From: Vicingaceae bacterium
Lineage (GTDB): Bacteria > Bacteroidota > Bacteroidia > Flavobacteriales_E > Vicingaceae
Reading direction: 5' to 3'
DNA length: 64,000 nucleotides
Assembly: GCA_018402765.1 (NCBI GenBank)
Contig: JAGYIE010000001.1
Coordinates: 930,001 to 994,000 of the forward strand
Shown: in pieces, positions 1-64,000 of the stretch
How positions within the stretch are numbered: the stretch's first letter is position 1
How the letters are laid out: every line of letters begins with the position of its first letter
The notes under the pieces: generated by a model
Database searches by the model: none
Told to the model about the DNA's origin: nothing
Seen by the model: only the letters and a program-made list of their open reading frames with translations
Program-made: the position numbers and the translations under genes

Positions 1-1854
1 ATTTTCCGGCTGATTCAACCCGGTTACTAAAAGACTTAATCGCTTAATTTCTTTGTATTTTCCTTCTTCAGTTCTAAAATAAGTCTTACCGAATTCGTAC
101 ATTTTCAATCGATCAGACTTTCGGTTGATGTTGTACCTCAACGTATCTAAACCGCCAAACAACAAATTTTGACGCAACACACTCAAGTCTCCACTTAATG
201 GATTCAGTATTTCTACGACATCATCACCTAATTTATTATCAATCTTATAAAAACTAGCAGCAGTTAAAGAATTGTTCCAAATCTCGTAAAATCCATTATC
301 GGTCATTAAATTAGAGACACTGTTTTGCAACTCTTCCGCATCAGGTTTTGGTGCATACGATAAAGAAGATTTTAAGAAATCTGGCATCTCGATATGGTTA
401 TACCCATACACTCTTAATACATCTTCGATCACATCGATTTCTCGCTGTACATCTACTCGGTATGGAGGAACAGACAAACTTAATACGCTGTTATTATCAG
501 CCGTAATCTTTATTTCTAAGTCTATTAAAATCTGCTTAATCCGCTCCTCTCCAATCTCCTGACCAATGATTCTATTACAGTTAGCGATAGAAAAATCGAA
601 CTCGAAGTTAGCAATAGGGTTAGGGTAAATGTCATTAATTTCACTAGAAATTTCCCCTCCTGCCAATTCTTGAATCAATAAAGCAGCTCTTTTCAACGCA
701 TAAACCGTACTATCTGGATCGGTTCCTCTTTCGTATCGAAAAGAGGCATCTGTGTTTAATCCCTGCCCTTTCGCTGTTTTACGAACAGAAACAGGATTAA
801 AGTAGGCACTTTCTAGAAATACGTTCGTAGTTGAAGTTTTTACTCCACATTTTTCTCCTCCAAAAACTCCGGCAATGCACATTCCTTCATCTGCATTACA
901 AATCATCAGGTCTTTGTCAGATAACTTTCTTTCTACGCCGTCTAAGGTTACAAAAGTACTGCCTTCAGGCAGTTGCTTTACGACTACTTTATCTCCAACA
1001 ATTTTATCGGCATCGAATGCATGAAGTGGTTGCCCAATTTCGTGCAACACATAATTGGTTACATCTACCACATTATTAATCGGCTTAACTCCAATGGTTA
1101 ATAAGTTATTTTTTAACCAATTTGGACTATCTTTCACTTCAACACCTGAAATGGTTACTGAAGAATATCGCGGACAAGCATCTTGATCTTTTATACTAAC
1201 AGCAATCGTTCTAGACGTATTTGCTACTTTAAAATCCTCTACAGAAGGCTTTATTAATTCAGCGGTTTTATCATACCTCTTCAAAACAGCTACTAAATCT
1301 CTAGCTACTCCAAAATGTGATGCAGCATCGGCTCTATTTGGCGTTAGGCCAATTTCAAGCATCCAATCGCTTTCAACTTTAAAGTATTCAGCGGCTGCAG
1401 TTCCAACCTTTGCTTTTGGATCTAATACCATAATGCCATCGTGTCCTTTTCCTAACCCGATTTCATCTTCGGCACAAATCATCCCTTCCGAAACTTGACC
1501 TCTAATTTTTGATTTCTTAATCACAAATGATTCTCCATCTATGGGAAATAATTCTGCCCCAACAGTTGACACGACAACTTTTTGTCCGACTTCTACATTT
1601 GGTGCACCACAGACAATACTTAATGGCTCTGTACCTCCAACATTTACTGTAGTGCAACTTAGTTTATCCGCATCAGGATGCTTTTCTTTGGTTAAAACCT
1701 CCCCAATTACAATACCTTTTAAACCACCTTTTATGGTTTCTACCTCTTCCATCCCTTCTACTTCTAACCCACAATCGGTTAAATAAATAGAAGTTTCTTG
1801 AGGAGTAATATCAGCTTTGATGTAATTGCGTAACCAACTGTATGCTATCTTCAT
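1..1854 (-). CDS. pheT: Phenylalanyl-tRNA synthetase beta subunit, 3' end outside window
   Basis: Charges tRNA-Phe together with PheS in the cytoplasm. Translating the minus strand from the ATG at 1854 gives 618 uninterrupted codons to the window edge. The family is about 800 residues, so the C-terminal catalytic-like and anticodon-binding parts are missing. The N-terminus (MKIAYSWLRNYI, then GLEVEG) and the tRNA-binding OB-fold (HPDADKL, then VCGAPNV, then SEGMICAEDE) are typical. These are followed by the B3/B4 editing region (TPNRAD, PINNVVDVTNYV, HAFDADK) and the B5 region (SFRYERG). It is the first gene of its transcript here, with no gene on the same strand directly upstream within 70 bases. 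Confidence 0.97.
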   Translation of the reverse strand, partial: MKIAYSWLRNYIKADITPQETSIYLTDCGLEVEGMEEVETIKGGLKGIVIGEVLTKEKHPDADKLSCTTVNVGGTEPLSIVCGAPNVEVGQKVVVSTVGAELFPIDGESFVIKKSKIRGQVSEGMICAEDEIGLGKGHDGIMVLDPKAKVGTAAAEYFKVESDWMLEIGLTPNRADAASHFGVARDLVAVLKRYDKTAELIKPSVEDFKVANTSRTIAVSIKDQDACPRYSSVTISGVEVKDSPNWLKNNLLTIGVKPINNVVDVTNYVLHEIGQPLHAFDADKIVGDKVVVKQLPEGSTFVTLDGVERKLSDKDLMICNADEGMCIAGVFGGEKCGVKTSTTNVFLESAYFNPVSVRKTAKGQGLNTDASFRYERGTDPDSTVYALKRAALLIQELAGGEISSEINDIYPNPIANFEFDFSIANCNRIIGQEIGEERIKQILIDLEIKITADNNSVLSLSVPPYRVDVQREIDVIEDVLRVYGYNHIEMPDFLKSSLSYAPKPDAEELQNSVSNLMTDNGFYEIWNNSLTAASFYKIDNKLGDDVVEILNPLSGDLSVLRQNLLFGGLDTLRYNINRKSDRLKMYEFGKTYFRTEEGKYKEIKRLSLLVTGLNQPEN

Positions 1855-1925
1855 GGATAAATGAAATCAAAAATTAAAAAAACAAAGATAAAAAAACACT
1901 TAGATAGTAAAGGATTGAGAGCCGA

Positions 1926-2834
1926 TTAAATATGATTTACTTGCCACACTTTCACTCTTCGGTCGTCTCCTGTGCTGATCAAGATACCGTTTGAAGCTAA
2001 AAGCAAGAGCGCATTCACCGAATGTGTGTGTCCATTAGACTTTGGGATCTGAATTCGTTGCACCGGTTGTAGTGTATTTACATCCCAAACTTTTATCGTC
2101 TTGTCACGACTAGCCGATATAACATAAGGGGTATTTTTAGGTTGTTGTAAGTTATAAATTGCCCAATTGTGAGCAGGAAATTCATTTACTTTTTGATACA
2201 TCATTAGATCCCATTCTACTAAATGTGCATTCTTAAGCCCAACTAATAAATTCTGATTACCATATACATAGATAAGCGAATTTATTCCCGAATCCTGCTT
2301 AAGTAGTTGCTTTTCTTCGAAAGTTTCACTAGATAATAAATGAATTGTACCATCTCCACAGCCAATAGCTAGCTCATTCCTTTCAGTTGAAAAAGTTAGT
2401 TGCCGTATCTTTTCTTCAGTTAATTTAACCTGATAAATTAGTTCGAAATTTTGTGCGTTCCAGATAGAAATACTTCCATCACCAGAGGCGACATAAAATT
2501 GACTTGCACTAGCATTATATTTTATATCGAAAATATATGCTTTATGGGCAGCTAATAGTTTTAATTCTTTTTTCTCTGCTAAATCTAATACATGAATTCC
2601 TCCACCGGTTTGTCCAACCAATAGCATATTTAATTCAGGCAAATAACAAAGCGATACGATCATCGCAGGAATCTGAGCAATTACTTTATGCTCGTCTGTT
2701 TCCACATTCCATAAAATAACTTTTCGGTCGGAACCCCCTGAAAAAAAGGTTTCAGGAGTTGGGCCTTGCTCTAATGCATAAACTGCCGCTTGATGCACTC
2801 GGTATTCTTTTACAAATGATAGAATTTCTGTCAA
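1926..2834 (-). CDS. WD40 repeat protein
   Basis: A 302-residue protein made almost wholly of WD40-type beta-propeller blades. Recurrent blade endings are visible (KVILWNV, SISIWNA, TIKVWDV, RVKVWQV), with GH/AH starts (AAHKAY, PAHNWA, GHTHSVNALL). The number of blades fits a single seven-bladed propeller, which usually acts as a protein-interaction platform. No signal peptide or catalytic domain is visible, so a cytoplasmic scaffold is likely. The open frame starts at a TTG and no in-frame ATG exists upstream before a stop, so the start is less certain than the frame. The precise partner is unknown. Confidence 0.85.
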   Translation of the reverse strand: MTEILSFVKEYRVHQAAVYALEQGPTPETFFSGGSDRKVILWNVETDEHKVIAQIPAMIVSLCYLPELNMLLVGQTGGGIHVLDLAEKKELKLLAAHKAYIFDIKYNASASQFYVASGDGSISIWNAQNFELIYQVKLTEEKIRQLTFSTERNELAIGCGDGTIHLLSSETFEEKQLLKQDSGINSLIYVYGNQNLLVGLKNAHLVEWDLMMYQKVNEFPAHNWAIYNLQQPKNTPYVISASRDKTIKVWDVNTLQPVQRIQIPKSNGHTHSVNALLLLASNGILISTGDDRRVKVWQVNHI

Positions 2835-2951
2835 AAGATCTAATTTGCTGTAAAATTAAGGGTTTAATAACAACTTTAGCCACAAAATTCACAATGAAAA
2901 AATCTCAAAGTTCACAAAGGAAAAGTATGGGATTTGAAAAATGCTTTCACT

Positions 2952-2982
2952 TGCCTTTCGACTTCGCTCAAGGTGACAAAGG
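2952..2982. repeat. Candidate dispersed intergenic repeat
   Basis: The 210-base gap between the WD40 gene and recG holds no gene. It contains CCTTTCGACTTCGCTCAAGG followed by TGACA, which resembles the short, partly palindromic TTCGACT(T/A)CGCTCA sequences scattered between genes in many Bacteroidota genomes. Only one copy was noticed in this window, so its repeat status rests on general knowledge. Confidence 0.35.
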
Positions 2983-3044
2983 CCGTGGTAATTCAAATTA
3001 GTAGTTTTTATTTAACTAATTTATTAACTTATTGATTCATTGAA

Positions 3045-5153
3045 CTAAGAAATCCTACTCCAATTCGTCTTCCCTCTTTGCTGCTCTCGAGCGAAAGCGA
3101 GGATTGGTTGGTGCTCTATCATTTGCAAATCCGGATCTTTATCTAAAATATCTCTAGCAGCATTTCGAGCAACTTCTATCAATTGGCCATCCTTCGCTAG
3201 ATTAGTTAGTTTTAAGTTTACAGGCACTCCACTTTGCTGCGTTCCTGATAAATCGCCAGGGCCACGCAATCTCAAATCAACCTCAGCTATTTGAAACCCA
3301 TCATTGGTTTCCGTCATGGTTTTCATCCTAAGTTTACCATCGTCTGATAATTTATAACCAGTCATCAAATAGCAATATGACTGCTCTGCCCCTCTACCTA
3401 CTCTACCTCTCAACTGATGTAATTGCGACAAACCAAAACGCTCGGCACTTTCTATTACCATTAAAGAGGCATTCGGCACATTAACGCCAACCTCGATAAC
3501 TGTAGTAGCGACCATAATTTGAGTTTCTCCTTTCACAAACCGCTGCATTTCGGCTTCCTTATTTTCATTCGTCATTTGACCATGAACGATGCTGACCTGA
3601 TATTCGAGTCGTGGAAATTTATTCAATACGTCATCAAAACCGGCTTGCAAGTTGGCATAGTCCATCTTTTCCGACTCGTCAATCAATGGATATACGATAT
3701 ACACTTGTCGACCTAATTTAATTTGCTCTCGGAGCACTCCCCACAAACGTTCGCGCTTATTTTCAAACCAATGAATGGTCTCAATAGGCTTTCTACCGGG
3801 AGGCAATTCATCAATTACGGATACATCTAAATCGCCATACAAAGTCATGGCTAAGGTTCTTGGAATCGGCGTAGCTGTCATCACTAAAATATGTGGCACA
3901 CCGTTGGGATTTTTCTTCCATAGTTTAGCTCGCTGTGCAACTCCAAAACGATGCTGCTCATCAATAACACAAAGTCCTAAATTGTGAAACTTTACCTTAT
4001 CTTCTAACAGGGCATGTGTACCTACCAAAATATGCAATTCACCACTCTCCAGTTCTTTATGAATAATCCTTCTATCTTTTATTTTTACAGACCCAGTCAG
4101 TAAAGAAATTTTTACCGGCATGGCTTCTAGCATTTCACTTAACGAGGCATAATGTTGCTGCGCTAATATTTCTGTAGGAGCCATAAGGCAAGCTTGGAAA
4201 CCATTATCCATTGCCATTAGCATAGCCATTAACCCCACCACCGTTTTGCCACTCCCTACGTCACCTTGTAGCAACCGATTCATATGTCGACCGGTACCCA
4301 TATCTTTTCGAATTTCCTTCAACACTCTTTTTTGAGCATTGGTTAATTCAAAAGCTAAATTATTTTGATAAAAATGATTGAAATAGTCGCCAATCGTTGG
4401 AAAAGAAAACCCTCTTGTTTTGTGAGTATTGATCAATTTAAGCTTCAGCAATTCGAGCTGAATAAAAAATAACTCTTCGAATTTCAATCGAAAGATAGCT
4501 CTCTTAAGGATTTCTGTATTCTTAGGAAAATGCAATTGGATCAGTGCTTTCTCTCGCGTCAATAATTTATATTGCTCAATGATATCGGCAGACAAATTCT
4601 CGGGTATTTTTCCAATAAGCTGGGTAAATAAATTCTTCTGAAGCTTTACAATATTTTTTGAACTCAATCCTGAGTTATTCAACTTCTCCGTTGACGTATA
4701 GACCGCCTGCAAGGTAGATTGAATTGTGTTCTTATACTCCACCAAGGTTTCCAATTCCGGATGAACGATACTTAATGAATTATTAAACGAGTTAACCTTT
4801 CCGTATAGCACATATTTAATTCCTACTCCAACGGTGGATCCTAGAAATTTAATTCCCTTAAACCAAACCACTTGAATTCGACCTGTATCATCTTTAAAGG
4901 TGGCTGCTAATCTTTTTTGACGAGCTGCACCAATGGTTTCAATGTGGGTAAACTCACCAACAATCTGTATGTACGGCAAATCAGGATGTAGCTCTGAAAT
5001 GGTGTAGAATTTGGTTTTATCAACATATCGAAACGGATAATGCGTCATTAAATCGCCAAACGTATGAATATTCAACCCCTTCTTTAATAGCTCCCCACGC
5101 TTAGGGCCAACTCCTTTCAGGTATTCAATAGACGTTTGTAACAATTGGGTCAT
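3045..5153 (-). CDS. recG: ATP-dependent DNA helicase RecG
   Basis: Branch-migrating helicase that reverses stalled replication forks and processes recombination intermediates. The 702-residue length matches the family. An N-terminal wedge/OB-fold domain (about residues 60-135) precedes the helicase core. The core has Walker A GDVGSGKT at 297-304, the RecG-type DEQH box at 398-401, TATPIPRT (motif III), and the motif VI segment QLRGRVGRG. A RecG C-terminal tail with LRGPGDLSGTQQSG is present. The ATG start at 5153 gives the usual N-terminus with the helix-hairpin segment LKGVGPKRGELL. It appears to be transcribed alone or with the WD40 gene, 210 bases downstream. Confidence 0.97.
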   Translation of the reverse strand: MTQLLQTSIEYLKGVGPKRGELLKKGLNIHTFGDLMTHYPFRYVDKTKFYTISELHPDLPYIQIVGEFTHIETIGAARQKRLAATFKDDTGRIQVVWFKGIKFLGSTVGVGIKYVLYGKVNSFNNSLSIVHPELETLVEYKNTIQSTLQAVYTSTEKLNNSGLSSKNIVKLQKNLFTQLIGKIPENLSADIIEQYKLLTREKALIQLHFPKNTEILKRAIFRLKFEELFFIQLELLKLKLINTHKTRGFSFPTIGDYFNHFYQNNLAFELTNAQKRVLKEIRKDMGTGRHMNRLLQGDVGSGKTVVGLMAMLMAMDNGFQACLMAPTEILAQQHYASLSEMLEAMPVKISLLTGSVKIKDRRIIHKELESGELHILVGTHALLEDKVKFHNLGLCVIDEQHRFGVAQRAKLWKKNPNGVPHILVMTATPIPRTLAMTLYGDLDVSVIDELPPGRKPIETIHWFENKRERLWGVLREQIKLGRQVYIVYPLIDESEKMDYANLQAGFDDVLNKFPRLEYQVSIVHGQMTNENKEAEMQRFVKGETQIMVATTVIEVGVNVPNASLMVIESAERFGLSQLHQLRGRVGRGAEQSYCYLMTGYKLSDDGKLRMKTMTETNDGFQIAEVDLRLRGPGDLSGTQQSGVPVNLKLTNLAKDGQLIEVARNAARDILDKDPDLQMIEHQPILAFAREQQRGKTNWSRIS

Positions 5154-5226
5154 CGCTTAATAAAGATAGCCTATAAAAATAAGTGGATATTTTGAGAACT
5201 CCTCTTTAAATTATGTAAAAGTGCAA

Positions 5227-5733
5227 TTATCTATTCGCATAATTGATTTTAATTTGTTCCACGATATCCGAAACAGCAGGACACACCAGTGTGTTTATAA
5301 ACGTTAGATTTAAAATTTGATGCATTTTTCTTCGGTCGGTATGCGGATATTCTCTGCAAGCATTTGGCCGAGCTTCGTAGGCAATGCAATAATTATCGTC
5401 TCCCAAAAAAGGACAAGGAGCAGCAGGAAAAACAAAGTCATGCTCATCATCTTCCACTAGATATTTTGTTACAAATTCAGCAGGTCGCATTTTGAAATGC
5501 TTCGACAACCGTTCAATGTCTTTTTGATGAAAAATTGGCGAAGTTGTTTTGCAACAATTCCCGCAATCTAAACAGTCGATTTCTTCAAAAGCATCCTCAT
5601 GTAATTCTTGAAATTGCTGATCTAGATCTTTCGGCTTTTTCTTCTTTAATCGGTCTAAAAAAGCTTTATTTTCTTTTTTATTTTGATTTGCTCGTTCAAG
5701 TTTATCGGTTAAAAAAAGTGGTAAAGGCTTCAA
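5227..5733 (-). CDS. YkgJ-type cysteine-cluster protein (putative metal/Fe-S binding)
   Basis: A 168-residue cytoplasmic protein with the UPF0153/YkgJ cysteine pattern: CLDCGNCC near residue 54, then CPFLGDDNYC, a C in RPNACREYP, and a late C in TLVCP. In this family the conserved cysteines are thought to bind a metal or an iron-sulfur cluster, but no reaction is established. The first 50 residues are lysine-rich and probably helical. The open frame begins at TTG and no ATG lies nearby upstream. It stands alone, 160 bases from mnmD, and that gap shows no further gene. Confidence 0.8.
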   Translation of the reverse strand: MKPLPLFLTDKLERANQNKKENKAFLDRLKKKKPKDLDQQFQELHEDAFEEIDCLDCGNCCKTTSPIFHQKDIERLSKHFKMRPAEFVTKYLVEDDEHDFVFPAAPCPFLGDDNYCIAYEARPNACREYPHTDRRKMHQILNLTFINTLVCPAVSDIVEQIKINYANR

Positions 5734-5892
5734 TAGTTCGTTATTTGATTATTAATAAGTAAAGGTCGGGTATTTTTTGAGTTTTTTTAAATGGATGATA
5801 GAAATACGATTAAAGAAGTGGGCCAGCTGCCTATTCATTAAAATCATCGATGCTGATTTGAATGACAAAAATACAATTGTCTAATTGATGCA

Positions 5893-6615
5893 TTATTTAA
5901 TCGCTCTAAGTACCTCTCTCTTACCACCATCGGGACCTTTATGCTTCTCTATGGCAAACCCTTGCTCTTTAAGTGCTCTTTTTACATCTCCCTTTACGCA
6001 ATAAGTTGACAAAACACCTCCCGGTTTTAAAATGGCATACATCTTGGCAAAAATTTCTTCTGTCCACAACTCGCCTTGAACCTCGGGAGCGAAAGCATCA
6101 AAATAAATCAAATCATATTGTTCAGGAGAAAAATCAATGGCTTCAATTGGCGCTTCTATTTTTGTTAATTTGAATAAGTCAGTTATTTCTGCTCCATCGC
6201 TCCATGGAGCCAAATGAATAGACTGAAATAACTCAGCAGCAGAAGTATGTAACAATTGGTCAACATAATTTAATTGGTTTAACAACTCATCTTCTAAAGG
6301 AAACGCTTCAATTGCATCATAGCGAATCGATTTGTTCAGACCTTCATTTGCTAGAGCAGTCATTAAAACATTTAAGCCTGTGCCCATACCGACCTCAAGT
6401 ATTGAAATGAAATCCAAATTCGCTGCGACATACGCAAGTCCTAACTCTATAAAAACGCGCTGCGACTCTTTTATTGAACCATGGTAAGAATGATAGTGCT
6501 CATCCAAATCAGGAACATATAATGAATGGCTGCCGTCAGCAGTTGTAATTATTTCTCTTTTCAAATCTGTCGCTTTAGTTACAATTGAACCCAAAAAAGA
6601 AGGGTATTTTTGCAT
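5893..6615 (-). CDS. mnmD: tRNA (5-methylaminomethyl-2-thiouridine)-methyltransferase MnmD
   Basis: SAM-dependent methyltransferase for the last step of mnm5(s2)U34 formation in tRNA wobble positions. It is the stand-alone N-terminal half of E. coli MnmC. The 240-residue protein has the SAM-binding motif ILEVGMGTGLN, the DUF752/MnmD signature (FDAFAPEVQGELWT), then KPGGVLSTYCVKGDVKRAL and a C-terminal PDGGKREVLRA. The FAD-dependent oxidase domain of bifunctional MnmC is absent, as is usual in Bacteroidota. The start at 6615 lies back to back with the plus-strand thioredoxin-like gene (25 bases), and the promoter of that gene overlaps the mnmD N-terminal codons. Confidence 0.9.
   Translation of the reverse strand: MQKYPSFLGSIVTKATDLKREIITTADGSHSLYVPDLDEHYHSYHGSIKESQRVFIELGLAYVAANLDFISILEVGMGTGLNVLMTALANEGLNKSIRYDAIEAFPLEDELLNQLNYVDQLLHTSAAELFQSIHLAPWSDGAEITDLFKLTKIEAPIEAIDFSPEQYDLIYFDAFAPEVQGELWTEEIFAKMYAILKPGGVLSTYCVKGDVKRALKEQGFAIEKHKGPDGGKREVLRAIK
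6585..6612 (+). promoter_or_regulatory. Bacteroidota-type promoter for the thioredoxin-like gene
   Basis: A TTG at 6585-6587 lies 17 bases before TATTTTTG at 6605-6612, matching the -33/-7 consensus (TTG then TAnnTTTG). The expected transcript start leaves a leader of roughly 20-25 bases before the ATG at 6641. Confidence 0.5.
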
Positions 6616-6640
6616 TCAAATTTAAGAAACAAGACGCAGT

Positions 6641-7264
6641 ATGAAATTTCCATTTGATAAAAAAAGAATTGAGGAAGGCATGAGCTTTCAATCTTATTAT
6701 AACCTAACCGATAAATTAGTAGAAGAGGGCAAAACTACAGGGCCTAAACAGTCAGATGATTTAGCACATTATACAAAGCTTAATCTTTCAAGAATGAAAC
6801 GTTTGGCAAAAACTGCATCTTTAAGCGATTTATTAATTGAAAAAATTAATCGCATAAAAAGCAAAGTGTACTTCTTAGTAATTTCTGAAGCTTGGTGTGG
6901 CGATGCTGCACAAAATGTTCCTTTAATAGCTAAGGCTGCTGAGTTTAGCTCAAATATTGACTTAAAAATTATTTTAAGAGATGATAATTTGGATATAATG
7001 GATACCTACCTGACTAACGGTGGGCGTTCAATACCAAAAGTCATCGCTATAGATGCTGAAACATTAGAAGTAATAGCTGAGTGGGGACCTCGACCAAAAG
7101 GTGCTCAAGAGTTAATGTTAGAATTAAAATCGAAAGAAGCGGCATATCCTGAAATATCAGAAGCCCTACAAAGGTGGTATATCACTGACAAAACGAATTC
7201 TTTTCAAGCTGATTTTGGCCAATTAATTGATGCAATTGTCGCTACCACCGAAACAATAAAATAA
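6641..7264 (+). CDS. Thioredoxin-fold protein with a single-cysteine WCGDA site
   Basis: A 207-residue protein without signal peptide. The thioredoxin-fold core includes the strand YFLVISEAWCGDAAQ (Cys86) and the cis-proline segment RSIPKVIAID. The usual CxxC is replaced by CGDA, and Cys86 is the only cysteine in the protein, so classical dithiol-disulfide exchange is unlikely. A monothiol, peroxidase-like or binding role is possible. Similar WCGDA proteins occur widely in Bacteroidota and are named only 'thioredoxin family protein'. The ATG is preceded by a plausible promoter. The downstream lipoprotein gene has its own possible -7 element. Confidence 0.8.
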   Translation: MKFPFDKKRIEEGMSFQSYYNLTDKLVEEGKTTGPKQSDDLAHYTKLNLSRMKRLAKTASLSDLLIEKINRIKSKVYFLVISEAWCGDAAQNVPLIAKAAEFSSNIDLKIILRDDNLDIMDTYLTNGGRSIPKVIAIDAETLEVIAEWGPRPKGAQELMLELKSKEAAYPEISEALQRWYITDKTNSFQADFGQLIDAIVATTETIK

Positions 7265-7285
7265 ATGCAGTAAGAGTTCTTTAGG

Positions 7286-7293
7286 TATATTTG
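7286..7293 (+). promoter_or_regulatory. -7 element directly before the beta-helix lipoprotein gene
   Basis: TATATTTG (TAnnTTTG) ends 8 bases before the ATG at 7302. A good -33 TTG is not evident. If used, the mRNA would have almost no 5' leader. Confidence 0.35.
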
Positions 7294-7301
7294 CCCACTG
7301 T

Positions 7302-8753
7302 ATGAGAAATTATTCTGTTTTTATTGGACTTCTAGTTGGTATACTTGTTCTTTTCTCTTGTAGAAAAGATGATGAGTTAATAAGTTCTTCAATAGCAAAC
7401 ATTCAGTTATCAAAAGATAGCATATCGTTCGATACGGTTTTTACTACAGTGGGTTCGGTTACTCAGAATTTTCGAATATTTAACCCCTATAAAGAAAGCA
7501 TAAAGATTAGTTCTATTCGCTTAAGAAATGGAAGTAGTTCTCAATTTAGAATTAATATAGATGGTATACCAGGAACTCAAAGTGATATTATCATTCCTCC
7601 TAAAGACAGTATTTTTGGATTTGTAGAGGTCACTGTTGACCCAACGAACTCACTAAATCCTTTCTTTATTGAGGATGAGATTCTTTTTTTTACCAATGGG
7701 AATGAAAAAAGCTTAAAGCTATTGGCATATGGACAAAATGCAATTTATTTTACACCGGACACACGAATAGAAGGACTTCCTCCTTTTAGTATAATTGCCA
7801 ATGAGTTCGAAAATGTAACGTTTACAAAAGACTTACCTTATGTAATTTATGGATATGCGGTAGTGGATAGTAATGCGACATTAAACATAGATGCAGGAGC
7901 TCGTATTTATTTTTATAACAATGGAGGGCTATGGATATACAGAGGTGGAAATATTCAGGTTAATGGGACACAATCAGAGCCAGTATTATTTAGAGGTTCT
8001 CGTTTAGATCGAGATTATGATGAAGTAGCAGGTCAGTGGGACCGTATTTGGATCAACGAAGGCTCAGTGGACAATAATTTTAATTATGCTATAATCGAAA
8101 ACTCTTTTATTGGAATACAAGCAGAGTATTTTCCATTTTCTTCAACTCCTCAAGTTTCAAGCAATCAACTCAATATAAAAAACACAATTATTAGAAACTC
8201 CTCGGGGTTTGGCCTTTTGGGGACGCTTTATCAAATAAATGGAGAAAATCTATTGATTGAAAATTGTGGACAATATAACGTTGCATTAACAGGTTCAGGA
8301 AATTATGATTTCAAGCACTGCACATTTGCAAACTATTGGAATGAATCTCAACGAGAGACGCCATTGTTCTATGCACAGAATTACCAAAGTACAGCTGCAG
8401 GCCTTGTAGTAGGAACTCCAATTGTAAGAGTTGCTAATTCTATTATTGATGGCCGTTTAGACATTGAATGGGATTATGAGGCTATTGATACCTCTTTAGT
8501 TGACTTTCAATTTGAAAACTGTATCATAAAAACAGATTCTACTTTATCAGGCGGACGCTATATTAACAGTATTCAGTCGCCCACCTTTCCATTGTTCACA
8601 AACGCTTCAGAACGTGACTACACTCTAGTTCAAGGCTCTAGAGCTATTAACTTTGGTAATAGCACTGCTGGTCAATTGGTACCTATCGATCTAGTTGGCA
8701 ATTCACGAACAATGGATGCTGCTCCTGATGCAGGATGCTATGAATTTCAGTAA
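7302..8753 (+). CDS. Predicted surface lipoprotein with Ig-like and beta-helix regions
   Basis: A 483-residue exported lipoprotein. The N-terminal hydrophobic segment ends in the lipobox LFSC (Cys about residue 20), followed by charged RKDDE. Residues about 35-145 look like a HYDIN/ASPM-type Ig-like domain (FDTVFTTVGSVTQNFRIFNP). The remainder has the regular Asn/Gly-rich short strands of a right-handed parallel beta-helix (IIENSFIGIQAEY, IKNTIIRNSSGFGLLG, HCTFANYW). The C-terminal AGCYEF is common to this Bacteroidota family. No catalytic residues can be assigned; carbohydrate binding or lyase-like ancestry is possible. It ends 3 bases from the convergent acyl-CoA reductase gene. Confidence 0.75.
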   Translation: MRNYSVFIGLLVGILVLFSCRKDDELISSSIANIQLSKDSISFDTVFTTVGSVTQNFRIFNPYKESIKISSIRLRNGSSSQFRINIDGIPGTQSDIIIPPKDSIFGFVEVTVDPTNSLNPFFIEDEILFFTNGNEKSLKLLAYGQNAIYFTPDTRIEGLPPFSIIANEFENVTFTKDLPYVIYGYAVVDSNATLNIDAGARIYFYNNGGLWIYRGGNIQVNGTQSEPVLFRGSRLDRDYDEVAGQWDRIWINEGSVDNNFNYAIIENSFIGIQAEYFPFSSTPQVSSNQLNIKNTIIRNSSGFGLLGTLYQINGENLLIENCGQYNVALTGSGNYDFKHCTFANYWNESQRETPLFYAQNYQSTAAGLVVGTPIVRVANSIIDGRLDIEWDYEAIDTSLVDFQFENCIIKTDSTLSGGRYINSIQSPTFPLFTNASERDYTLVQGSRAINFGNSTAGQLVPIDLVGNSRTMDAAPDAGCYEFQ

Positions 8754-8756
8754 CTA

Positions 8757-9815
8757 TTAAAGATTAGCGAGAAAAGATAATGTATCCACTCCATCAGCAT
8801 AGTCCGACAAATTAGGATGTTGTGCATTTCCAAATGGAACTGCACCTTCATAAACTCTAGATTTAGCAACTACACACTGCAAATTATTTTGATTATCAGC
8901 AATTATTTTTTGAACAGATGCTAAATTATCGTAGCGCTCATAAAGCAATACCCCAACAGGAGAATTTAATTCTTTAGCTTCCCTCATTAACAAAAATCCA
9001 TTTTCTAAGAGAGGCTCACTATTTAATAAATAAATAGCCTTATTGTAATCATAGTTATTTGCAAACTTATTATGATTTCCGTATTCCCTAAATGGATATA
9101 ACGCTTTAAAAAGATTATCTAAATCATAATCTTTAGGCAAGTAAACTTTAGAAACATTTCTACAACCCAAACCAAAATACAACATAATATCATCAGCCAA
9201 ACCTGCTAGCTCTGTATCCGATTCTGTGCCTTCAATTACTGCAATTGATGTCCTATTTTTTCGAATAATATTTGGATATTTTCCAAAGTAGTGCTCAAAA
9301 TAGCGGGCTGAATTATTACTTCCTGTCGCAATAACGGCTTCATGGTTTTCTAATCTAGCTATTAATTGAAAATAGCTTAAAAATTCAGGTTCAATTTCCA
9401 CCAAAACTTCAAGTAACAAAGGAATTAAAACACGGTCATTGGAAGATAACTTAACCAATGCTTTATGTCCTGATAGTAATACAGAAATCAAATCGTGAAA
9501 ACCAACCAATGGAATATTGCCTGCCATAATAATTCCAACAGCCTTGGGATTGTCTCCTTTAAAAGTGTAAGAATTTACCCAAGTTACAAGACTTTCCTTA
9601 GTAAGGGATTTTCCCCATGCAGACAAACTAATCCGAATGTGATCTTCGGTGAACCATCCATTTTGAATTCTAGCTTGTACAATTCCTGCATTAAGTTTGT
9701 CGTAGAATTCTTTATTAATATTCACAACTGAAGTATTCACTGGAGTATTGGTTGAAAACTGAGCCATAAAAGCTCCTAAAGCTGCCAATCCTTCTATGCG
9801 ATTATTTATATTCAT
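8757..9815 (-). CDS. LuxC-family acyl-CoA reductase
   Basis: NADPH-dependent reductase of activated fatty acyl groups, related to the LuxC subunit of bacterial luciferase operons and to the aldehyde dehydrogenase fold. The 352-residue protein shows MAGNIPLVGFHDL and the SGHKALVKLSSND region of the nucleotide-binding half. It also shows the catalytic-cysteine segment GLGCRNVSKVYLP and the C-terminal VPFGNAQHPNLSDYADGVDT. Partner LuxD/LuxE genes are absent. It diverges from the ferredoxin gene across 106 bases. This pairing with a dicluster ferredoxin is common in Bacteroidota and may reflect a shared redox pathway, which is inference. Confidence 0.88.
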   Translation of the reverse strand: MNINNRIEGLAALGAFMAQFSTNTPVNTSVVNINKEFYDKLNAGIVQARIQNGWFTEDHIRISLSAWGKSLTKESLVTWVNSYTFKGDNPKAVGIIMAGNIPLVGFHDLISVLLSGHKALVKLSSNDRVLIPLLLEVLVEIEPEFLSYFQLIARLENHEAVIATGSNNSARYFEHYFGKYPNIIRKNRTSIAVIEGTESDTELAGLADDIMLYFGLGCRNVSKVYLPKDYDLDNLFKALYPFREYGNHNKFANNYDYNKAIYLLNSEPLLENGFLLMREAKELNSPVGVLLYERYDNLASVQKIIADNQNNLQCVVAKSRVYEGAVPFGNAQHPNLSDYADGVDTLSFLANL

Positions 9816-9856
9816 TCTAAAAAAATATCTCGGTTAAAATCGATTAAATTTGTTGA

Positions 9857-9889
9857 TTGAAAAAACTATTTTAAACGCTGGTAGTTTTG
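9857..9889 (+). promoter_or_regulatory. Candidate promoter of the ferredoxin gene
   Basis: TAGTTTTG at 9882-9889 fits the TAnnTTTG -7 element. A TTG at 9857-9859 lies 22 bases upstream, slightly long for the usual spacing. The leader to the ATG at 9922 would be about 28 bases. Confidence 0.4.
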
Positions 9890-9921
9890 TACAAAGCTAC
9901 TAACATAAAAAAGAAAATATC

Positions 9922-10269
9922 ATGGCAATTATAATAACTGACGAATGTATTAACTGCGGTGCTTGTGAACCGGAGTGCCCTAATAACGCAATTTATGAAG
10001 GTGGTGAAGAGTGGAGATTTTCTGACGGAACTACGTTAACAGGAGATTTTGAGCGATTAGATGGAAGCAATGTAGATGCTGAAACTGCAAATGAACCAAT
10101 TAGCTTGGATTATTATTACATCGTTCCTGATAAATGCACGGAGTGCGTTGGATTTCATGATGAACCTCAATGTGCAGCTGTATGCCCTGTAGACTGCTGT
10201 GTTGATGACCCTGAATATAGAGAATCTGAAGAAGTGCTATTAGGTAAAAAAGTAAAAATGCACTTGTAG
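9922..10269 (+). CDS. 2[4Fe-4S] dicluster ferredoxin
   Basis: A 115-residue soluble electron carrier with two four-cysteine sets. The first is [12 protein letters not shown] near the N-terminus. The second is [18 protein letters not shown], with an 8-residue insertion between its second and third cysteines, as in Chromatium/Alvin-type ferredoxins. Its last CP is followed by VDCCV. The 30-residue acidic linker between the motifs (EGGEEW to [11 protein letters not shown]) is typical of this Bacteroidota form. A strong hairpin terminator follows 16 bases after the stop, so it is monocistronic. A physiological partner cannot be read from the sequence. Confidence 0.93.
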
Positions 10270-10284
10270 TTTATCAAAACCCTT

Positions 10285-10315
10285 AAAACCTTCTCGATTT
10301 CGGGAAGGTTTTTTT
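10285..10315 (+). terminator. Intrinsic terminator after the ferredoxin gene
   Basis: AAAACCTTC at 10285-10293 pairs perfectly with GAAGGTTTT at 10304-10312 around a 10-base loop and is followed by further Ts (seven in total). Confidence 0.85.
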
Positions 10316-10370
10316 GCATTTTAACTGCACGATTATCAAAATTTGCACGTTATTTGTAATTATATACTCT

Positions 10371-11291
10371 ATGAAAATACAACTCATATTTCTATTTATT
10401 CTTCTCACTCCCTTTTTAGGAATAGGCCAAACAGGAATTATCAATTTACAACATGAAGCTGATCTAAATCTATTGACTATCGAAGGACAAAAGATTATTA
10501 ACTCCACTTTATTTCAGGATAGAAAACAAGCGAATGAGCTCTTCAAAGAAACCCTTAAAGCACTTTTAATTGAAGACGACTCTATTTTATTAGATTTTAG
10601 AAGAGCAAGTAATATAATATCAGTAAATACTGAGAATAATTCTGTTAGGGTTCTAACATGGGCATTATTAGATGCCAATAACACCTACAATTATTTTGGA
10701 TTTATTCAACATGTTTCAACCGAAGGTGATTATCAACTTATAGAATTAGTTGACAAGTCCGCATATATAGAAAATCCTGAGAGGCAAACTTTAACAGCTA
10801 ACAATTGGTATGGCTGTTTGTACTATGATCTCATTTCTATAAATAATGGCTTAGGAGATATTATCACATTAGTTGGATGGGATGGCAATAACTCAATGAG
10901 CCATAAAAAAATTATTGAAAATTTGTACTTTGATAAAGACACGACAAGGTTCGGCTTACCAATAATTAGAGAAAATAAGAACACTTATTTGTATCGAAAA
11001 ATATTTGAATTTTCAGGCGAACTAAAGATGACATTAGATATTCAAAATTCACCATCTAAAAGAATCGTTTACGATCATTTAACTCCGTCAAATCCATCCT
11101 TAAAAGGTGTCTATGAATATTATGGACCCGATCTAAGTTTTGATGCGTATGAATGGGGAGAACGATATTGGGATTATGTATCAGATATAGATATTGATCA
11201 GCACCTATCAAAAAAATCAAAAGATTTTGAAGTAAAAGACAGGGATAAGATACAGAGTAAAAATTTATTTACTCCTTATAAGGATCAATAA
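10371..11291 (+). CDS. Exported protein of unknown function
   Basis: A 306-residue protein that I do not recognise. The chosen ATG at 10371 gives a clean signal peptide (MKIQLIFLFILLTPF, cut near GIGQ). The open frame extends 57 bases upstream but into the preceding terminator, so the earlier start is unlikely. The mature part mixes alpha and beta. It has a hydrophobic central segment LISINNGLGDIITLVGWDG preceded by WYGCLYYD, and a C-terminal lysine-rich tail. The repeated pattern of short strands with Asn/Gly resembles Bacteroidota periplasmic proteins of undefined role. It ends 7 bases from the convergent MoxR gene. Confidence 0.7.
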   Translation: MKIQLIFLFILLTPFLGIGQTGIINLQHEADLNLLTIEGQKIINSTLFQDRKQANELFKETLKALLIEDDSILLDFRRASNIISVNTENNSVRVLTWALLDANNTYNYFGFIQHVSTEGDYQLIELVDKSAYIENPERQTLTANNWYGCLYYDLISINNGLGDIITLVGWDGNNSMSHKKIIENLYFDKDTTRFGLPIIRENKNTYLYRKIFEFSGELKMTLDIQNSPSKRIVYDHLTPSNPSLKGVYEYYGPDLSFDAYEWGERYWDYVSDIDIDQHLSKKSKDFEVKDRDKIQSKNLFTPYKDQ

Positions 11292-11298
11292 TACTTCT

Positions 11299-12276
11299 CT
11301 ATCCTTTCATTAACTCTTCTATAATAAAGTCAAGTGATAGACCGTCTGCTTCAGCCTTATAGTTGCGAACCATTCGATGTCTTAGTATTGGTTTTGCCAC
11401 CGCTTTTACATCCTCTATATCTGGAGAATACTTTCCAGTAAGTGCAGCATGACATTTAGCTCCTAAAACTAAAAATTGAGATGCCCTAGGCCCTGCTCCC
11501 CATCCAATATACTTATTTACTACCTCGTTAGCCATTTCAGTATTGGGGCGCGTAGAAGAAGCTAATTTAACTGCGTAGTTTAATACGTTATCAGCAATAG
11601 GAATCTTTCGAATCAATTGTTGAAAATAGATGATGTCTTCAGCATCCATAATTTTATTTACTGATGCCTTTTTATCTGTGGTGGTCGTTTTTACAACCGA
11701 AAGCTCTTCCTCAAATGTTGGATAGTCTAGCCAGATATTAAACATAAATCGATCTAACTGGGCCTCTGGAAGTGGATAAGTTCCTTCTTGTTCTATAGGG
11801 TTTTGTGTAGCCAACACAAAGAACGGATTTCCCAATTTATAGGTTTTGCCAGCAGTGGTAATCGACTTTTCTTGCATAGCCTCCAATAAAGCTGCTTGAG
11901 TTTTTGGAGGAGTTCTATTGATCTCATCAGCTAGGATTAGGTTTGAAAAAAGTGGTCCCTTTATAAACTTAAAATTCCTTGTCTCATCTAATATTTCAGA
12001 TCCGATTATATCAGAAGGCATCAAATCAGGAGTAAATTGAATACGATTAAAGCCTAAGCCTAAAACTTCAGATATTGTATTCACAAGAAGCGTCTTAGCT
12101 AACCCAGGAACACCTACTAATAGACAATGCCCATTACTAAAAATTGCGATTAATACATTTTTAATAACTTCATGCTGCCCTACGATAACCTTACCAATTT
12201 CGGCATTTAGTTCTTGATATTTTTTTACCAAAGCATCTACTGCTTCAACTTCACTCTTATAATTCAATTCTGACAT
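11299..12276 (-). CDS. MoxR-family AAA+ ATPase
   Basis: Chaperone-like AAA+ ATPase thought to help maturation of protein complexes, usually with von Willebrand factor A partner proteins. The 325 residues show Walker A GVPGLAKT, Walker B LILADEINRTPPKTQ, sensor 1 LATQNPIEQEGTYPLPEAQLDRF (family signature), and the arginine-finger region GAGPRASQ. It lies 11 bases downstream of the SurA-like gene and is probably cotranscribed with the parvulin genes. The usual DUF58/vWA partner genes do not follow, since the next gene downstream is convergent. Its client here may therefore be encoded elsewhere. Confidence 0.93.
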   Translation of the reverse strand: MSELNYKSEVEAVDALVKKYQELNAEIGKVIVGQHEVIKNVLIAIFSNGHCLLVGVPGLAKTLLVNTISEVLGLGFNRIQFTPDLMPSDIIGSEILDETRNFKFIKGPLFSNLILADEINRTPPKTQAALLEAMQEKSITTAGKTYKLGNPFFVLATQNPIEQEGTYPLPEAQLDRFMFNIWLDYPTFEEELSVVKTTTTDKKASVNKIMDAEDIIYFQQLIRKIPIADNVLNYAVKLASSTRPNTEMANEVVNKYIGWGAGPRASQFLVLGAKCHAALTGKYSPDIEDVKAVAKPILRHRMVRNYKAEADGLSLDFIIEELMKG

Positions 12277-12287
12277 ATCTTGGCTAG

Positions 12288-13652
12288 TTATTGAGGAGTT
12301 TCTTCAACCCATTTATTACTGAATTCGCAATCGGAATACTTCTCGTCCATTTTTACATAGGCATTTTCAAGCTTCTCATCGATCCACTTTTCTACTTCTC
12401 CTTGCTCTTTTTGTTGAAGAGCAACATTCTTTATTTTCTGATAGTCTTGTTCTAAGTTAGCTCTATGAGGTTCAGTCCTTTTCTTTAGCATAACTATTCG
12501 ATAACCATCGCGATTTCGCTGATCTGAAGTTGCAAAGGCTGCCGAAATTTCTCCAACCTTTAATTTATCAATCATAAAAAATAATGATGGATCTAATTGG
12601 TCTATCTGATAGGTAGCTGTTCCACTGTATGGATTAACAATCAAACCTCCGTTATTTTTAGATTCTTCATCCTCTGAGTATTTTAATGCCATCTGCGCAA
12701 AAGTAACCGTATCTATTTCTATTGCTTTAGCGATACTATCTAACCTTTCTTTGGCTTTTTCTAAACCTACATAGTCGATTGAAGGCTTTATAAGAATATG
12801 TCGGACATTCACTTTTTCTCCTTTTCTATCTATCAATTCTACAATGTGATATCCATATCGAGTAGAAAAAACTTCAGAAATTTGACCAGGTTTTAATCGA
12901 AATGCAGCTTGAGCAAATTCAGGCTCTACTTCAGCTCTGCCTATGTAACCAATTTCTCCACTTTTTTTAGCAGACCCCTTATCATCAGAATATAAAACCG
13001 CAAGAGTAGAGAAACTTTCTCCATTTCTAATTCTTTCTTTAAATTCTCTTAGCCTAGCTTTAGCTGCCTCTTTGCTCTCTTCACTAATAGGCGCATACAT
13101 TACTATTTGAGCGATCTCTACCTCTGAATTAATCAGAGGCAAACTATCCTTAGGAAATTCATTAAAAAAATCAGCTACCTCAGATGGGGTAATACTAACA
13201 TCGGTAGTAATCTTATCTTGCATTGTTTGAACCAACAATTGCTCTTCTAATGAAGTACGAAGTTCTGCTTTTATCTGATCTAGTGATTTTTTGTAGTAAG
13301 CCTCTAAAGCCTTTTCGCTTCCTATTTGACCAATAAAATAACGCAATCTCCTATCCAATTCTGACTCTACTTGCCCTTCTGTAACAACTACACTATCAAT
13401 CTTGGCTTGATTAAGTAAAAGCTTCTGAAACAATAAATCTTCCAATATTACACACCGCAAATCATCTGTAACTTTTTGCCCTTGTGATAAGTACTGAAGA
13501 TACTGTGTTTCTAAGGCACTCTTTGTAACAATTTCATCACCGACTACTGCAATTACCTCATCAATTACTTTTCGATTTTGAGGTTGAGCAATAGCAGTAA
13601 AACCAAAATTTGAAATAAACAGAACTATAAACAATCGAATAATTCTCATCAT
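12288..13652 (-). CDS. surA: SurA-like periplasmic peptidyl-prolyl isomerase/chaperone
   Basis: Periplasmic chaperone for outer-membrane proteins. The 454 residues have a signal peptide (cut near AIAQ) and a SurA N-terminal domain (VIDEVIAVVGDEIVTKSAL). Two parvulin domains follow: one around AQIVMY, GSAKKSGEIGYIGR, RYGYHIVELIDRKG; the second from VRHILIKP to KYSEDEESKNNGGLI. The second parvulin domain is followed by a helical C-terminus. The gene is 3 bases downstream of the lipoprotein parvulin-relative gene, inside a tight four-gene unit ending with MoxR. The symbol is by domain order and context; strict orthology to E. coli SurA is not proven. Confidence 0.88.
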   Translation of the reverse strand: MMRIIRLFIVLFISNFGFTAIAQPQNRKVIDEVIAVVGDEIVTKSALETQYLQYLSQGQKVTDDLRCVILEDLLFQKLLLNQAKIDSVVVTEGQVESELDRRLRYFIGQIGSEKALEAYYKKSLDQIKAELRTSLEEQLLVQTMQDKITTDVSITPSEVADFFNEFPKDSLPLINSEVEIAQIVMYAPISEESKEAAKARLREFKERIRNGESFSTLAVLYSDDKGSAKKSGEIGYIGRAEVEPEFAQAAFRLKPGQISEVFSTRYGYHIVELIDRKGEKVNVRHILIKPSIDYVGLEKAKERLDSIAKAIEIDTVTFAQMALKYSEDEESKNNGGLIVNPYSGTATYQIDQLDPSLFFMIDKLKVGEISAAFATSDQRNRDGYRIVMLKKRTEPHRANLEQDYQKIKNVALQQKEQGEVEKWIDEKLENAYVKMDEKYSDCEFSNKWVEETPQ

Positions 13653-13655
13653 AAT

Positions 13656-14507
13656 TTATTGGGTATAAACTTCAAATTGCTTTTTACGAACAGCTTCTTC
13701 ATAAATATTCTGTTTCATCTTAGCAATTAATACTAGCTTTCTTTTATTCAGCAAAATAGCCTTAATTTCATCTTTTACAAATTCGATTGGAGAAATATCT
13801 GACTTAACTTTATGAGCAACAAATCGAACAAAATGGGTGCCCGTTGAATCTGACCATTCTTTAACCTGTTTAGATTTAATGTAATTCAATTCATCATCAA
13901 CAGTGACATTAGCGAGTTTTTTAAATTCACTAAACAACATCCACTCCGATGTATCAATAAAATACCGTTCAGCAAATTGAACGCAATATCCTTCTAAAGT
14001 AGTGTAATCCTTTTCCTTTTCAAATAATAAAGATTGCTTAAGAACATTCACTTTTGGAGCCTCAGGGGTAATCTTTACATAGACCAACTTTACGATATTG
14101 CTCTTTAATTCGAAGTTACTTGAATTCATCTTATAGTATTCTTCTATCTCAGAAAGTTGAATGGACGTATCAAGATTTTGCTCAACCAGTCTCTTCTCGT
14201 AATTGAAAATAATTAAAGAGTTTCTATAATTCTGTAGTTGCTTTTCAAAATCTTTTTGATCTATTGTTAAATTCAACTCTGCCTTTTGGAGTAACAGATT
14301 ATCCTTAACCCACTTATCAATATAAGCATTTGCAACTTCTATGCTATCTTCAGAAGACATTTCTGTGTTAAATAGATCAGCAATATCTCTTTCATATAGT
14401 GATTTATCATTTACAGTCGCTACTAATTTTCCCTCTTCCTTAGCTCTAAAATAAGAACATGAATAAAGACCAAAAATACAAACTATAAAAAATACGTTCT
14501 TTAGCAT
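13656..14507 (-). CDS. Predicted lipoprotein related to SurA/PpiD N-terminal chaperone domains
   Basis: A 283-residue protein with a hydrophobic leader ending in lipobox LYSC (Cys about residue 17), so it is probably lipid-anchored. VATVNDKSLYERDI resembles the beginning of SurA-type chaperone domains. The helical segment with VKDNLLLQKAEL also fits. A parvulin core is degenerate or missing: a weak parvulin-like middle is seen (SNIVKLVYVKI), but not the GxxGxxxR or GYH signatures. It sits between two clear parvulin proteins with 5- and 3-base gaps, which supports a shared outer-membrane biogenesis role. Enzymatic activity is doubtful. Confidence 0.72.
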   Translation of the reverse strand: MLKNVFFIVCIFGLYSCSYFRAKEEGKLVATVNDKSLYERDIADLFNTEMSSEDSIEVANAYIDKWVKDNLLLQKAELNLTIDQKDFEKQLQNYRNSLIIFNYEKRLVEQNLDTSIQLSEIEEYYKMNSSNFELKSNIVKLVYVKITPEAPKVNVLKQSLLFEKEKDYTTLEGYCVQFAERYFIDTSEWMLFSEFKKLANVTVDDELNYIKSKQVKEWSDSTGTHFVRFVAHKVKSDISPIEFVKDEIKAILLNKRKLVLIAKMKQNIYEEAVRKKQFEVYTQ

Positions 14508-14512
14508 TGCAA

Positions 14513-16501
14513 TTATTCCCCAATCCGCTTTAATAGCTCTTTATTAATTTTTACAGGATATTCATTTTGTAAAGAGGACACCCACTCCTTCTCTAAGTAA
14601 TCTTGATAGCCTGAAGTAACTTGACCTCTAATCTCCTTAATCGTTTTAGGACCAGGAGGTAGCACATTCACGACTTCTACTACACCAAACTTACCCTCAA
14701 TTGCTTTTGGTTTTTTAACCCCAACTAACCAAGTCGATTGATCAATAAATGAATTCGCTCCACCCTCATATTTACCTTGTTCTAATTCTAGGTTTAATTG
14801 TGATGACTCGTTAACAGTTGCAAGAATGTCTTGGGCTTTTAGTGCTTTGTTATCTCTTTTCTTAACTAACTTATACGTCTTCTTAGCTACTTTTTCGTTA
14901 TTCGCTAAATAGATATTGGCCTCAACCCGCTCAGGCCACTGATATTTACTAATATTCTCTTGATAAAAAGCCTCCAATCCTGACGTATCTATAATCGCCT
15001 TATTCCAAACCAATCTTTCTGTAAGCTCAAAAAGTAAAATTCCATCGTGATACTCTTTTACTAATGCCTTAAATTCAGGATACTTTCTTTCCAATTGAGT
15101 ATCTTCATAAGCTAGCATTGTCTCATTAACAAAATCATTGTAATTTTTAGTGATCAAAGTCTTCCGATCAACTTGTCTGTAATCTGCTGTTCTTTTTATT
15201 AAAAAGTCAATAAAATCTTGGTTTGTAACACTCTGGTTGGCAAACGTAATCATTACTGCGTCTTTATCCTTTATGCCTTCTCCACTCCATTTTTTATCTT
15301 CAAATACTTTACCCAAACTAAAAAATGGAGTCAGGTTATTTTTCTTCTCAGAAAAATTATACTCTTTTTTCAAACGAGCAACAACGGCGTCAGTCGTATA
15401 AAGTTTCTTAGCGTCTCGAGACATATTTTTCTCTATTTTACCCTCCATTTCTTCGTAAGATTTGGTTGGATAAATTTCTAGTCGCTTAACAATGTGATAG
15501 CCAAATTGCGTCTTAAAAGGTTTTGAATAATCCCCGTCATTCTTTAATTCAAATGAGTAATCTTCAAATGGCTGAATCATTTTACCGGTTCCAAACTTTG
15601 GTAACTCACCACCTTGATTAGCTGTTTTCTTATCCTCTGAATACATCCGTGCTAATTCTTCAAAAGAAGTACCGCTTTCTAAGTTTTCATAAATCTCATT
15701 GATCTTCTTTTCAGGATCTTTTAAGGCAATCTCTTTAGAATCGGCTAGCTTGGCTGCATCTACCTCCGAATTGGTGTTAAATCTAACCAATATGTGCGCT
15801 ACTCGTATTTCTCCTCTAGCTTTTCGTTTATCGTTCACTTTAATAATATGATATCCGTAGGAGGTTCTTACTATTGGACTAATTTCTCCAACTTTTGTAT
15901 CATAAGCAGCCTTTTCAAATGGATAAACCATGTACATAGCAGTAAAATAACCTAAGTCTCCATTATTACTTTTTACAGAGGGGTCTTCTGAATTCTTTAC
16001 TGCTAAATCAGCAAAGTCAGCCCCAGAAATTGCCTGTTGCCTTATTTTTTTGATCTTGTTGTAAGCAGCTAATGTGTCGGCAGACGAAGCATTTTCTTCA
16101 ACTCTAATTAAGATATGTGATGCCTTTACTTCAGTCTGTAAGCGATCATATGTCTCTTTTTTTAACCGTTGTTTCGTTTTTTCATCAGTTAGATATGGCT
16201 GAGCCAATTGGCTTCTATACCCTTTTAATTCTTGTAAAAAAGCTGGATTGGTATCCAATTGCATAGCCAACGCCTGTTTTACTTTTAACTTAAATTTCAC
16301 AAATAAGTCCAGGTACTCCTCAGGTGTACTTTTCGCAATTTGGAAATTGGAATTGTTCTTTTCATAAACTGCTCTAAACTCCGATAACCTAACTGTATCG
16401 TCACTAAATTCTAATAGTATTGGATCCTTAACTTCTTGTCCAATTGCAGCGTTAAAACTTAATGCTGTCGCAAAAAATAACAATGATTTAACAAACTTCA
16501 T
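14513..16501 (-). CDS. Large periplasmic peptidyl-prolyl isomerase with tandem parvulin domains
   Basis: A 662-residue exported foldase. A signal peptide ends near AIGQ. Two parvulin domains are visible: ASHILIRV, NNGDLGYFTAMYMVYPFEKA, YGYHIIKVNDKR; then VAHILVRF, NQGGELPKFGTGKMIQPFED, FGYHIVKRLE. A long C-terminal region of PpiD/SurA-like helical character follows (repeated YQDYLEKEWV-type helices). It begins a unit with the lipoprotein and SurA-like genes (5-base and 3-base gaps) and MoxR. It probably assists folding of outer-membrane and T9SS components. The ATG at 16501 is the natural start, 52 bases after guaB ends. Confidence 0.88.
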   Translation of the reverse strand: MKFVKSLLFFATALSFNAAIGQEVKDPILLEFSDDTVRLSEFRAVYEKNNSNFQIAKSTPEEYLDLFVKFKLKVKQALAMQLDTNPAFLQELKGYRSQLAQPYLTDEKTKQRLKKETYDRLQTEVKASHILIRVEENASSADTLAAYNKIKKIRQQAISGADFADLAVKNSEDPSVKSNNGDLGYFTAMYMVYPFEKAAYDTKVGEISPIVRTSYGYHIIKVNDKRKARGEIRVAHILVRFNTNSEVDAAKLADSKEIALKDPEKKINEIYENLESGTSFEELARMYSEDKKTANQGGELPKFGTGKMIQPFEDYSFELKNDGDYSKPFKTQFGYHIVKRLEIYPTKSYEEMEGKIEKNMSRDAKKLYTTDAVVARLKKEYNFSEKKNNLTPFFSLGKVFEDKKWSGEGIKDKDAVMITFANQSVTNQDFIDFLIKRTADYRQVDRKTLITKNYNDFVNETMLAYEDTQLERKYPEFKALVKEYHDGILLFELTERLVWNKAIIDTSGLEAFYQENISKYQWPERVEANIYLANNEKVAKKTYKLVKKRDNKALKAQDILATVNESSQLNLELEQGKYEGGANSFIDQSTWLVGVKKPKAIEGKFGVVEVVNVLPPGPKTIKEIRGQVTSGYQDYLEKEWVSSLQNEYPVKINKELLKRIGE

Positions 16502-16553
16502 AGTGTAAAAATATTCGGTAATTTAACTTAATTTAAAAAAGATTATTGCCTTT

Positions 16554-18062
<1,509 letters not shown>

Positions 18063-18104
18063 TTAACAAATTTAAGCCACGTATTCGACCACAATATAAA
18101 CAAA

Positions 18105-18138
18105 AACACCCCGCATACTTTTCAGTTTGCGGGGTGTT
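18105..18138 (-). terminator. Intrinsic terminator of the large CHU_C gene
   Basis: TGCGGGGTGTT (18128-18138) pairs with AACACCCCGCA (18105-18115): 11 perfect base pairs with a 12-base loop. On the minus strand the stem runs into GTTTTTGTTT. It lies between the stop of the 18158-22984 gene and guaB. Confidence 0.88.
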
Positions 18139-18157
18139 AACACTTTTTATAATTATT

Positions 18158-21100
18158 CTATCGAATTACAGAGACTGTACCCTTTTTGAGACGCTCTTCA
18201 CCTTCCGAATCTATAAATCGAATGGTGTAAACATAGGTTCCAATTGGCGCTATCTCACCGTTATTCAACTCTCCATTCCAACCTTGGTTGTAATCAGTCG
18301 TTTCAAATACCTTCCCTCCCCAACGGTTGAAAATGATCATTTCGTAACGCGTATAGTCAAAATAGATCCCTGCAGGTCGGAATACAGAATTAACTCCTGA
18401 ACCCGGACTAAATGCATTTGGAATGTACATTGTTGGTTCAACAAAGGTACAAGCTGCATTAGACATTCCTTCTCCTGGAGTCATATTAGAAAGGCTTGGA
18501 ACTCCTATTCCATTCTCTACTGCTACCACATAATAACAATACTGCCCCTCACGTAATGCCCCAGTTGATGATAAATAATCTGAAACATCATCAACATAAC
18601 GCAATGCGGCACTAGTTTGTGTAGTTGCGAATACAGTGTCGTAAGGATTAACGCCAAATTCATTGTCAACACCTCTATAGATAAGGTAGTAATCTACGCC
18701 TCCTGCCCACTCTTCATATCTATTCCAATTCAATGTATTTATTAATGAAACATTGTCAGTAATTACTTGTAGGAATATAGATTTACCTAAGTTAGACGTT
18801 ATGGATAAGTTTCCACAAGAATCTAATGCTCTAATTTGATAAAAATAAGAACGCTCATCTGTTTCTGCACCGTTATCGATGTAAGAAACCTTACTATCAA
18901 CAACTTCATTACGACTAATGGTTTTCACGCTTGTCATCGCTGAAGCAAATTCACCTTTCAGTACCTGATAACCTTTTGTAAGTGTGTTGGTATCTACATA
19001 GCATTGAATTTCTAACTGAAATGGAGACATTACAGTTACAGAATGCATATACTGATATTCAGGAGCAGGTGGGTAAACGATAGCTATCTCTACAAGATTT
19101 GATCTTGAGAAGAATGGCCCATTACCCCCATTTTCAATGGCTTTTACATAATAATACCAAGTACCTTCCACAACACCTTCATGTACAAAAGTGGTATCTG
19201 ATGAGAATCCAACAGAAATAAAATCGGTAAACACTTTCGTTTGTGACGCAAACACTTCGTACAACACATCATTAGCTGAATGGAAGTATTCGTATGGACT
19301 CCAGCTTAACGAATTTGCAGAATCACAAACAGCAAAAGCTACATCCACATCTATCGTAACTGCTGTATCAATAGGACCGTCTGAAGGACTATTACATGAA
19401 TCCTTGGCGATTAGCCCATACACTTCTCTATTATCATCTAAATTAATTCCAGGATCAGTATCAATATAAGAAAGCACACCTTGAACCGATTGTGAAATAA
19501 ATGTATTAGGAACAATAGGATCATATCTTCTTACTTCATATGAAGCAGCATCCGGCGATGGATTCTGAGACCAAACAATTTCTACCCCAAGATCATTAAT
19601 ATCTGTATAATCAACAGTTATATAATCAATCAATTGGCGTTCAGGACCAAATGGATCAACGTATTCTCCATCAGCGATATTACTTGTAGAATAACACCCT
19701 GACGTATCCAACACTTGAATATAAAAATCGGCTACATCCCCACAACTTCCGTTATCTGACAAAGTATTTACCCCTGCATTTACGGAAGACAATAAATTGA
19801 ATGAAGTCGACGTATCTTTAAACACTTCAAAAGGATTAGTGTAGGTAATGCCTGGGATATTTGTCCAATCTAATCTAACAGAAGGTCCAAACTGAGGCGT
19901 CTGCGTTACGGTAAGACGCATTGGTGTAATCGGCTGTCCCAAAGAGTCTTTTAAATTTCCACAATAAATTGAAGAGGTATTAACTCTATAGTTCAGACTT
20001 CCTGTTGGGTTATTGTCTACATAAATAGTACTATTAATATCCGTATCCGTATTTAAGGTTACCCAATTACCACCTGCATCTTGTCGTTGAATAATGTATG
20101 AAACGAAATTATTTCTTGGGTTAGCTGTTGGCAACCACTCTAATTCAATAACGCCCGTATTAAACCTCACACACCTAACTTCAGGCGGATAAACGGTATA
20201 CTTTTGGGGCAACTGAGCTGTAGTATCGAATACAATATTTGAGGTAGATGCAAATCCGCCTAGATTTGCAGTTACATAAAATTGATAAGTACTATTGGAT
20301 GCTACCGGATAATTGAAAAACCTAACATTACCTCCAACATTGCCAACTACTATTGGGGGAGCAGCATTCACACTTGCATAAATAGTATGACCATTCTCAT
20401 TGTAGCCTGAGAAATTACTCCACGTCATTTGGGCCTCATTGGTACAATTGGTAGAATTAGTAACTATAGTATTTTGCAAGAATAGAGGGCTCGCAACAAT
20501 ACTTGGAGTACCCTCTTGGCCTGTACAAAAGTCTAACGGAACAATAAGGTAATAGCGCTGAGCTAAATTGGCTCCGGCTCCGGGAATTAGTAGTGTATCA
20601 TAAGGAGCTACTGTGCTATCTACAAAGGCTCCCCTAACTCCTGCTGCATTTGACTCATAAATCTGATACGAGCGCGCAGTAGTACCACCGGTTCCCCATT
20701 GCAAAAATACATCTCCATTGGCTAAAACAGAAGCTTCTACTACAGGCGGCGCAGGGGGTAAATCAAGCGTTACCATTCGCCTAACGATAGTATCACTATG
20801 CGATTCACAATTCATTAACGTATCTCTAGTAACAATTTTAAAAGAAACCAAGTTATCACAAACAGGACTATTCGTTGCCCATGTTTTAGTATTTGGGTTG
20901 GTTACCGAATCTAGTAATGTCCAAGGACCTGAATCGTGAGGAGTATGTCTTTGATAAATTAAATATTTACCATCCCAAGAATTCAACATACTAGCTCCAC
21001 TTAAGCCAAATTGACCCGGAACATTCGCCCCCATTTCAAATAACGTTTTCCAATCTAATCTAACCCTTGTAAATGGAGTTAAAGGATTTCCTGGAGGTGC

Positions 21101-22984
21101 AGTACCCACATAAGTTGCAGCTACTCTATTTGAAGTAGCAACAATATCTGAAAAAGCTGACTCATTTAAACCACCGCAACCCCATTTCGTCTTCATTTTA
21201 AAAGCATACTCTTGGCCAGGGGCAAATGTTTGAGTAGTGAATGATCCTTCATAATCTTCAATAGCTGTTCTAATTGGTGCAGGAAGAAAAGAAAAAGCAG
21301 CAGTAGAACCTATTGCTCTTTGGCCTAAATAAAGCTCGTAAGAGTCAAATGAGTTGGTTGTATCAGGGAAAGCAGGCTCACTCCATGTTACGGTATACGA
21401 ACCGTTAGGATTAACACTTACACATCTAATAATTGGCGGTCCTAAAGGATCCGGCGATTTCAATGTAATTGTAATCGTGGCATAATTAATACCAGGCACT
21501 GGACAAAAGTCGTCATACGTTTTCATGATAAACTTAAACACCCCCTCGGATAGCTGCTGACAACTCGCCCCAACAATAGTTGATATATCTAAGTGATCAC
21601 AAGTAGTCTGCCACGTAAATTTAGTTCCAACAGTACTCAACCCTGTCAATTTTTTAACAGGTGCGCCTGAAGGAGCAGGTGTTAAGGTAGCACAAGGCTG
21701 AATTGGACAGTTTCCTCTTGGGTCATTAAAGTTTTTATCAAACTGAAAACCTGAAGGCTCAACAGTTACTAACGTTAATAACGTAGGAGAACAACGGCTC
21801 ACATTGGTATCAATAGCTAAGAAAGAAACTGAAATAGAATCTCCTGCATAGATGGTCGTATCTAAATTCAAGCTTCCCGCTGTACTATCAATTTGTATAA
21901 AAGGTGGTTGATTTTGCTCATCTACCTGTATTGGATTGCCTAAGTTATCGTTGTAGGTAAATATATTTCTAGGGCAGTCAAAGATGTTAAATGGCATATC
22001 TCTAAAGATAGTTGCCTTTTTAACTGTATTCCCATTGGGGTCGCATCCCCAAGCATCTACTTGGGCGGAAGTAATAAAAATTCGGCTAGCATTTGCAGGA
22101 ACATTTGCAGGAAGTACAGTAAACATATTAATAGCACCAGATTTAGGATCAATCGTTGCTGATCGATTCAATGGGTTCATGGCAGGAGTTGGTGTAGGAT
22201 TATTAATTGAATATCCTGTTGCCCACGTGTTAAATTGTGGAACATATTGCATAGTACTCGTACTTCTGTCCACAATATTCGCCCATTTAAAATCTAAGGA
22301 ATCCAGTTCTAAATCGGTAGCGTTATGATTAAACTGAAAATCGTACTTCTGACAAACAATAGAAGCAGGCTGCTCCTTAAACTCCGGAGAATTATCATAA
22401 CATGGATCCTGGGAAGGACGACCATCTCCATACATAATCGCCTTAAATAAGGCAGGAGTAAAAGGGCTCGTAATATTAATAACATCATTAGAACGACAGC
22501 AAGCAGCTGTCCATGAAAAAACCCAACCATTCAACCATTGATTTGGATTACCACTTGGTGGCTTACCTGCTAGTGTAATTGGCGCCGAGCGGTAAGAGTA
22601 CTTCTCCAGAGTCCCTTGGTTTTGATTGGTGCAAGATATCGGATTTGAAGAAGCAGCAGAACCGCAACCTAAACAAGTTGGAGCAACTGAAAGCCCGCCA
22701 TTAGGGCCTAAAGGTTGTCCTGGATCCGGCGGAACAAACTGCATAGGAATGCTTGATAGGGTGTTGTTATTAGGTCGAGGGGTATTCAATACATTGATTG
22801 AAGTGGGGCCCGTACCAATTCCTGCTGTACCGAGAGCGCAGTCGCGATAAAAATCTAAATAAAAAACATACTTACCGGTACCGGCAATACATCTCCAATA
22901 AATTTCCCCTCCAACGTAATGGGTTGAAAAAGCATTAAAAGTCAAACTTAAAAGCATGACAACTAGTAGACTAATTTTTCTCAT
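18158..22984 (-). CDS. Giant exported fibronectin-III-like protein with CHU_C (T9SS type B) sorting domain
   Basis: A 1608-residue secreted protein. The start at 22984 gives a signal peptide (MRKISLLVVMLLSLTFNAFS); an upstream extension in the same frame lacks support. The N-terminal roughly 600 residues begin THYVGGEIYWRC, a common beginning in Bacteroidota surface proteins, and match the neighbouring gene at 23090-25414 closely. The middle holds repeated fibronectin-type-III-like modules (PPAPPVVEASVL, YYYVKAIENG, YCYYVVAVENG). The last about 90 residues (YIPNAFSPGSGVN, MIIFNRWGGKVFE, GWNGELNNGEIAPIGTYVY) are the gliding-motility-associated CHU_C domain recognised by T9SS. It probably anchors at the cell surface. 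A strong terminator follows. Confidence 0.9.
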   Translation of the reverse strand: MRKISLLVVMLLSLTFNAFSTHYVGGEIYWRCIAGTGKYVFYLDFYRDCALGTAGIGTGPTSINVLNTPRPNNNTLSSIPMQFVPPDPGQPLGPNGGLSVAPTCLGCGSAASSNPISCTNQNQGTLEKYSYRSAPITLAGKPPSGNPNQWLNGWVFSWTAACCRSNDVINITSPFTPALFKAIMYGDGRPSQDPCYDNSPEFKEQPASIVCQKYDFQFNHNATDLELDSLDFKWANIVDRSTSTMQYVPQFNTWATGYSINNPTPTPAMNPLNRSATIDPKSGAINMFTVLPANVPANASRIFITSAQVDAWGCDPNGNTVKKATIFRDMPFNIFDCPRNIFTYNDNLGNPIQVDEQNQPPFIQIDSTAGSLNLDTTIYAGDSISVSFLAIDTNVSRCSPTLLTLVTVEPSGFQFDKNFNDPRGNCPIQPCATLTPAPSGAPVKKLTGLSTVGTKFTWQTTCDHLDISTIVGASCQQLSEGVFKFIMKTYDDFCPVPGINYATITITLKSPDPLGPPIIRCVSVNPNGSYTVTWSEPAFPDTTNSFDSYELYLGQRAIGSTAAFSFLPAPIRTAIEDYEGSFTTQTFAPGQEYAFKMKTKWGCGGLNESAFSDIVATSNRVAATYVGTAPPGNPLTPFTRVRLDWKTLFEMGANVPGQFGLSGASMLNSWDGKYLIYQRHTPHDSGPWTLLDSVTNPNTKTWATNSPVCDNLVSFKIVTRDTLMNCESHSDTIVRRMVTLDLPPAPPVVEASVLANGDVFLQWGTGGTTARSYQIYESNAAGVRGAFVDSTVAPYDTLLIPGAGANLAQRYYLIVPLDFCTGQEGTPSIVASPLFLQNTIVTNSTNCTNEAQMTWSNFSGYNENGHTIYASVNAAPPIVVGNVGGNVRFFNYPVASNSTYQFYVTANLGGFASTSNIVFDTTAQLPQKYTVYPPEVRCVRFNTGVIELEWLPTANPRNNFVSYIIQRQDAGGNWVTLNTDTDINSTIYVDNNPTGSLNYRVNTSSIYCGNLKDSLGQPITPMRLTVTQTPQFGPSVRLDWTNIPGITYTNPFEVFKDTSTSFNLLSSVNAGVNTLSDNGSCGDVADFYIQVLDTSGCYSTSNIADGEYVDPFGPERQLIDYITVDYTDINDLGVEIVWSQNPSPDAASYEVRRYDPIVPNTFISQSVQGVLSYIDTDPGINLDDNREVYGLIAKDSCNSPSDGPIDTAVTIDVDVAFAVCDSANSLSWSPYEYFHSANDVLYEVFASQTKVFTDFISVGFSSDTTFVHEGVVEGTWYYYVKAIENGGNGPFFSRSNLVEIAIVYPPAPEYQYMHSVTVMSPFQLEIQCYVDTNTLTKGYQVLKGEFASAMTSVKTISRNEVVDSKVSYIDNGAETDERSYFYQIRALDSCGNLSITSNLGKSIFLQVITDNVSLINTLNWNRYEEWAGGVDYYLIYRGVDNEFGVNPYDTVFATTQTSAALRYVDDVSDYLSSTGALREGQYCYYVVAVENGIGVPSLSNMTPGEGMSNAACTFVEPTMYIPNAFSPGSGVNSVFRPAGIYFDYTRYEMIIFNRWGGKVFETTDYNQGWNGELNNGEIAPIGTYVYTIRFIDSEGEERLKKGTVSVIR

Positions 22985-23089
22985 AATATAAAAATAGTTT
23001 GATCTTCCTGAATTTCGAATAAAAGACGTCAAGAATTGCTATGGTTGCCGCAATTTCGAAAAAAAATTACACATTACCGTAAAATAGTA

Positions 23090-25414
23090 TTACTGTTTTA
23101 CAACTTTCTTATAAAACATCCCTTTATCCGTCATCACCTTTAATAAATAAACATTGGGTGTCAATTGAGATAAATCCAATTGGGATTGACCTTTTCTACT
23201 GTAAACCAACTGACCATCTAATCTGTAAACTTCAACATAAGTTACCTTTACATCTTGCTTAAAGTCTATTGACAACAACCCAGAGGTTGGGTTTGGATAT
23301 ATTATAACTCCGTCAGATGTCATCTTATTAGCATTCAATCCTACATAAACAAATGGATATCCATTGCTAGTAAATTTACAAGAATCATAAAAATAATCCA
23401 CCGTATACAACCCTGAAGAGTTTGCAGCAATAGCATTCATATTGGTCATGGAAATAGCTACTCCATCCCTAAACCATTGGTAATGGTCTGCATCATTCAC
23501 ATCTAAGGTAAGCAAACTATCCAACCAGGTTATGGTTCCTTGAATAGCAGTTGAAGTAGAAGTGGCACTAATTTCAGCACTAAATACTGACTCATTAAGG
23601 CCGTTACATCCATATTTTGTTTTCATTCGAAAGGCATATTCTTGCCCAGACGCAAACACAGTAGTGGTAAGCGAACCATTGTAATTAGTTATATTTGATC
23701 GAATTGGTGCAGGTAAGTATGAAAACGGAGTTGAGCTACCGATAGCTCTTTGTCCTAAGTACAACTCATATGAATCAAATGAGTTACTCTTATCGATTAG
23801 TTTAGGACCACTCCAAGTGATTGTATACGTGCCATAAGAATTTTGGGTCAAACATCTTAATCTTGGAGGACCTAATGGCTCAGGTGCTTTTACAGTTATA
23901 TTAATGGAAGCATATTGAACTCCAGACACAGGACAAAAGTCGTCATACGTTTTCATGATAAACTTAAATACCCCTTCGGATAGCTGCTGGCAACTCGCCC
24001 CAACAATAGTTGAAATATCTAAGTGATCACAAGTGGTCTGCCAAGTAAATTTAGTTCCTACAGTACTCAACCCTGTCAATTTTTTAACAGGCACACCCGT
24101 AGGGGCCGGTGTTAATGTAGCACATGGCTGAATTGGACAGTTTCCTCTAGCATCGCTAAACGTAGAATCCAACTGAAAACCTGAAGGCTCTATGGTAACA
24201 GTAGACAATAAAGTAGGAGCACATCGACTCACATTGGTGTCGATGGCAATAAATGACAATGAGATAGAATCTCCCGCATATATTGTCGTATCTAAATTCA
24301 AGCTACCTGCTATACTATCAATTTGTATTGCAGGCGGAGTATTTACTTCATCTATTTGTATCGGGTTTCCATTATTATCATTGTAGGTAAATGTATTTCT
24401 AGGGCAGTCAAAAATGTTAAATGGCATATCTCTAAAAACAGTAGCCTTCTTAATTCTATTCCCATTTGCATCACACCCCCAGGCATCAACTTGGGTGGAA
24501 GTAATAAAAAATCGGCTAGCATTTGCAGGGACATTTGCAGGAAGCACTACAAACATATTGATAGCACCAGATTTAGGATCAATCGTTGCTGATCGATTCG
24601 ATGGGTTCATGGCGGGAGTTGGTGTAGGATTATTAATTGAATATCCTGATGCCCACGTGTTAAATTGTGGAACATATTGCATAGTACTCGTACTTCTGTC
24701 CACAATATTCGCCCATTTAAAATCTAAGGAATCTATCTCTTCATCAGTAACATTATTATCGAATGTAAAAGCATACTTCTGACAAACGATAGAGGTAGGC
24801 GCTTCATTAAATAGAGGCGAACTATCGTAACAAGGGTCTTGAGATGGTCGTCCATCACCATACATTATCGCCTTATATATGGCAGAACTTGCTGCATTTG
24901 CGATATTAATTACATCATTAGGACGACAGCAAGTAGCTGTCCATGAAAAAACCCAACCATTCAACCATTGATTTGGATTACCACTTGGTGGCTTACCTGC
25001 TAGTGTAATTGGCGCCGATCGATACGAGTACTTCTCCAGAGTCCCTTGATTTTGATTGGTGCAAGATATTGGATTTGAAGAAGCAGCAGAACCGCAACCT
25101 ACACAAGTTGGAGCAACTGAAAGCCCGCCATTAGGGCCTAAAGGCGCACCAGGCTGAGGCGGAACAAATTGCATGGGAATACTCGATAGGGTGTTATTGT
25201 TTGGTCGAGGTACATTTAATATACTAAGTGTAGTCGGACCTGTACCAATGCTTGCTGTATTCGGCCGACAATCTCGATAAAAATCTAAATAAAAAACATA
25301 CTGACCTGTACCTGCAATACATCTCCAATAGATTTCTCCTCCAACGTTATGGGATGAAAATGCGTTAAAAGTCATACTTAAAAGCATGAAAACTAGTAGA
25401 CTAATTTTTTTCAT
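23090..25414 (-). CDS. Exported paralogue of the upstream-type protein, with T9SS type A sorting domain
   Basis: A 774-residue secreted protein whose first about 600 residues parallel those of the 18158-22984 product (SHNVGGEIYWRC; shared blocks such as VKKLTGLSTVGTKFTWQTT). It then ends differently: an Ig-like/PKD-like segment (DADHYQWFRDGVAISM) and a roughly 75-residue type A sorting domain (VIIYPNPTSGLLSID, VEVYRLDGQLVYS, VYLLKVMTDKG). The signal peptide is MKKISLLVFMLLSMTFNAFS. The pair is tandem, same strand, 105 bases apart. The function of the shared domain is unknown; adhesion or matrix roles are guesses. Confidence 0.9.
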   Translation of the reverse strand: MKKISLLVFMLLSMTFNAFSSHNVGGEIYWRCIAGTGQYVFYLDFYRDCRPNTASIGTGPTTLSILNVPRPNNNTLSSIPMQFVPPQPGAPLGPNGGLSVAPTCVGCGSAASSNPISCTNQNQGTLEKYSYRSAPITLAGKPPSGNPNQWLNGWVFSWTATCCRPNDVINIANAASSAIYKAIMYGDGRPSQDPCYDSSPLFNEAPTSIVCQKYAFTFDNNVTDEEIDSLDFKWANIVDRSTSTMQYVPQFNTWASGYSINNPTPTPAMNPSNRSATIDPKSGAINMFVVLPANVPANASRFFITSTQVDAWGCDANGNRIKKATVFRDMPFNIFDCPRNTFTYNDNNGNPIQIDEVNTPPAIQIDSIAGSLNLDTTIYAGDSISLSFIAIDTNVSRCAPTLLSTVTIEPSGFQLDSTFSDARGNCPIQPCATLTPAPTGVPVKKLTGLSTVGTKFTWQTTCDHLDISTIVGASCQQLSEGVFKFIMKTYDDFCPVSGVQYASINITVKAPEPLGPPRLRCLTQNSYGTYTITWSGPKLIDKSNSFDSYELYLGQRAIGSSTPFSYLPAPIRSNITNYNGSLTTTVFASGQEYAFRMKTKYGCNGLNESVFSAEISATSTSTAIQGTITWLDSLLTLDVNDADHYQWFRDGVAISMTNMNAIAANSSGLYTVDYFYDSCKFTSNGYPFVYVGLNANKMTSDGVIIYPNPTSGLLSIDFKQDVKVTYVEVYRLDGQLVYSRKGQSQLDLSQLTPNVYLLKVMTDKGMFYKKVVKQ

Positions 25415-25481
25415 AATTTTAAGGTCTTAAAAACCAAAAATATAAAAAAACCAAACTATCCTGTTTAAAAAAAATAACTCA

Positions 25482-26753
25482 TTACCCTACCACCAATTCA
25501 CTTAAACTATCTATCACTAAATATGAATTTGATAAGTGAATTACATCCTCTTTGGTCATTGATTTTACAGTAGCAATATAATCATCAAAATACGTATAAT
25601 TGAGCCTATTATCTTTCACTAGCTGATACTTATCCATTTGAGCAAAAGGACCATCTACACTCTTCAAAAAACTGCCTAAAACGTAATTTTTAACAAGCTT
25701 AAGTTCTTGATCAGTTACCTCTTCAGTTTGCAAGCGATTGATTTCATAATAGATCTCTTTAAGTGCAGCCTCACAAACATCCACACCTACTTCTGTGGTT
25801 AAAAAGAAATATCCAGTATTTCGAAATGGAACTACAGCAGAACCAATTCCGTAGGTATAGCCTTTATCCTCACGAATATTGGCCATTAATCGAGAACCAA
25901 AATATCCACCTAAAATGGTAGAAACCATTTGCATTTTTACATAATCAGGATGGGAGCGATTAAATAAAGGCTTACCTATTCGGATGGCACATTGAACAGC
26001 ATTTTTCTTTTTTATTTTTAACTTTTTAGCCTCAGGTAAATTAGAAGGAAGAAACTCATTTTCTATTGCAGCCTTCAGTCTTAATTGACCAAAGCTGCTC
26101 ATTAATAAATTTAAAACACCTTGATTTACATCTCCAGCAACTTGAAGTCGAGTCTGCTCTGTTAAGAAATTGGTTGAATAGAAGGCTTGTATATCTGCTA
26201 ACTTCAACTCATCATAATCTTCCAATTCAGTTGTTGCTGCATATGGATGATCTTTTCCGTAAATAAGTGCCGGAAACCTTTTTTTAGCTACATAACTAAC
26301 CCGCTCAAGGTTAACTTTCATCTTTTGACGCTGATTATTAACGTAGGTCTTTAATTCTTGTTCAGAAAAAACGACATTAGTAACTACTTCCAAAAGTAAT
26401 TTTATCACTTCTTCCACATTTCTGCTTAGCGCATGAACAGTTAGGATAGTCTTTTCATAACTTACCTCTGCGCCAATATATGCTCCTAATGAATCAAATT
26501 TAGTAGCCAACTCATTTGCACTATATTTAGATGTACCCTTATCTAACATATAAGCCGTAGCATGCGCAACAGCAGGGGAAGGTGAATCTATAATTCCCGT
26601 ATCAAAGATGAGTTCTATTTTTAACACTTTTTCAGTACCCGCATTTATGTATCCCAATAGCAGCTTATTCTTTAACAACAGCTCCTCTGCAGGAATTACA
26701 TTTACGTTATTTATTTCCTGAAAAATTGGTGGTGTCTTTCGATCTAATATCAT
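25482..26753 (-). CDS. M16-family peptidase-like protein lacking the zinc motif
   Basis: A 423-residue protein of the pitrilysin (M16B) fold. Typical M16 elements are present: the ALSRNVEEVIKLLLEV segment, RQKMKVNLERVSYVAKKRF, and the C-terminal glycine-rich GGYFGSRLMANIREDKGYTYGIGS. The inverted zinc motif HxxEH is missing; the corresponding region reads AVAHATAYMLDKGTSKY. This is the usual inactive partner of two-subunit M16B proteases. Its gene follows 6 bases after the catalytic partner, so the two probably form a heterodimer. The absence of a signal peptide suggests cytoplasmic or periplasm-facing action by another route; substrate unknown. Confidence 0.88.
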   Translation of the reverse strand: MILDRKTPPIFQEINNVNVIPAEELLLKNKLLLGYINAGTEKVLKIELIFDTGIIDSPSPAVAHATAYMLDKGTSKYSANELATKFDSLGAYIGAEVSYEKTILTVHALSRNVEEVIKLLLEVVTNVVFSEQELKTYVNNQRQKMKVNLERVSYVAKKRFPALIYGKDHPYAATTELEDYDELKLADIQAFYSTNFLTEQTRLQVAGDVNQGVLNLLMSSFGQLRLKAAIENEFLPSNLPEAKKLKIKKKNAVQCAIRIGKPLFNRSHPDYVKMQMVSTILGGYFGSRLMANIREDKGYTYGIGSAVVPFRNTGYFFLTTEVGVDVCEAALKEIYYEINRLQTEEVTDQELKLVKNYVLGSFLKSVDGPFAQMDKYQLVKDNRLNYTYFDDYIATVKSMTKEDVIHLSNSYLVIDSLSELVVG

Positions 26754-26759
26754 GGAATT

Positions 26760-27998
26760 CTATTTCTTTGATTTGTAATATAGGGTAGAACAGTTGGTCG
26801 GTTTGAAAATACGCTTAGCATATGTTTGAAGTTGTTCCCCTGTTACTTGAGCATACAACTCCTTTTCCTGATTGATCAAATCTGCATCTTTAATCAATTC
26901 AGCAATCGCAAGACCCATTGCCTTATTAAGCACGGACGTATTTCCAAATGCTTGAGCAGACTCCATCTTATTTTTAACCTTTTGCAATTCTTCTTGAGTA
27001 ACTCCTTGCTCAATAATCAGCTCAATCTCATTTAGCAATGCTAACTCTATTTGCTCTAACGAAACTCCATCATTGGCAGTAGCCGTCAAAACGAATAAAC
27101 CTTCATCCATATCTCCTGTTATATAAGCATTTACATTAGAACACAATCCTTGTTCCTTTATAATTCTTTGATACAAACGAGAAGAATCTCCTCTAGAAAG
27201 AATGTCAGATATTAAGTCAACTACATAATAATTCTCATCAGTACGGCTGCAAATATGGTAGGCTTTATAAAGCGCATCGGAAGGAACATCTCGCTCAACG
27301 GTTAAACTTCTTTCTAGCAACTGTTCAGGCTCTTTGGGCAATGCTCGAACAAGCTTCTCTCCTGCTGGAATATCTCCAAACCACTTTTTTGCTAACGTTT
27401 CAATCTGCACCTTTGTAACATCACCTGCTACTGAAAGTATCGCGTTATTTGGCCTATAATGGCGATAAAAGAATGCCTTTACATCATCCATTGTTGCTTC
27501 TTCAATGTGCTTAACCTCCTTCCCAATAGTAGCCCATTTATACGGATGACGAGAATATGCTAAAGGCCTTAGCAACAGCCAAACATCCCCGTATGGTTGG
27601 TTCAGATATCGCTGCTTAAATTCTTCGATTACCACGCTTCTTTGAACTTCTAGACTTTTATCGGTGAAGGCTAACGATTTCATTCGATCAGATTCCAACC
27701 AAAAAGCCGTCTCGATGTTTTGCTTCGGTAAAGTGATGTAGTAATTGGTGATATCATTAGACGTAAAAGCATTATTTTCTCCTCCTACTTCTTGCAAAGG
27801 TCCATCAAAATTTGGGATATTCTCCGACCCCCCAAACATTAAGTGCTCAAATAAATGAGCAAATCCGGTTCGCTCTTCATTCTCATCACGTGCACCAACA
27901 TCGTATAGTAAGTTAAACGCAACAATTGGAGTGGTTTTATCAGTATGCACAAGTACTTTCAGTCCATTTTCAAGGCTGAATTTTTCATATTGAATCAT
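26760..27998 (-). CDS. M16-family zinc peptidase, catalytic subunit
   Basis: A 412-residue pitrilysin-type metallopeptidase. The inverted zinc motif H48-L-F-E51-H52 lies in GFAHLFEHLMFGG. The downstream acidic zinc ligand region is in VVIEEFKQRY, and R/Y substrate residues occur in the C-terminal half (SRGDSSRLYQRI). It overlaps the upstream reductase gene by one base and is 6 bases before the zinc-less partner. The probable role is degradation of peptides or processing of small proteins. No signal peptide is visible. Confidence 0.92.
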   Translation of the reverse strand: MIQYEKFSLENGLKVLVHTDKTTPIVAFNLLYDVGARDENEERTGFAHLFEHLMFGGSENIPNFDGPLQEVGGENNAFTSNDITNYYITLPKQNIETAFWLESDRMKSLAFTDKSLEVQRSVVIEEFKQRYLNQPYGDVWLLLRPLAYSRHPYKWATIGKEVKHIEEATMDDVKAFFYRHYRPNNAILSVAGDVTKVQIETLAKKWFGDIPAGEKLVRALPKEPEQLLERSLTVERDVPSDALYKAYHICSRTDENYYVVDLISDILSRGDSSRLYQRIIKEQGLCSNVNAYITGDMDEGLFVLTATANDGVSLEQIELALLNEIELIIEQGVTQEELQKVKNKMESAQAFGNTSVLNKAMGLAIAELIKDADLINQEKELYAQVTGEQLQTYAKRIFKPTNCSTLYYKSKK

Positions 27999-28951
27999 TA
28001 GAATCGATATTTTTCGGTTTCATAAAGTTGCACTGCTAAGCGGTATTCTTCGAGCAATTGCTCAAAAACAACTTTGACAGGCAAAATTGAGGAAATCAAA
28101 CTAGAAATCTGCCCTATTTCTAATTCTCCTTCAATTAAATCTCCCTCAAACATCCCTTTCATAGCCCTACCTTTCCCTAAGGCATCTTTTAACTTCTCTA
28201 CAGAAGCACCTTGAGCTTCTAAAGCTGCAATCTGTTTGTAAAAAGAATTCTTTAGCAATCGCACAGGAGCCAATTGTTTTAATCGCAATTCTGTATCTCC
28301 TTCCTTAGCATCTACAATCAATTGTTTAAAATTTGGATGCGACGATGCTTCCTCCGTTGCGGCAAACCGACTTCCCAATTGAACACCGTCTGCTCCTAAA
28401 GTCATGGCAGCCAAAATACCCTCACCAGTTGCAATACCACCGGCGGCGATAAGCGGAATATTCACCCTACTGGCTACATCTGGAATCAAACAAAAAGTTG
28501 TCGTTTCTTCGCGACCGTTGTGACCTCCGGCTTCAAACCCTTCTGCAACAACTGCATCAACTCCTGCTAGCTCTGCCTTTAAAGCAAACTTAACACTGGA
28601 TACCACATGAGCCACCAAAATTCCATGCGACTTCAATAAACTAGTATACGTATTTGGACTTCCTGCAGAGGTGAAAACAACTTTAACTCCACTCGAAATA
28701 ATCACATTAATTTGTTCTTCAGCATAAGGGGAAAAAATAGGCACATTTACACCAAAAGGTTGGCTAGTAGCCCTTTTTGCTTTAACAATATGCTCCTTTA
28801 ATACCTCGGGCTTCAGAGAACCTGCCCCTATTAAACCTAATCCACCTGAATTGGAAACTGCAGAGGCCAATCTCCATCCGCTATTCCAAACCATTCCACC
28901 TTGAATAATTGGATAAGCAATAGTGAATAGCTGCTGAATTTTGTTTTTCAT
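27998..28951 (-). CDS. Nitronate monooxygenase / FabK-type enoyl-ACP reductase family flavoprotein
   Basis: A 317-residue TIM-barrel FMN enzyme. The beginning IAYPIIQGGMVW and NSGGLGLIGAGS, the central EGFEAGGHNG and PLIAAGGIATGEGILAAMTLGADGVQLGSRF match the NPD/2-nitropropane dioxygenase family. This family includes true nitronate monooxygenases and FabK enoyl-ACP reductases. The HNG motif and the lack of clear FabK-only signatures do not settle which. It begins the three-gene unit with the two M16 subunits (1-base overlap), an association seen in other Bacteroidota but not explained. Confidence 0.85.
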   Translation of the reverse strand: MKNKIQQLFTIAYPIIQGGMVWNSGWRLASAVSNSGGLGLIGAGSLKPEVLKEHIVKAKRATSQPFGVNVPIFSPYAEEQINVIISSGVKVVFTSAGSPNTYTSLLKSHGILVAHVVSSVKFALKAELAGVDAVVAEGFEAGGHNGREETTTFCLIPDVASRVNIPLIAAGGIATGEGILAAMTLGADGVQLGSRFAATEEASSHPNFKQLIVDAKEGDTELRLKQLAPVRLLKNSFYKQIAALEAQGASVEKLKDALGKGRAMKGMFEGDLIEGELEIGQISSLISSILPVKVVFEQLLEEYRLAVQLYETEKYRF

Positions 28952-29024
28952 TCGTTAACGTATTAAAGTAGGCTAAATTAAACATTGACATTAAGTTAAG
29001 ATGCAACTTTTTAACAAAAATTAC

Positions 29025-29053
29025 TTGGGGTTAGAAGTTTTTTTTTACATTTG
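29025..29053 (+). promoter_or_regulatory. Promoter abutting the PorG-like gene (leaderless candidate)
   Basis: TTG at 29025-29027 and TACATTTG at 29046-29053 are 18 bases apart, matching the Bacteroidota -33/-7 consensus. The -7 element ends only 4 bases before the chosen ATG at 29058, so the mRNA would start at or near the start codon. Confidence 0.55.
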
Positions 29054-29057
29054 TTTC

Positions 29058-29966
29058 ATGAGGAAATTAATACTTTTCATAGCTATAACTCTATCAACTG
29101 TTTACGCAAAAGCTCAATATAATTTTGATTTTGGAGTTAATTTGGGGGCGTCCAGTTTTTTAGGTGAATTGGGAGGACCAAACAAATCACCTCAAAACAA
29201 CTTTTTGGATATGAATCTTGAGTCTACCCGATATGCCTTTGGGGGCTTTGCGCGGTATCGTTTTCATAAAAGTTTTGCAGCAAAAGCATCTATAAACTAC
29301 TTAAGAGTTTCAGGAGCGGATAGCTTAACCCAAGAGCCAACAAAAAGAGCTAGAAATTTAAGTTTTAGATCAGATATATTAGAAGCATCCGCAACCTTAG
29401 AATATTATTTTATTAAGGTTAACGATATGAATCGTACTGGACGTTATAGAAACGATTTTAGAGCTTATGTTTTTGGAGGTTTCTCAGCTTTTTATTTCAA
29501 ACCTGAAGCATTTTATCAAGGAAATTGGTATGATTTAAGAACCCTGAGAACCGAGGGCCAAGAGGAAGAATACGATCGGATTTCTTTTGCAATCCCCTTT
29601 GGAGCCGGTTTTTATTTTACGATTAAACGAAATATCCGTCTAGGCATGGAAATAGGATACCGAGCCTCTTTCACAGACTATATTGACGATGTAAGTGATG
29701 TGTATGCATCTCCAAAAGATCTGCCATTTGCACAATCCATTCTGTTGGCCAACAGAACACAAGAGAGACGAGCTATAGAAGGTGATGAAAAATTTCCCCA
29801 TTCGGGCTTTTACCAAGAAGGAGCAAAGAGGGGAAATCCGAATTCAAACGATGGGTATATGTTAGGCCAAGTGTCTATTTCATACGCGCTGAGAGGAAGA
29901 AGCAGTTTCTACAAAGCAAGGTACAATAGCGTAATCCACAAACGAAGAAAACGCACGAAGTTCTAA
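29058..29966 (+). CDS. PorG/DUF6089-like outer-membrane beta-barrel protein
   Basis: A 302-residue outer-membrane protein. The ATG at 29058 gives a signal peptide (MRKLILFIAITLSTVYAKAQ); the earlier in-frame ATG at 29001 would place promoter-like DNA inside the gene. The mature part begins NFDFGVNLGASSFLGELGG, typical of the DUF6089/PorG group. It has alternating beta-strand segments (FRAYVFGGFSAFYF, IPFGAGFYFTIKRNIRLGMEIGYR) and ends with SISYALRGR plus a basic tail. PorG is a T9SS component in characterised species, which fits the T9SS substrates in this window. Orthology rather than simple family membership is not certain. Confidence 0.78.
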   Translation: MRKLILFIAITLSTVYAKAQYNFDFGVNLGASSFLGELGGPNKSPQNNFLDMNLESTRYAFGGFARYRFHKSFAAKASINYLRVSGADSLTQEPTKRARNLSFRSDILEASATLEYYFIKVNDMNRTGRYRNDFRAYVFGGFSAFYFKPEAFYQGNWYDLRTLRTEGQEEEYDRISFAIPFGAGFYFTIKRNIRLGMEIGYRASFTDYIDDVSDVYASPKDLPFAQSILLANRTQERRAIEGDEKFPHSGFYQEGAKRGNPNSNDGYMLGQVSISYALRGRSSFYKARYNSVIHKRRKRTKF

Positions 29967-29991
29967 AGCGTAGAATTTCTAACATAAATAG

Positions 29992-30022
29992 AGCCTCTGG
30001 ATGCATTCAGAGGCTTTTTTTT
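29992..30022 (+). terminator. Intrinsic terminator after the PorG-like gene
   Basis: AGCCTCTG at 29992-29999 pairs with CAGAGGCT at 30008-30015 and is followed by a run of Ts (30015-30022). Confidence 0.88.
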
Positions 30023-30035
30023 CAGCGATACAATT

Positions 30036-30545
30036 AAAGCGCTTCTCGATACAATCAAAAAAGTACCCTGAGTGAACAAAGCGCTTCTCGATACAACCAA
30101 AAAAGTACCCTGAATGGACAAAGCGCTTCTCGATACACCGCCTATCAGCGCCACTCGAAGTCCTTTGGATTGATTTCTGATTGCAGATTGGTTCTGTTTT
30201 AAGTACCCTGAGTGGACAAAGCGCTTCTCGATACAATCAAAAAAGTACCCTGAGTGAACAAAGCGCTTCTCGATACAACCAAAAAAGTACCCTGAATGGA
30301 CAAAGCGCTTCTCGATACACCGCCTATCAGCGCCACTCGAAGTCCTTTGGATTGATTTCTGATTGCAGATTGGTTCTGTTTTAAGTACCCTGAGTGAACA
30401 AAGCGCTTCTCGATACACCGCCTATCAGCGCCACTCGAAGTCCTTTGGATTGATTTCTGATTGCAGATTGGTTCTGTTTTAAGTACCCTGAGTGAACAAA
30501 GCGCTTCTCGATACAACCAAAAAAGTACCCTGAGTGAACAAAGCG
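30036..30545. repeat. Modular tandem repeat array (42-bp and 98-bp units)
   Basis: This gene-free stretch is built of two module types that share their first about 36 bases (AAGTACCCTGAGTGAACAAA then GCGCTTCTCGATACA). A is 42 bp and ends CAAYCAAAA. B is 98 bp and adds a GCCTATCAGCGCCACTCGAA to TTGGTTCTGTTTT segment. Order: partial A 30036-30060, A 30061-30102, B 30103-30200, A 30201-30242, A 30243-30284, B 30285-30382, B 30383-30480, A 30481-30522, partial A from 30523. The block A-A-B is itself duplicated with a 182-bp period (shared variants CAATC, then CAACC, then GAATGG). Minus-strand open frames through the array merely reflect its repeats and are not called as genes. Confidence 0.93.
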
Positions 30546-30573
30546 AAGCTTTGTTTTTATCAAAGGGCACTTT
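30519..30573 (-). terminator. Terminator of the left polysaccharide transcription unit
   Basis: On the minus strand, AAAGTGCCCT (30573-30564) can pair with AGGGTACTTT (30531-30522), one G-U included, and is followed by a T run to 30519. Inside, AACAAAGC and GCTTTGTT (30537-30555 region) form a second hairpin with a 3-base loop. The distal arm lies in the last repeat copy of the array. Confidence 0.6.
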
Positions 30574-30596
30574 TTAAATCATACATCGGCTCAAAT

Positions 30597-31346
30597 CTAT
30601 CGTTTCACATATTGTATAACTTTTCTCAATGGCTTAAATAACAACGTATAGGACTTAGGAATCAATCCATTCAATTCCCATGCTTTTCGATCTTCTCTAT
30701 TGGCTCTTAACCGATTGGATAGGCTAGAATTACTCATCCCACCAACGCGCATACTCACAATTACTCGAGGCAAATACGATAGCTCAGCACGATACTTTTG
30801 AACCATTCGTAACATCAATTCATAATCCGCAGCAGAAACCAAGTCTAAACTGTATCCACCATACTTCTCATACCAATCCTTTTTAATAAAAAAAGTGGGA
30901 TGTGGAGGCATCCAACCCAAAATAAACGAATTCGTTTTAAAAATTCCAGACTTCCAATACCGAACAATTTTGTTGGTATCCTCTTGGTCGACGTAGTTTA
31001 AATCAGCATATAATGCATCAGACTTTTCATCTGTCATCTTCCTAACTACTTCTTCTAACACGTATTCATCAGCATACATATCATCAGAATTAAGGACACC
31101 AATAAGATCCCCTGTGGCCAAATTAATTCCCTTATTAATAGCATCATACATACCCTGATCCTTTTCTGAAACTACTTTAGCAATTTTATTCCCAAACGAA
31201 TGGATGATTTCAAGGGTGCCATCCATTGATTGGCCATCGATTAAAATATACTCTACATTTAAATAGGATTGATTTATGACTGATTTGATGCAGTCTTTTA
31301 TGGTCTTTTGGCTATTGTAGCAAACGGTGATGATAGAGATTTTCAT
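30597..31346 (-). CDS. Glycosyltransferase family 2
   Basis: A 249-residue GT-A fold transferase for surface polysaccharide synthesis. The N-terminus MKISIITVCYNSQKT, the DGQSMDGT segment and the DxD-type LNSDDMYADE (metal/nucleotide-sugar binding) are clear. The middle region with GWMPPHPTFF and the SAADYELMLRM segment resembles WcaA/WcaE-like enzymes. It is the last gene of the left unit, overlapping the acetyltransferase gene by 4 bases (ATGA). Donor and acceptor sugars cannot be read from sequence. Confidence 0.9.
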   Translation of the reverse strand: MKISIITVCYNSQKTIKDCIKSVINQSYLNVEYILIDGQSMDGTLEIIHSFGNKIAKVVSEKDQGMYDAINKGINLATGDLIGVLNSDDMYADEYVLEEVVRKMTDEKSDALYADLNYVDQEDTNKIVRYWKSGIFKTNSFILGWMPPHPTFFIKKDWYEKYGGYSLDLVSAADYELMLRMVQKYRAELSYLPRVIVSMRVGGMSNSSLSNRLRANREDRKAWELNGLIPKSYTLLFKPLRKVIQYVKR

Positions 31347-31897
31347 AAGTTAACTTCTACTCTTTTCTTAACAGGTTGAGCAGGATTTCCTTGATAAATA
31401 AAATATGCATCCAAATCAGTGGTTGCAACTGATTGTACAGCAAGAACAGCATGTGTTTTTGCTACTACTCCAGGGCAAACTGCTGCCTTAGCACCTATCC
31501 AAACTCCATCTTCGAGAACAATTGGATGGGTGATTAAATCAAAGGTTGATTTTTTATAATTATGATTACCACAAAGTAAAAATGCTCCTTGCGATAAACA
31601 GCAGTTTGAACCAATGGTTACCTGAGCTAGATTATCAATCCAAACATCTTCGCCAATCCACGTAAAGTCACCAATTAACAATCTCCAAGGATATTTAATG
31701 TTTACATTGGGCTTAATTACTACTCCCTTGCCTATTTTAGCGCCAAATAACCTTAAGAGTGAAACTTTAAGACTACTAATCGGAAGTAAATACGACTTAA
31801 ATAGAAGCACATTGGTGTAATACCAGATTGTTCTTATTAGAAAACCTCTACCTGTTGAAAAGCTATTATTTGTATAATTCTGAAGATCCGATTTCAT
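31343..31897 (-). CDS. WcaF-like hexapeptide-repeat acetyltransferase
   Basis: A 184-residue left-handed beta-helix acyltransferase that probably O-acetylates a sugar of the polysaccharide. Hexapeptide turns are visible (IGEDVWIDNLAQVTIGSNC, VLEDGVWIGAKAAVCPGVV), with the conserved histidine region CGNHNYKK and C-terminal YQGNPAQPVKKR. The arrangement matches the colanic-acid WcaF group. It overlaps its neighbours by 4 bases and 1 base, showing translational coupling within the operon. Confidence 0.88.
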   Translation of the reverse strand: MKSDLQNYTNNSFSTGRGFLIRTIWYYTNVLLFKSYLLPISSLKVSLLRLFGAKIGKGVVIKPNVNIKYPWRLLIGDFTWIGEDVWIDNLAQVTIGSNCCLSQGAFLLCGNHNYKKSTFDLITHPIVLEDGVWIGAKAAVCPGVVAKTHAVLAVQSVATTDLDAYFIYQGNPAQPVKKRVEVNL

Positions 31898-33030
31898 TAG
31901 CTAAATAATTTCCTATTCTGCTCTAAAACAGTTTCATTTACAATGTAAGTGTTGCTATATTCAAAAGCTGCATTCACCCTTCCTTGGTAAATGTACTGCT
32001 CTTCTTTTATCAATGCGATAATTTTATCGCAAAAAACACTTTGTTCTAAAGGCAAATCGAATCCTACATTGTCCTTATCCAAATTACGCCATGGTGTATT
32101 CTGACTAATAATCACTGGTAATGAGGCACAAAGTGATTCTGTTATAACGTGCCCATAATTTTCATGATTGGTTGGAAAAAGTAAATACTGATACTGCTGA
32201 AGAATATAAGTTAGATCTTTCGGGTGAATTAATCCTTTATAAGTGATAGTGGAACTTGAATTATCTATTAATGCCTTACAATCTTCCCAATATGACTCAT
32301 CTTCTATCGGTCCGTAAATATCGAGTAAGACCTTAGGCGATTTAATTGATTGAATTACCTCAATGGCAAACTTTAAATTTTTCTTAGAATTAATCCTAGA
32401 AAAGAAAATAAGTTTTAAGGTATTTCTTTTTAAAAGTTCTTCATTTACAACTCTTTTGGTGACCAAACTTGAGATATTTTGAGCAACAACAATATCTGAA
32501 AGTTTACCGTATACCAGTCTAACCTCCTGCTCTTCAAGCGTGGATGAAACATGCCAAGCAATTGAAGAAAACCAACCCAAGATTCTTGAAACAGAAATAA
32601 ATAATCGCTTCTTTAACGGTTTGATTTCTAAAGCAGCCTTACCCAGCATACCTCGAGGAGCTAAAATAATCTTAGAAATACCTAGTTTTTTAGCAATTCG
32701 TAAAGGAATTAGCGTAAAAAATATAGAAAACAAACTATTAAAATAAATGATATCAGGGTTGATTTCTTGAATCAAGTGCTTTGCTGTACTACTATGTTGT
32801 TGTTCTTGTTTTAAGTAAATGACTTTAACGCCATCTTGATTTACCCATTGGTTAAATTCAATCCCCTCAAGCAACTCTATTCCATCTAAGTCATAAGCAG
32901 ACGTAACGATGGATATGTCCAATTCTTCTTTGAATGCGTTAGCAATATTGAAAACAGATTTTATTGGCCCTCCTGCTTTAAATGCAGGATAATACCAGTC
33001 AATAAAGATTAGAAGCTTTTTTCTACTCAT
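31897..33030 (-). CDS. Glycosyltransferase family 4
   Basis: A 377-residue GT-B transferase. The N-terminal domain starts LLIFIDWYYPAFKAGGPIKS and includes LAPRGMLGKAALEIK with WHVSSTLEEQEV. The donor-binding C-terminal domain has FFSRINSKKNLKFAIE and the E-x7-E-like segment NHENYGHVITESL. A retaining mechanism is expected for this family. It overlaps asnB by 8 bases and the acetyltransferase by 1 base. Sugar specificity is unknown. Confidence 0.9.
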   Translation of the reverse strand: MSRKKLLIFIDWYYPAFKAGGPIKSVFNIANAFKEELDISIVTSAYDLDGIELLEGIEFNQWVNQDGVKVIYLKQEQQHSSTAKHLIQEINPDIIYFNSLFSIFFTLIPLRIAKKLGISKIILAPRGMLGKAALEIKPLKKRLFISVSRILGWFSSIAWHVSSTLEEQEVRLVYGKLSDIVVAQNISSLVTKRVVNEELLKRNTLKLIFFSRINSKKNLKFAIEVIQSIKSPKVLLDIYGPIEDESYWEDCKALIDNSSSTITYKGLIHPKDLTYILQQYQYLLFPTNHENYGHVITESLCASLPVIISQNTPWRNLDKDNVGFDLPLEQSVFCDKIIALIKEEQYIYQGRVNAAFEYSNTYIVNETVLEQNRKLFS

Positions 33031-34900
33031 TGATATTATTTTCTGTTAGCCAAATTTCCAACACAACTAAGGTCCACATTTTAGACCAATTTACTTTTTT
33101 ATCTCCTTTTAAAAATCTTAACCAATAGCGATCTAGTTCTTTTTCATTAATAAAAGATCTATTTTTAAGCTCATTTATTTTAGAATGACAAAAATCTTTT
33201 AAATCCCCTTTCATCCAATCAACCCATGGAAAAACGAATCCTTTTTTTGGTTGATCAAGCAAATCTTGTGGCAGCAAATCCCCTAAACTTTCTACGAGTA
33301 ATTGCTTCGGGCGTTTCGTGAGCTTCATTTCATCAGGCACATTCAGCATGTATTGAACTAGTTGGTGATCTAGAAATGGAACCCTAATTTCTAAGGCATG
33401 TGCCATTGACATTTGATCAGCATCTCTCAGTAGAACATTAGAAAGATAGGTTTGAAACTCTAACATCGACACTTTAGACTGAAATGGAAAGTCAAAAGCA
33501 GGAGCATCATAAGAAACAGTATGATTGGCTATCTTTTTTACATTATTTTCAATTAAGGGAACGTGCAGTATAGCCCGCAATTCGTCATCCATAAAAAGTT
33601 TTCGGCTAAGTGGGTATGCACTTTCAAGATCAAAATAATCTAGTTTCAGTAACTCATGCATTTTGTCAGAGGCAATACTCTTTTTGAATGAGTCATAGAC
33701 AGTCCCAACAACATTTCTAAGACCTTTGGGATAACTCAACATCCATTTATAACCGCCAATTTTATCCATTTGCCTAAAAATAGGATAACCAGAAAAAAGT
33801 TCATCACCTCCTAAACCAGACAATACTACACTAACACCCTGATCCTTGGTAGCCTTACTTACAACATAAGTATTTATTCCATCACCACTTGGGTGATCCA
33901 TTGCTCTTAATATTGAGGGAATGTCTTTTACCAAATCAGCAGCAGAAAGCTTAATTTCTGTATGATTTGTTTTAAATCTTTCTGCGATTTGTTTTGCAGC
34001 CTCTCCTTCAGAATACGCACTTTCTTCAAATGCGACAGTAAATGTATTTACTTTGGTTGTTGAAACCTCAGCCAAACCACCAACTACGGCAGCTGAATCA
34101 ATCCCTCCAGATAAAAATGCCCCGACTGAAACATCAGCGACTGTTCTTCTTTCTATGGCCTCAAAAAAGCGCTCTTTAATTTGATTTTGATACACTTCTT
34201 TTGACCGACCTTCCATCGTATAATCTTTAAAACTCCATAAAGTCCAATAATCGCGAATCGATATTCCATCTTCATTAAATTTTAAAATACATCCAGGCAT
34301 CAAACTGTAAACATTTTTTACAATGGTATTTGGTGCCAATACGGTTTGGTAGGCCAGATATTCTGATAAAATACTGGCATTTAACTTTCTATCAACCAAT
34401 TCTGAATTTAACAAAGACCGAATCTCCGAGGAAAACACCAGGTATTCTTGATTGTAATAATAATATAATGGCTTGATGCCGATTCGATCTCTAACCACCT
34501 CCAATTGGTTGGTATGTGTATCTAAAACAGCAAAAGCGAACATCCCGTTGAACTTAGAAAGGCTTTCAGTACCCCACTTTAAATAGGCTGCTAAAACAAC
34601 TTCTGTATCAGAATTTGTCACAAAGTTATAATCAGTCAACTGAGATTTTATTTCTTTGAAATTATAAACCTCTCCATTAAATACAAGCACATAACGTTTA
34701 TCAGCAGAATAAAATGGCTGATTTGATGCGGTATTTAAATCTATAATCGAAAGCCGTGTGTGCCCGAGGAAGCTCCTACCATCCATATATATTCCTTCAG
34801 CATCAGGGCCCCTATGCTGAATAGTTCGATTCATTTTTTCAATAGCTTTAGCTCCTCGAACATCTTCTTTAAAAAAAATCACTCCATTAATTCCACACAT
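33023..34900 (-). CDS. asnB: Glutamine-hydrolysing asparagine synthase family protein
   Basis: A 625-residue AsnB-type amidotransferase. The N-terminal Ntn domain starts MCGINGV (Cys2 nucleophile) with RTIQHRGPDAEG and FNGEVYNF. The synthase domain has the PP-loop SGGIDSAAV and GLGGDELFSGYP. In polysaccharide loci such enzymes often amidate uronic acids or other sugar carboxylates rather than make free asparagine; that role is inferred from context. It is embedded between two GT4 genes with 8-base overlap and a 3-base gap. Confidence 0.9.
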   Translation of the reverse strand: MCGINGVIFFKEDVRGAKAIEKMNRTIQHRGPDAEGIYMDGRSFLGHTRLSIIDLNTASNQPFYSADKRYVLVFNGEVYNFKEIKSQLTDYNFVTNSDTEVVLAAYLKWGTESLSKFNGMFAFAVLDTHTNQLEVVRDRIGIKPLYYYYNQEYLVFSSEIRSLLNSELVDRKLNASILSEYLAYQTVLAPNTIVKNVYSLMPGCILKFNEDGISIRDYWTLWSFKDYTMEGRSKEVYQNQIKERFFEAIERRTVADVSVGAFLSGGIDSAAVVGGLAEVSTTKVNTFTVAFEESAYSEGEAAKQIAERFKTNHTEIKLSAADLVKDIPSILRAMDHPSGDGINTYVVSKATKDQGVSVVLSGLGGDELFSGYPIFRQMDKIGGYKWMLSYPKGLRNVVGTVYDSFKKSIASDKMHELLKLDYFDLESAYPLSRKLFMDDELRAILHVPLIENNVKKIANHTVSYDAPAFDFPFQSKVSMLEFQTYLSNVLLRDADQMSMAHALEIRVPFLDHQLVQYMLNVPDEMKLTKRPKQLLVESLGDLLPQDLLDQPKKGFVFPWVDWMKGDLKDFCHSKINELKNRSFINEKELDRYWLRFLKGDKKVNWSKMWTLVVLEIWLTENNINE

Positions 34901-34903
34901 AAC

Positions 34904-36010
34904 TTAACCTTCCTCTATATATTTTTTTTGCCGCTCAACGAATGCTTCCATTCCAAATTTATCGAGCATTCTTTTCGATAAACTTTCATCAACAACTTGT
35001 TCACTGAATACCTGATCTAAAGCATTTGCAATCTCCTCTTCAGAAAGTGGGTTAATCAGCAGGCCTAATTCTCCATTCGCCAGTGCATCCTTACTTCCAT
35101 CTTTATTTCCTGCGATCACGCGCACTCCGCATGCAATAGCTTCTAAAAATACAATACCAAAACCTTCATTTACCGAAGGCATAATAAACACATCAGCTAA
35201 TTTGTAATGTGCTGTCAACTCTTCATCAGGTATAAAAGAGGTAAATATCAATTTATCAGCGACTTTATATTTTTTGGCAATTCCTAAAACTCGTTTCTTT
35301 TCAATTTCGTCATACTTTCCAGCAAGAAGGTAACAAACATTTTGAGTTTTTAGTAGTGACAATGCTTTCACTACCCGATCATACCCTTTGTAGGCCTCAG
35401 ATGAAGAAATTCTACATACCGTTAACACAACCTTAGTATCTTCCTGAATAGCATAGCGATCTTTTAAACTACTAAACTGCTGCTTCTTTGTCGAAAAATC
35501 AATGTATGGGTCTAATGTATTTGGAAATAAACGAAATTTATCTGGCGTTAATCCGTATTCTTCTATCATTCTATCACGTGTAAAAGAACTAACTGTCCAA
35601 ATCTGATTTACGTTGTCTAAAAATCTTTTTTTTATAAAACTTGACTGGTCCCAAACATCTATCCCATGACCTATAAGAATGATTCTGGTAGTGGGGCGAA
35701 ATGCCTGAATAACAAGTGCAAGTGATGCTAGATTTAAATGACCTACAAAAAGAACATCAGCCTTACTTAGTAGCATCTTAATCAATATATTAATCGCTGT
35801 AAGCACTCTAAATTTAAAGAATCCTGAAAAATTAGCATTATTGGAATAACGAACATCCAAATCCTCCAATTTATCGTATAGACTAAATAAGGTAACTTTC
35901 TCCGTATTTTTGTTTAATGCATAAATAAATGCCTGATTAAATCGTTCTATTCCCCCTTTTGTAGAAAAAGCAGATAGATACAGAAACGATATCTTTTTTG
36001 GGTCATGCAT
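34904..36010 (-). CDS. Glycosyltransferase family 4
   Basis: A 368-residue GT-B enzyme. N-terminal STKGGIERFNQAF is the glycine-rich acceptor-side loop; VGHGIDVWDQSSF and RLFPNTLDPYID follow. The C-terminal donor site includes SEAYKGYDRVVKAL and NEGFGIVFLEAIACGVRVI. It starts at 36010, next to the oppositely oriented FkbM gene (52-base divergent gap), and heads a five-gene run to 30597. A -7 element is present just upstream of its ATG. Confidence 0.9.
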   Translation of the reverse strand: MHDPKKISFLYLSAFSTKGGIERFNQAFIYALNKNTEKVTLFSLYDKLEDLDVRYSNNANFSGFFKFRVLTAINILIKMLLSKADVLFVGHLNLASLALVIQAFRPTTRIILIGHGIDVWDQSSFIKKRFLDNVNQIWTVSSFTRDRMIEEYGLTPDKFRLFPNTLDPYIDFSTKKQQFSSLKDRYAIQEDTKVVLTVCRISSSEAYKGYDRVVKALSLLKTQNVCYLLAGKYDEIEKKRVLGIAKKYKVADKLIFTSFIPDEELTAHYKLADVFIMPSVNEGFGIVFLEAIACGVRVIAGNKDGSKDALANGELGLLINPLSEEEIANALDQVFSEQVVDESLSKRMLDKFGMEAFVERQKKYIEEG

Positions 36011-36018
36011 TGTGCCTG

Positions 36019-36026
36019 CAAATATA
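36019..36026 (-). promoter_or_regulatory. -7 element just upstream of the GT4 gene at 36010
   Basis: CAAATATA on the plus strand reads TATATTTG (TAnnTTTG) on the minus strand, ending 8 bases before the ATG at 36010. No clear -33 TTG is present at the expected distance. It could restart transcription past the inverted FkbM gene with almost no leader. Confidence 0.35.
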
Positions 36027-36062
36027 TCGGTAATTAAGCTACTTTTAACCTAAATATCAATT

Positions 36063-36950
36063 ATGAGTTTAAAGCATACTATAAAACTAATCAATACCCA
36101 CCCGATTACCTCACAAGCTAAATTCAAAACCTACTTAAGGATAATCAAATGGCAATTAGCACAGGCGATATTGCACCGGCCAATAGTTATGCCTTTTGTA
36201 AATGATAGTGTCTTATTAGCCGAGAAAGGAATGACAGGAGCTACAGGAAATATTTACTGCGGCCTACATGAATTTAACGATATGGGATTCTTGCTCCATT
36301 TCTTGAATAAAGAAGATGTATTCTTTGATGTCGGAGCAAACATTGGATCGTATACTGTTTTATCATCTAAGGTGTGCGGAGCAAAATCCTTCTCTTTTGA
36401 GCCAGCTAAAATTACGTATGAAAGATTATCCAATAACATTTTCTTAAATAGAATCGAAAAATTAGTTACTTCATTTAATCTTGGAGTTAGCGCAAAATCT
36501 GAAACCCTAAATTTTTCAAAAGGTTTTGACACCATAAACCATGTTACTTCAGGCGAGATGGAGTACACTGAAAAAATTGAGACAATCTCTCTAAATGAAG
36601 TGTGTGAAACCAACTCGGTTGTTCCTTCTCTCATGAAAATTGATGTTGAGGGATTTGAACATCAAGTAATCGAAGGTAGCAGTGATTTCTTAAACAATAA
36701 AAAACTTCAGGCTATCATCATAGAGTTAAACGGAGCAGGAAACCGTTATGGTTTTGACGAAGAAAGCATCCATAATACCCTTACTAAGGCGGGATTTCAT
36801 GCATGCGCCTATAATCCTCTTCAAAGAAAAATATCTCCTCAGCCATTTAAAAATAGCATAGACAATACACTATATATAAAGGACATTGAAGCAGCACGAG
36901 TAAAAGTAAATAAGGCTAGAAGTTACACAATCAGTTCAACTGTTCTTTAA
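36063..36950 (+). CDS. FkbM-family methyltransferase
   Basis: A 295-residue class I SAM-dependent methyltransferase that probably O-methylates a sugar. Motifs: FFDVGANIGSYTVLSSK (SAM loop), FSFEPAKITYERL (acidic strand 2), and LMKIDVEGFEHQVIEGS, the FkbM hallmark. It is the only plus-strand gene in the long minus-strand cluster. It diverges from the GT4 gene at 36010, and its 3' end overlaps the convergent membrane protein gene by 20 bases (36931-36950). The orientation suggests separate insertion into the locus. Confidence 0.9.
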   Translation: MSLKHTIKLINTHPITSQAKFKTYLRIIKWQLAQAILHRPIVMPFVNDSVLLAEKGMTGATGNIYCGLHEFNDMGFLLHFLNKEDVFFDVGANIGSYTVLSSKVCGAKSFSFEPAKITYERLSNNIFLNRIEKLVTSFNLGVSAKSETLNFSKGFDTINHVTSGEMEYTEKIETISLNEVCETNSVVPSLMKIDVEGFEHQVIEGSSDFLNNKKLQAIIIELNGAGNRYGFDEESIHNTLTKAGFHACAYNPLQRKISPQPFKNSIDNTLYIKDIEAARVKVNKARSYTISSTVL

Positions 36951-38298
36951 TTTTTTCAGCAACACGATAAGGGTACATTCTTCTCATGACAATAAACAAA
37001 CCAAACATAATATAAAGTGCTTTGGTAAACTGATTAATCATGGTCGCAAAATCGTCTTCTGCCTTAATCATGTATAAAAAAAGGAAAGGTATCCAAAGTA
37101 CAATTTCAGGAGTTTTTCTTCCATAAAAATAAACAATAGAAAGTACTACATTAACAAAAACTCCAAACAAGAACATAAAAAAAACACCTCCTGACAACCC
37201 ATAATTCGCATAAGCTTCGCCTACCAATCCTAAATTCATGCTGGTTTCACGCAAATCGATACCAGTAAAACGAGAAAAGTAGTAGCCTCCTGAAACAATT
37301 TTATTGGGCATTAAAAATCGCGGAACAAAAGCCGACTTAATTGCTTCGACTATGGTTTCTCCATCTGCATAAGGTTCATAGGTAGGCACTACGTACATGA
37401 TACGCGCAATAATCCACCCTTGATTCAAACGGTCAACCAACCCTTGATAATAGTCGTCATCAATATCAGCATTCAGTTTGTCGGTAGCTACCTCTTTTAA
37501 TAAATCCGACCGATCCTTATTTACTTGCTCCAATTGGATACTTGCTCGATAATCTCCTTTAATTAATTGTACAAAGAAGAAAATGAATATAGCAACAGAG
37601 AATACAAATAACTTTTTTATAGTGCCAATTTGATCGATTAATGCATAAATAATAAACAAGAACCCTCCCCATAGAAACATATCGTGAAAGATCGATTGCT
37701 GAGCAGCTGAAATAATTACAGGTACAAACGCTACCAAGAGATATAGATATCGATACCTTACCTTGGAGGCGTATAAATAGAACGCCCCAATAAAAATAAG
37801 CTTACCCAACAAAAATATAGCAAACGCTAACACTTTAGGTAAAAATGGAGTGATTATTTGTGAAATTAAACCGACAATAAACAACAGCTTACCACGACTA
37901 ATCATGGTTTCCTTATTCACCCGAAAAAATTCAATAGCTTTGGTCAAATCAATGGAATGCTTGCCAAAGAGCGGAAGAAAAAGACCTAAAAAAAGAAAGA
38001 TTACAGCAGGAAAAATAAAGGACATGTACTGGTCTTCATCAATTTGCATAAAATAAAACTCTGAATTCGTATAATAATGATAGGATAAAAATGGCGCAAC
38101 TCCCCATTGAACAATTGCGATTACTAAGGTTAATTGCTTGATCGGAATATTCTTACCCAAACGGGTAAAAAAATCAAACATTACGTTAAAGAAAAAAAAC
38201 AAAATATATATCGTCGTTATTTGCACGGCAGGATTGATTCCTCGAAAAATAAATAACCCAATTAAGGTAATTAGTGCAAAGACAATCCGTGTAACCAT
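36931..38298 (-). CDS. Polytopic membrane protein, candidate polysaccharide polymerase (Wzy/EpsG-like)
   Basis: A 455-residue inner-membrane protein with about ten hydrophobic helices (FALITLIGLFIF, YIFPAVIFLFLGLFLP, GKLIFIGAFYLYAS, VFSVAIFIFFFVQ). A large non-membrane loop in the second half (about residues 265-360) contains YYFSRFTG and LRETSMNLGLVGEAYANYG. Length, topology and the conserved NLGLVGEAYANYG-type segment fit O-antigen polymerase-like proteins of Bacteroidota, which are poorly conserved in sequence. The assignment is from topology and location among glycosyltransferases. Confidence 0.7.
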   Translation of the reverse strand: MVTRIVFALITLIGLFIFRGINPAVQITTIYILFFFFNVMFDFFTRLGKNIPIKQLTLVIAIVQWGVAPFLSYHYYTNSEFYFMQIDEDQYMSFIFPAVIFLFLGLFLPLFGKHSIDLTKAIEFFRVNKETMISRGKLLFIVGLISQIITPFLPKVLAFAIFLLGKLIFIGAFYLYASKVRYRYLYLLVAFVPVIISAAQQSIFHDMFLWGGFLFIIYALIDQIGTIKKLFVFSVAIFIFFFVQLIKGDYRASIQLEQVNKDRSDLLKEVATDKLNADIDDDYYQGLVDRLNQGWIIARIMYVVPTYEPYADGETIVEAIKSAFVPRFLMPNKIVSGGYYFSRFTGIDLRETSMNLGLVGEAYANYGLSGGVFFMFLFGVFVNVVLSIVYFYGRKTPEIVLWIPFLFLYMIKAEDDFATMINQFTKALYIMFGLFIVMRRMYPYRVAEKIKEQLN

Positions 38299-38326
38299 TG
38301 AATTTGTATTTAAAAAATTTTGCCTC

Positions 38327-39454
38327 CTAAAAAGCTTCTAAAAACCTAAGGAAGGAACTAGTATTTCTTTCAAAACTATACTTTATATTCTTTATTTCAA
38401 TTTCCTCTTGAATGGTTTGATGACAATCTTCACTTTTAAGCATACTTAACAACTCAACCATAAAACCTACAAGTTCATTAATATTCCCACATTGATATAC
38501 TCTTCCTGTATTTTGATTCACTAAATCATCTGAACATCCGCAAGCAGAAGTTACTATTGCAGGTATATTTGATGCAAAGGCTTCATTCACAACAAGACCC
38601 CAAGACTCTGAAGAGCTAGATAGAATCAAAACATCTGAAATAGCGTACTCATTGACTAATTCTTTTTGATTTTTAAATCCTATAAATTTTATATGTTGAT
38701 TTCCCTCCGCGAGAGCTTTAGACTCATTTATAAGCTTCCCTTCTCCAACCATTCTTAATTCAATATTACTGTGCTTTAAACTTAATTTTTTAAACGCATC
38801 AATAACATCAAATGGCCTTTTCAGTTCAATAAACTTAGCCACCCAAATAAAGACAATCTTATCGTGTTTTACTTTCTCGACCCTCCAAAAATCTTGGTCG
38901 ACAGCATGGGGCGAAAACAGTATTTTCCCGTTTTTCACCCCATAATACTCCAAATACTGTCTATTTCGTTTTCCGACGGATAGAAATGCGTCATATCGGC
39001 TTAAAAAAAATGGATAATATAGCTTTTTTACCAATCGTTTTAACCAATGCTGCGATGGGTCTAGCTGTGAGTCGCCTCGAGCGGCAATGGGAATGCCTTG
39101 CTTATTGCAAAATTTTAACGCTTGTAAATGAGATTTTAAATACCACCCAAAAACAACCACATGGGTTGCTCCATAGGCTGCAAGCCTAGCTCCGATTGAT
39201 GGTGTATCACAACCATCCTTACGTGTTACCGAGGGGCTTTTGGATACATTCTCTAAAAATTCGTAACTATATCCTTCCAACAATTCAATGTCCCAAGAAA
39301 AAGATTTTCCAAACCCGTCTTTCCCAACCTCATCCGGTGTTGGATTGTGGCAATAAAATACCTTTAGTTCTATGGTACGCGCAAGCACTGCAAACAACGG
39401 TGCATAATACTGTATTGGGTGGGAAACAACTATGGCTAACTTTTTCTGACTCAT
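38327..39454 (-). CDS. Glycosyltransferase family 4
   Basis: A 375-residue GT-B enzyme. The start KLAIVVSHPIQYYAPLF is typical of a Bacteroidota subgroup, with AARGDSQLDPSQ and FSPHAVDQDFWR in the linker. The donor site includes WVAKFIELKRPFDVIDAF and SSSESWGLVVNEAFA. It is immediately preceded by the next GT4 gene with no gap (stop at 39455). Sugar specificity cannot be assigned. Confidence 0.88.
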   Translation of the reverse strand: MSQKKLAIVVSHPIQYYAPLFAVLARTIELKVFYCHNPTPDEVGKDGFGKSFSWDIELLEGYSYEFLENVSKSPSVTRKDGCDTPSIGARLAAYGATHVVVFGWYLKSHLQALKFCNKQGIPIAARGDSQLDPSQHWLKRLVKKLYYPFFLSRYDAFLSVGKRNRQYLEYYGVKNGKILFSPHAVDQDFWRVEKVKHDKIVFIWVAKFIELKRPFDVIDAFKKLSLKHSNIELRMVGEGKLINESKALAEGNQHIKFIGFKNQKELVNEYAISDVLILSSSSESWGLVVNEAFASNIPAIVTSACGCSDDLVNQNTGRVYQCGNINELVGFMVELLSMLKSEDCHQTIQEEIEIKNIKYSFERNTSSFLRFLEAF

Positions 39455-40729
39455 TTACGCAATCTCCTCAAATAGTTTTTCGATATTTCTTTTGCCCAAC
39501 GCATTCATATAATCGGCATTATAATCTGGCAATTGATTTAGAGCCATAGAAAATTCTTCAATACGGTTCGGGTTACTCAAGAATTGGCGAATGCACTTGC
39601 CCAACTCATCAACATCATAGGAATCGGTGCATTTATATCCATGAATTTCATGTTCATAAAGAAAGGAAGCCCCTGATGTAAAATTGCTAATTACAGGGAT
39701 ATTTAATTGTAAAGCCTCTTGCAACACAAACCCGTAACTATCTAATAAAGAAGGGAATATACAAACATCATGCAGTTGTATTTGCTCAATTAATTCTTGG
39801 TGCAATTGTTTCCCATGATACTGAATGGAAGGCATCAATTTAAATTCTTCTAGGTAGGCAACTTCGGAGCAAGATCCATAAATATGGAGCGAGCTCCTTT
39901 GTCCAAAATCGTTTTCCGATTGAATACTTTTCCACGCTTTTAACAATTGATTAATCCCTTTTAAGGAGGTAACATTGCCGGCAAAATAAAAGCTGATGTG
40001 CTTGCCATTGTATTTTCTAGTGACTTTACTTTTTTGAATCGTGGAAGGCAAGGGCAGTAAATACATTTGCTCCCGCTTTTTAGAAGAGTTGTCGATATAC
40101 TGTTGTGCATGAAATTCACTGTAACAGATTAAATAATCAGCCATTTCAGGTTCTGTTATCAATTTCCTATACCACCATTCGTCATTATGATTTTTAGGTA
40201 CGTAGTCCTCAGAATCTACTCCTCTCTCCCTGGCTTCAAGTGCTAATCGTAGGTTTTGGGAAAATTTAAAGTGGGGTCCTCTGCATTCAAGAATAGTTTT
40301 GATTCCCTGTTCGATCGCTTTCTCTTGGAAGAGATATGCTACCGTGTCAAACAAATAAAGCAGGTTGTATTTTGAATAGTTAATAGTCGGACAAATATCC
40401 TCTTGAATCATGTCTTTAAGAATATTAAAAAAAGGGCGCTTTCGAACAAAATGTCCTTTATAAAAACTAATACAAAACTGCATAAAGGATAAATGAATAA
40501 CATTCACCGCTCCCACAGGAACTTCTGTTATTATTTGATCCATCAACGCTCTTCTTCTATAAAATTTAGTAAAGGTGGATGAAGAAAAGCGTCCAAAAAA
40601 TCGAGGAATTAATCGGTAGTTGTAGGCAACCACAATATCCACTCGATAGCCCATTTCGGTAAACAGCTTGACCGATCGTAAGCAGGTGTGACTATAATCA
40701 GGAAAGGCAAATAACACACGTTTTTTCAT
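39455..40729 (-). CDS. Glycosyltransferase family 4-like protein
   Basis: A 424-residue GT-B protein. The N-terminal half is divergent (RVLFAFPDYSHTCLRSVK). The C-terminal donor-binding half is recognisable: FYFAGNVTSLKGINQLLKAW, IHIYGSC-like strand, and PSLLDSYGFVLQEALQLNIPVI with GYKCTDSYDVDEL. It follows the epimerase gene by 6 bases and abuts the next GT gene. The fold is clear; the substrate is not. Confidence 0.82.
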   Translation of the reverse strand: MKKRVLFAFPDYSHTCLRSVKLFTEMGYRVDIVVAYNYRLIPRFFGRFSSSTFTKFYRRRALMDQIITEVPVGAVNVIHLSFMQFCISFYKGHFVRKRPFFNILKDMIQEDICPTINYSKYNLLYLFDTVAYLFQEKAIEQGIKTILECRGPHFKFSQNLRLALEARERGVDSEDYVPKNHNDEWWYRKLITEPEMADYLICYSEFHAQQYIDNSSKKREQMYLLPLPSTIQKSKVTRKYNGKHISFYFAGNVTSLKGINQLLKAWKSIQSENDFGQRSSLHIYGSCSEVAYLEEFKLMPSIQYHGKQLHQELIEQIQLHDVCIFPSLLDSYGFVLQEALQLNIPVISNFTSGASFLYEHEIHGYKCTDSYDVDELGKCIRQFLSNPNRIEEFSMALNQLPDYNADYMNALGKRNIEKLFEEIA

Positions 40730-40735
40730 AATCGC

Positions 40736-41722
40736 TTAAACGGAGGTGGTCGCTAAAAAGGCCTTATACCATTCATAAGTACTGTGGATTCCTTTTTTAA
40801 TATTCCATTCTGGAGCCCAGCCCAATGTTCGGTGAATACTTTCTATATCAACTGACCTTCTGCGAATATTGTCGATATCTCTTTCAGGAACTTCTACCAA
40901 TGTTACATCGGGATTTAAATTTTGAATTAGTCGCGCAAGCGAATTTACAGAGGTTTCAATACTTGTGCCCACATTAAACACTTCCCCCAAAGCCTTTGGA
41001 TGGACAGCAGACAAAATAGTTGCATTTACTGCATCGTCTATATACGTATAATCCCGTGTTTGCTCACCATCGCCTATAATAGTAAGTGACTGATTGGTTA
41101 GGGCATTATGGATAAACTTTCCCAATACACCACAATAAGGATTTGTTGGGGTTTGACCTGTACCATACACATTAGAATACCGAACACAACCAACAGGGAT
41201 ATCATAATTCCTTGAGTAAATCATGGTATAATTTTCACCCAACAATTTTGTTGCTGCATAATTACTTAACACCTTGGTAATTCCATCTTCGGAGGCAGGA
41301 AGATTTTTGTAACTCCCGTACACTGAACAGGAAGAAGTATAGACAAATCGCTTTAATTGAGCAGGACTATTGTTACGAATGTATTCAAGCATTTGTAAGG
41401 TACTTTGAGCATTCACTTGTAAATCTACCAATGGATCACTCCCAGAAGCAGAGATTTGCTTGCATGCCAAATGAAAAACATAATCCACTGAATCAATCAA
41501 TGGAAACAATTGTTCATTTTCTAAAACCGACATTTTATGAAAAACAACTCTTTCAAGCATATCTCCTAAAATTTCAGGTTTGCTATTGGAACAATCGTCC
41601 ACTACGATCACTTCACAGCCATATTTATGAACAAGAGTTTTTACTAGATTATGTCCTACAAAGCCTAATCCTCCGGTAACCAGTACTTTATTTCCGCGTA
41701 TCTCTTCTTTATAATCCTTCAT
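40736..41722 (-). CDS. NAD-dependent sugar epimerase/dehydratase (extended SDR)
   Basis: A 328-residue nucleotide-sugar enzyme. The Rossmann motif VLVTGGLGFVGHNL, catalytic TSSCSVYG with YAATKLLGENY (YxxxK), and RYSNVYGTGQ are all intact. The C-terminal substrate region includes TRDYTYIDDAVNAT and EVFNVGTS. It resembles GalE/WbpP-type UDP-sugar 4-epimerases and related dehydratases; which one cannot be decided. It overlaps the upstream GT gene by 14 bases. Confidence 0.9.
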   Translation of the reverse strand: MKDYKEEIRGNKVLVTGGLGFVGHNLVKTLVHKYGCEVIVVDDCSNSKPEILGDMLERVVFHKMSVLENEQLFPLIDSVDYVFHLACKQISASGSDPLVDLQVNAQSTLQMLEYIRNNSPAQLKRFVYTSSCSVYGSYKNLPASEDGITKVLSNYAATKLLGENYTMIYSRNYDIPVGCVRYSNVYGTGQTPTNPYCGVLGKFIHNALTNQSLTIIGDGEQTRDYTYIDDAVNATILSAVHPKALGEVFNVGTSIETSVNSLARLIQNLNPDVTLVEVPERDIDNIRRRSVDIESIHRTLGWAPEWNIKKGIHSTYEWYKAFLATTSV

Positions 41723-42965
41723 TACAGTAATTTTTCATCGGCAAAATAAATGAGGCTGTCATCCCTTTTGCCGTATGTTTTTGAATTCGATGGTCACTTG
41801 TATCTAAGGGAGTAAATTTAGCAATTTCAGCCTGAATACAGTTGATTCTATCTTTCAAAACACCCACCTTATCTTTTGGCAAATCCCCTTCTAAATCAGA
41901 ATAAGTAACTACATAAGGATAAGCTAAATCTGACAAAAATTGAGCAGGATATGAATGTTTATGTAAAAAAGCGATGAACGGTTTCTTGGAAACGACAAGT
42001 CCAAATAATTTAGAAGCGGCATAATAGGATTGCATACCGCCAAATAATAACAAAATATCACTTTCAAGATTTAACCTAACGGCCTCTTTATAGGGCACTC
42101 TATTGGGGTATTCTGTAACTTTTCCTTCCAATCCATTCGATTGTATAAACTGATCCATTTGCGGTTGAACCAAATCACCCCCTGCATAGCTTGTACCATA
42201 AAACTCTGCTTTGAAGTTAAAATCAACTTGATGTAATGCAGCAAGTAAAGCATCTAAGACCAAATAAGCGTCATCCCAAACAGCTCCAATATAGCGAATT
42301 AGAGTGGTAGAATCATTACGTGGAGCGATAACCAACTGATTAAAATCACTTTCTTCTGCTCCATAAGGAATAGCAAACATCCTTTCTTTGCTCAGTTCCG
42401 AATGTCGGTTTCTCAGTTGCTCGTTAATGCCTTCTGAAACGGCAAATACAACTGCAGCATTCGATGTTACCCAGCCTTCTAGTCGATGAGCAATCCATTG
42501 ACTTACTTTTCTTTTTAATGTGGCCGTTTCGGGTAATGCTCCTCCTTCTACCCATGGATCAATATAATCTATCGCATAAGGTATGCCAGTAGCCTTTTTT
42601 ATTATGGGTGCGATAACAAGTATATACCATGGAGGCACAGGATAAAGCACAAAATCAGCTTTCGTTCTCCTTATATTTCTTAGTAGTTTAAAAAACAAAA
42701 AAGGCAACATCCGCAGGCCAAGATCACCCACGCCAAACTTTCTCGACAAATTTTGTGAAATTACACTGCAATATTCCACTTCATGATTCTTACCGACCAA
42801 TTCTACCATCCATGGGTCTTCTGTCTCTTCTCTAAACTCGGGCTTAACGGTAATCACGGAAGGTACAACATCATGTTCTGCAAAGTGATTCATCATTAAG
42901 CGTACTCGCTGTGATGGTGGCAATGCGGATGGCGGATAATGTGGGGCTACTATTGTTAAATTCAT
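41709..42965 (-). CDS. Glycosyltransferase (GT4-like)
   Basis: A 418-residue GT-B protein. It begins MNLTIVAPHYPPSALPPSQR, the usual beginning of GT4 transferases acting on long-distance glycans. YAIDYIDPWVEGG and FAIPYGAEESDF precede the donor half. The donor half is less typical (IRYIGAVWDDAYLVLDALL, LLFGGMQSYYAASKLFGLVVSKKPF) but retains the fold. It is coupled to both neighbours (4- and 14-base overlaps). Substrate unknown. Confidence 0.82.
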   Translation of the reverse strand: MNLTIVAPHYPPSALPPSQRVRLMMNHFAEHDVVPSVITVKPEFREETEDPWMVELVGKNHEVEYCSVISQNLSRKFGVGDLGLRMLPFLFFKLLRNIRRTKADFVLYPVPPWYILVIAPIIKKATGIPYAIDYIDPWVEGGALPETATLKRKVSQWIAHRLEGWVTSNAAVVFAVSEGINEQLRNRHSELSKERMFAIPYGAEESDFNQLVIAPRNDSTTLIRYIGAVWDDAYLVLDALLAALHQVDFNFKAEFYGTSYAGGDLVQPQMDQFIQSNGLEGKVTEYPNRVPYKEAVRLNLESDILLLFGGMQSYYAASKLFGLVVSKKPFIAFLHKHSYPAQFLSDLAYPYVVTYSDLEGDLPKDKVGVLKDRINCIQAEIAKFTPLDTSDHRIQKHTAKGMTASFILPMKNYCNEGL

Positions 42966-44176
42966 AATACCTTAATTACAGCTGCATAATCCGACTCCCA
43001 ATATAACTCCTTTGCAGCTAATCTTGAAGATTCTTTATACTCATTTAGCTTTTTTCTATCTGCAGCCAACGCATCTATTTTCTTGCTTAGCTCTTTAGCA
43101 TTTCCTGGTTGATAAAGTAATCCAACAGAATATTCTTCAACCGTTTCGGCCAATCCAGGCGTATTCGCGGAAATCACAGCTAGGCCTGCATGCACGTAAT
43201 CAAACAATTTATTGCTTGAGGTCAATCGCTGGTTATCTTCCTCAGGCAGCTCTCCCGTTAATCCAACATCGAACCCTTTTAGCGAATCTATTATTTGATC
43301 GGGCATTGCAGGAGGTTTTACAATCAACTTATTACCCAACTCAAATTTTTGACTAAACGTTGTCAGTATATCCTTTTGTTCCTGATTGATGTTCCCTTGA
43401 AAACATAACTGAACGGCTTCCTTGCATAAAGCAACCGCTTCTAGTAAAATGTGTAACCCTCTCCTATTGTTTAAAAAAATACCCATTCCATGCCACACTA
43501 ATTTCAATGGACCATTTTCGGAATTCGATGCAGGATAAATCAGGCTAGATTGAGCAACTGTAGGTATGTTCCTCACTCTGAAACTTGGCCCTTTAAAAGC
43601 ATAATCGGCAATTAACCGCTGCCGCATTACTTCAGTAGTGGTTAATAGCGCCGCTGCATCATTGATCCATCTCTTTTCGTTGGCCTTTACCCATTTTGAA
43701 TGCTTTGGATCAAAGGCATCATACTGACCGACAAAATACTCTTGGCTATCGTATATAATCTGCGCACCATATTTCCTTTTAAAGCGAGTAGCAAAAGGCA
43801 AATTATCAATTAAATGCACCAAAACTACATCATAATTATCATCAAATCTAGGCGCCAATATTAATCCTTTGTTTAGGTAAAAGTCTTGTACAATATCCCA
43901 ATTGAACCGTTCTACTGTTAGCACTACCAACTTGTGCAGCAAACTAACTAAAAGCCATTTCACTTTAGCCTTTAATGTCCGTTTAGAAATGTCATTTTCT
44001 AGCACTTTCCATGGCCTATTCTTAACTACATCATCATAGGTATCTTTACTTGCTAATCCAACTATTGGGTTAAATACTGTTACCTCCCAGCCTTGACTAT
44101 AAAAAAAGTCCGCTGCTTTTAACAAGCGCGCATTATAACATATTTCACTATGGCTAAGAAGCAAAATCTTTTTCAT
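42962..44176 (-). CDS. Glycosyltransferase (GT4-like)
   Basis: A 404-residue GT-B protein. N-terminal ILLLSHSEICYNARLLKAA and VVLVHLIDNLPFATRFKRKYG, IIYDSQEYFVGQYD define the acceptor domain. LVWHGMGIFLNNRRGLHILLEA and SSNKLFDYVHAGLAVI form the donor domain, where the K-x-x-DY-x-x-AG pattern resembles that of sugar-transferring enzymes near WecB-type epimerases. It lies 4 bases downstream of the epimerase gene and overlaps the next GT by 4 bases. Confidence 0.85.
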   Translation of the reverse strand: MKKILLLSHSEICYNARLLKAADFFYSQGWEVTVFNPIVGLASKDTYDDVVKNRPWKVLENDISKRTLKAKVKWLLVSLLHKLVVLTVERFNWDIVQDFYLNKGLILAPRFDDNYDVVLVHLIDNLPFATRFKRKYGAQIIYDSQEYFVGQYDAFDPKHSKWVKANEKRWINDAAALLTTTEVMRQRLIADYAFKGPSFRVRNIPTVAQSSLIYPASNSENGPLKLVWHGMGIFLNNRRGLHILLEAVALCKEAVQLCFQGNINQEQKDILTTFSQKFELGNKLIVKPPAMPDQIIDSLKGFDVGLTGELPEEDNQRLTSSNKLFDYVHAGLAVISANTPGLAETVEEYSVGLLYQPGNAKELSKKIDALAADRKKLNEYKESSRLAAKELYWESDYAAVIKVL

Positions 44177-44180
44177 TTGG

Positions 44181-45257
44181 CTAAACTAACGATAAAGTTG
44201 AAAGAATTTTATCACAAGCATCTCCTTCACCAAAAGGATTCTGACCACTAACGCGTTCATTATAATAAACCTTATCAGCTAGTAATCGTAAAGTAGCCGC
44301 AATAATTTTTTCTGAATTAGTTCCTGTAAGTTCTCCAAAGCCTGAAGAAACAACCTCAGGTCGCTCAGTCACTTCTCTTAAGATTATTAGGGGCTTTCTA
44401 AAGGAGGGCGCCTCTTCTTGAATGCCTCCAGAATCTGTCCAAATTAAATAGGCACTTTTCATGGTTGAAATTAAGGAAACATAGTCCATAGGCTGTGTAA
44501 AGGAAATCCCATCTACCCCTTCCATCTTTGACAATACGACGTCCTTTACATTTGGATTGGGATGCAATGGCCAAATAAACTCCACATCCATTCGCTGATT
44601 TAATAGCGCCTTGATTGCGTTACAAATATGAATCATTCCTTCTCCATGATTCTCTCGTCGATGCGCTGTAACTAAAATTATTTTCTTCTCAGATGGGTTA
44701 ACCGTTGCTTTTTGAGAAAGGATATTCAATGCATCAATTACCGTATTTCCTGTTACAAACACCTTACTTTTATCTACGCCTTCCTTAATTAAATTATCAG
44801 CAGACAAAACAGTAGGTGCAAAATTATAATCCGCAAAAATTGAAACAACTTTTCGATTAAACTCCTCAGGAAATGGGTGATTTAAATCAAAACTGCGGAG
44901 GCCTGCTTCAATGTGGGCCACCTTTACTTTTGCGTAATAACAAGCCATTGCTGTGCCTAAAACTGTTGCCGTATCTCCTTGTACAAAAACAAGGTCAGGA
45001 CGATTTTTTTGAATCAAATCATCTACACTGCCGATAACCTTTGAAACAACCGAGTTTACCGTTTGGTTAGTTGTCATCAAATCTAAAGACACATCAGGTG
45101 CAATACCAAACAAGGATTCTAAATTCGTTAGCATTTCTTTGTGCTGGCCTGTGCTAACTACTGTTAAGGTTACATGGGGTAAAGAACGAAGCTTTAAAAT
45201 TAATGGAGCAACTTTAATCAACTCAGGCCGCGTGCCATAAACTACGTAAATCTTCAT
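44181..45257 (-). CDS. wecB: UDP-N-acetylglucosamine 2-epimerase (non-hydrolysing)
   Basis: Interconverts UDP-GlcNAc and UDP-ManNAc, supplying ManNAc-type sugars. The 358-residue protein shows VYGTRPELIKVAPLI, STGQHKEML, VQGDTATVLGTA, HIEAGLRSFDLNHPFPEE and TAHRRENHGEGM, all family signatures. The frame extends 66 bases upstream, but the ATG at 45257 overlaps the upstream GT2 stop as ATGA, which fixes the start by coupling. A downstream ManNAc dehydrogenase (WecC) gene is not seen in this window. Confidence 0.95.
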   Translation of the reverse strand: MKIYVVYGTRPELIKVAPLILKLRSLPHVTLTVVSTGQHKEMLTNLESLFGIAPDVSLDLMTTNQTVNSVVSKVIGSVDDLIQKNRPDLVFVQGDTATVLGTAMACYYAKVKVAHIEAGLRSFDLNHPFPEEFNRKVVSIFADYNFAPTVLSADNLIKEGVDKSKVFVTGNTVIDALNILSQKATVNPSEKKIILVTAHRRENHGEGMIHICNAIKALLNQRMDVEFIWPLHPNPNVKDVVLSKMEGVDGISFTQPMDYVSLISTMKSAYLIWTDSGGIQEEAPSFRKPLIILREVTERPEVVSSGFGELTGTNSEKIIAATLRLLADKVYYNERVSGQNPFGEGDACDKILSTLSLV

Positions 45258-46189
45258 CGCTTCAAATAATATTTTAGACACATTTTTACGTACACCAACG
45301 GGGTAATTAATCTCATTTTCCAATGCAATACTCCGAAAGAAATTTCAAAAGGAGAAAAAAAGCGAGGAAGCGAAACACCCTTTTCATAATAGCAAATACT
45401 AACAATTTCTCCATTCAATATTCGCTCATACCTTTTGGGCAGTTGTAGTTCTTTAACTTTTTTATAAAATAACTGATTTAATCGCAATGACTCAAACGCC
45501 AACTCCCTAGAAGAGTATTTATTTGATACCGTATCAGAGCTCCATCTATTGTATACCGAAAACTCACCTTCAACGTATACAAACCTCGCTCCATTTAAAG
45601 CCAAATGAGTAAAGTACTCTCGATCTTGACCTACTTTAGTAACCGCTGACCACCCTCCACATGCGTCCAATTGTTCACAAACACTTCTTCTGCACAAATA
45701 TGAATTGGTAGAATTCCAATCTTTATTTTCCAATAAAGTGGCTAAAAAATCCTTATCCAAATTTCGCCGAATGAGCTTGCTATGCCTAAACTCCTGGTTT
45801 TTGTAAAAATCCATTCGCCAATCAGAATAAACAATATCCACATCAGGAAACACTTGAAAAGCCTTTAATTGTCGCTTTAATTTACCGGGAAAAATAAAAT
45901 CATCGCTATCCAACCATTGAATAAACGTTCCTTTCGATTTTAAAAATCCATAATTGCGCGCTGCATTGCCTCCTTTATTCGGGTTGGTGTAATAATAAAA
46001 CGAATCCGGATAGGTTTGTTTATATTTTTGTAAAATAGGCTCTACCCCATCTGTAGAATGATCATCCACAACAATAACTTCCAATTCAAAATCACCCTCC
46101 TGCTGGAAACAACTGTCTAGACACTTGGATAACCATCCTGCACAGTTAAAATTTGGTATAATGATAGATATTATTGGAATTGGGGCCAA
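45254..46189 (-). CDS. Glycosyltransferase family 2
   Basis: A 311-residue GT-A enzyme. The fold elements IISIIIPNFNCAGWLSKCLDS, VIVVDDHSTDG and QWLDSDDFIFPGKL (DxD-type) are present, followed by GGNAARNYGFLKSKG and RREYFTHLALNG-like segments. The open frame starts at TTG (46189), with no in-frame ATG nearby; translation from this TTG is plausible. It heads the left polysaccharide unit, with a -7 element about 40 bases upstream. Confidence 0.88.
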   Translation of the reverse strand: MAPIPIISIIIPNFNCAGWLSKCLDSCFQQEGDFELEVIVVDDHSTDGVEPILQKYKQTYPDSFYYYTNPNKGGNAARNYGFLKSKGTFIQWLDSDDFIFPGKLKRQLKAFQVFPDVDIVYSDWRMDFYKNQEFRHSKLIRRNLDKDFLATLLENKDWNSTNSYLCRRSVCEQLDACGGWSAVTKVGQDREYFTHLALNGARFVYVEGEFSVYNRWSSDTVSNKYSSRELAFESLRLNQLFYKKVKELQLPKRYERILNGEIVSICYYEKGVSLPRFFSPFEISFGVLHWKMRLITPLVYVKMCLKYYLKR

Positions 46190-46226
46190 AGTGCTAAATA
46201 TTTGCTTGGTCTGTATTACTTTTCGT

Positions 46227-46234
46227 CAAATATA
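46227..46234 (-). promoter_or_regulatory. -7 promoter element of the left polysaccharide unit
   Basis: CAAATATA on the plus strand is TATATTTG on the minus strand, matching TAnnTTTG. It sits about 38 bases before the TTG start at 46189 in the 116-base divergent gap with the acyltransferase gene. A strong -33 TTG was not found. Confidence 0.4.
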
Positions 46235-46305
46235 CTGTATAAATAAGAGTTTTTGAAATAAGGGAATTCACTTAATTATTTAAAAGAAATCCTTTTTTTT
46301 GTGCA

Positions 46306-47430
46306 ATGAAGTTACTCAACTTATCTGTATCGACTAATAGAATTTTTGGACTTGATATACTTAGAGCAATATCAATTTTGATGGTCCTAGTCATTCATGG
46401 CAATTACTATATGCCTACTTGGTTTGCTCAAATTACAAAATACTTCACATACAGCCCAATAACTATTTTTTTTGTATTAAGTGGCTACCTTATTGGTCAT
46501 ATTTTAATAAAGCAACTCGATAAAAAAACGTTTACGTTTAACCAATTAATAAATTTTTGGAAAAATAGATGGTTTAGGACTCTTCCCGCCTACTTTTTAG
46601 TATTAATGATATTGAGTGTTTTTATTTTAACACCGACGAAAGCTACACAATTCTAAGTTTTTTCCAGTTTGCAACATTCACACAAAACCTGATTTGGGTG
46701 CAACCAGAATCGTTTTTGGAGAAGCGTGGAGCCTAAGTATAGAAGAATGGTTTTACTTTGTTACCCCCTTATCAATCTTTGTATCCATTAATGTATTGAA
46801 ACAAAAACCAACGAAAGCTCTTCTTATTTCGGCACTAGCAATAATAGTTATAATCCCTATATACAGATATTTAAAATTAGCTTCGATGGAAAACTACACT
46901 AGCGAATTGTTTGATAATTACTTTAGAAAACAGGTTTTTACAAGATTCGACAGCTTAATGTATGGTATCGTAGCAGCCTATTTAGCGACTTTCCACCTTT
47001 CAAATTGGAAAAAATTTATGAAAGTCAAATTTTGGATTGGGCTTTTTCTGCTTATCGCTTCCAAATATGTATACGAATTGGATTCTTTGCCACTTTATGT
47101 TAGCCCTACTTTTCAGTTTTGTACAGAATCGCTTGGTGTATTTTTAATGTTACCATTCTTAAGTTCGATAAAAAATGGAAAAGGCGTTTTTTACAAAGCA
47201 ATTACCTATATAAGCTTAACTTCTTATTCTGCATACTTAATTCATCGATCAATTGTCCAGTTCTTAATTATCAACCAGCTGCCTATCATTGATATGTTTG
47301 GCGTTAGCATTGGCCTCAAGTCAACAATTAGCTATTTTTATACTGGGTATTAACCATGGGTATTTCGATTATCATGTACAAGTATTTTGAAATACCTACA
47401 ACTCAACTAAGAGAAAAAGTCAAATGGTAG
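46306..47430 (+). pseudogene. Acyltransferase 3 family membrane protein, broken by three frameshifts
   Basis: An OafA/WcaH-like integral membrane O-acyltransferase that would acylate sugars. The first piece (46306-46656) has FGLDILRAISILMVLVIHGNY and FFVLSGYLIGHIL; the second (46694-47353) has FGEAWSLSIEEWFYFVTP and SYSAYLIHRSIVQF. Between them, frame 3 encodes SYTILSFFQFATFTQNLIW, and a third frame after 47340 encodes YWVLTMGISIIMYKYFEIP. Adding one T in each of the T5 runs at 46619-46623, 46713-46717 and 47335-47339 restores a 375-residue protein of normal family length ending at 47430. Decay is possible, but sequencing loss is more likely. Its end overlaps the convergent GT4 gene by 11 bases. 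Confidence 0.85.
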
Positions 47431-48586
47431 AAAACAATTGTTGTAAATTTTGGCTCATTTTATTGATAGAAAACTCCTGCTTTATCCTTGCATAGGCTTG
47501 TTGCGTCAATTGATCTCTTAACTCTTCAGACTGAGTCAGGCGAATCAAAGCAGCCTCCAGCCCTTCATTATCTTTCTCCTTAACCAATAGGCCCGTTTCT
47601 TCATGCACGACTACTTCCGGGATTCCTGCATGATAAGTAGAAACTACAGCCGTTCCTGCTGCCATAGCTTCTAATATTGAATTCGGAAACCCCTCAGAAT
47701 CGCCTGAAGGACTAACACGACTATTGAGTACAAAAATAGCCGCACTTTTTACATGAGCAATCAACTCGTGGTGACTAACAGCTCCATAAAATTGGACGTA
47801 ATCAGACAATCCTAGTTCACTTCTTAAATCTAAAGCAGCTTTCATGTCTTCTCCATCACCCACAATGTCTAGTTGCAATTGTATATGAGGAAGCTTGGTT
47901 CTAACGGCATTAAAAACGCGAATTAAATCCAACACACCCTTCTTTGCCGTCAATCGACCTGCATGAATAAGTTTAACAACCCCTTCAGTTCTTTTTTTAG
48001 GTAATATAGAAGAAATAAACTCAAGATCGACGCCATAATGGATCACATGAAACTTTGCTACATACTTAAAATGTGTTGCGGTCAATAAATCTTGTTTCAT
48101 TTTCTCCGCGCAAACTATTACGCTACTAGCATAATCAAAAAGCGGTAAAAGACTTTTGACATAAACAGGGTCCTGTAATAGCTGAGATGCATCATATCCA
48201 TGAAATGACACGACTAAATGCAAAGCATTTCGCTTTGCATAGGGCAAAATGGCCAAAGCATTGGGCCCAAAATGAGCATGTATAACTTGAGCGTCTTTAA
48301 GATTCTCCTCCAATTGACGCTCTGAAGCCAAAGGAAGCAAATAAGGCAACTTGAGCCATTTCCTTCGTATATAATGAATTAACCTATCCTTTGTGCCTTC
48401 TGGAACAGTCCCAATCATAAATTCACGAGTAGTTGCTTGAAGCGGAAATCTTTCTAGATTTTTAAAACGATGAGCCACCAAAACAGGAAAAAAAGACGCT
48501 AATGCGAAATATTGATTGTAAATGAACGTTTCAGAACCTTCAAAAAAGGATGTATTGTAAATGATTATGGAAGATTTTGCTTTCAT
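47420..48586 (-). CDS. Glycosyltransferase family 4 (WcaL-like)
   Basis: A 388-residue GT-B enzyme. HAHFGPNALAILPYAKRN and SFHGYDAS characterise the colanic-acid WcaL/AmsK-type group. The donor half has HAGRLTAKKGVLDLI, IVGDGEDM and SEGFPNSILEAMAAGTAVV. It is the last gene of the right polysaccharide unit on this strand and lies 2 bases after the methyltransferase gene. No frameshift affects it although it lies inside the frameshift-rich stretch. Confidence 0.92.
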   Translation of the reverse strand: MKAKSSIIIYNTSFFEGSETFIYNQYFALASFFPVLVAHRFKNLERFPLQATTREFMIGTVPEGTKDRLIHYIRRKWLKLPYLLPLASERQLEENLKDAQVIHAHFGPNALAILPYAKRNALHLVVSFHGYDASQLLQDPVYVKSLLPLFDYASSVIVCAEKMKQDLLTATHFKYVAKFHVIHYGVDLEFISSILPKKRTEGVVKLIHAGRLTAKKGVLDLIRVFNAVRTKLPHIQLQLDIVGDGEDMKAALDLRSELGLSDYVQFYGAVSHHELIAHVKSAAIFVLNSRVSPSGDSEGFPNSILEAMAAGTAVVSTYHAGIPEVVVHEETGLLVKEKDNEGLEAALIRLTQSEELRDQLTQQAYARIKQEFSINKMSQNLQQLFSTI

Positions 48587-48588
48587 GA

Positions 48589-49290
48589 CTATTTCTCTGC
48601 AAATCCATAAAAACCTGTATACATTGATCCTTCTGAATAATCGGTAGATGGTCGGTCTATATTGATTAGTTTCTTAATTATTGGCATTACTATTCTCCTT
48701 AAGAGTTTATCTTGTAGTCTATTTCCTCTATGCCTAGTAATCCATAAACCGAGCATAACAGCCAAACTTGCATCGTATCCTCCCAATGGTTTAATGGTTG
48801 ATTCTTTAAACCCTGCTTCTGTAAATAAACGGTTCAATGCAAAAGGCGTATATCTATGTTCATCATGCGGAACTTCATGCAATGACCATAGAAAAGGAAC
48901 GGTAAACAACATTTTACCCGTAGGCTTAAGCACCCTGCACACCTCGCTCAAAAAAATAGATGGATACGGACAGTGCTCCAATACTTCTGTTGCTAATACA
49001 GTGTCAAACGTATTGTCCTCAAATGGCATACTCACACCATCCCACTCAAAATCAGGCTTTATAGAAGAATTATATTCCAATGCTCCTGCTAAATCTAATC
49101 CTACATATTCGGTAACATTAAAATTGTTCAAAATGGTCGATTTGTAGGGCATTTCTCCACAGCCAGCATCCAAAAGCTTTCCGTTGAAATTTGGCCCCAA
49201 ATCGGTTAACGACTTACTAATGGATGTTCGAACATAAAATCGATCCAAAGTAGAAGAAGTAAACTGTATATCGGTAAAAAGATTTTTCAA
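48589..49290 (-). CDS. Class I SAM-dependent methyltransferase
   Basis: A 233-residue methyltransferase. SAM-binding LLDAGCGEMPYKSTI, YVGLDLAG, then DTVLATEVLEHCPYPSIFLSEV and RVLKPTGKMLFTVPFL are typical of the Methyltransf_11 family. Sugar or lipid O-methylation is likely by context. The open frame starts at TTG (49290). It lies 6 bases after the broken GT4 gene and 2 bases before the intact WcaL-like gene. Confidence 0.85.
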   Translation of the reverse strand: MKNLFTDIQFTSSTLDRFYVRTSISKSLTDLGPNFNGKLLDAGCGEMPYKSTILNNFNVTEYVGLDLAGALEYNSSIKPDFEWDGVSMPFEDNTFDTVLATEVLEHCPYPSIFLSEVCRVLKPTGKMLFTVPFLWSLHEVPHDEHRYTPFALNRLFTEAGFKESTIKPLGGYDASLAVMLGLWITRHRGNRLQDKLLRRIVMPIIKKLINIDRPSTDYSEGSMYTGFYGFAEK

Positions 49291-49296
49291 AATATC

Positions 49297-50585
49297 CTAG
49301 TTTTCGTGTTTAACCTTTAATTTGTCATGATAAAGAGCAGCATAGCTATTCACCATTTCATCCAAAGCATAAAGTTTTGCTCGTTCTGCATTAAACATGC
49401 TTTTAGTTTTCATCCAACTAGGCGAATTTAACTTCTCAAGAATTAATTGGGCCAATTGTTCAGCATTTCCTGTCATAACCAAACAATCAGGATCTCCAAT
49501 TATTTCTGCTATGGCTCCTGTATCGTATCCTAAAACTGGCACTCCCATGCTCATTGCAAAAGGGGTGACTTGACCAAAACTCTCTTGAAATACCGGTGCG
49601 ATAAATAATTCTAGCTTCTTATAAATACTAGGCAACTCTTCATAAGGCACATAGGAATAAAAATAAACTGTGCAGCTAAACCTGCTGTTTTTACTTTCTC
49701 TTCAAAAACCACTTTTAAATCACCATCACCGACAATGTGTACTACAATATCCTTGTCTTTTTGGGCTGCAATAACAAAAGGATCGATAGATGATTCCTTC
49801 AGTTTATGATCATCCAAACGATAAACCATTCCAATATTCTTGCGTATTGGAGCTAATTCACTTCTTTCAAAAAAGACAAATCTGATCCCGGGTAAATTAC
49901 CCTATTTGAAAAATGTATACCTCCATACCGCTGCATCACATAATTACTTACGAAGATATAGTCCACATCCAATCGCTTAAAATAGTAAGGAACTACTGGA
50001 AGGTTTACATTTTGGATAATTGGGATAGACCTCAACTCAAGCTCCTTAAAAAAGCATAATACCATTGCCAAGTACTATCCTCTTTACTCCACATGGTTCC
50101 CCAGTGTATATGAATTAGCTTAGGCTGCAAGGAATCAATCAATCGCTTCACCTGCGTCTGTGTTGGCTCATCACAATATTCTAAAACCTCTACTCCTATA
50201 TAGTTTTGAGGTATGGGATTATATCTAGTAACGACTGTGTGGTTATAATTCGATGGTAATCTTTCGATCAAATCGACTACAATCCGAGAAGCTCCTCCTG
50301 TTTTGAAATTATTAATGATATGCACTATGCGCTTTCCCGCTAAATTAGGAGTATCCTTCTTTTTTAACACATACGGTTTAAATTTTTCGGTCTGATAATT
50401 TACATCATACCGATGTAAAAACGGTAGGCATGCTTTGTCAATCGTTTAAATGGTCTAAGAACAAACACATTAACCAACCTCCTTAATACATCCTTCTTAT
50501 TAAATAATCGATCAACTTCTTCTTGAAGCAATTGATTTTCTATCCGTAAGTTATGAAGCTCCTTATCCTTTTCTTCCATTAACAT
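49297..50585 (-). pseudogene. Coiled-coil plus GT4 glycosyltransferase, broken by four frameshifts
   Basis: Five successive minus-strand frames form one 430-residue protein. An N-terminal coiled coil (EEKDKELHNLRIENQLLQEEV) begins at the ATG at 50585. The GT4 acceptor domain follows (RIVHIINNFKTGGASRIVVDL, IHIHWGTMW, FVSNYVMQRY), then the donor domain (IGMVYRLDDHKLKESS, IVGDGDLK, PVFQESFGQVTPFAMSMGVPV). Adding one base in the runs at 50417-50421 (A5), 50048-50053 (A6), 49869-49874 (A6) and 49669-49673 (A5) gives exactly 1293 bases in one frame. The coiled coil is usually absent from GT4 enzymes. It overlaps the upstream GT2 gene by 23 bases. Confidence 0.85.
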
Positions 50586-51507
50586 TAAACCATTTTAAAG
50601 CTCTGTAATACAAATAAAGCAAAAAGTACTTCAGCGCCAATACGCTTTTGCCATTATCTTTATAATGGGAGGAGATATACAATGCATTCCCAACAATAGA
50701 ATTTAACAAGATGTGATGGGTTTGAGGTGGTAACCCTTTTAACAGAATCCGCCTCGACTTAAACCCTACCAATAATTTTTGAAATGAGGTATGCGTACTC
50801 CAAACCCCTTTATCGTGTATTCGATAGGCAGCTAGCGGTTCATTCAGCATTTTTATATCTCCATTCAGACTAGCCAATAGTAACAATGGCCAATCGCCCA
50901 TGGGCATTTTTTTTAACCACTCAGGTAATGGATTCGGCAGTGCATCTCTTCGAATCATCACTGATGGAGTATTCAAATAGTTTCCCTTTAATAAATCTTT
51001 GTAGGTGGTCTCAGATGGTGTATCTTGATTGGAGATTTCTTTTAAGTTCCCCCTTTGATCAACGATGTGCACTGGTGAAAAACAAATGGAGAACCTCGGA
51101 TTTGCCTCCAAAAAATCTACCTGTTTTTGCAGTTTATAATGGTCAATCCAATAGTCATCGCCTTCACAAAAAGCGATATACTTCCCTGTTGCATGGCTTA
51201 AATTATTGAGAAAGTTATACCGGCCTGTTGGTTTACCATCGATGTAAATGACATTCTTCCGATCGTGAAGAAATAATTTAATTCGATCAGTAAATTTATT
51301 AGCATATTCAATGCAAATTTCACGTGTTGCATCTTTTGAATCATCCTCACCAAGAAGCAATTGGTAGGAATATGATGAATCTTGACTAACTAAACTCTCT
51401 AAACATTTACGAATATAATTCCCTTGATTAAATGTTTGTGCACAAATTGAAACTACTGGTATAATTTTAAATTCAACCGTTAACGTGTTATTATCCAAGG
51501 TAACCAC
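50563..51507 (-). CDS. Glycosyltransferase family 2
   Basis: A 314-residue GT-A enzyme. VVSICAQTFNQGNYIRKCLES, LLLGEDDSKDATREI and YIAFCEGDDYWIDHYKLQKQ (DxD region) are clear. The frame starts at GTG (51507); an alternative is a later codon. It ends inside the first codons of the downstream GT4 gene. Unlike its neighbours it shows no frameshift. Confidence 0.88.
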   Translation of the reverse strand: MVTLDNNTLTVEFKIIPVVSICAQTFNQGNYIRKCLESLVSQDSSYSYQLLLGEDDSKDATREICIEYANKFTDRIKLFLHDRKNVIYIDGKPTGRYNFLNNLSHATGKYIAFCEGDDYWIDHYKLQKQVDFLEANPRFSICFSPVHIVDQRGNLKEISNQDTPSETTYKDLLKGNYLNTPSVMIRRDALPNPLPEWLKKMPMGDWPLLLLASLNGDIKMLNEPLAAYRIHDKGVWSTHTSFQKLLVGFKSRRILLKGLPPQTHHILLNSIVGNALYISSHYKDNGKSVLALKYFLLYLYYRALKWFNVNGRKG

Positions 51508-51516
51508 TTTACTAAT

Positions 51517-52769
51517 CTAATTTTTTCCGAGTTTCTTAGCAAAAGGGATTTTTCCCAAACCCTTATATAATGCATCCGCTGTTTGCAGTGCATGTTTAAA
51601 ATCATTTAATTGTAACTTTATATCTTGAATATCCTTATTCAAAATATAATTCATATTTCTAACATCCTGATTGGTATATATTAAATCGCTTATCAAAGAT
51701 GTAACGTCTAAATTTGAATTCAACCCATTTTCAGCAAGAAATTTTACATAATTATTATATCTAACTTTATAGGTTTCATTAAATTTGGTAAAATCAGCTT
51801 CATCAAAAATCTGTTGAATACCTTTCTTCTTTGTTAGCTTATCATAATTAATACAGGGAATATTGAAAAAATCAGCAATTTCTCTAACTCTTAAATCTCT
51901 TGCAAACATAACAGCAGGGATTCCTTGTATTAAAGCGCATATACAACCATGAAGACGCGGACCAACAATAAAGTCTCTAGTACCAATATAATCAAACCAG
52001 CTTTGAAAACTTGAATGAAACAACCCATTCTTCTCTATTATTTTAAACGCTTCTTCATTATTTGGGTAAGACTCATATTCCTTTAGTTCACTTTTTAATA
52101 ATTTCTCATCTTTAGTAAGATTCTTGGTAAATATAGCTTCATCTAAAAAATCTTGGCCGATCAATGGAACATCCTTAATTAAATGAAAACCTTGTTGATC
52201 TGAGATTGTTCTGTGATAAACTAGAGCGGGCATTTCAATCGTATTAGGCTTATTAATACTTAAATTAGCATCTAAATTCCAATATAAAGTAGGACACCCT
52301 ATCGGCACTACATTACTGAATCCATTTTTGCTAATATAGCTGCTGTAAATGGTCCTCGCACACCTATAAACTTACTTCTCTCTGATACAATACTCAACAA
52401 TCTTTTAAATGAATGATGAATTTTTAAAAAGTTCTTAGTGTCTCCTGAGTAATCTTGAACACCTAATGAAAAGCAAAATGTTGGCATCTGCAATTTTTCA
52501 ACAAAATTTGTATAAACAGACACATCTCTCCAAGTTGTTACGTGAGTAGCAAATGCAACAATACATTGATCATATTTCTCTCGTAATTTCTCAACATCAT
52601 TAAATTGATTAACGGAAATAAAATCTCCATTAAATTGCTTTATTAAAGCCCTACTGATTAATGATGCACCGTGATTACTAGCATATTCCGTATTTTCACT
52701 TAACCATTCATCATAATCCTTTGGATAATTGTATTCAGGACCAAGACCAATTATCATTGTTTTTTTCAT
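51517..52769 (-). pseudogene. Polysaccharide pyruvyl transferase, broken by one frameshift
   Basis: Adds pyruvate ketals to surface sugars, giving negative charge. The N-terminal piece has MIIGLGPEYNYPKDYDEW, NHGASLISRAL and FCFSLGVQD. The C-terminal piece has GCPTLYWNLD, IGTRDFIVGPRLHGCICALIQGIPAVMFARDLR, a hallmark of the family. One added base in the T5 run at 52325-52329 joins them through ILAKNGFSNVVPIG, a 417-residue protein. The chosen ATG at 52769 (MKKTMIIG) lies 7 bases after the sulfotransferase stop. The last about 40 residues form a helical tail. Confidence 0.88.
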
Positions 52770-52776
52770 CTTCCTA

Positions 52777-53782
52777 TTAGTTTGATGCAAATTTAGATAA
52801 TTCATTACTTAATTTACTGGCGTCTAAGCAATCTAATCTTATTCTATTATTATTTTCAAATGGTTTTAACAAAGCATTATCTATACCTGATGTATCTACT
52901 TCAAAACCCAGTTCCTTGAATTTGTTTGCTATTAATCTTAATATGTTTGAAGGTGAATTACAAAACTCACTATATGCTACGGATAGCTTATTTTTCTCTG
53001 GAATCAATGCTAAACCTTCATCAACTGCCTTTCGGGTATATACGACTTGACCGGCAACCTGTTCTATCGGGCTTAGGGACTTCAAAAACTATATTCTTTA
53101 GGTTTGAAGGAATACCATTTATCCCTTGTACCAAAAAAATTTTTCCTCGCAAATAATAACGATTGAGCATTAAAGAACTCATCTCGTTTAATGTCAATAA
53201 AAATAAAATTCCTATTAATATTATATAAGTATGGGATATGCCAATTCAAAAGCATCCCTTTCATTACCAAAGGCTTATTTGTCAAATTTTCAAAGGCGCT
53301 AATTTGAGAAATAAATTTTTAGAATCGATCTTCTCCAATTCTCCTTCAGAAAGAATATTAATTTCCCCAAAGTTGAAAAATTCTCTCCAAAAATACCAAT
53401 ATTCGCTAGGGTTTAACGCGCCAATCGTTTTCCCTAAGTTTGAAGAGTATTCAATCTTAGTTGAGTCAAAACCTAATTGATTTAGAGGGTCATATTCAAG
53501 TAAAGATTGTTGTGCTAAAATTCCAATGTATGGATTCTTGTAAAACCTAGCAATTAGGTTAGAAGGATAAGAAAAACTCCTAAGGCTGCCAGCCATTGCA
53601 AAAAACAGTAGAACCAGCCCTAGGACAACCCATTAACAATACAATTGGCATTGTTGGTGTATCAAGCTTTCCTTTTATCTTAACATTAGCTATTAAATCA
53701 TTTAGCTCGTTCAAAGAACCCTCCAGGCTCTCATCTTTCTTAAAAAATTACTTCTTTGGTTATTATCATACATTTCAGACAT
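52777..53782 (-). pseudogene. Sulfotransferase family protein, broken by five frameshifts
   Basis: Six frames can be joined into one 336-residue PAPS-dependent sulfotransferase. Starting at the ATG at 53782 (MSEMYDNNQRSNF), the 5'-phosphosulfate loop reads GCPRAGSTVFLQWLA. It is followed by FSYPSNLIARFYKNPYIGI, KPLVMKGMLLNWHIPYL and the 3'-phosphate region (FARKNFFGTRDKWYSF). The repairs are single bases in the runs at 53742-53747 (A6), 53600-53605 (A6), 53572-53576 (A5), 53316-53320 (T5) and 53084-53088 (A5), which make 1011 bases in one frame. Much of the 5' third lies outside any long open frame. It would sulfate the polysaccharide or a lipid. Confidence 0.8.
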
Positions 53783-53823
53783 AGTAACTCAATTTAACAC
53801 AACTTAAATCTATTAGATTTTCA

Positions 53824-54776
53824 TCATTTTTTAATTAGAATAGATACCCTTTCCAAATCCTTCAAGTTATATCTATGGTCAATTGGTAATGGTAACATCT
53901 CTGTACTTAACTTACATTCGATTTCATACTCTTTACTATTATTTCGTTTGGTAGCTTCCATCCATAAACTTGGGATAAAAATATTATTCTCATGCAATTT
54001 AAACTTATCTATAGGCTTTTTAAGTAAGAGAGGATAACAAAAGCCATTCTCGATGTTATCATCAATTCTCAACTGATTAAATTCTTGAAATTGAGTTTTA
54101 AAATAATTGAAATTTTCATTCCTAATATGTCTAACTTGATCAAAGTTCACAAGTGACAATAGACGTTCTGAGATTAAGGACATGCCTTCTACATCAGAAC
54201 CTAAACTTTTTCATAATCTAGAAACTCTGAAAATGCTAATTCTTGGATTTTCAACAATCTGTGTAAATTATGATTTATTGTCACATCTACATTTCTCCTA
54301 ATTAAGCCAAAAGGAGATTGATGGACAGGCCCATACAAGAATGCTCCATCAGGAATTCCAAAATATTTTCTTGCAGAAGTAAAAGAAAAGTTATTAGTTT
54401 CATACCCCTTAAGAAAAAAGGAATGAGTGTTGTCTAAAATTAGCTTATTTGAGTACTCATTTAATAACTGCTGAATGTAATTTTGCTTTAAGCCAAAAAG
54501 TCACAATATATAATGTATTCTCCTTCAGTAAGTGAAGGTAAATTAATTATCTCAAAATTATAATCTATTTTGTAAAATTCATAACTAATATGATTTATCT
54601 CTAAAGGCTCATAAAGTGCGTTACAGCAATAAAAAGGCAAAAAACTTTTTAGGCTTAACAACTCTTAATATGTAATTTAGACAGGCTCTACCCGTTGATA
54701 ATTTAATTGCTTCATCATGAAAAATTGAACCACCTTGTGGTAACTCCAATTCAAAAAATCCTCCAATTGGTTTCAT
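53824..54776 (-). pseudogene. Divergent PLP aminotransferase-like protein, broken by four frameshifts
   Basis: A reconstructed 318-residue protein related to DegT/DnrJ/EryC1/StrS enzymes but short and divergent. It begins MKPIGGFFELELPQGGSIFHD at an ATG overlapping the upstream aminotransferase stop (ATGA). Family-like features are VFLPFYCCNALYEPL, DFFGLKQNY, LILDNTHSFF and SARKYFGIPDGAFL (candidate PLP lysine). Repairs are single bases at 54646-54650 (T5), 54639-54644 (A6), 54495-54499 (A5) and 54207-54211 (T5). The C-terminal piece 53824-54183 is open as given. It may pair with the preceding aminotransferase. Confidence 0.75.
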
Positions 54777-55705
54777 TTCTTTATCTCCGATAAACCTTCA
54801 ATTAATAATTTAACTAAACTTTCAATATTTTCATTTGTCATATCTTGATGGACTGGAAGATTAAGGATAGAGTTAGATAAGTCCAGCATCTCAGTATACT
54901 TTTTGGTATTTAAGCCGTCAATAAGCCTATAATACAATGCAATTAGATGTATATCTTTATAAGACATCCAGAAATACAACTTTTCTCTTAACCCTTCTTG
55001 AATATATATAGGATAATTATGCGGTATATCATTATTTCCTAGAGTTTTTAATCGCTTAATCCCTTTTACATCGCATAAAAGCCTATCCAAATACTTATAA
55101 TTTTGAATTCTCTTTTTGACAATTGCTTCCAAATCATACATTGCGATATTTGAAGCCAAGTTCGAGTTAAGCTGCACCTCTGAAGAATTTATTGGTGGTA
55201 ATATTTGATTATTTTGAACAACTAAGCCTCCACTTTTTAATGGATAATTTTTATGAAGAGAATAGAACACAAAATCTCCGTAAGTGCCTGCATCTGAAAA
55301 ATTATATAAATTGTAGTTATACAAGTGGGCACAATCCTCAACCACAAGCACTTCATGCTTTTTACATAAATCAACTATAGCTTTTAGATTTTCAATCCTA
55401 AAACCAAAATAATGAACTAGTAGCACTAGCTTATACTTTTCATTTAATAGTGTTGCTTCAAACAAATCTAAAGGAATTGATAAATCTCCGCTTAGAGTAT
55501 AAAATTCATACTCAAGACCTTCTTGTAAGATAGGATCGAAAATTCCAGATCCTTCTTTATCAGTAATTCCAATATAAGAAGGTAATAATATTTTATCATT
55601 TAAATTTAATTGTTTCAAAATAAGACGCCAACCTTCCCTTGCTGAATTCGTAAAAATAGCGTGCTTTCTATAATTAGACTTAATCTGCGCTGACTTGGTA
55701 ATCAT
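54773..55705 (-). CDS. DegT/DnrJ/EryC1/StrS-type aminotransferase (divergent)
   Basis: A 310-residue PLP-dependent enzyme that probably transaminates a keto-sugar. TNSAREGWRLILKQL, ILLPSYIGITDKEGSG, HYFGFRIENLKAI, LVVEDCAHLYNY and FVFYSLHKNYPLKSGGLVV (PLP lysine) follow the family order. The protein is shorter than the usual 370 residues. It is coupled by 4 bases to the next PLP-like gene and starts 2 bases after the WbqC stop. Confidence 0.83.
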   Translation of the reverse strand: MITKSAQIKSNYRKHAIFTNSAREGWRLILKQLNLNDKILLPSYIGITDKEGSGIFDPILQEGLEYEFYTLSGDLSIPLDLFEATLLNEKYKLVLLVHYFGFRIENLKAIVDLCKKHEVLVVEDCAHLYNYNLYNFSDAGTYGDFVFYSLHKNYPLKSGGLVVQNNQILPPINSSEVQLNSNLASNIAMYDLEAIVKKRIQNYKYLDRLLCDVKGIKRLKTLGNNDIPHNYPIYIQEGLREKLYFWMSYKDIHLIALYYRLIDGLNTKKYTEMLDLSNSILNLPVHQDMTNENIESLVKLLIEGLSEIKK

Positions 55706-55707
55706 TT

Positions 55708-56414
55708 TTACACATATTTAAAATTAGTCAACATTCTTTTTATTTGTTCTGCACTATTAAACATCATAACATCAATAATCGACATAAATGGTATAAACTC
55801 ATTACCTAATTGGGAATATTTTTCAACTTGAAAGTCAAGGAAATTGATTTCTATACCTTCTTTTGATACTTAGTAGTATCAAAGAATTGTAAACCATTTC
55901 TAGAATTTATATATGTGTCTGCATTCAGCGCTTTACAAATTTGCAATGCCCATTCATCTGCATGCTTTACCTCATCTATTTTAACTTTCATTTTTGACCA
56001 TATCTTTATGGGTGTTGTAATTCCGATATATTCACAAACTTTAGTTAAAGAATAATAATTCAATTCTGCAATACTATCTGTTTCAAAACTAAAAATATCC
56101 TTCAATAAATTAACTACCTCAAAATAGAAAGGTGCCCTTTTCTTATATGGAACCAATTGTGCAAGAATTTTATCTTGCCAATTCTCATCATTTCTAATAA
56201 ACACCTCATTTATAGGCGTCTCCCGTTTATGCTTTACTAAGGGTACTTTGATGTATAATGGCTCTCCTGATGGCTTTAAAATTTGATTTCTCTCTATCCA
56301 TCCATGTCGTATAAATTGAGGTGTATCAAACAATATAAACTCGTCGACACTATTTATCAGAGCAAAATATCCTATATAAGGAAAGAAATATGGTTGATTA
56401 ATTGCTAAGGTCAA
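55708..56414 (-). pseudogene. WbqC-family protein, broken by one frameshift near its end
   Basis: WbqC proteins occur in O-antigen loci beside aminotransferases and are thought to take part in acylation or amino-sugar synthesis; no reaction is firmly established. The open part (to 55851) has MTLAINQPYFFPYIGYFALI, IERNQILKPSGEPLYIKVPL and NSRNGLQFFDTTKYQK. One added base in the T4 run at 55861-55864 continues the frame through EGIEINFLDFQVEKYSQL and FIPFMSIIDVMMFNS to a stop at 55708, the family's normal C-terminus (235 residues). Its TTG start overlaps the upstream DegT gene stop by 4 bases. Confidence 0.85.
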
Positions 56415-57484
56415 TGAATTAAATTTAAGATATTTATTATGTCGCTTTGAACTTCTTCCTTCAAATCATAGAATAGTGGTAAGCATAAAACTCTTTTTGA
56501 AATGGACTGAGAGATGTCCATAGCAGTAGTTTTAACGTAAGGCAATGAATCCAAAGAAGGATAAAAGTATCTTCTCGGAAATATATTTGAGGAATTCAAT
56601 TCTTGAATTGCATTTAACAGCCTTTCTTCGCTTTTAAAAATAATTGGGAAATAACTGTAATTCCATTCCGTTCCTTCTCTTAATGTTAAAAAACTTAAGT
56701 CCAAGGAGCTTAGTCCAGAACGATAGCGCTCGACAATCGCCTTCCGATTTGAAATTATTTTCGATATATAGGGTAGTACTGCAAGTCCCATTGCAGCTTG
56801 CAACTCACTCATTTTAGCATTGATTCCAATCCCTTGAAAATTTTCAGGACCATCATGACCGAAATTGTGGTGATAAAAATACGTATCAAACATTGCCTCA
56901 TCATTACAAAAAAGTGCGCCACCTTCACCAGTGTGAAACACTTTAGTCGCGTGAAAACTACAGGTGCTTACATCCCCATAATTAAAAATAGATTTTCCTT
57001 TGTACTTTACACCAAAACAATGAGCGGCATCGTAGATTACTTTTAGATTGTACTTTTTCGCAATTCGTTCTATTTCTTCCACATGACATGGATTTCCAAA
57101 AACATGCGTGGCCAATATTGCAGTAGTTTTATGGGTAATTGCAGCCTCAATCTTCGTTTCATCAATGGTCAAATAGTCAGGATGAATATCGACAAAAACA
57201 GGGGTACACCCTTCCCATACAATAGAGGAAGTGGTCGCCACATAAGAAAATGGGGTGGTAATTATTTCATCTTTTAATGCCAAAGCCTTAATCGCAATTT
57301 GTAAAGGCAAGGTTCCATTAGTCATCGCAATTATTCTTTTTACTTCTAGATGTTTTATTAACTTATCTTCTAGCTCCTTAACTAACTCTCCTCTATTAGT
57401 TAACCACTCATTATTCCAGGCTCTTTTTAAAATAGCTTCATATTCAAATATGGCAGGAATAAAGGATTTTGTTACGGGTATCAT
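56411..57484 (-). CDS. DegT/DnrJ/EryC1/StrS family aminotransferase (amino-sugar synthesis)
   Basis: A 357-residue PLP enzyme that transaminates a nucleotide 4-keto or 3-keto sugar. VTKSFIPAIFEYEAILKRAW, NEWLTNRGELVKELE, ITTPFSYVATTSSIVW, LATHVFGNPCHVEEI, IYDAAHCFGVKY and SFHATKVFHTGEGGALF (PLP lysine) are canonical. It is most like dTDP-amino-sugar transaminases of the FdtB/WecE type, and its link to WbqC supports this. Length is normal. It follows the ABC ATPase gene by 8 bases. Confidence 0.92.
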   Translation of the reverse strand: MIPVTKSFIPAIFEYEAILKRAWNNEWLTNRGELVKELEDKLIKHLEVKRIIAMTNGTLPLQIAIKALALKDEIITTPFSYVATTSSIVWEGCTPVFVDIHPDYLTIDETKIEAAITHKTTAILATHVFGNPCHVEEIERIAKKYNLKVIYDAAHCFGVKYKGKSIFNYGDVSTCSFHATKVFHTGEGGALFCNDEAMFDTYFYHHNFGHDGPENFQGIGINAKMSELQAAMGLAVLPYISKIISNRKAIVERYRSGLSSLDLSFLTLREGTEWNYSYFPIIFKSEERLLNAIQELNSSNIFPRRYFYPSLDSLPYVKTTAMDISQSISKRVLCLPLFYDLKEEVQSDIINILNLIH

Positions 57485-57492
57485 TGTTTTCT

Positions 57493-58668
57493 TTAATATA
57501 AATTAATTGGACCCGGAACTAAATTAGGATATTTATTATAAACTACTGAGCTCTCTTCGATGGTAAAGTAAAATGCTTCTCTCTTTGCAAATAAAAAATC
57601 AGAATAATTTTTATGCATTGATATATTAATATAATATTTTCCTTTGTTTAATATATATTTAGGCAAAGTAAATATCAATTCATTTACTCCTATTTTAAAA
57701 CCATCTCCGTTATTAATCTCATTTCCCAATAAAACAAATAATTTCTGGTGGTCCGAAGTAAAAAATGCAATATTTAAGTCAGCTCCTTCAGGAATTTCTA
57801 AATGAAATTTCACACGAAAACTTAAATTGCCAGAATTTAAAATCAAATTACTCTCTTCATCTTTCAATCCTAGCTCTAAAACACTATTTGGCTTATTTTC
57901 AAAAGTGACTAATGAACTACCTCCCTGATCTTCTTTACCCTGTCTAGAATACAATTGAACAACCTCTTCAACTTCAAAGCTATTTAATGCTAACTTTCCA
58001 TTCTCCACTAAAATAGCTCGAGAACACAAGCCTTTTACAGCTGCCATATTATGGCTCACAAAAAGTACAGTTCTTCCTTGTCCTGCCACGTCCTTCATTT
58101 TCCCCAAGCACTTCTTTTGAAACTCTGCATCGCCCACGGCCAACACCTCATCGATGATTAAAATCTCAGGTTCTAGATGGGCGGCTACTGAAAAGGCCAA
58201 ACGAACATACATTCCACTACTATAATGTTTTACAGGCGTATCAATAAATTTTTCAACTCCCGAAAAAGCGACAATTTCATCAAATTTGGACTTGATCTCT
58301 GCGCGAGTCATTCCTAGTATGGAACCGTTTAGGAAGATATTCTCTCTTCCGCTCAACTCGGGGTGGAACCCCGTACCGACCTCTAACAAAGAGGCTACCC
58401 GGCCCCGCATAACAATCTCCCCATTTGTTGGTTCAGTAATTCTCGACAGGACCTTTAATAACGTGCTTTTACCAGCTCCATTTTTTCCTACAATTCCCAA
58501 TACTTCCCCTTGATCTACATCAAAAGAAATATCTGTCAACGCATTAAAGGTTTGTTTTGATGAGGAGGAAGGCTTAAACAGCCCCCTAAAGGTATCAACA
58601 ATTGAATCCTTAGCGGCTGCTCCTAATGTATAGGTCTTGGATATATTTTTTACTTCAATTACCTTCAT
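57493..58668 (-). CDS. wzt: Polysaccharide ABC exporter ATP-binding protein with Wzt C-terminal domain
   Basis: Energises export of the finished glycan through the permease encoded upstream. The 391 residues contain Walker A GKNGAGKSTLLK, the Q-loop region with Wzt-typical LLEVGTGFHPELSGRENIF, signature YSSGMYVRLAFSVAAHLE, Walker B EILIIDEVLAVGD and VLFVSHNM. From about residue 245 a beta-rich extension (FENKPNSVLELGLKD, SFRVKFHLEIPEGADLN) matches the Wzt_C carbohydrate-binding domain, which recognises capped O-antigen ends. It starts 1 base after the permease stop. Confidence 0.92.
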   Translation of the reverse strand: MKVIEVKNISKTYTLGAAAKDSIVDTFRGLFKPSSSSKQTFNALTDISFDVDQGEVLGIVGKNGAGKSTLLKVLSRITEPTNGEIVMRGRVASLLEVGTGFHPELSGRENIFLNGSILGMTRAEIKSKFDEIVAFSGVEKFIDTPVKHYSSGMYVRLAFSVAAHLEPEILIIDEVLAVGDAEFQKKCLGKMKDVAGQGRTVLFVSHNMAAVKGLCSRAILVENGKLALNSFEVEEVVQLYSRQGKEDQGGSSLVTFENKPNSVLELGLKDEESNLILNSGNLSFRVKFHLEIPEGADLNIAFFTSDHQKLFVLLGNEINNGDGFKIGVNELIFTLPKYILNKGKYYINISMHKNYSDFLFAKREAFYFTIEESSVVYNKYPNLVPGPINLY

Positions 58669-58669
58669 C

Positions 58670-59488
58670 TTAAATCAAATCAGCCATTACACGTTCCACT
58701 TTTTTAAAATACCATAAGCTTGTTAAAAATAACAGTAACATTACACCTATGGAAAAAAAGATCAATTGACCAGGCGCTTCCCCCCCAATAATGGACCACC
58801 TTACTCCTTCAATAACACCCACCATAGGGTTTAAGGCATACAACCATTGATACTTCTCTGGAACCATATTCGCTGCATAGGCCACAGGGGAGGCATACAT
58901 CCCAATCTGCACCATAAAAGGCAATAAATGCGTAAAATCTCGAAAGCGAACAGTCAAAGCACTCACCCAAATACCTACCCCTAAGCCACCAATGATCAGC
59001 AGCAAAATAAACAAGGGCAAATAAAGAATATTGGCTGAAGGAACAAACTGATAATAAACCCCAATAACAATTAAGATGACTAAGCTAATCATAAAATCAA
59101 TCAACCCCACTATGGCTTTAGAAATAGGAATAACCAAGCGTGGAAAGTAAATCTTTTTCACCATGGCTTGTGCCCCTACGATGGAGTTTCCTGCTTGACT
59201 AATCAAAAAAGCAAAATAAGTCCATGCCAGCATCCCCGATTGCGCAAATAGGGGATAAGGAGTAGAGCCGGTATCTACCTTGGCTACTCGGCTAAAAATA
59301 AGGGTGAAAATTAACAATGTAGCCAATGGCTGTATAAATGCCCAAACAAAACCCAAAAAAGTTTGTGCGTAACGCACCTTGTAATCCCTCCAGGCCAAAA
59401 TGGCAATTAAATCTTTATAATTCCATAAATCGGTAACAATGGTAGAGAATTTGGTCGGTGAATTGGAAGAGATTTTTAGCTCCATCAT
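58670..59488 (-). CDS. wzm: Polysaccharide ABC exporter permease
   Basis: A 272-residue inner-membrane protein of the ABC-2 type (Wzm/RfbA). Six hydrophobic helices are visible (FVWAFIQPLATLLIFTLIF, MLAWTYFAFLISQAGNS, FMISLVILIVIGVYYQF, YLPLFILLLIIGGLGVGIW). The conserved YPLFAQSGML and RFRDFTHLLPFMVQIGMYASPVAY segments fit the family. The ATG at 59488 forms an ATGA overlap with the wzc stop; an earlier ATG at 59515 would overlap wzc by 31 bases and is less likely. Confidence 0.92.
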   Translation of the reverse strand: MMELKISSNSPTKFSTIVTDLWNYKDLIAILAWRDYKVRYAQTFLGFVWAFIQPLATLLIFTLIFSRVAKVDTGSTPYPLFAQSGMLAWTYFAFLISQAGNSIVGAQAMVKKIYFPRLVIPISKAIVGLIDFMISLVILIVIGVYYQFVPSANILYLPLFILLLIIGGLGVGIWVSALTVRFRDFTHLLPFMVQIGMYASPVAYAANMVPEKYQWLYALNPMVGVIEGVRWSIIGGEAPGQLIFFSIGVMLLLFLTSLWYFKKVERVMADLI

Positions 59489-61887
59489 GGTTGTTTGCGC
59501 TTCAAAGGATTCCACATTTTCTTTTTCATTTTGTTGCTGCTATCTTCCGCATAATACCCATAGCCGTAGCCATAACCGTATCCATAGCCATACCCGTAGC
59601 CGTACCCATAGCCGTACCCATAACCATACGCCAATGGGCCAGAATTTTCTTTCACCGCATTCATCACTATACCAATCTTTTTGATTTTACCAGTTTGAAA
59701 GAGGTTATCTATATTTTCCAGATAGGCTTTTTTGGTATAGTTGTGGCGGACGATATACAAAGAAGCATCCACATATCGATTGATGATGAGTGCATCGGTA
59801 ACCAGCCCTACAGGAGGGGTATCGATCACCACCACCTCATAGTCTTGCTTTAGTAACTCAACTAGCTCTTGCATGCGCTCACTTTCAATTAACTCAGCCG
59901 GGTTGGGTGGTATAGGCCCAGAAGAAATTAAGTCCAAATTTTCAATTCGGGTTTGCTGAATGCTTTGAGTTAAATCCGCTTTGCTAATTAAATAAGAGCT
60001 TAAGCCAATTTCATTGCTCAAACCAAAATCTTTGAAAATCTTTGGTTTCCGTAAATCTGCACCCACCAAAATGGTCTTTTTACCAGAAGCAGCATAGATG
60101 GCAGCCAAATTAATGGAGGTAAAGGTTTTTCCTTCTCCTGATATTGAAGAAGTTACCATAACCACATGGCGTTCTTTTCCTTCCACCATATAATTGATGT
60201 TGGTTCGTATACTCCTGAAGGATTCAGAAACCATGGACTTTAAATTGTTGCTCACAATGATGTTGTTCTCCAATCCCTTTTTCAGCATAATGGATCCCAG
60301 CAATGGAATCTTTGTGATGTACTCCAAATCTGATCGGTCAACGATTTTATTGTTTAAAAAATACAACAACAAAATAACGGCCAACGGAAGAATAAGCCCG
60401 ACTACGACATTGGTAGCATAAACAGAGCCTGACTGTGGCCCTACAAAACGCAAACGGTATTTAGAAGCTTCTTCCAATACAGAGGCCTTCGAAATACTCG
60501 AAGCCTGAGCAATACTCGCCTCAGAGCGTTTATTGAGTAAATAAATGTACAAATCATTTAGCAAGTCATAGCGCCTTTGCAAATCGTATCCCTTTTGGCC
60601 ATAAGAAGAAGCTTCCTTGCTTCTAATTTTCATTCTTTCCAATTGCTCAGCTGCTGCTCTTTTTGCCAAACTAACTTCTCTTCTAGCAAGGTAAACCCGA
60701 TTCATTAAGGTTTTTCTTAATAAAAGCAATTCAGTGTCTGACCCTATTACGTAGCTATTTTTAAGCGTTGCCGTATTCCCCTTTTTCATCTTTACCAAAA
60801 CAGCATTTCTCATTTCCTTTACTAAATCATGTATATAGGGGTCTGTAATGTTAAAAAACTGAGGTGAAGGAATTCCATAATCCAAAGAGTCTGATTCTAG
60901 AAACCCTTCAAGCAGGTCATAATACGATTCCTGCAATTCGATAGTTGAAATATTTTTTTCAATTCTATAGACTTCTTCATACTTTATCCCTTCATCAATT
61001 GGTACATTCTTTTGAATTGCCATATTTTGAAATTTGACTATCTTCAGCTCTAACTCCTTGAGGCTATCCGTAACCTCTTCCAGCTGATCATCTACAAAGG
61101 CAATCGTATTGCGTGCAATGGCATTGTTGATATCCAATCCCCGATCAATGTAAACCCGCATCAATTGATTGAGAAAGTCCATTTCCTTTGCAGGAGTTTC
61201 TCCAGAAGAGGAAAACAATAAAATGGTGGCTTCTTTATTCTCTAGTGTAAGGCGCAACTTTGACTTTAGCCCATTGGCCACATCTGAAGGGTTGATAATA
61301 CTGATTCTGTAGATTTCTGTTTCATCTGGCTTGAATTTCTTCAACAATACATCTACCTCAAGTTGCTGACCCTGAAAATGCAAGCTATCTAAGGGCACAA
61401 AAGGGAGGTTTTCTAAGCCATCCTTACTTCTGGCAACACGCGCTTCTAACGCTTTGGTAATTTCAATAAAAAAGGTACCCTCAAAAACTTCGTAATTCTT
61501 CAGCGTAATCTCCGAAACCGGATACATTTCGGTGGTGCGAATATTGCCCACTTTGTAGTAAAATACCTTCCAATTAAGCTCATCCACTACTTCTTGCATT
61601 AACGGTAAGGACTTGATGATCCCAAATTCATTCATCATATTACTTGAAGAAGAAACCAAATCTGTTCCCTTAATAAAATAATCTTGCCCCCAGGAGCTGT
61701 ATTCATCTTTTACCAACAAGCGAGAAGAAACCGAATAGGTTGGTGGATCGTAGCGCATTTTATAAAAAGACAACGCCACGCTTAAAATCAACCCGATTAC
61801 AACTAAGTACCAGTATCGAATAACGTACATCAACAATACTTGAGGATCTATTTTAATCGTCGATCCATCAGATTTAGCAACTGCCAT
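59485..61887 (-). CDS. wzc: GumC/Wzc-type polysaccharide co-polymerase with bacterial tyrosine kinase domain and Gly-Tyr tail
   Basis: An 800-residue inner-membrane protein controlling chain length and export. N-terminal YVIRYWYLVVIGLILSVALSF is the first membrane helix. A long helical periplasmic region follows, and a second helix lies at VGLILPLAVILLLYFLNN. The cytoplasmic kinase has Walker A SGEGKTFTS at 583-591, Walker A' ILVGADLRKPK and Walker B VVVIDTPPVGL. The C-terminal tail (754-779) is fourteen tyrosines alternating with twelve glycines, presumed autophosphorylation sites. A Wza-like outer-membrane exporter gene is not seen nearby. It diverges from the exosortase gene across 82 bases. 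Confidence 0.95.
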   Translation of the reverse strand: MAVAKSDGSTIKIDPQVLLMYVIRYWYLVVIGLILSVALSFYKMRYDPPTYSVSSRLLVKDEYSSWGQDYFIKGTDLVSSSSNMMNEFGIIKSLPLMQEVVDELNWKVFYYKVGNIRTTEMYPVSEITLKNYEVFEGTFFIEITKALEARVARSKDGLENLPFVPLDSLHFQGQQLEVDVLLKKFKPDETEIYRISIINPSDVANGLKSKLRLTLENKEATILLFSSSGETPAKEMDFLNQLMRVYIDRGLDINNAIARNTIAFVDDQLEEVTDSLKELELKIVKFQNMAIQKNVPIDEGIKYEEVYRIEKNISTIELQESYYDLLEGFLESDSLDYGIPSPQFFNITDPYIHDLVKEMRNAVLVKMKKGNTATLKNSYVIGSDTELLLLRKTLMNRVYLARREVSLAKRAAAEQLERMKIRSKEASSYGQKGYDLQRRYDLLNDLYIYLLNKRSEASIAQASSISKASVLEEASKYRLRFVGPQSGSVYATNVVVGLILPLAVILLLYFLNNKIVDRSDLEYITKIPLLGSIMLKKGLENNIIVSNNLKSMVSESFRSIRTNINYMVEGKERHVVMVTSSISGEGKTFTSINLAAIYAASGKKTILVGADLRKPKIFKDFGLSNEIGLSSYLISKADLTQSIQQTRIENLDLISSGPIPPNPAELIESERMQELVELLKQDYEVVVIDTPPVGLVTDALIINRYVDASLYIVRHNYTKKAYLENIDNLFQTGKIKKIGIVMNAVKENSGPLAYGYGYGYGYGYGYGYGYGYGYGYGYYAEDSSNKMKKKMWNPLKRKQP

Positions 61888-61969
61888 GAGTTTTTAGATA
61901 ACTATTTGAAGAGGCAAATAAACGAAATTAATTAGTTACTTTGGATTCAGAAGAAATTCAATTGAAGGA

Positions 61970-62482
61970 ATGCAGCAGCAACAAAAAAAAATAAGCCGTT
62001 TTGTAGTACAGTTATTCATTGGCTATCCGGCTGTATATCTTGTTTACGAATACATTTTACTGCCCTATACCCCACTGGATAATCTAATTGTTCAATCATT
62101 ATTAAGCATTAGTGAATTTACGCTTTCCACATTCGGTTTTGATAGCTTCGTGGATTCGGCTAATGCCATTGTGGGCATCAAGGGTTCTAGTGGTGTAAAT
62201 GTAGGATATGCCTGCGATGGCCTTAGCCTATTTCTATTGTTTGCCGTATTTATCGTTGCCTTTCCAGGAAAGCTCCTTATGAAAGTTGGGTATACGGTTG
62301 TCGGTTGCTTGTTAATTCACTTGTTAAACAGTATTCGAATTACGGCCTTGGCCATAATTCATGTAAAACAACCTGAACTGTTGCACTTTCACCATACGTA
62401 CACCTTCACCTTGTTTATTTATGGTTGTATCTTTTTGCTGTGGGTGATTCGGGTAAACAGCTATACGAAAAGACAATGGTAA
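61970..62482 (+). CDS. Exosortase family transpeptidase-like membrane protein
   Basis: A 170-residue protein with about four membrane helices and the exosortase/archaeosortase catalytic triad: Cys82 in GYACDGLSLF, Arg123 in LLNSIRITAL and His141 or His142 in FHHTYTF. Exosortases cleave C-terminal sorting signals of exported proteins, usually in bacteria with polysaccharide loci. The length is close to the short Bacteroidota exosortases (XrtX-like). It is coupled to the next gene, starts divergently from wzc, and its probable substrate may be the downstream exported protein, which is inference. Confidence 0.88.
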   Translation: MQQQQKKISRFVVQLFIGYPAVYLVYEYILLPYTPLDNLIVQSLLSISEFTLSTFGFDSFVDSANAIVGIKGSSGVNVGYACDGLSLFLLFAVFIVAFPGKLLMKVGYTVVGCLLIHLLNSIRITALAIIHVKQPELLHFHHTYTFTLFIYGCIFLLWVIRVNSYTKRQW

Positions 62483-62949
62483 AAAAATACATGGCGTTTC
62501 TCCTGATTGCATTGGTGCTAATTGCTTCCTATTGGCGAGAGGTGATTTTTCTTCAAATAAATGCACTACTCCAACACGAACCCTGGAACTATTCCAATAC
62601 GCTACCTGTTGCATTCTTGCAAAACCAACCCAAAGAAACCCTGCTTCAACTCAAGTGGGTGTTGACGGGGCTATTTTCTGTGGCTATTGGGGGAAGCACA
62701 TGGATTTGCATCCAATTGATGACGGAATTGTTGTGGCTAAAAAAACTGCTCAATTACGTTTTTGCATTACTCTTGCTGTGGGCGGGCATAATGGGTAGTT
62801 TCTATATTTTTACTCCGAATAAAGAACTTTTTTATCCCCTTTTACGTATATCCATTGGGTTATTCCAAACCCCATTACTGTTAACTATTTTTGGAATTAT
62901 CCTATACGCTATCAACAACTTAAGCAAATTGCATAATCTCAAAAATTAA
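62476..62949 (+). CDS. Exosortase-associated integral membrane protein
   Basis: A 157-residue protein with about four hydrophobic helices (YMAFLLIALVLIASYW, LQLKWVLTGLFSVAIGG, LLNYVFALLLLWAGIMGSFYIF, LLLTIFGIILYAI). The frame opens 51 bases earlier, but the ATG at 62476 overlaps the exosortase stop codon (ATGGTAA) and fits coupled translation. It resembles small membrane partners that accompany Bacteroidota exosortases (XrtX-associated type); the match is by position and topology, not catalytic residues. Its function is unknown. Confidence 0.72.
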   Translation: MVKKYMAFLLIALVLIASYWREVIFLQINALLQHEPWNYSNTLPVAFLQNQPKETLLQLKWVLTGLFSVAIGGSTWICIQLMTELLWLKKLLNYVFALLLLWAGIMGSFYIFTPNKELFYPLLRISIGLFQTPLLLTIFGIILYAINNLSKLHNLKN

Positions 62950-62959
62950 TGTATTTTTG
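62929..62959 (+). promoter_or_regulatory. Promoter of the LamG-like exported protein gene
   Basis: TTG at 62929-62931 and TATTTTTG at 62952-62959 (20-base spacing) match the Bacteroidota -33/-7 consensus. The leader to the ATG at 62983 is about 18-20 bases. The promoter overlaps the end of the exosortase-partner gene. Confidence 0.5.
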
Positions 62960-62982
62960 TCCATTGATTAAAACCAACCAAA

Positions 62983-64000
62983 ATGAAAAAACGTTTATTC
63001 CTTTTAACTCAAATAATTGTTCTCGGAAGTTTTGCACAAACTGGGCCAGGCGGAGTAGGTAACGCTAGTGATAACATCGTTTGGTTGGATGCAGCTCGAT
63101 TAGGATTAGCCGACAATACCGCAGTTAGCAGTTGGACTGATTTTTCAGGCAATAACAACCATGCAACACAAGCAACAGGTAGCCAGCAACCCCTATACAA
63201 AACTGCGCAGATCAATGGGGTTCCTGCCATAGATTTTGATGGAACAAATGATTATTTGCAATTTACCAACCACATTACTACAGGATCAGTATCAGCATAT
63301 ACAGTGCATCAGTCTCAATCTTTAGATATAAATGGAATTTTAAATATCGAAAAGCATATGCTTTACTCAGGAGGTAATTTTATTTCGAATGCTTATGATT
63401 CCCCCAGAGAATATTATTCTTCATTTTTCAATCTAGATGACCCAACCGTTTTTCAGTTTCACACAGGAGGAACAATTTCATCTGACACATACAACTCAGT
63501 TAGATCTAATAGCACAGGCAACTCAGCAAGAAACGCTGTAAGAACTGAACTATTAAACAAACCTCTTTCAACAGTCGGCGTTTTAATTGGCTCTTTAGGC
63601 ACTCCTGTTAGATTTCAAAATGGCGAAATATCCGAAGTTATTTTATTTAATAGGGTTTTAGGTCTAGCAGAAAAGCGAATAGTGAATGCTTACATTGGAG
63701 GAAAATATAGCATCAGTTCATTAACTCCATTTTATGCTTACGCCTCGATCTTTGGTTCTGAAATTTTTGGAATAGGCCAAGAAGCCGATGGAGCAAATAC
63801 AACTGCTCAAGGTACGGGAATTGTTGAGATTTCAAATGCCTCTTCATTGGATGATGGAGATTACTTAATTGTTGGTCATGATAATGCAGCATTAACGACT
63901 ACCACATCCGTGGGTTCTGCATTTTCAAAGAATCGCTACAACAGAATTTGGCGAGTGGATGTCACCAATACCCCTGGTACAGTGGATATAAAGTTTGCGT
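62983..64000 (+). CDS. Exported LamG/concanavalin-like domain protein, 3' end outside window
   Basis: An open frame of 339 codons to the window edge. A signal peptide (MKKRLFLLTQIIVLGSFAQ) is followed by a LamG-like jelly-roll domain (NIVWLDAARLGLADNTAVSS, WTDFSGNNNHATQA, GVPAIDFDGTNDYLQF). The domain ends near ISEVILFNRVLGLAEKRIVN with YIGGKYS. A second domain begins (FGIGQEADGANTT, YLIVGHDNAALTTTTSVG) with WRVDVTNTPG. These are typical of large Bacteroidota surface proteins. Its C-terminus, where a T9SS or exosortase signal would lie, is not visible. Position next to the exosortase pair makes it a candidate substrate. Confidence 0.8.
   Translation, partial: MKKRLFLLTQIIVLGSFAQTGPGGVGNASDNIVWLDAARLGLADNTAVSSWTDFSGNNNHATQATGSQQPLYKTAQINGVPAIDFDGTNDYLQFTNHITTGSVSAYTVHQSQSLDINGILNIEKHMLYSGGNFISNAYDSPREYYSSFFNLDDPTVFQFHTGGTISSDTYNSVRSNSTGNSARNAVRTELLNKPLSTVGVLIGSLGTPVRFQNGEISEVILFNRVLGLAEKRIVNAYIGGKYSISSLTPFYAYASIFGSEIFGIGQEADGANTTAQGTGIVEISNASSLDDGDYLIVGHDNAALTTTTSVGSAFSKNRYNRIWRVDVTNTPGTVDIKFA

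Follow-up and report, generated by a model that had tools for sequence, protein, structure and literature searches.

A tandem array behind a polysaccharide operon in a Vicingaceae genome, read as a local expansion of a dispersed REP-like palindromic element

Introduction

The REPs and BIMEs of enterobacteria, the REPINs and the GTAG REPs are dispersed palindromic sequences that lie outside genes and form clusters, either head to tail or as inverted pairs. The GTAG REPs are mobilised by a tyrosine transposase, RAYT (TnpA-REP). Members of a further superfamily, the CGTC REPs, bear an unpaired CGTC (or TGTC, CCTC) tag at one end and a short unpaired tail with the consensus CCA. CGTC REPs have been found in five phyla, Bacteroidetes included, with stems of 8-9 bp and loops of 4-5, and the survey that describes them reports no association with transposase genes and leaves the question of an enzyme to future work (Di Nocera, De Gregorio and Rocco 2013, PMC3733652).

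Here we analysed a 64,000-nucleotide stretch of DNA from a Vicingaceae bacterium (the window), in which a 510-base tandem array occupies much of the intergenic region 29967-30596, where two convergent genes meet. We conclude that this array is very probably a local tandem expansion of a dispersed REP-like palindromic element behind a polysaccharide operon, the last copy of which probably ends or protects the transcript.

Results

Anatomy of the array

Tandem Repeats Finder gave periods of 42, 98 and 182 for the array (Table 1). A sequence-only reading of this DNA had proposed two modules in the order A'-A-B-A-A-B-B-A-A', and the unit starts and lengths (42-98-42-42-98-98-42, before a terminal unit that begins at 30523) agree with it. 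Some details had to be corrected. The head common to A and B, given as 36 bases, is indeed shared but comprises 35, with variable positions 12 and 15. The block duplication was recovered as well, although the variant bases said to come with it reduce to a single difference, at 30215. A T run, said to follow the 3' arm AGGGTACTT in each A module on the minus strand, is present in five of the eight arms (TTTTTT), whereas TTAAAA stands behind the arm in the units at 30201, 30383 and 30481, each of which succeeds a B module. Growth by serial duplication in at least two steps is borne out by this anatomy.

Table 1. Features of the array region (window coordinates) and places of the same family elsewhere in the genome (contig:position)
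Feature	Position	Strand	Evidence
Left neighbour, DUF6089 / outer-membrane beta-barrel protein, convergent with the operon	29001-29966	+	Pfam PF19573, 3.9e-15
Intrinsic terminator belonging to the left gene, of ordinary type and separate from the array	29990-30022	+	Terminator scan
182-bp higher-order repeat, copy 1	30036-30217	+	Copy 2 at 30218-30399, one difference
A' partial unit	30036-30060	+	Sequence
A unit, half element	30061-30102	+	Sequence
B unit, complete tagged element, tags 30130-30158	30103-30200	+	Sequence and tag pattern
A unit	30201-30242	+	Sequence
A unit	30243-30284	+	Sequence
B unit, tags 30312-30340	30285-30382	+	Sequence and tag pattern
B unit, tags 30410-30438	30383-30480	+	Sequence and tag pattern
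A unit	30481-30522	+	Sequence
Terminal unit with outside arm, two-part hairpin, then TTTTTT	30521-30574	-	Fold
Last gene of the minus-strand polysaccharide operon, glycosyltransferase family 2	30597-31346	-	PF00535, 9.1e-30
Family places outside the array	C1:69983, C1:997344 (contig end), C4:14211 (contig end), C9:226051, C9:692257, C9:739515, C10:284950, C11:85209		Genome search

Neither of the two ORFs within the array (151 and 123 aa) matches a Pfam family, and their reading follows the repeat. The single Rfam match over the array region, a snoRNA far below the gathering score, was taken as chance. Among the contigs searched, the window's own genome excluded, the closest relatives of the left neighbour's DUF6089 protein came from Flavobacteriales MAGs, with an identity of about 46%. 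Elsewhere in the window, a 12-bp tandem repeat (TACCCATAGCCG) lies at 59555-59628, near the 3' end of a minus-strand ORF (59485-61887).

The modules belong to a dispersed family

In its exact form, the head AAAGCGCTTCTCGATACA occurs eight times in the genome, always within the array. Relatives with two or three mismatches, together with BLAST matches to one of them, placed family sequence at eight other sites (Table 1); the mismatch search returned 17 matches, against 2 for the reversed pattern. Some of these dispersed copies are worn. The dispersed element is a palindrome with the tags TCGATACA and CACTCGA; module B, which holds both tags exactly, represents it whole, and module A represents half of it. 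According to the sequence-only reading, a lack of transcription ends at the array together with large numbers of the module at unrelated intergenic sites would make it a generic dispersed repeat. We found that it is dispersed at such sites, but in a small number (the eight other places, two of which are contig ends).

At C11:85209 and C9:739515 the elements form long three-level hairpins (z -5.3 and -5.0 as DNA), in which, by eye, the stem of one element is built from the outer arms of another in opposite orientation. Both neighbouring genes were visible at seven of the genome's own places, and were convergent at four, co-directional at two and divergent at one.

Two contig ends (G000:C1:997344-997455 and G000:C4:14211-14292) lie inside family repeats with matching arms. 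Since both share this arrangement of arms and the C4 end shows two 43-bp units, the assembly was probably interrupted here by another array of the genome. As the assembly breaks twice inside family repeats, the copy number could be off.

The same site in sister genomes

Both other genomes of the genus (G001 and G002) carry the convergent gene pair found at the array site. A family element is present at this site in all three genomes, and an array in one of them, that of the window. In G002, the outer part of the element behind the conserved plus-strand terminator aligns with module B (score 51.6, against a mean of 25.0 and a maximum of 39.9 in 200 shuffles) and another element lies inside it; alignment of the array's terminal unit with G002 (39.6) did not go beyond chance (shuffled maximum 47.1). 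G001 has a single element with, by eye, a 10-bp outer stem. BLAST with another element as the query gave three matches in G002 and nothing in G001, so that homology of the G001 element rests on its tags and on the stem seen by eye. The terminator of the left gene has counterparts at the same place in both sisters (43.1 for the G002 alignment, shuffled maximum 37.0).

Two further places were compared by eye, C9:226051 and C9:692257, and at both of them the two sisters keep the neighbouring genes without the element. These empty sites indicate that the gain or loss of elements takes place at the species level.

Tagged elements in related genomes

We searched 395 genomes of the phylum for the pattern TCGATACA, 3-33 bases, CACTCGA. 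It matched in 61 of them, with up to 31 strict matches in relatives. Three or more matches were reached by 15 of the 98 genomes of the same class (the window's own included), against one of the 297 others, and the reversed pattern never gave more than 2.

The sequence between the tags is free but paired. In 79 of 104 distinct interiors, five or more consecutive pairs form a hairpin that begins right at the tag boundary; random re-pairing of the arms gave 12.8 such interiors on average and 22 at most. The paired interiors use 20 different five-base stems. These interiors come from 109 of the rows listed (the first places per genome), 30 rows from genomes with one or two hits being omitted, and related sequences inflate the counts. 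Two complete genomes considered separately behaved alike: at least four pairs were formed in 17 of 25 interiors of G049 (re-paired mean 3.95, maximum 9) and in 13 of 15 of G246 (mean 2.72, maximum 8), and at most 1 was paired when the partner was slid by 1-3 bases. In the few-hit genomes (31 rows, namely the 30 omitted ones and one also included in the main test), only 4 of 20 usable interiors paired at the boundary (mean 0.30, maximum 3), so that many tag matches in these genomes are probably due to chance.

Outside the inner tag, the relatives' elements carry a C/TGTC tag at a fixed distance. Among 58 elements, positions -7 to -4 are C or T in 58, G in 55, T in 58 and C in 57, and the complete YGTC tag precedes the stem in at least 54. 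Stem column -2 holds G and C 39 and 13 times and column +4 holds C and G 39 and 13 times, which are column totals and not counts of pairs. When both strands were folded as RNA, each with a uniform outer arm attached, the TCGAGTG strand gave the better fold in all 39 distinct elements from G049 and G246, an advantage that follows from the tags.

Inverted pairs and tandem clusters are common among these elements. Tandem copies with periods of about 78, 92 and 110 bp were seen at L205 and L207 (both in G309) and at G049:C1:2448700-2448954. With crude ORF calling, 30 loci in relatives were classified as co-directional (17), convergent (6), divergent (2), overlapping a predicted ORF (4) or unclassified (1). 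The TCGAGTG strand is in the transcript at 11 of the 17 co-directional loci, by eye; this is no clear bias, and the idea of an orientation preference relative to transcription was dropped.

Comparison with REP families

The family has the general traits of REPs and BIMEs. It is dispersed, folds into imperfect palindromes, is extragenic, mostly not between divergent genes, and shares with the enterobacterial REPs and BIMEs, the REPINs and the GTAG REPs the arrangement in clusters, head to tail or as inverted pairs. The high copy number of REPs (tens to thousands) was not found, the window's genome having nine places. From the GTAG REPs with their RAYT it differs by the lack of a GTAG tag, the lack of an adjoining RAYT and this low copy number.

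The CGTC REPs come closer. They too are short dispersed palindromes behind genes, occur as inverted pairs and show no association with RAYT, and the C/TGTC tag of the relatives' elements stands at a fixed place before the stem. However, the stem is interrupted here and the interior varies from 3 to 33 bases, an additional hairpin, free in sequence, lies within a second pair of tags, and elements are nested. In the window's genome the YGTC tag is worn, reading GGTCA at four places and being absent from the array units. By these features the array works like a REP cluster, while strict membership among the CGTC REPs fails on stem and loop, and the tag does not settle it.

A GIY-YIG nuclease as candidate mobiliser

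A small ORF between two pairs of elements in one relative (L215) turned out to encode a GIY-YIG protein (PF01541). That small single-domain GIY-YIG nucleases mobilise both the tagged elements and the CGTC REPs is an explanation to which we give about an even chance; the association is correlative and the loci were partly picked by hand. Across 274 loci searched, GIY-YIG was found at four places, each in a locus chosen because of its tagged elements, whereas the Y1, DUF6089 and own-genome loci had none. Against this explanation, no GIY-YIG gene lies within 1.5 kb of the family places in the window's genome, nor in the window.

We then considered 40 stretches of 20 kb centred on elements from seven genomes. 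They contained six GIY-YIG matches, whose distances to the closest strict element are 0, 8, 87, 419, 1514 and 5707 bases. Of the DNA in these stretches, 5.8% lies within 500 bases of such an element. Two of the genes were known beforehand (L298 and L282), and L298 had prompted the idea; without it, three of five are within 500 bases. Complete or slightly worn elements lie on both sides of the gene at L298, L282, L309, L313 and L083, another palindromic family does so at L306, and one side is cut off at L244. When the 300 bases on each side were compared, an exact match of at least 18 bases was shared by the two flanks in five of the six GIY-YIG genes, against 8 of 616 other genes in the same stretches.

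GIY-YIG loci on named plasmids showed a similar arrangement outside Bacteroidota as well. At least 15 bases are shared between the two flanks in 11 of 20 loci, which are examples and not a rate since the loci were chosen: they were taken among 60 matches listed of 70 records, as best matches plus environmental genera, passing over most Vibrio, Enterobacteriaceae and Listeria rows, and a single Sphingobium locus accounts for three of the 11. The 11 (L315, L316, L319, L322-L324 and L327-L331) are from Methylobacterium aquaticum, M. bullatum, Planktothrix agardhii, three Sphingobium, Sinorhizobium meliloti pSymB, Sinorhizobium K101, Rhizobium CIAT894, Neorhizobium and Shinella. What the two flanks have in common are palindromes of the CGTC type, for example CGTCATCCTCGGGCTTGACCCGAGGATCCA, and several of these loci have canonical CGTC-type REPs.

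The nine other plasmid loci, which speak against the explanation, share no such flank. They come from Sphingomonas parapaucimobilis (whose only palindrome lies upstream), S. paeninsulae, Legionella lytica, Radiobacillus, Photobacterium, Spirosoma (where both flanks show palindromes by eye and the longest match is 11), Acidiphilium, Cupriavidus and Salinivibrio. For the other genes in 12 of the plasmid loci, where the GIY-YIG gene was taken as bases 3991-4285 of each locus, 6 of 84 reach 15 bases; a single Photobacterium locus accounts for four, and the remaining two adjoin the GIY-YIG gene of Rhizobium. In the open-licence literature we found no report on the tagged elements or on GIY-YIG genes beside REPs.

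The terminal hairpin and termination behind the operon

The array had been described as fused to the terminator of the polysaccharide unit through pairing of its final copy with AAAGTGCCCT, outside the array. This pairing is real: the minus-strand fold of 30521-30574 reaches -21.1 kcal/mol (z -4.2), with 1 of 200 shuffles equally good, and the hairpin, terminator-like as RNA, is followed by T6. The terminal hairpin and its T run probably end or protect the RNA of the operon.

A stronger version, that the array multiplies termination signals, was not supported. If the array were a functional serial terminator or RNA stabiliser, each unit would add termination and be retained for it. The position of the array, 23 bases behind the last stop codon of the operon, the good terminal hairpin and the T runs kept in five arms suit such a role. 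We nevertheless consider it unlikely, because there is a single 5' arm (AAAGTGCCCT), because the T run is missing in the units after B, because no U run follows the B hairpins, and because the sister genomes have a single element at the same site. A consensus scan for terminators on both strands also found no such site within the array, which is weak evidence since its loop limit of 3-8 misses the terminal hairpin as well.

The terminal unit thus resembles an intrinsic terminator in its hairpin and T run, a combination that we found in this unit alone. The array departs from intrinsic terminators in its other units, which lack the combination, in the length of the two-part hairpin, and in that the element is also found behind genes that have a terminator of their own. 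The best-supported reading is that the remainder of the array would be amplification without a function of its own.

RAYT and other explanations

We also considered mobilisation of the TCGAGTG..TGTATCGA hairpins by RAYT, as in GTAG REPs. The window's genome does have one Y1_Tnp gene, whose motifs NHIH and YIHQNP are those tabulated for Bacteroidetes subclass 2.6 in PMC6006769. However, that gene is flanked by a different repeat, a complete tagged element is present within 1.5 kb at none of 31 Y1_Tnp loci, and two of the genomes richest in elements, G049 (26) and G104 (15), have no Y1_Tnp match. On these grounds RAYT was rejected as the mobiliser, an involvement in these elements being quite improbable. 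The locus of this only Y1_Tnp (RAYT-like) gene (L001, G000:C9:573724-576939) bears the repeat ..GTAGCAACTGATCACGCGATACAATCGCGCGGGAA.. on both sides.

A CRISPR-like array or a chance satellite, to which direct repeats regularly spaced in an intergenic region might point, can practically be dismissed, given that the units have identical or near-identical contents with no unique spacers and that the family is dispersed at further sites in the genome.

Discussion

The local tandem expansion that we favour would have started from one copy of the element, with its tag TCGATACA, hairpin, tag CACTCGA and pairing outer arms, sitting just behind the stop codon of the operon. The left part of this copy would then have been amplified in tandem, with the 42- and 98-bp units arising first and the 182-bp block afterwards, possibly by slippage or unequal recombination. 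Mobility of the elements would come from an enzyme that works on single-stranded DNA in its folded form. Against this reading as a whole stand the copy number, which is low for a REP, the chance-level alignment of the terminal unit with G002, the lack of a BLAST match in G001, and the folding of the array as a whole (z -1.9), of the B core (z -1.6) and of a single B unit, which does not surpass its shuffles (z -0.6).

For this enzyme, we propose tentatively, and at somewhat less than an even chance, that CGTC-type REPs and the tagged flavobacterial-type elements, the array included, have a dedicated small single-domain GIY-YIG nuclease, whose gene lies between two copies of its own repeat. The gene in this position would be the counterpart of RAYT in its REPtron. 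Cleavage by such an enzyme at the YGTC or TCGA feet of the folded strand might allow elements to spread, nest and amplify, and arrays of the type seen in the window may be products of this activity or of slippage on its products. The link remains a correlation and the enzyme a candidate.

Taken alone, the array is a modest finding, a REP-like cluster behind an operon. The family is of more interest, with its fixed tags around a free but paired hairpin, its nested insertions and its presence or absence between sister species. The GIY-YIG link offers a concrete enzyme candidate for the CGTC REPs, which the 2013 survey reported to lack a transposase (PMC3733652). If it is true, a widespread class of bacterial intergenic repeats would gain a testable mechanism.
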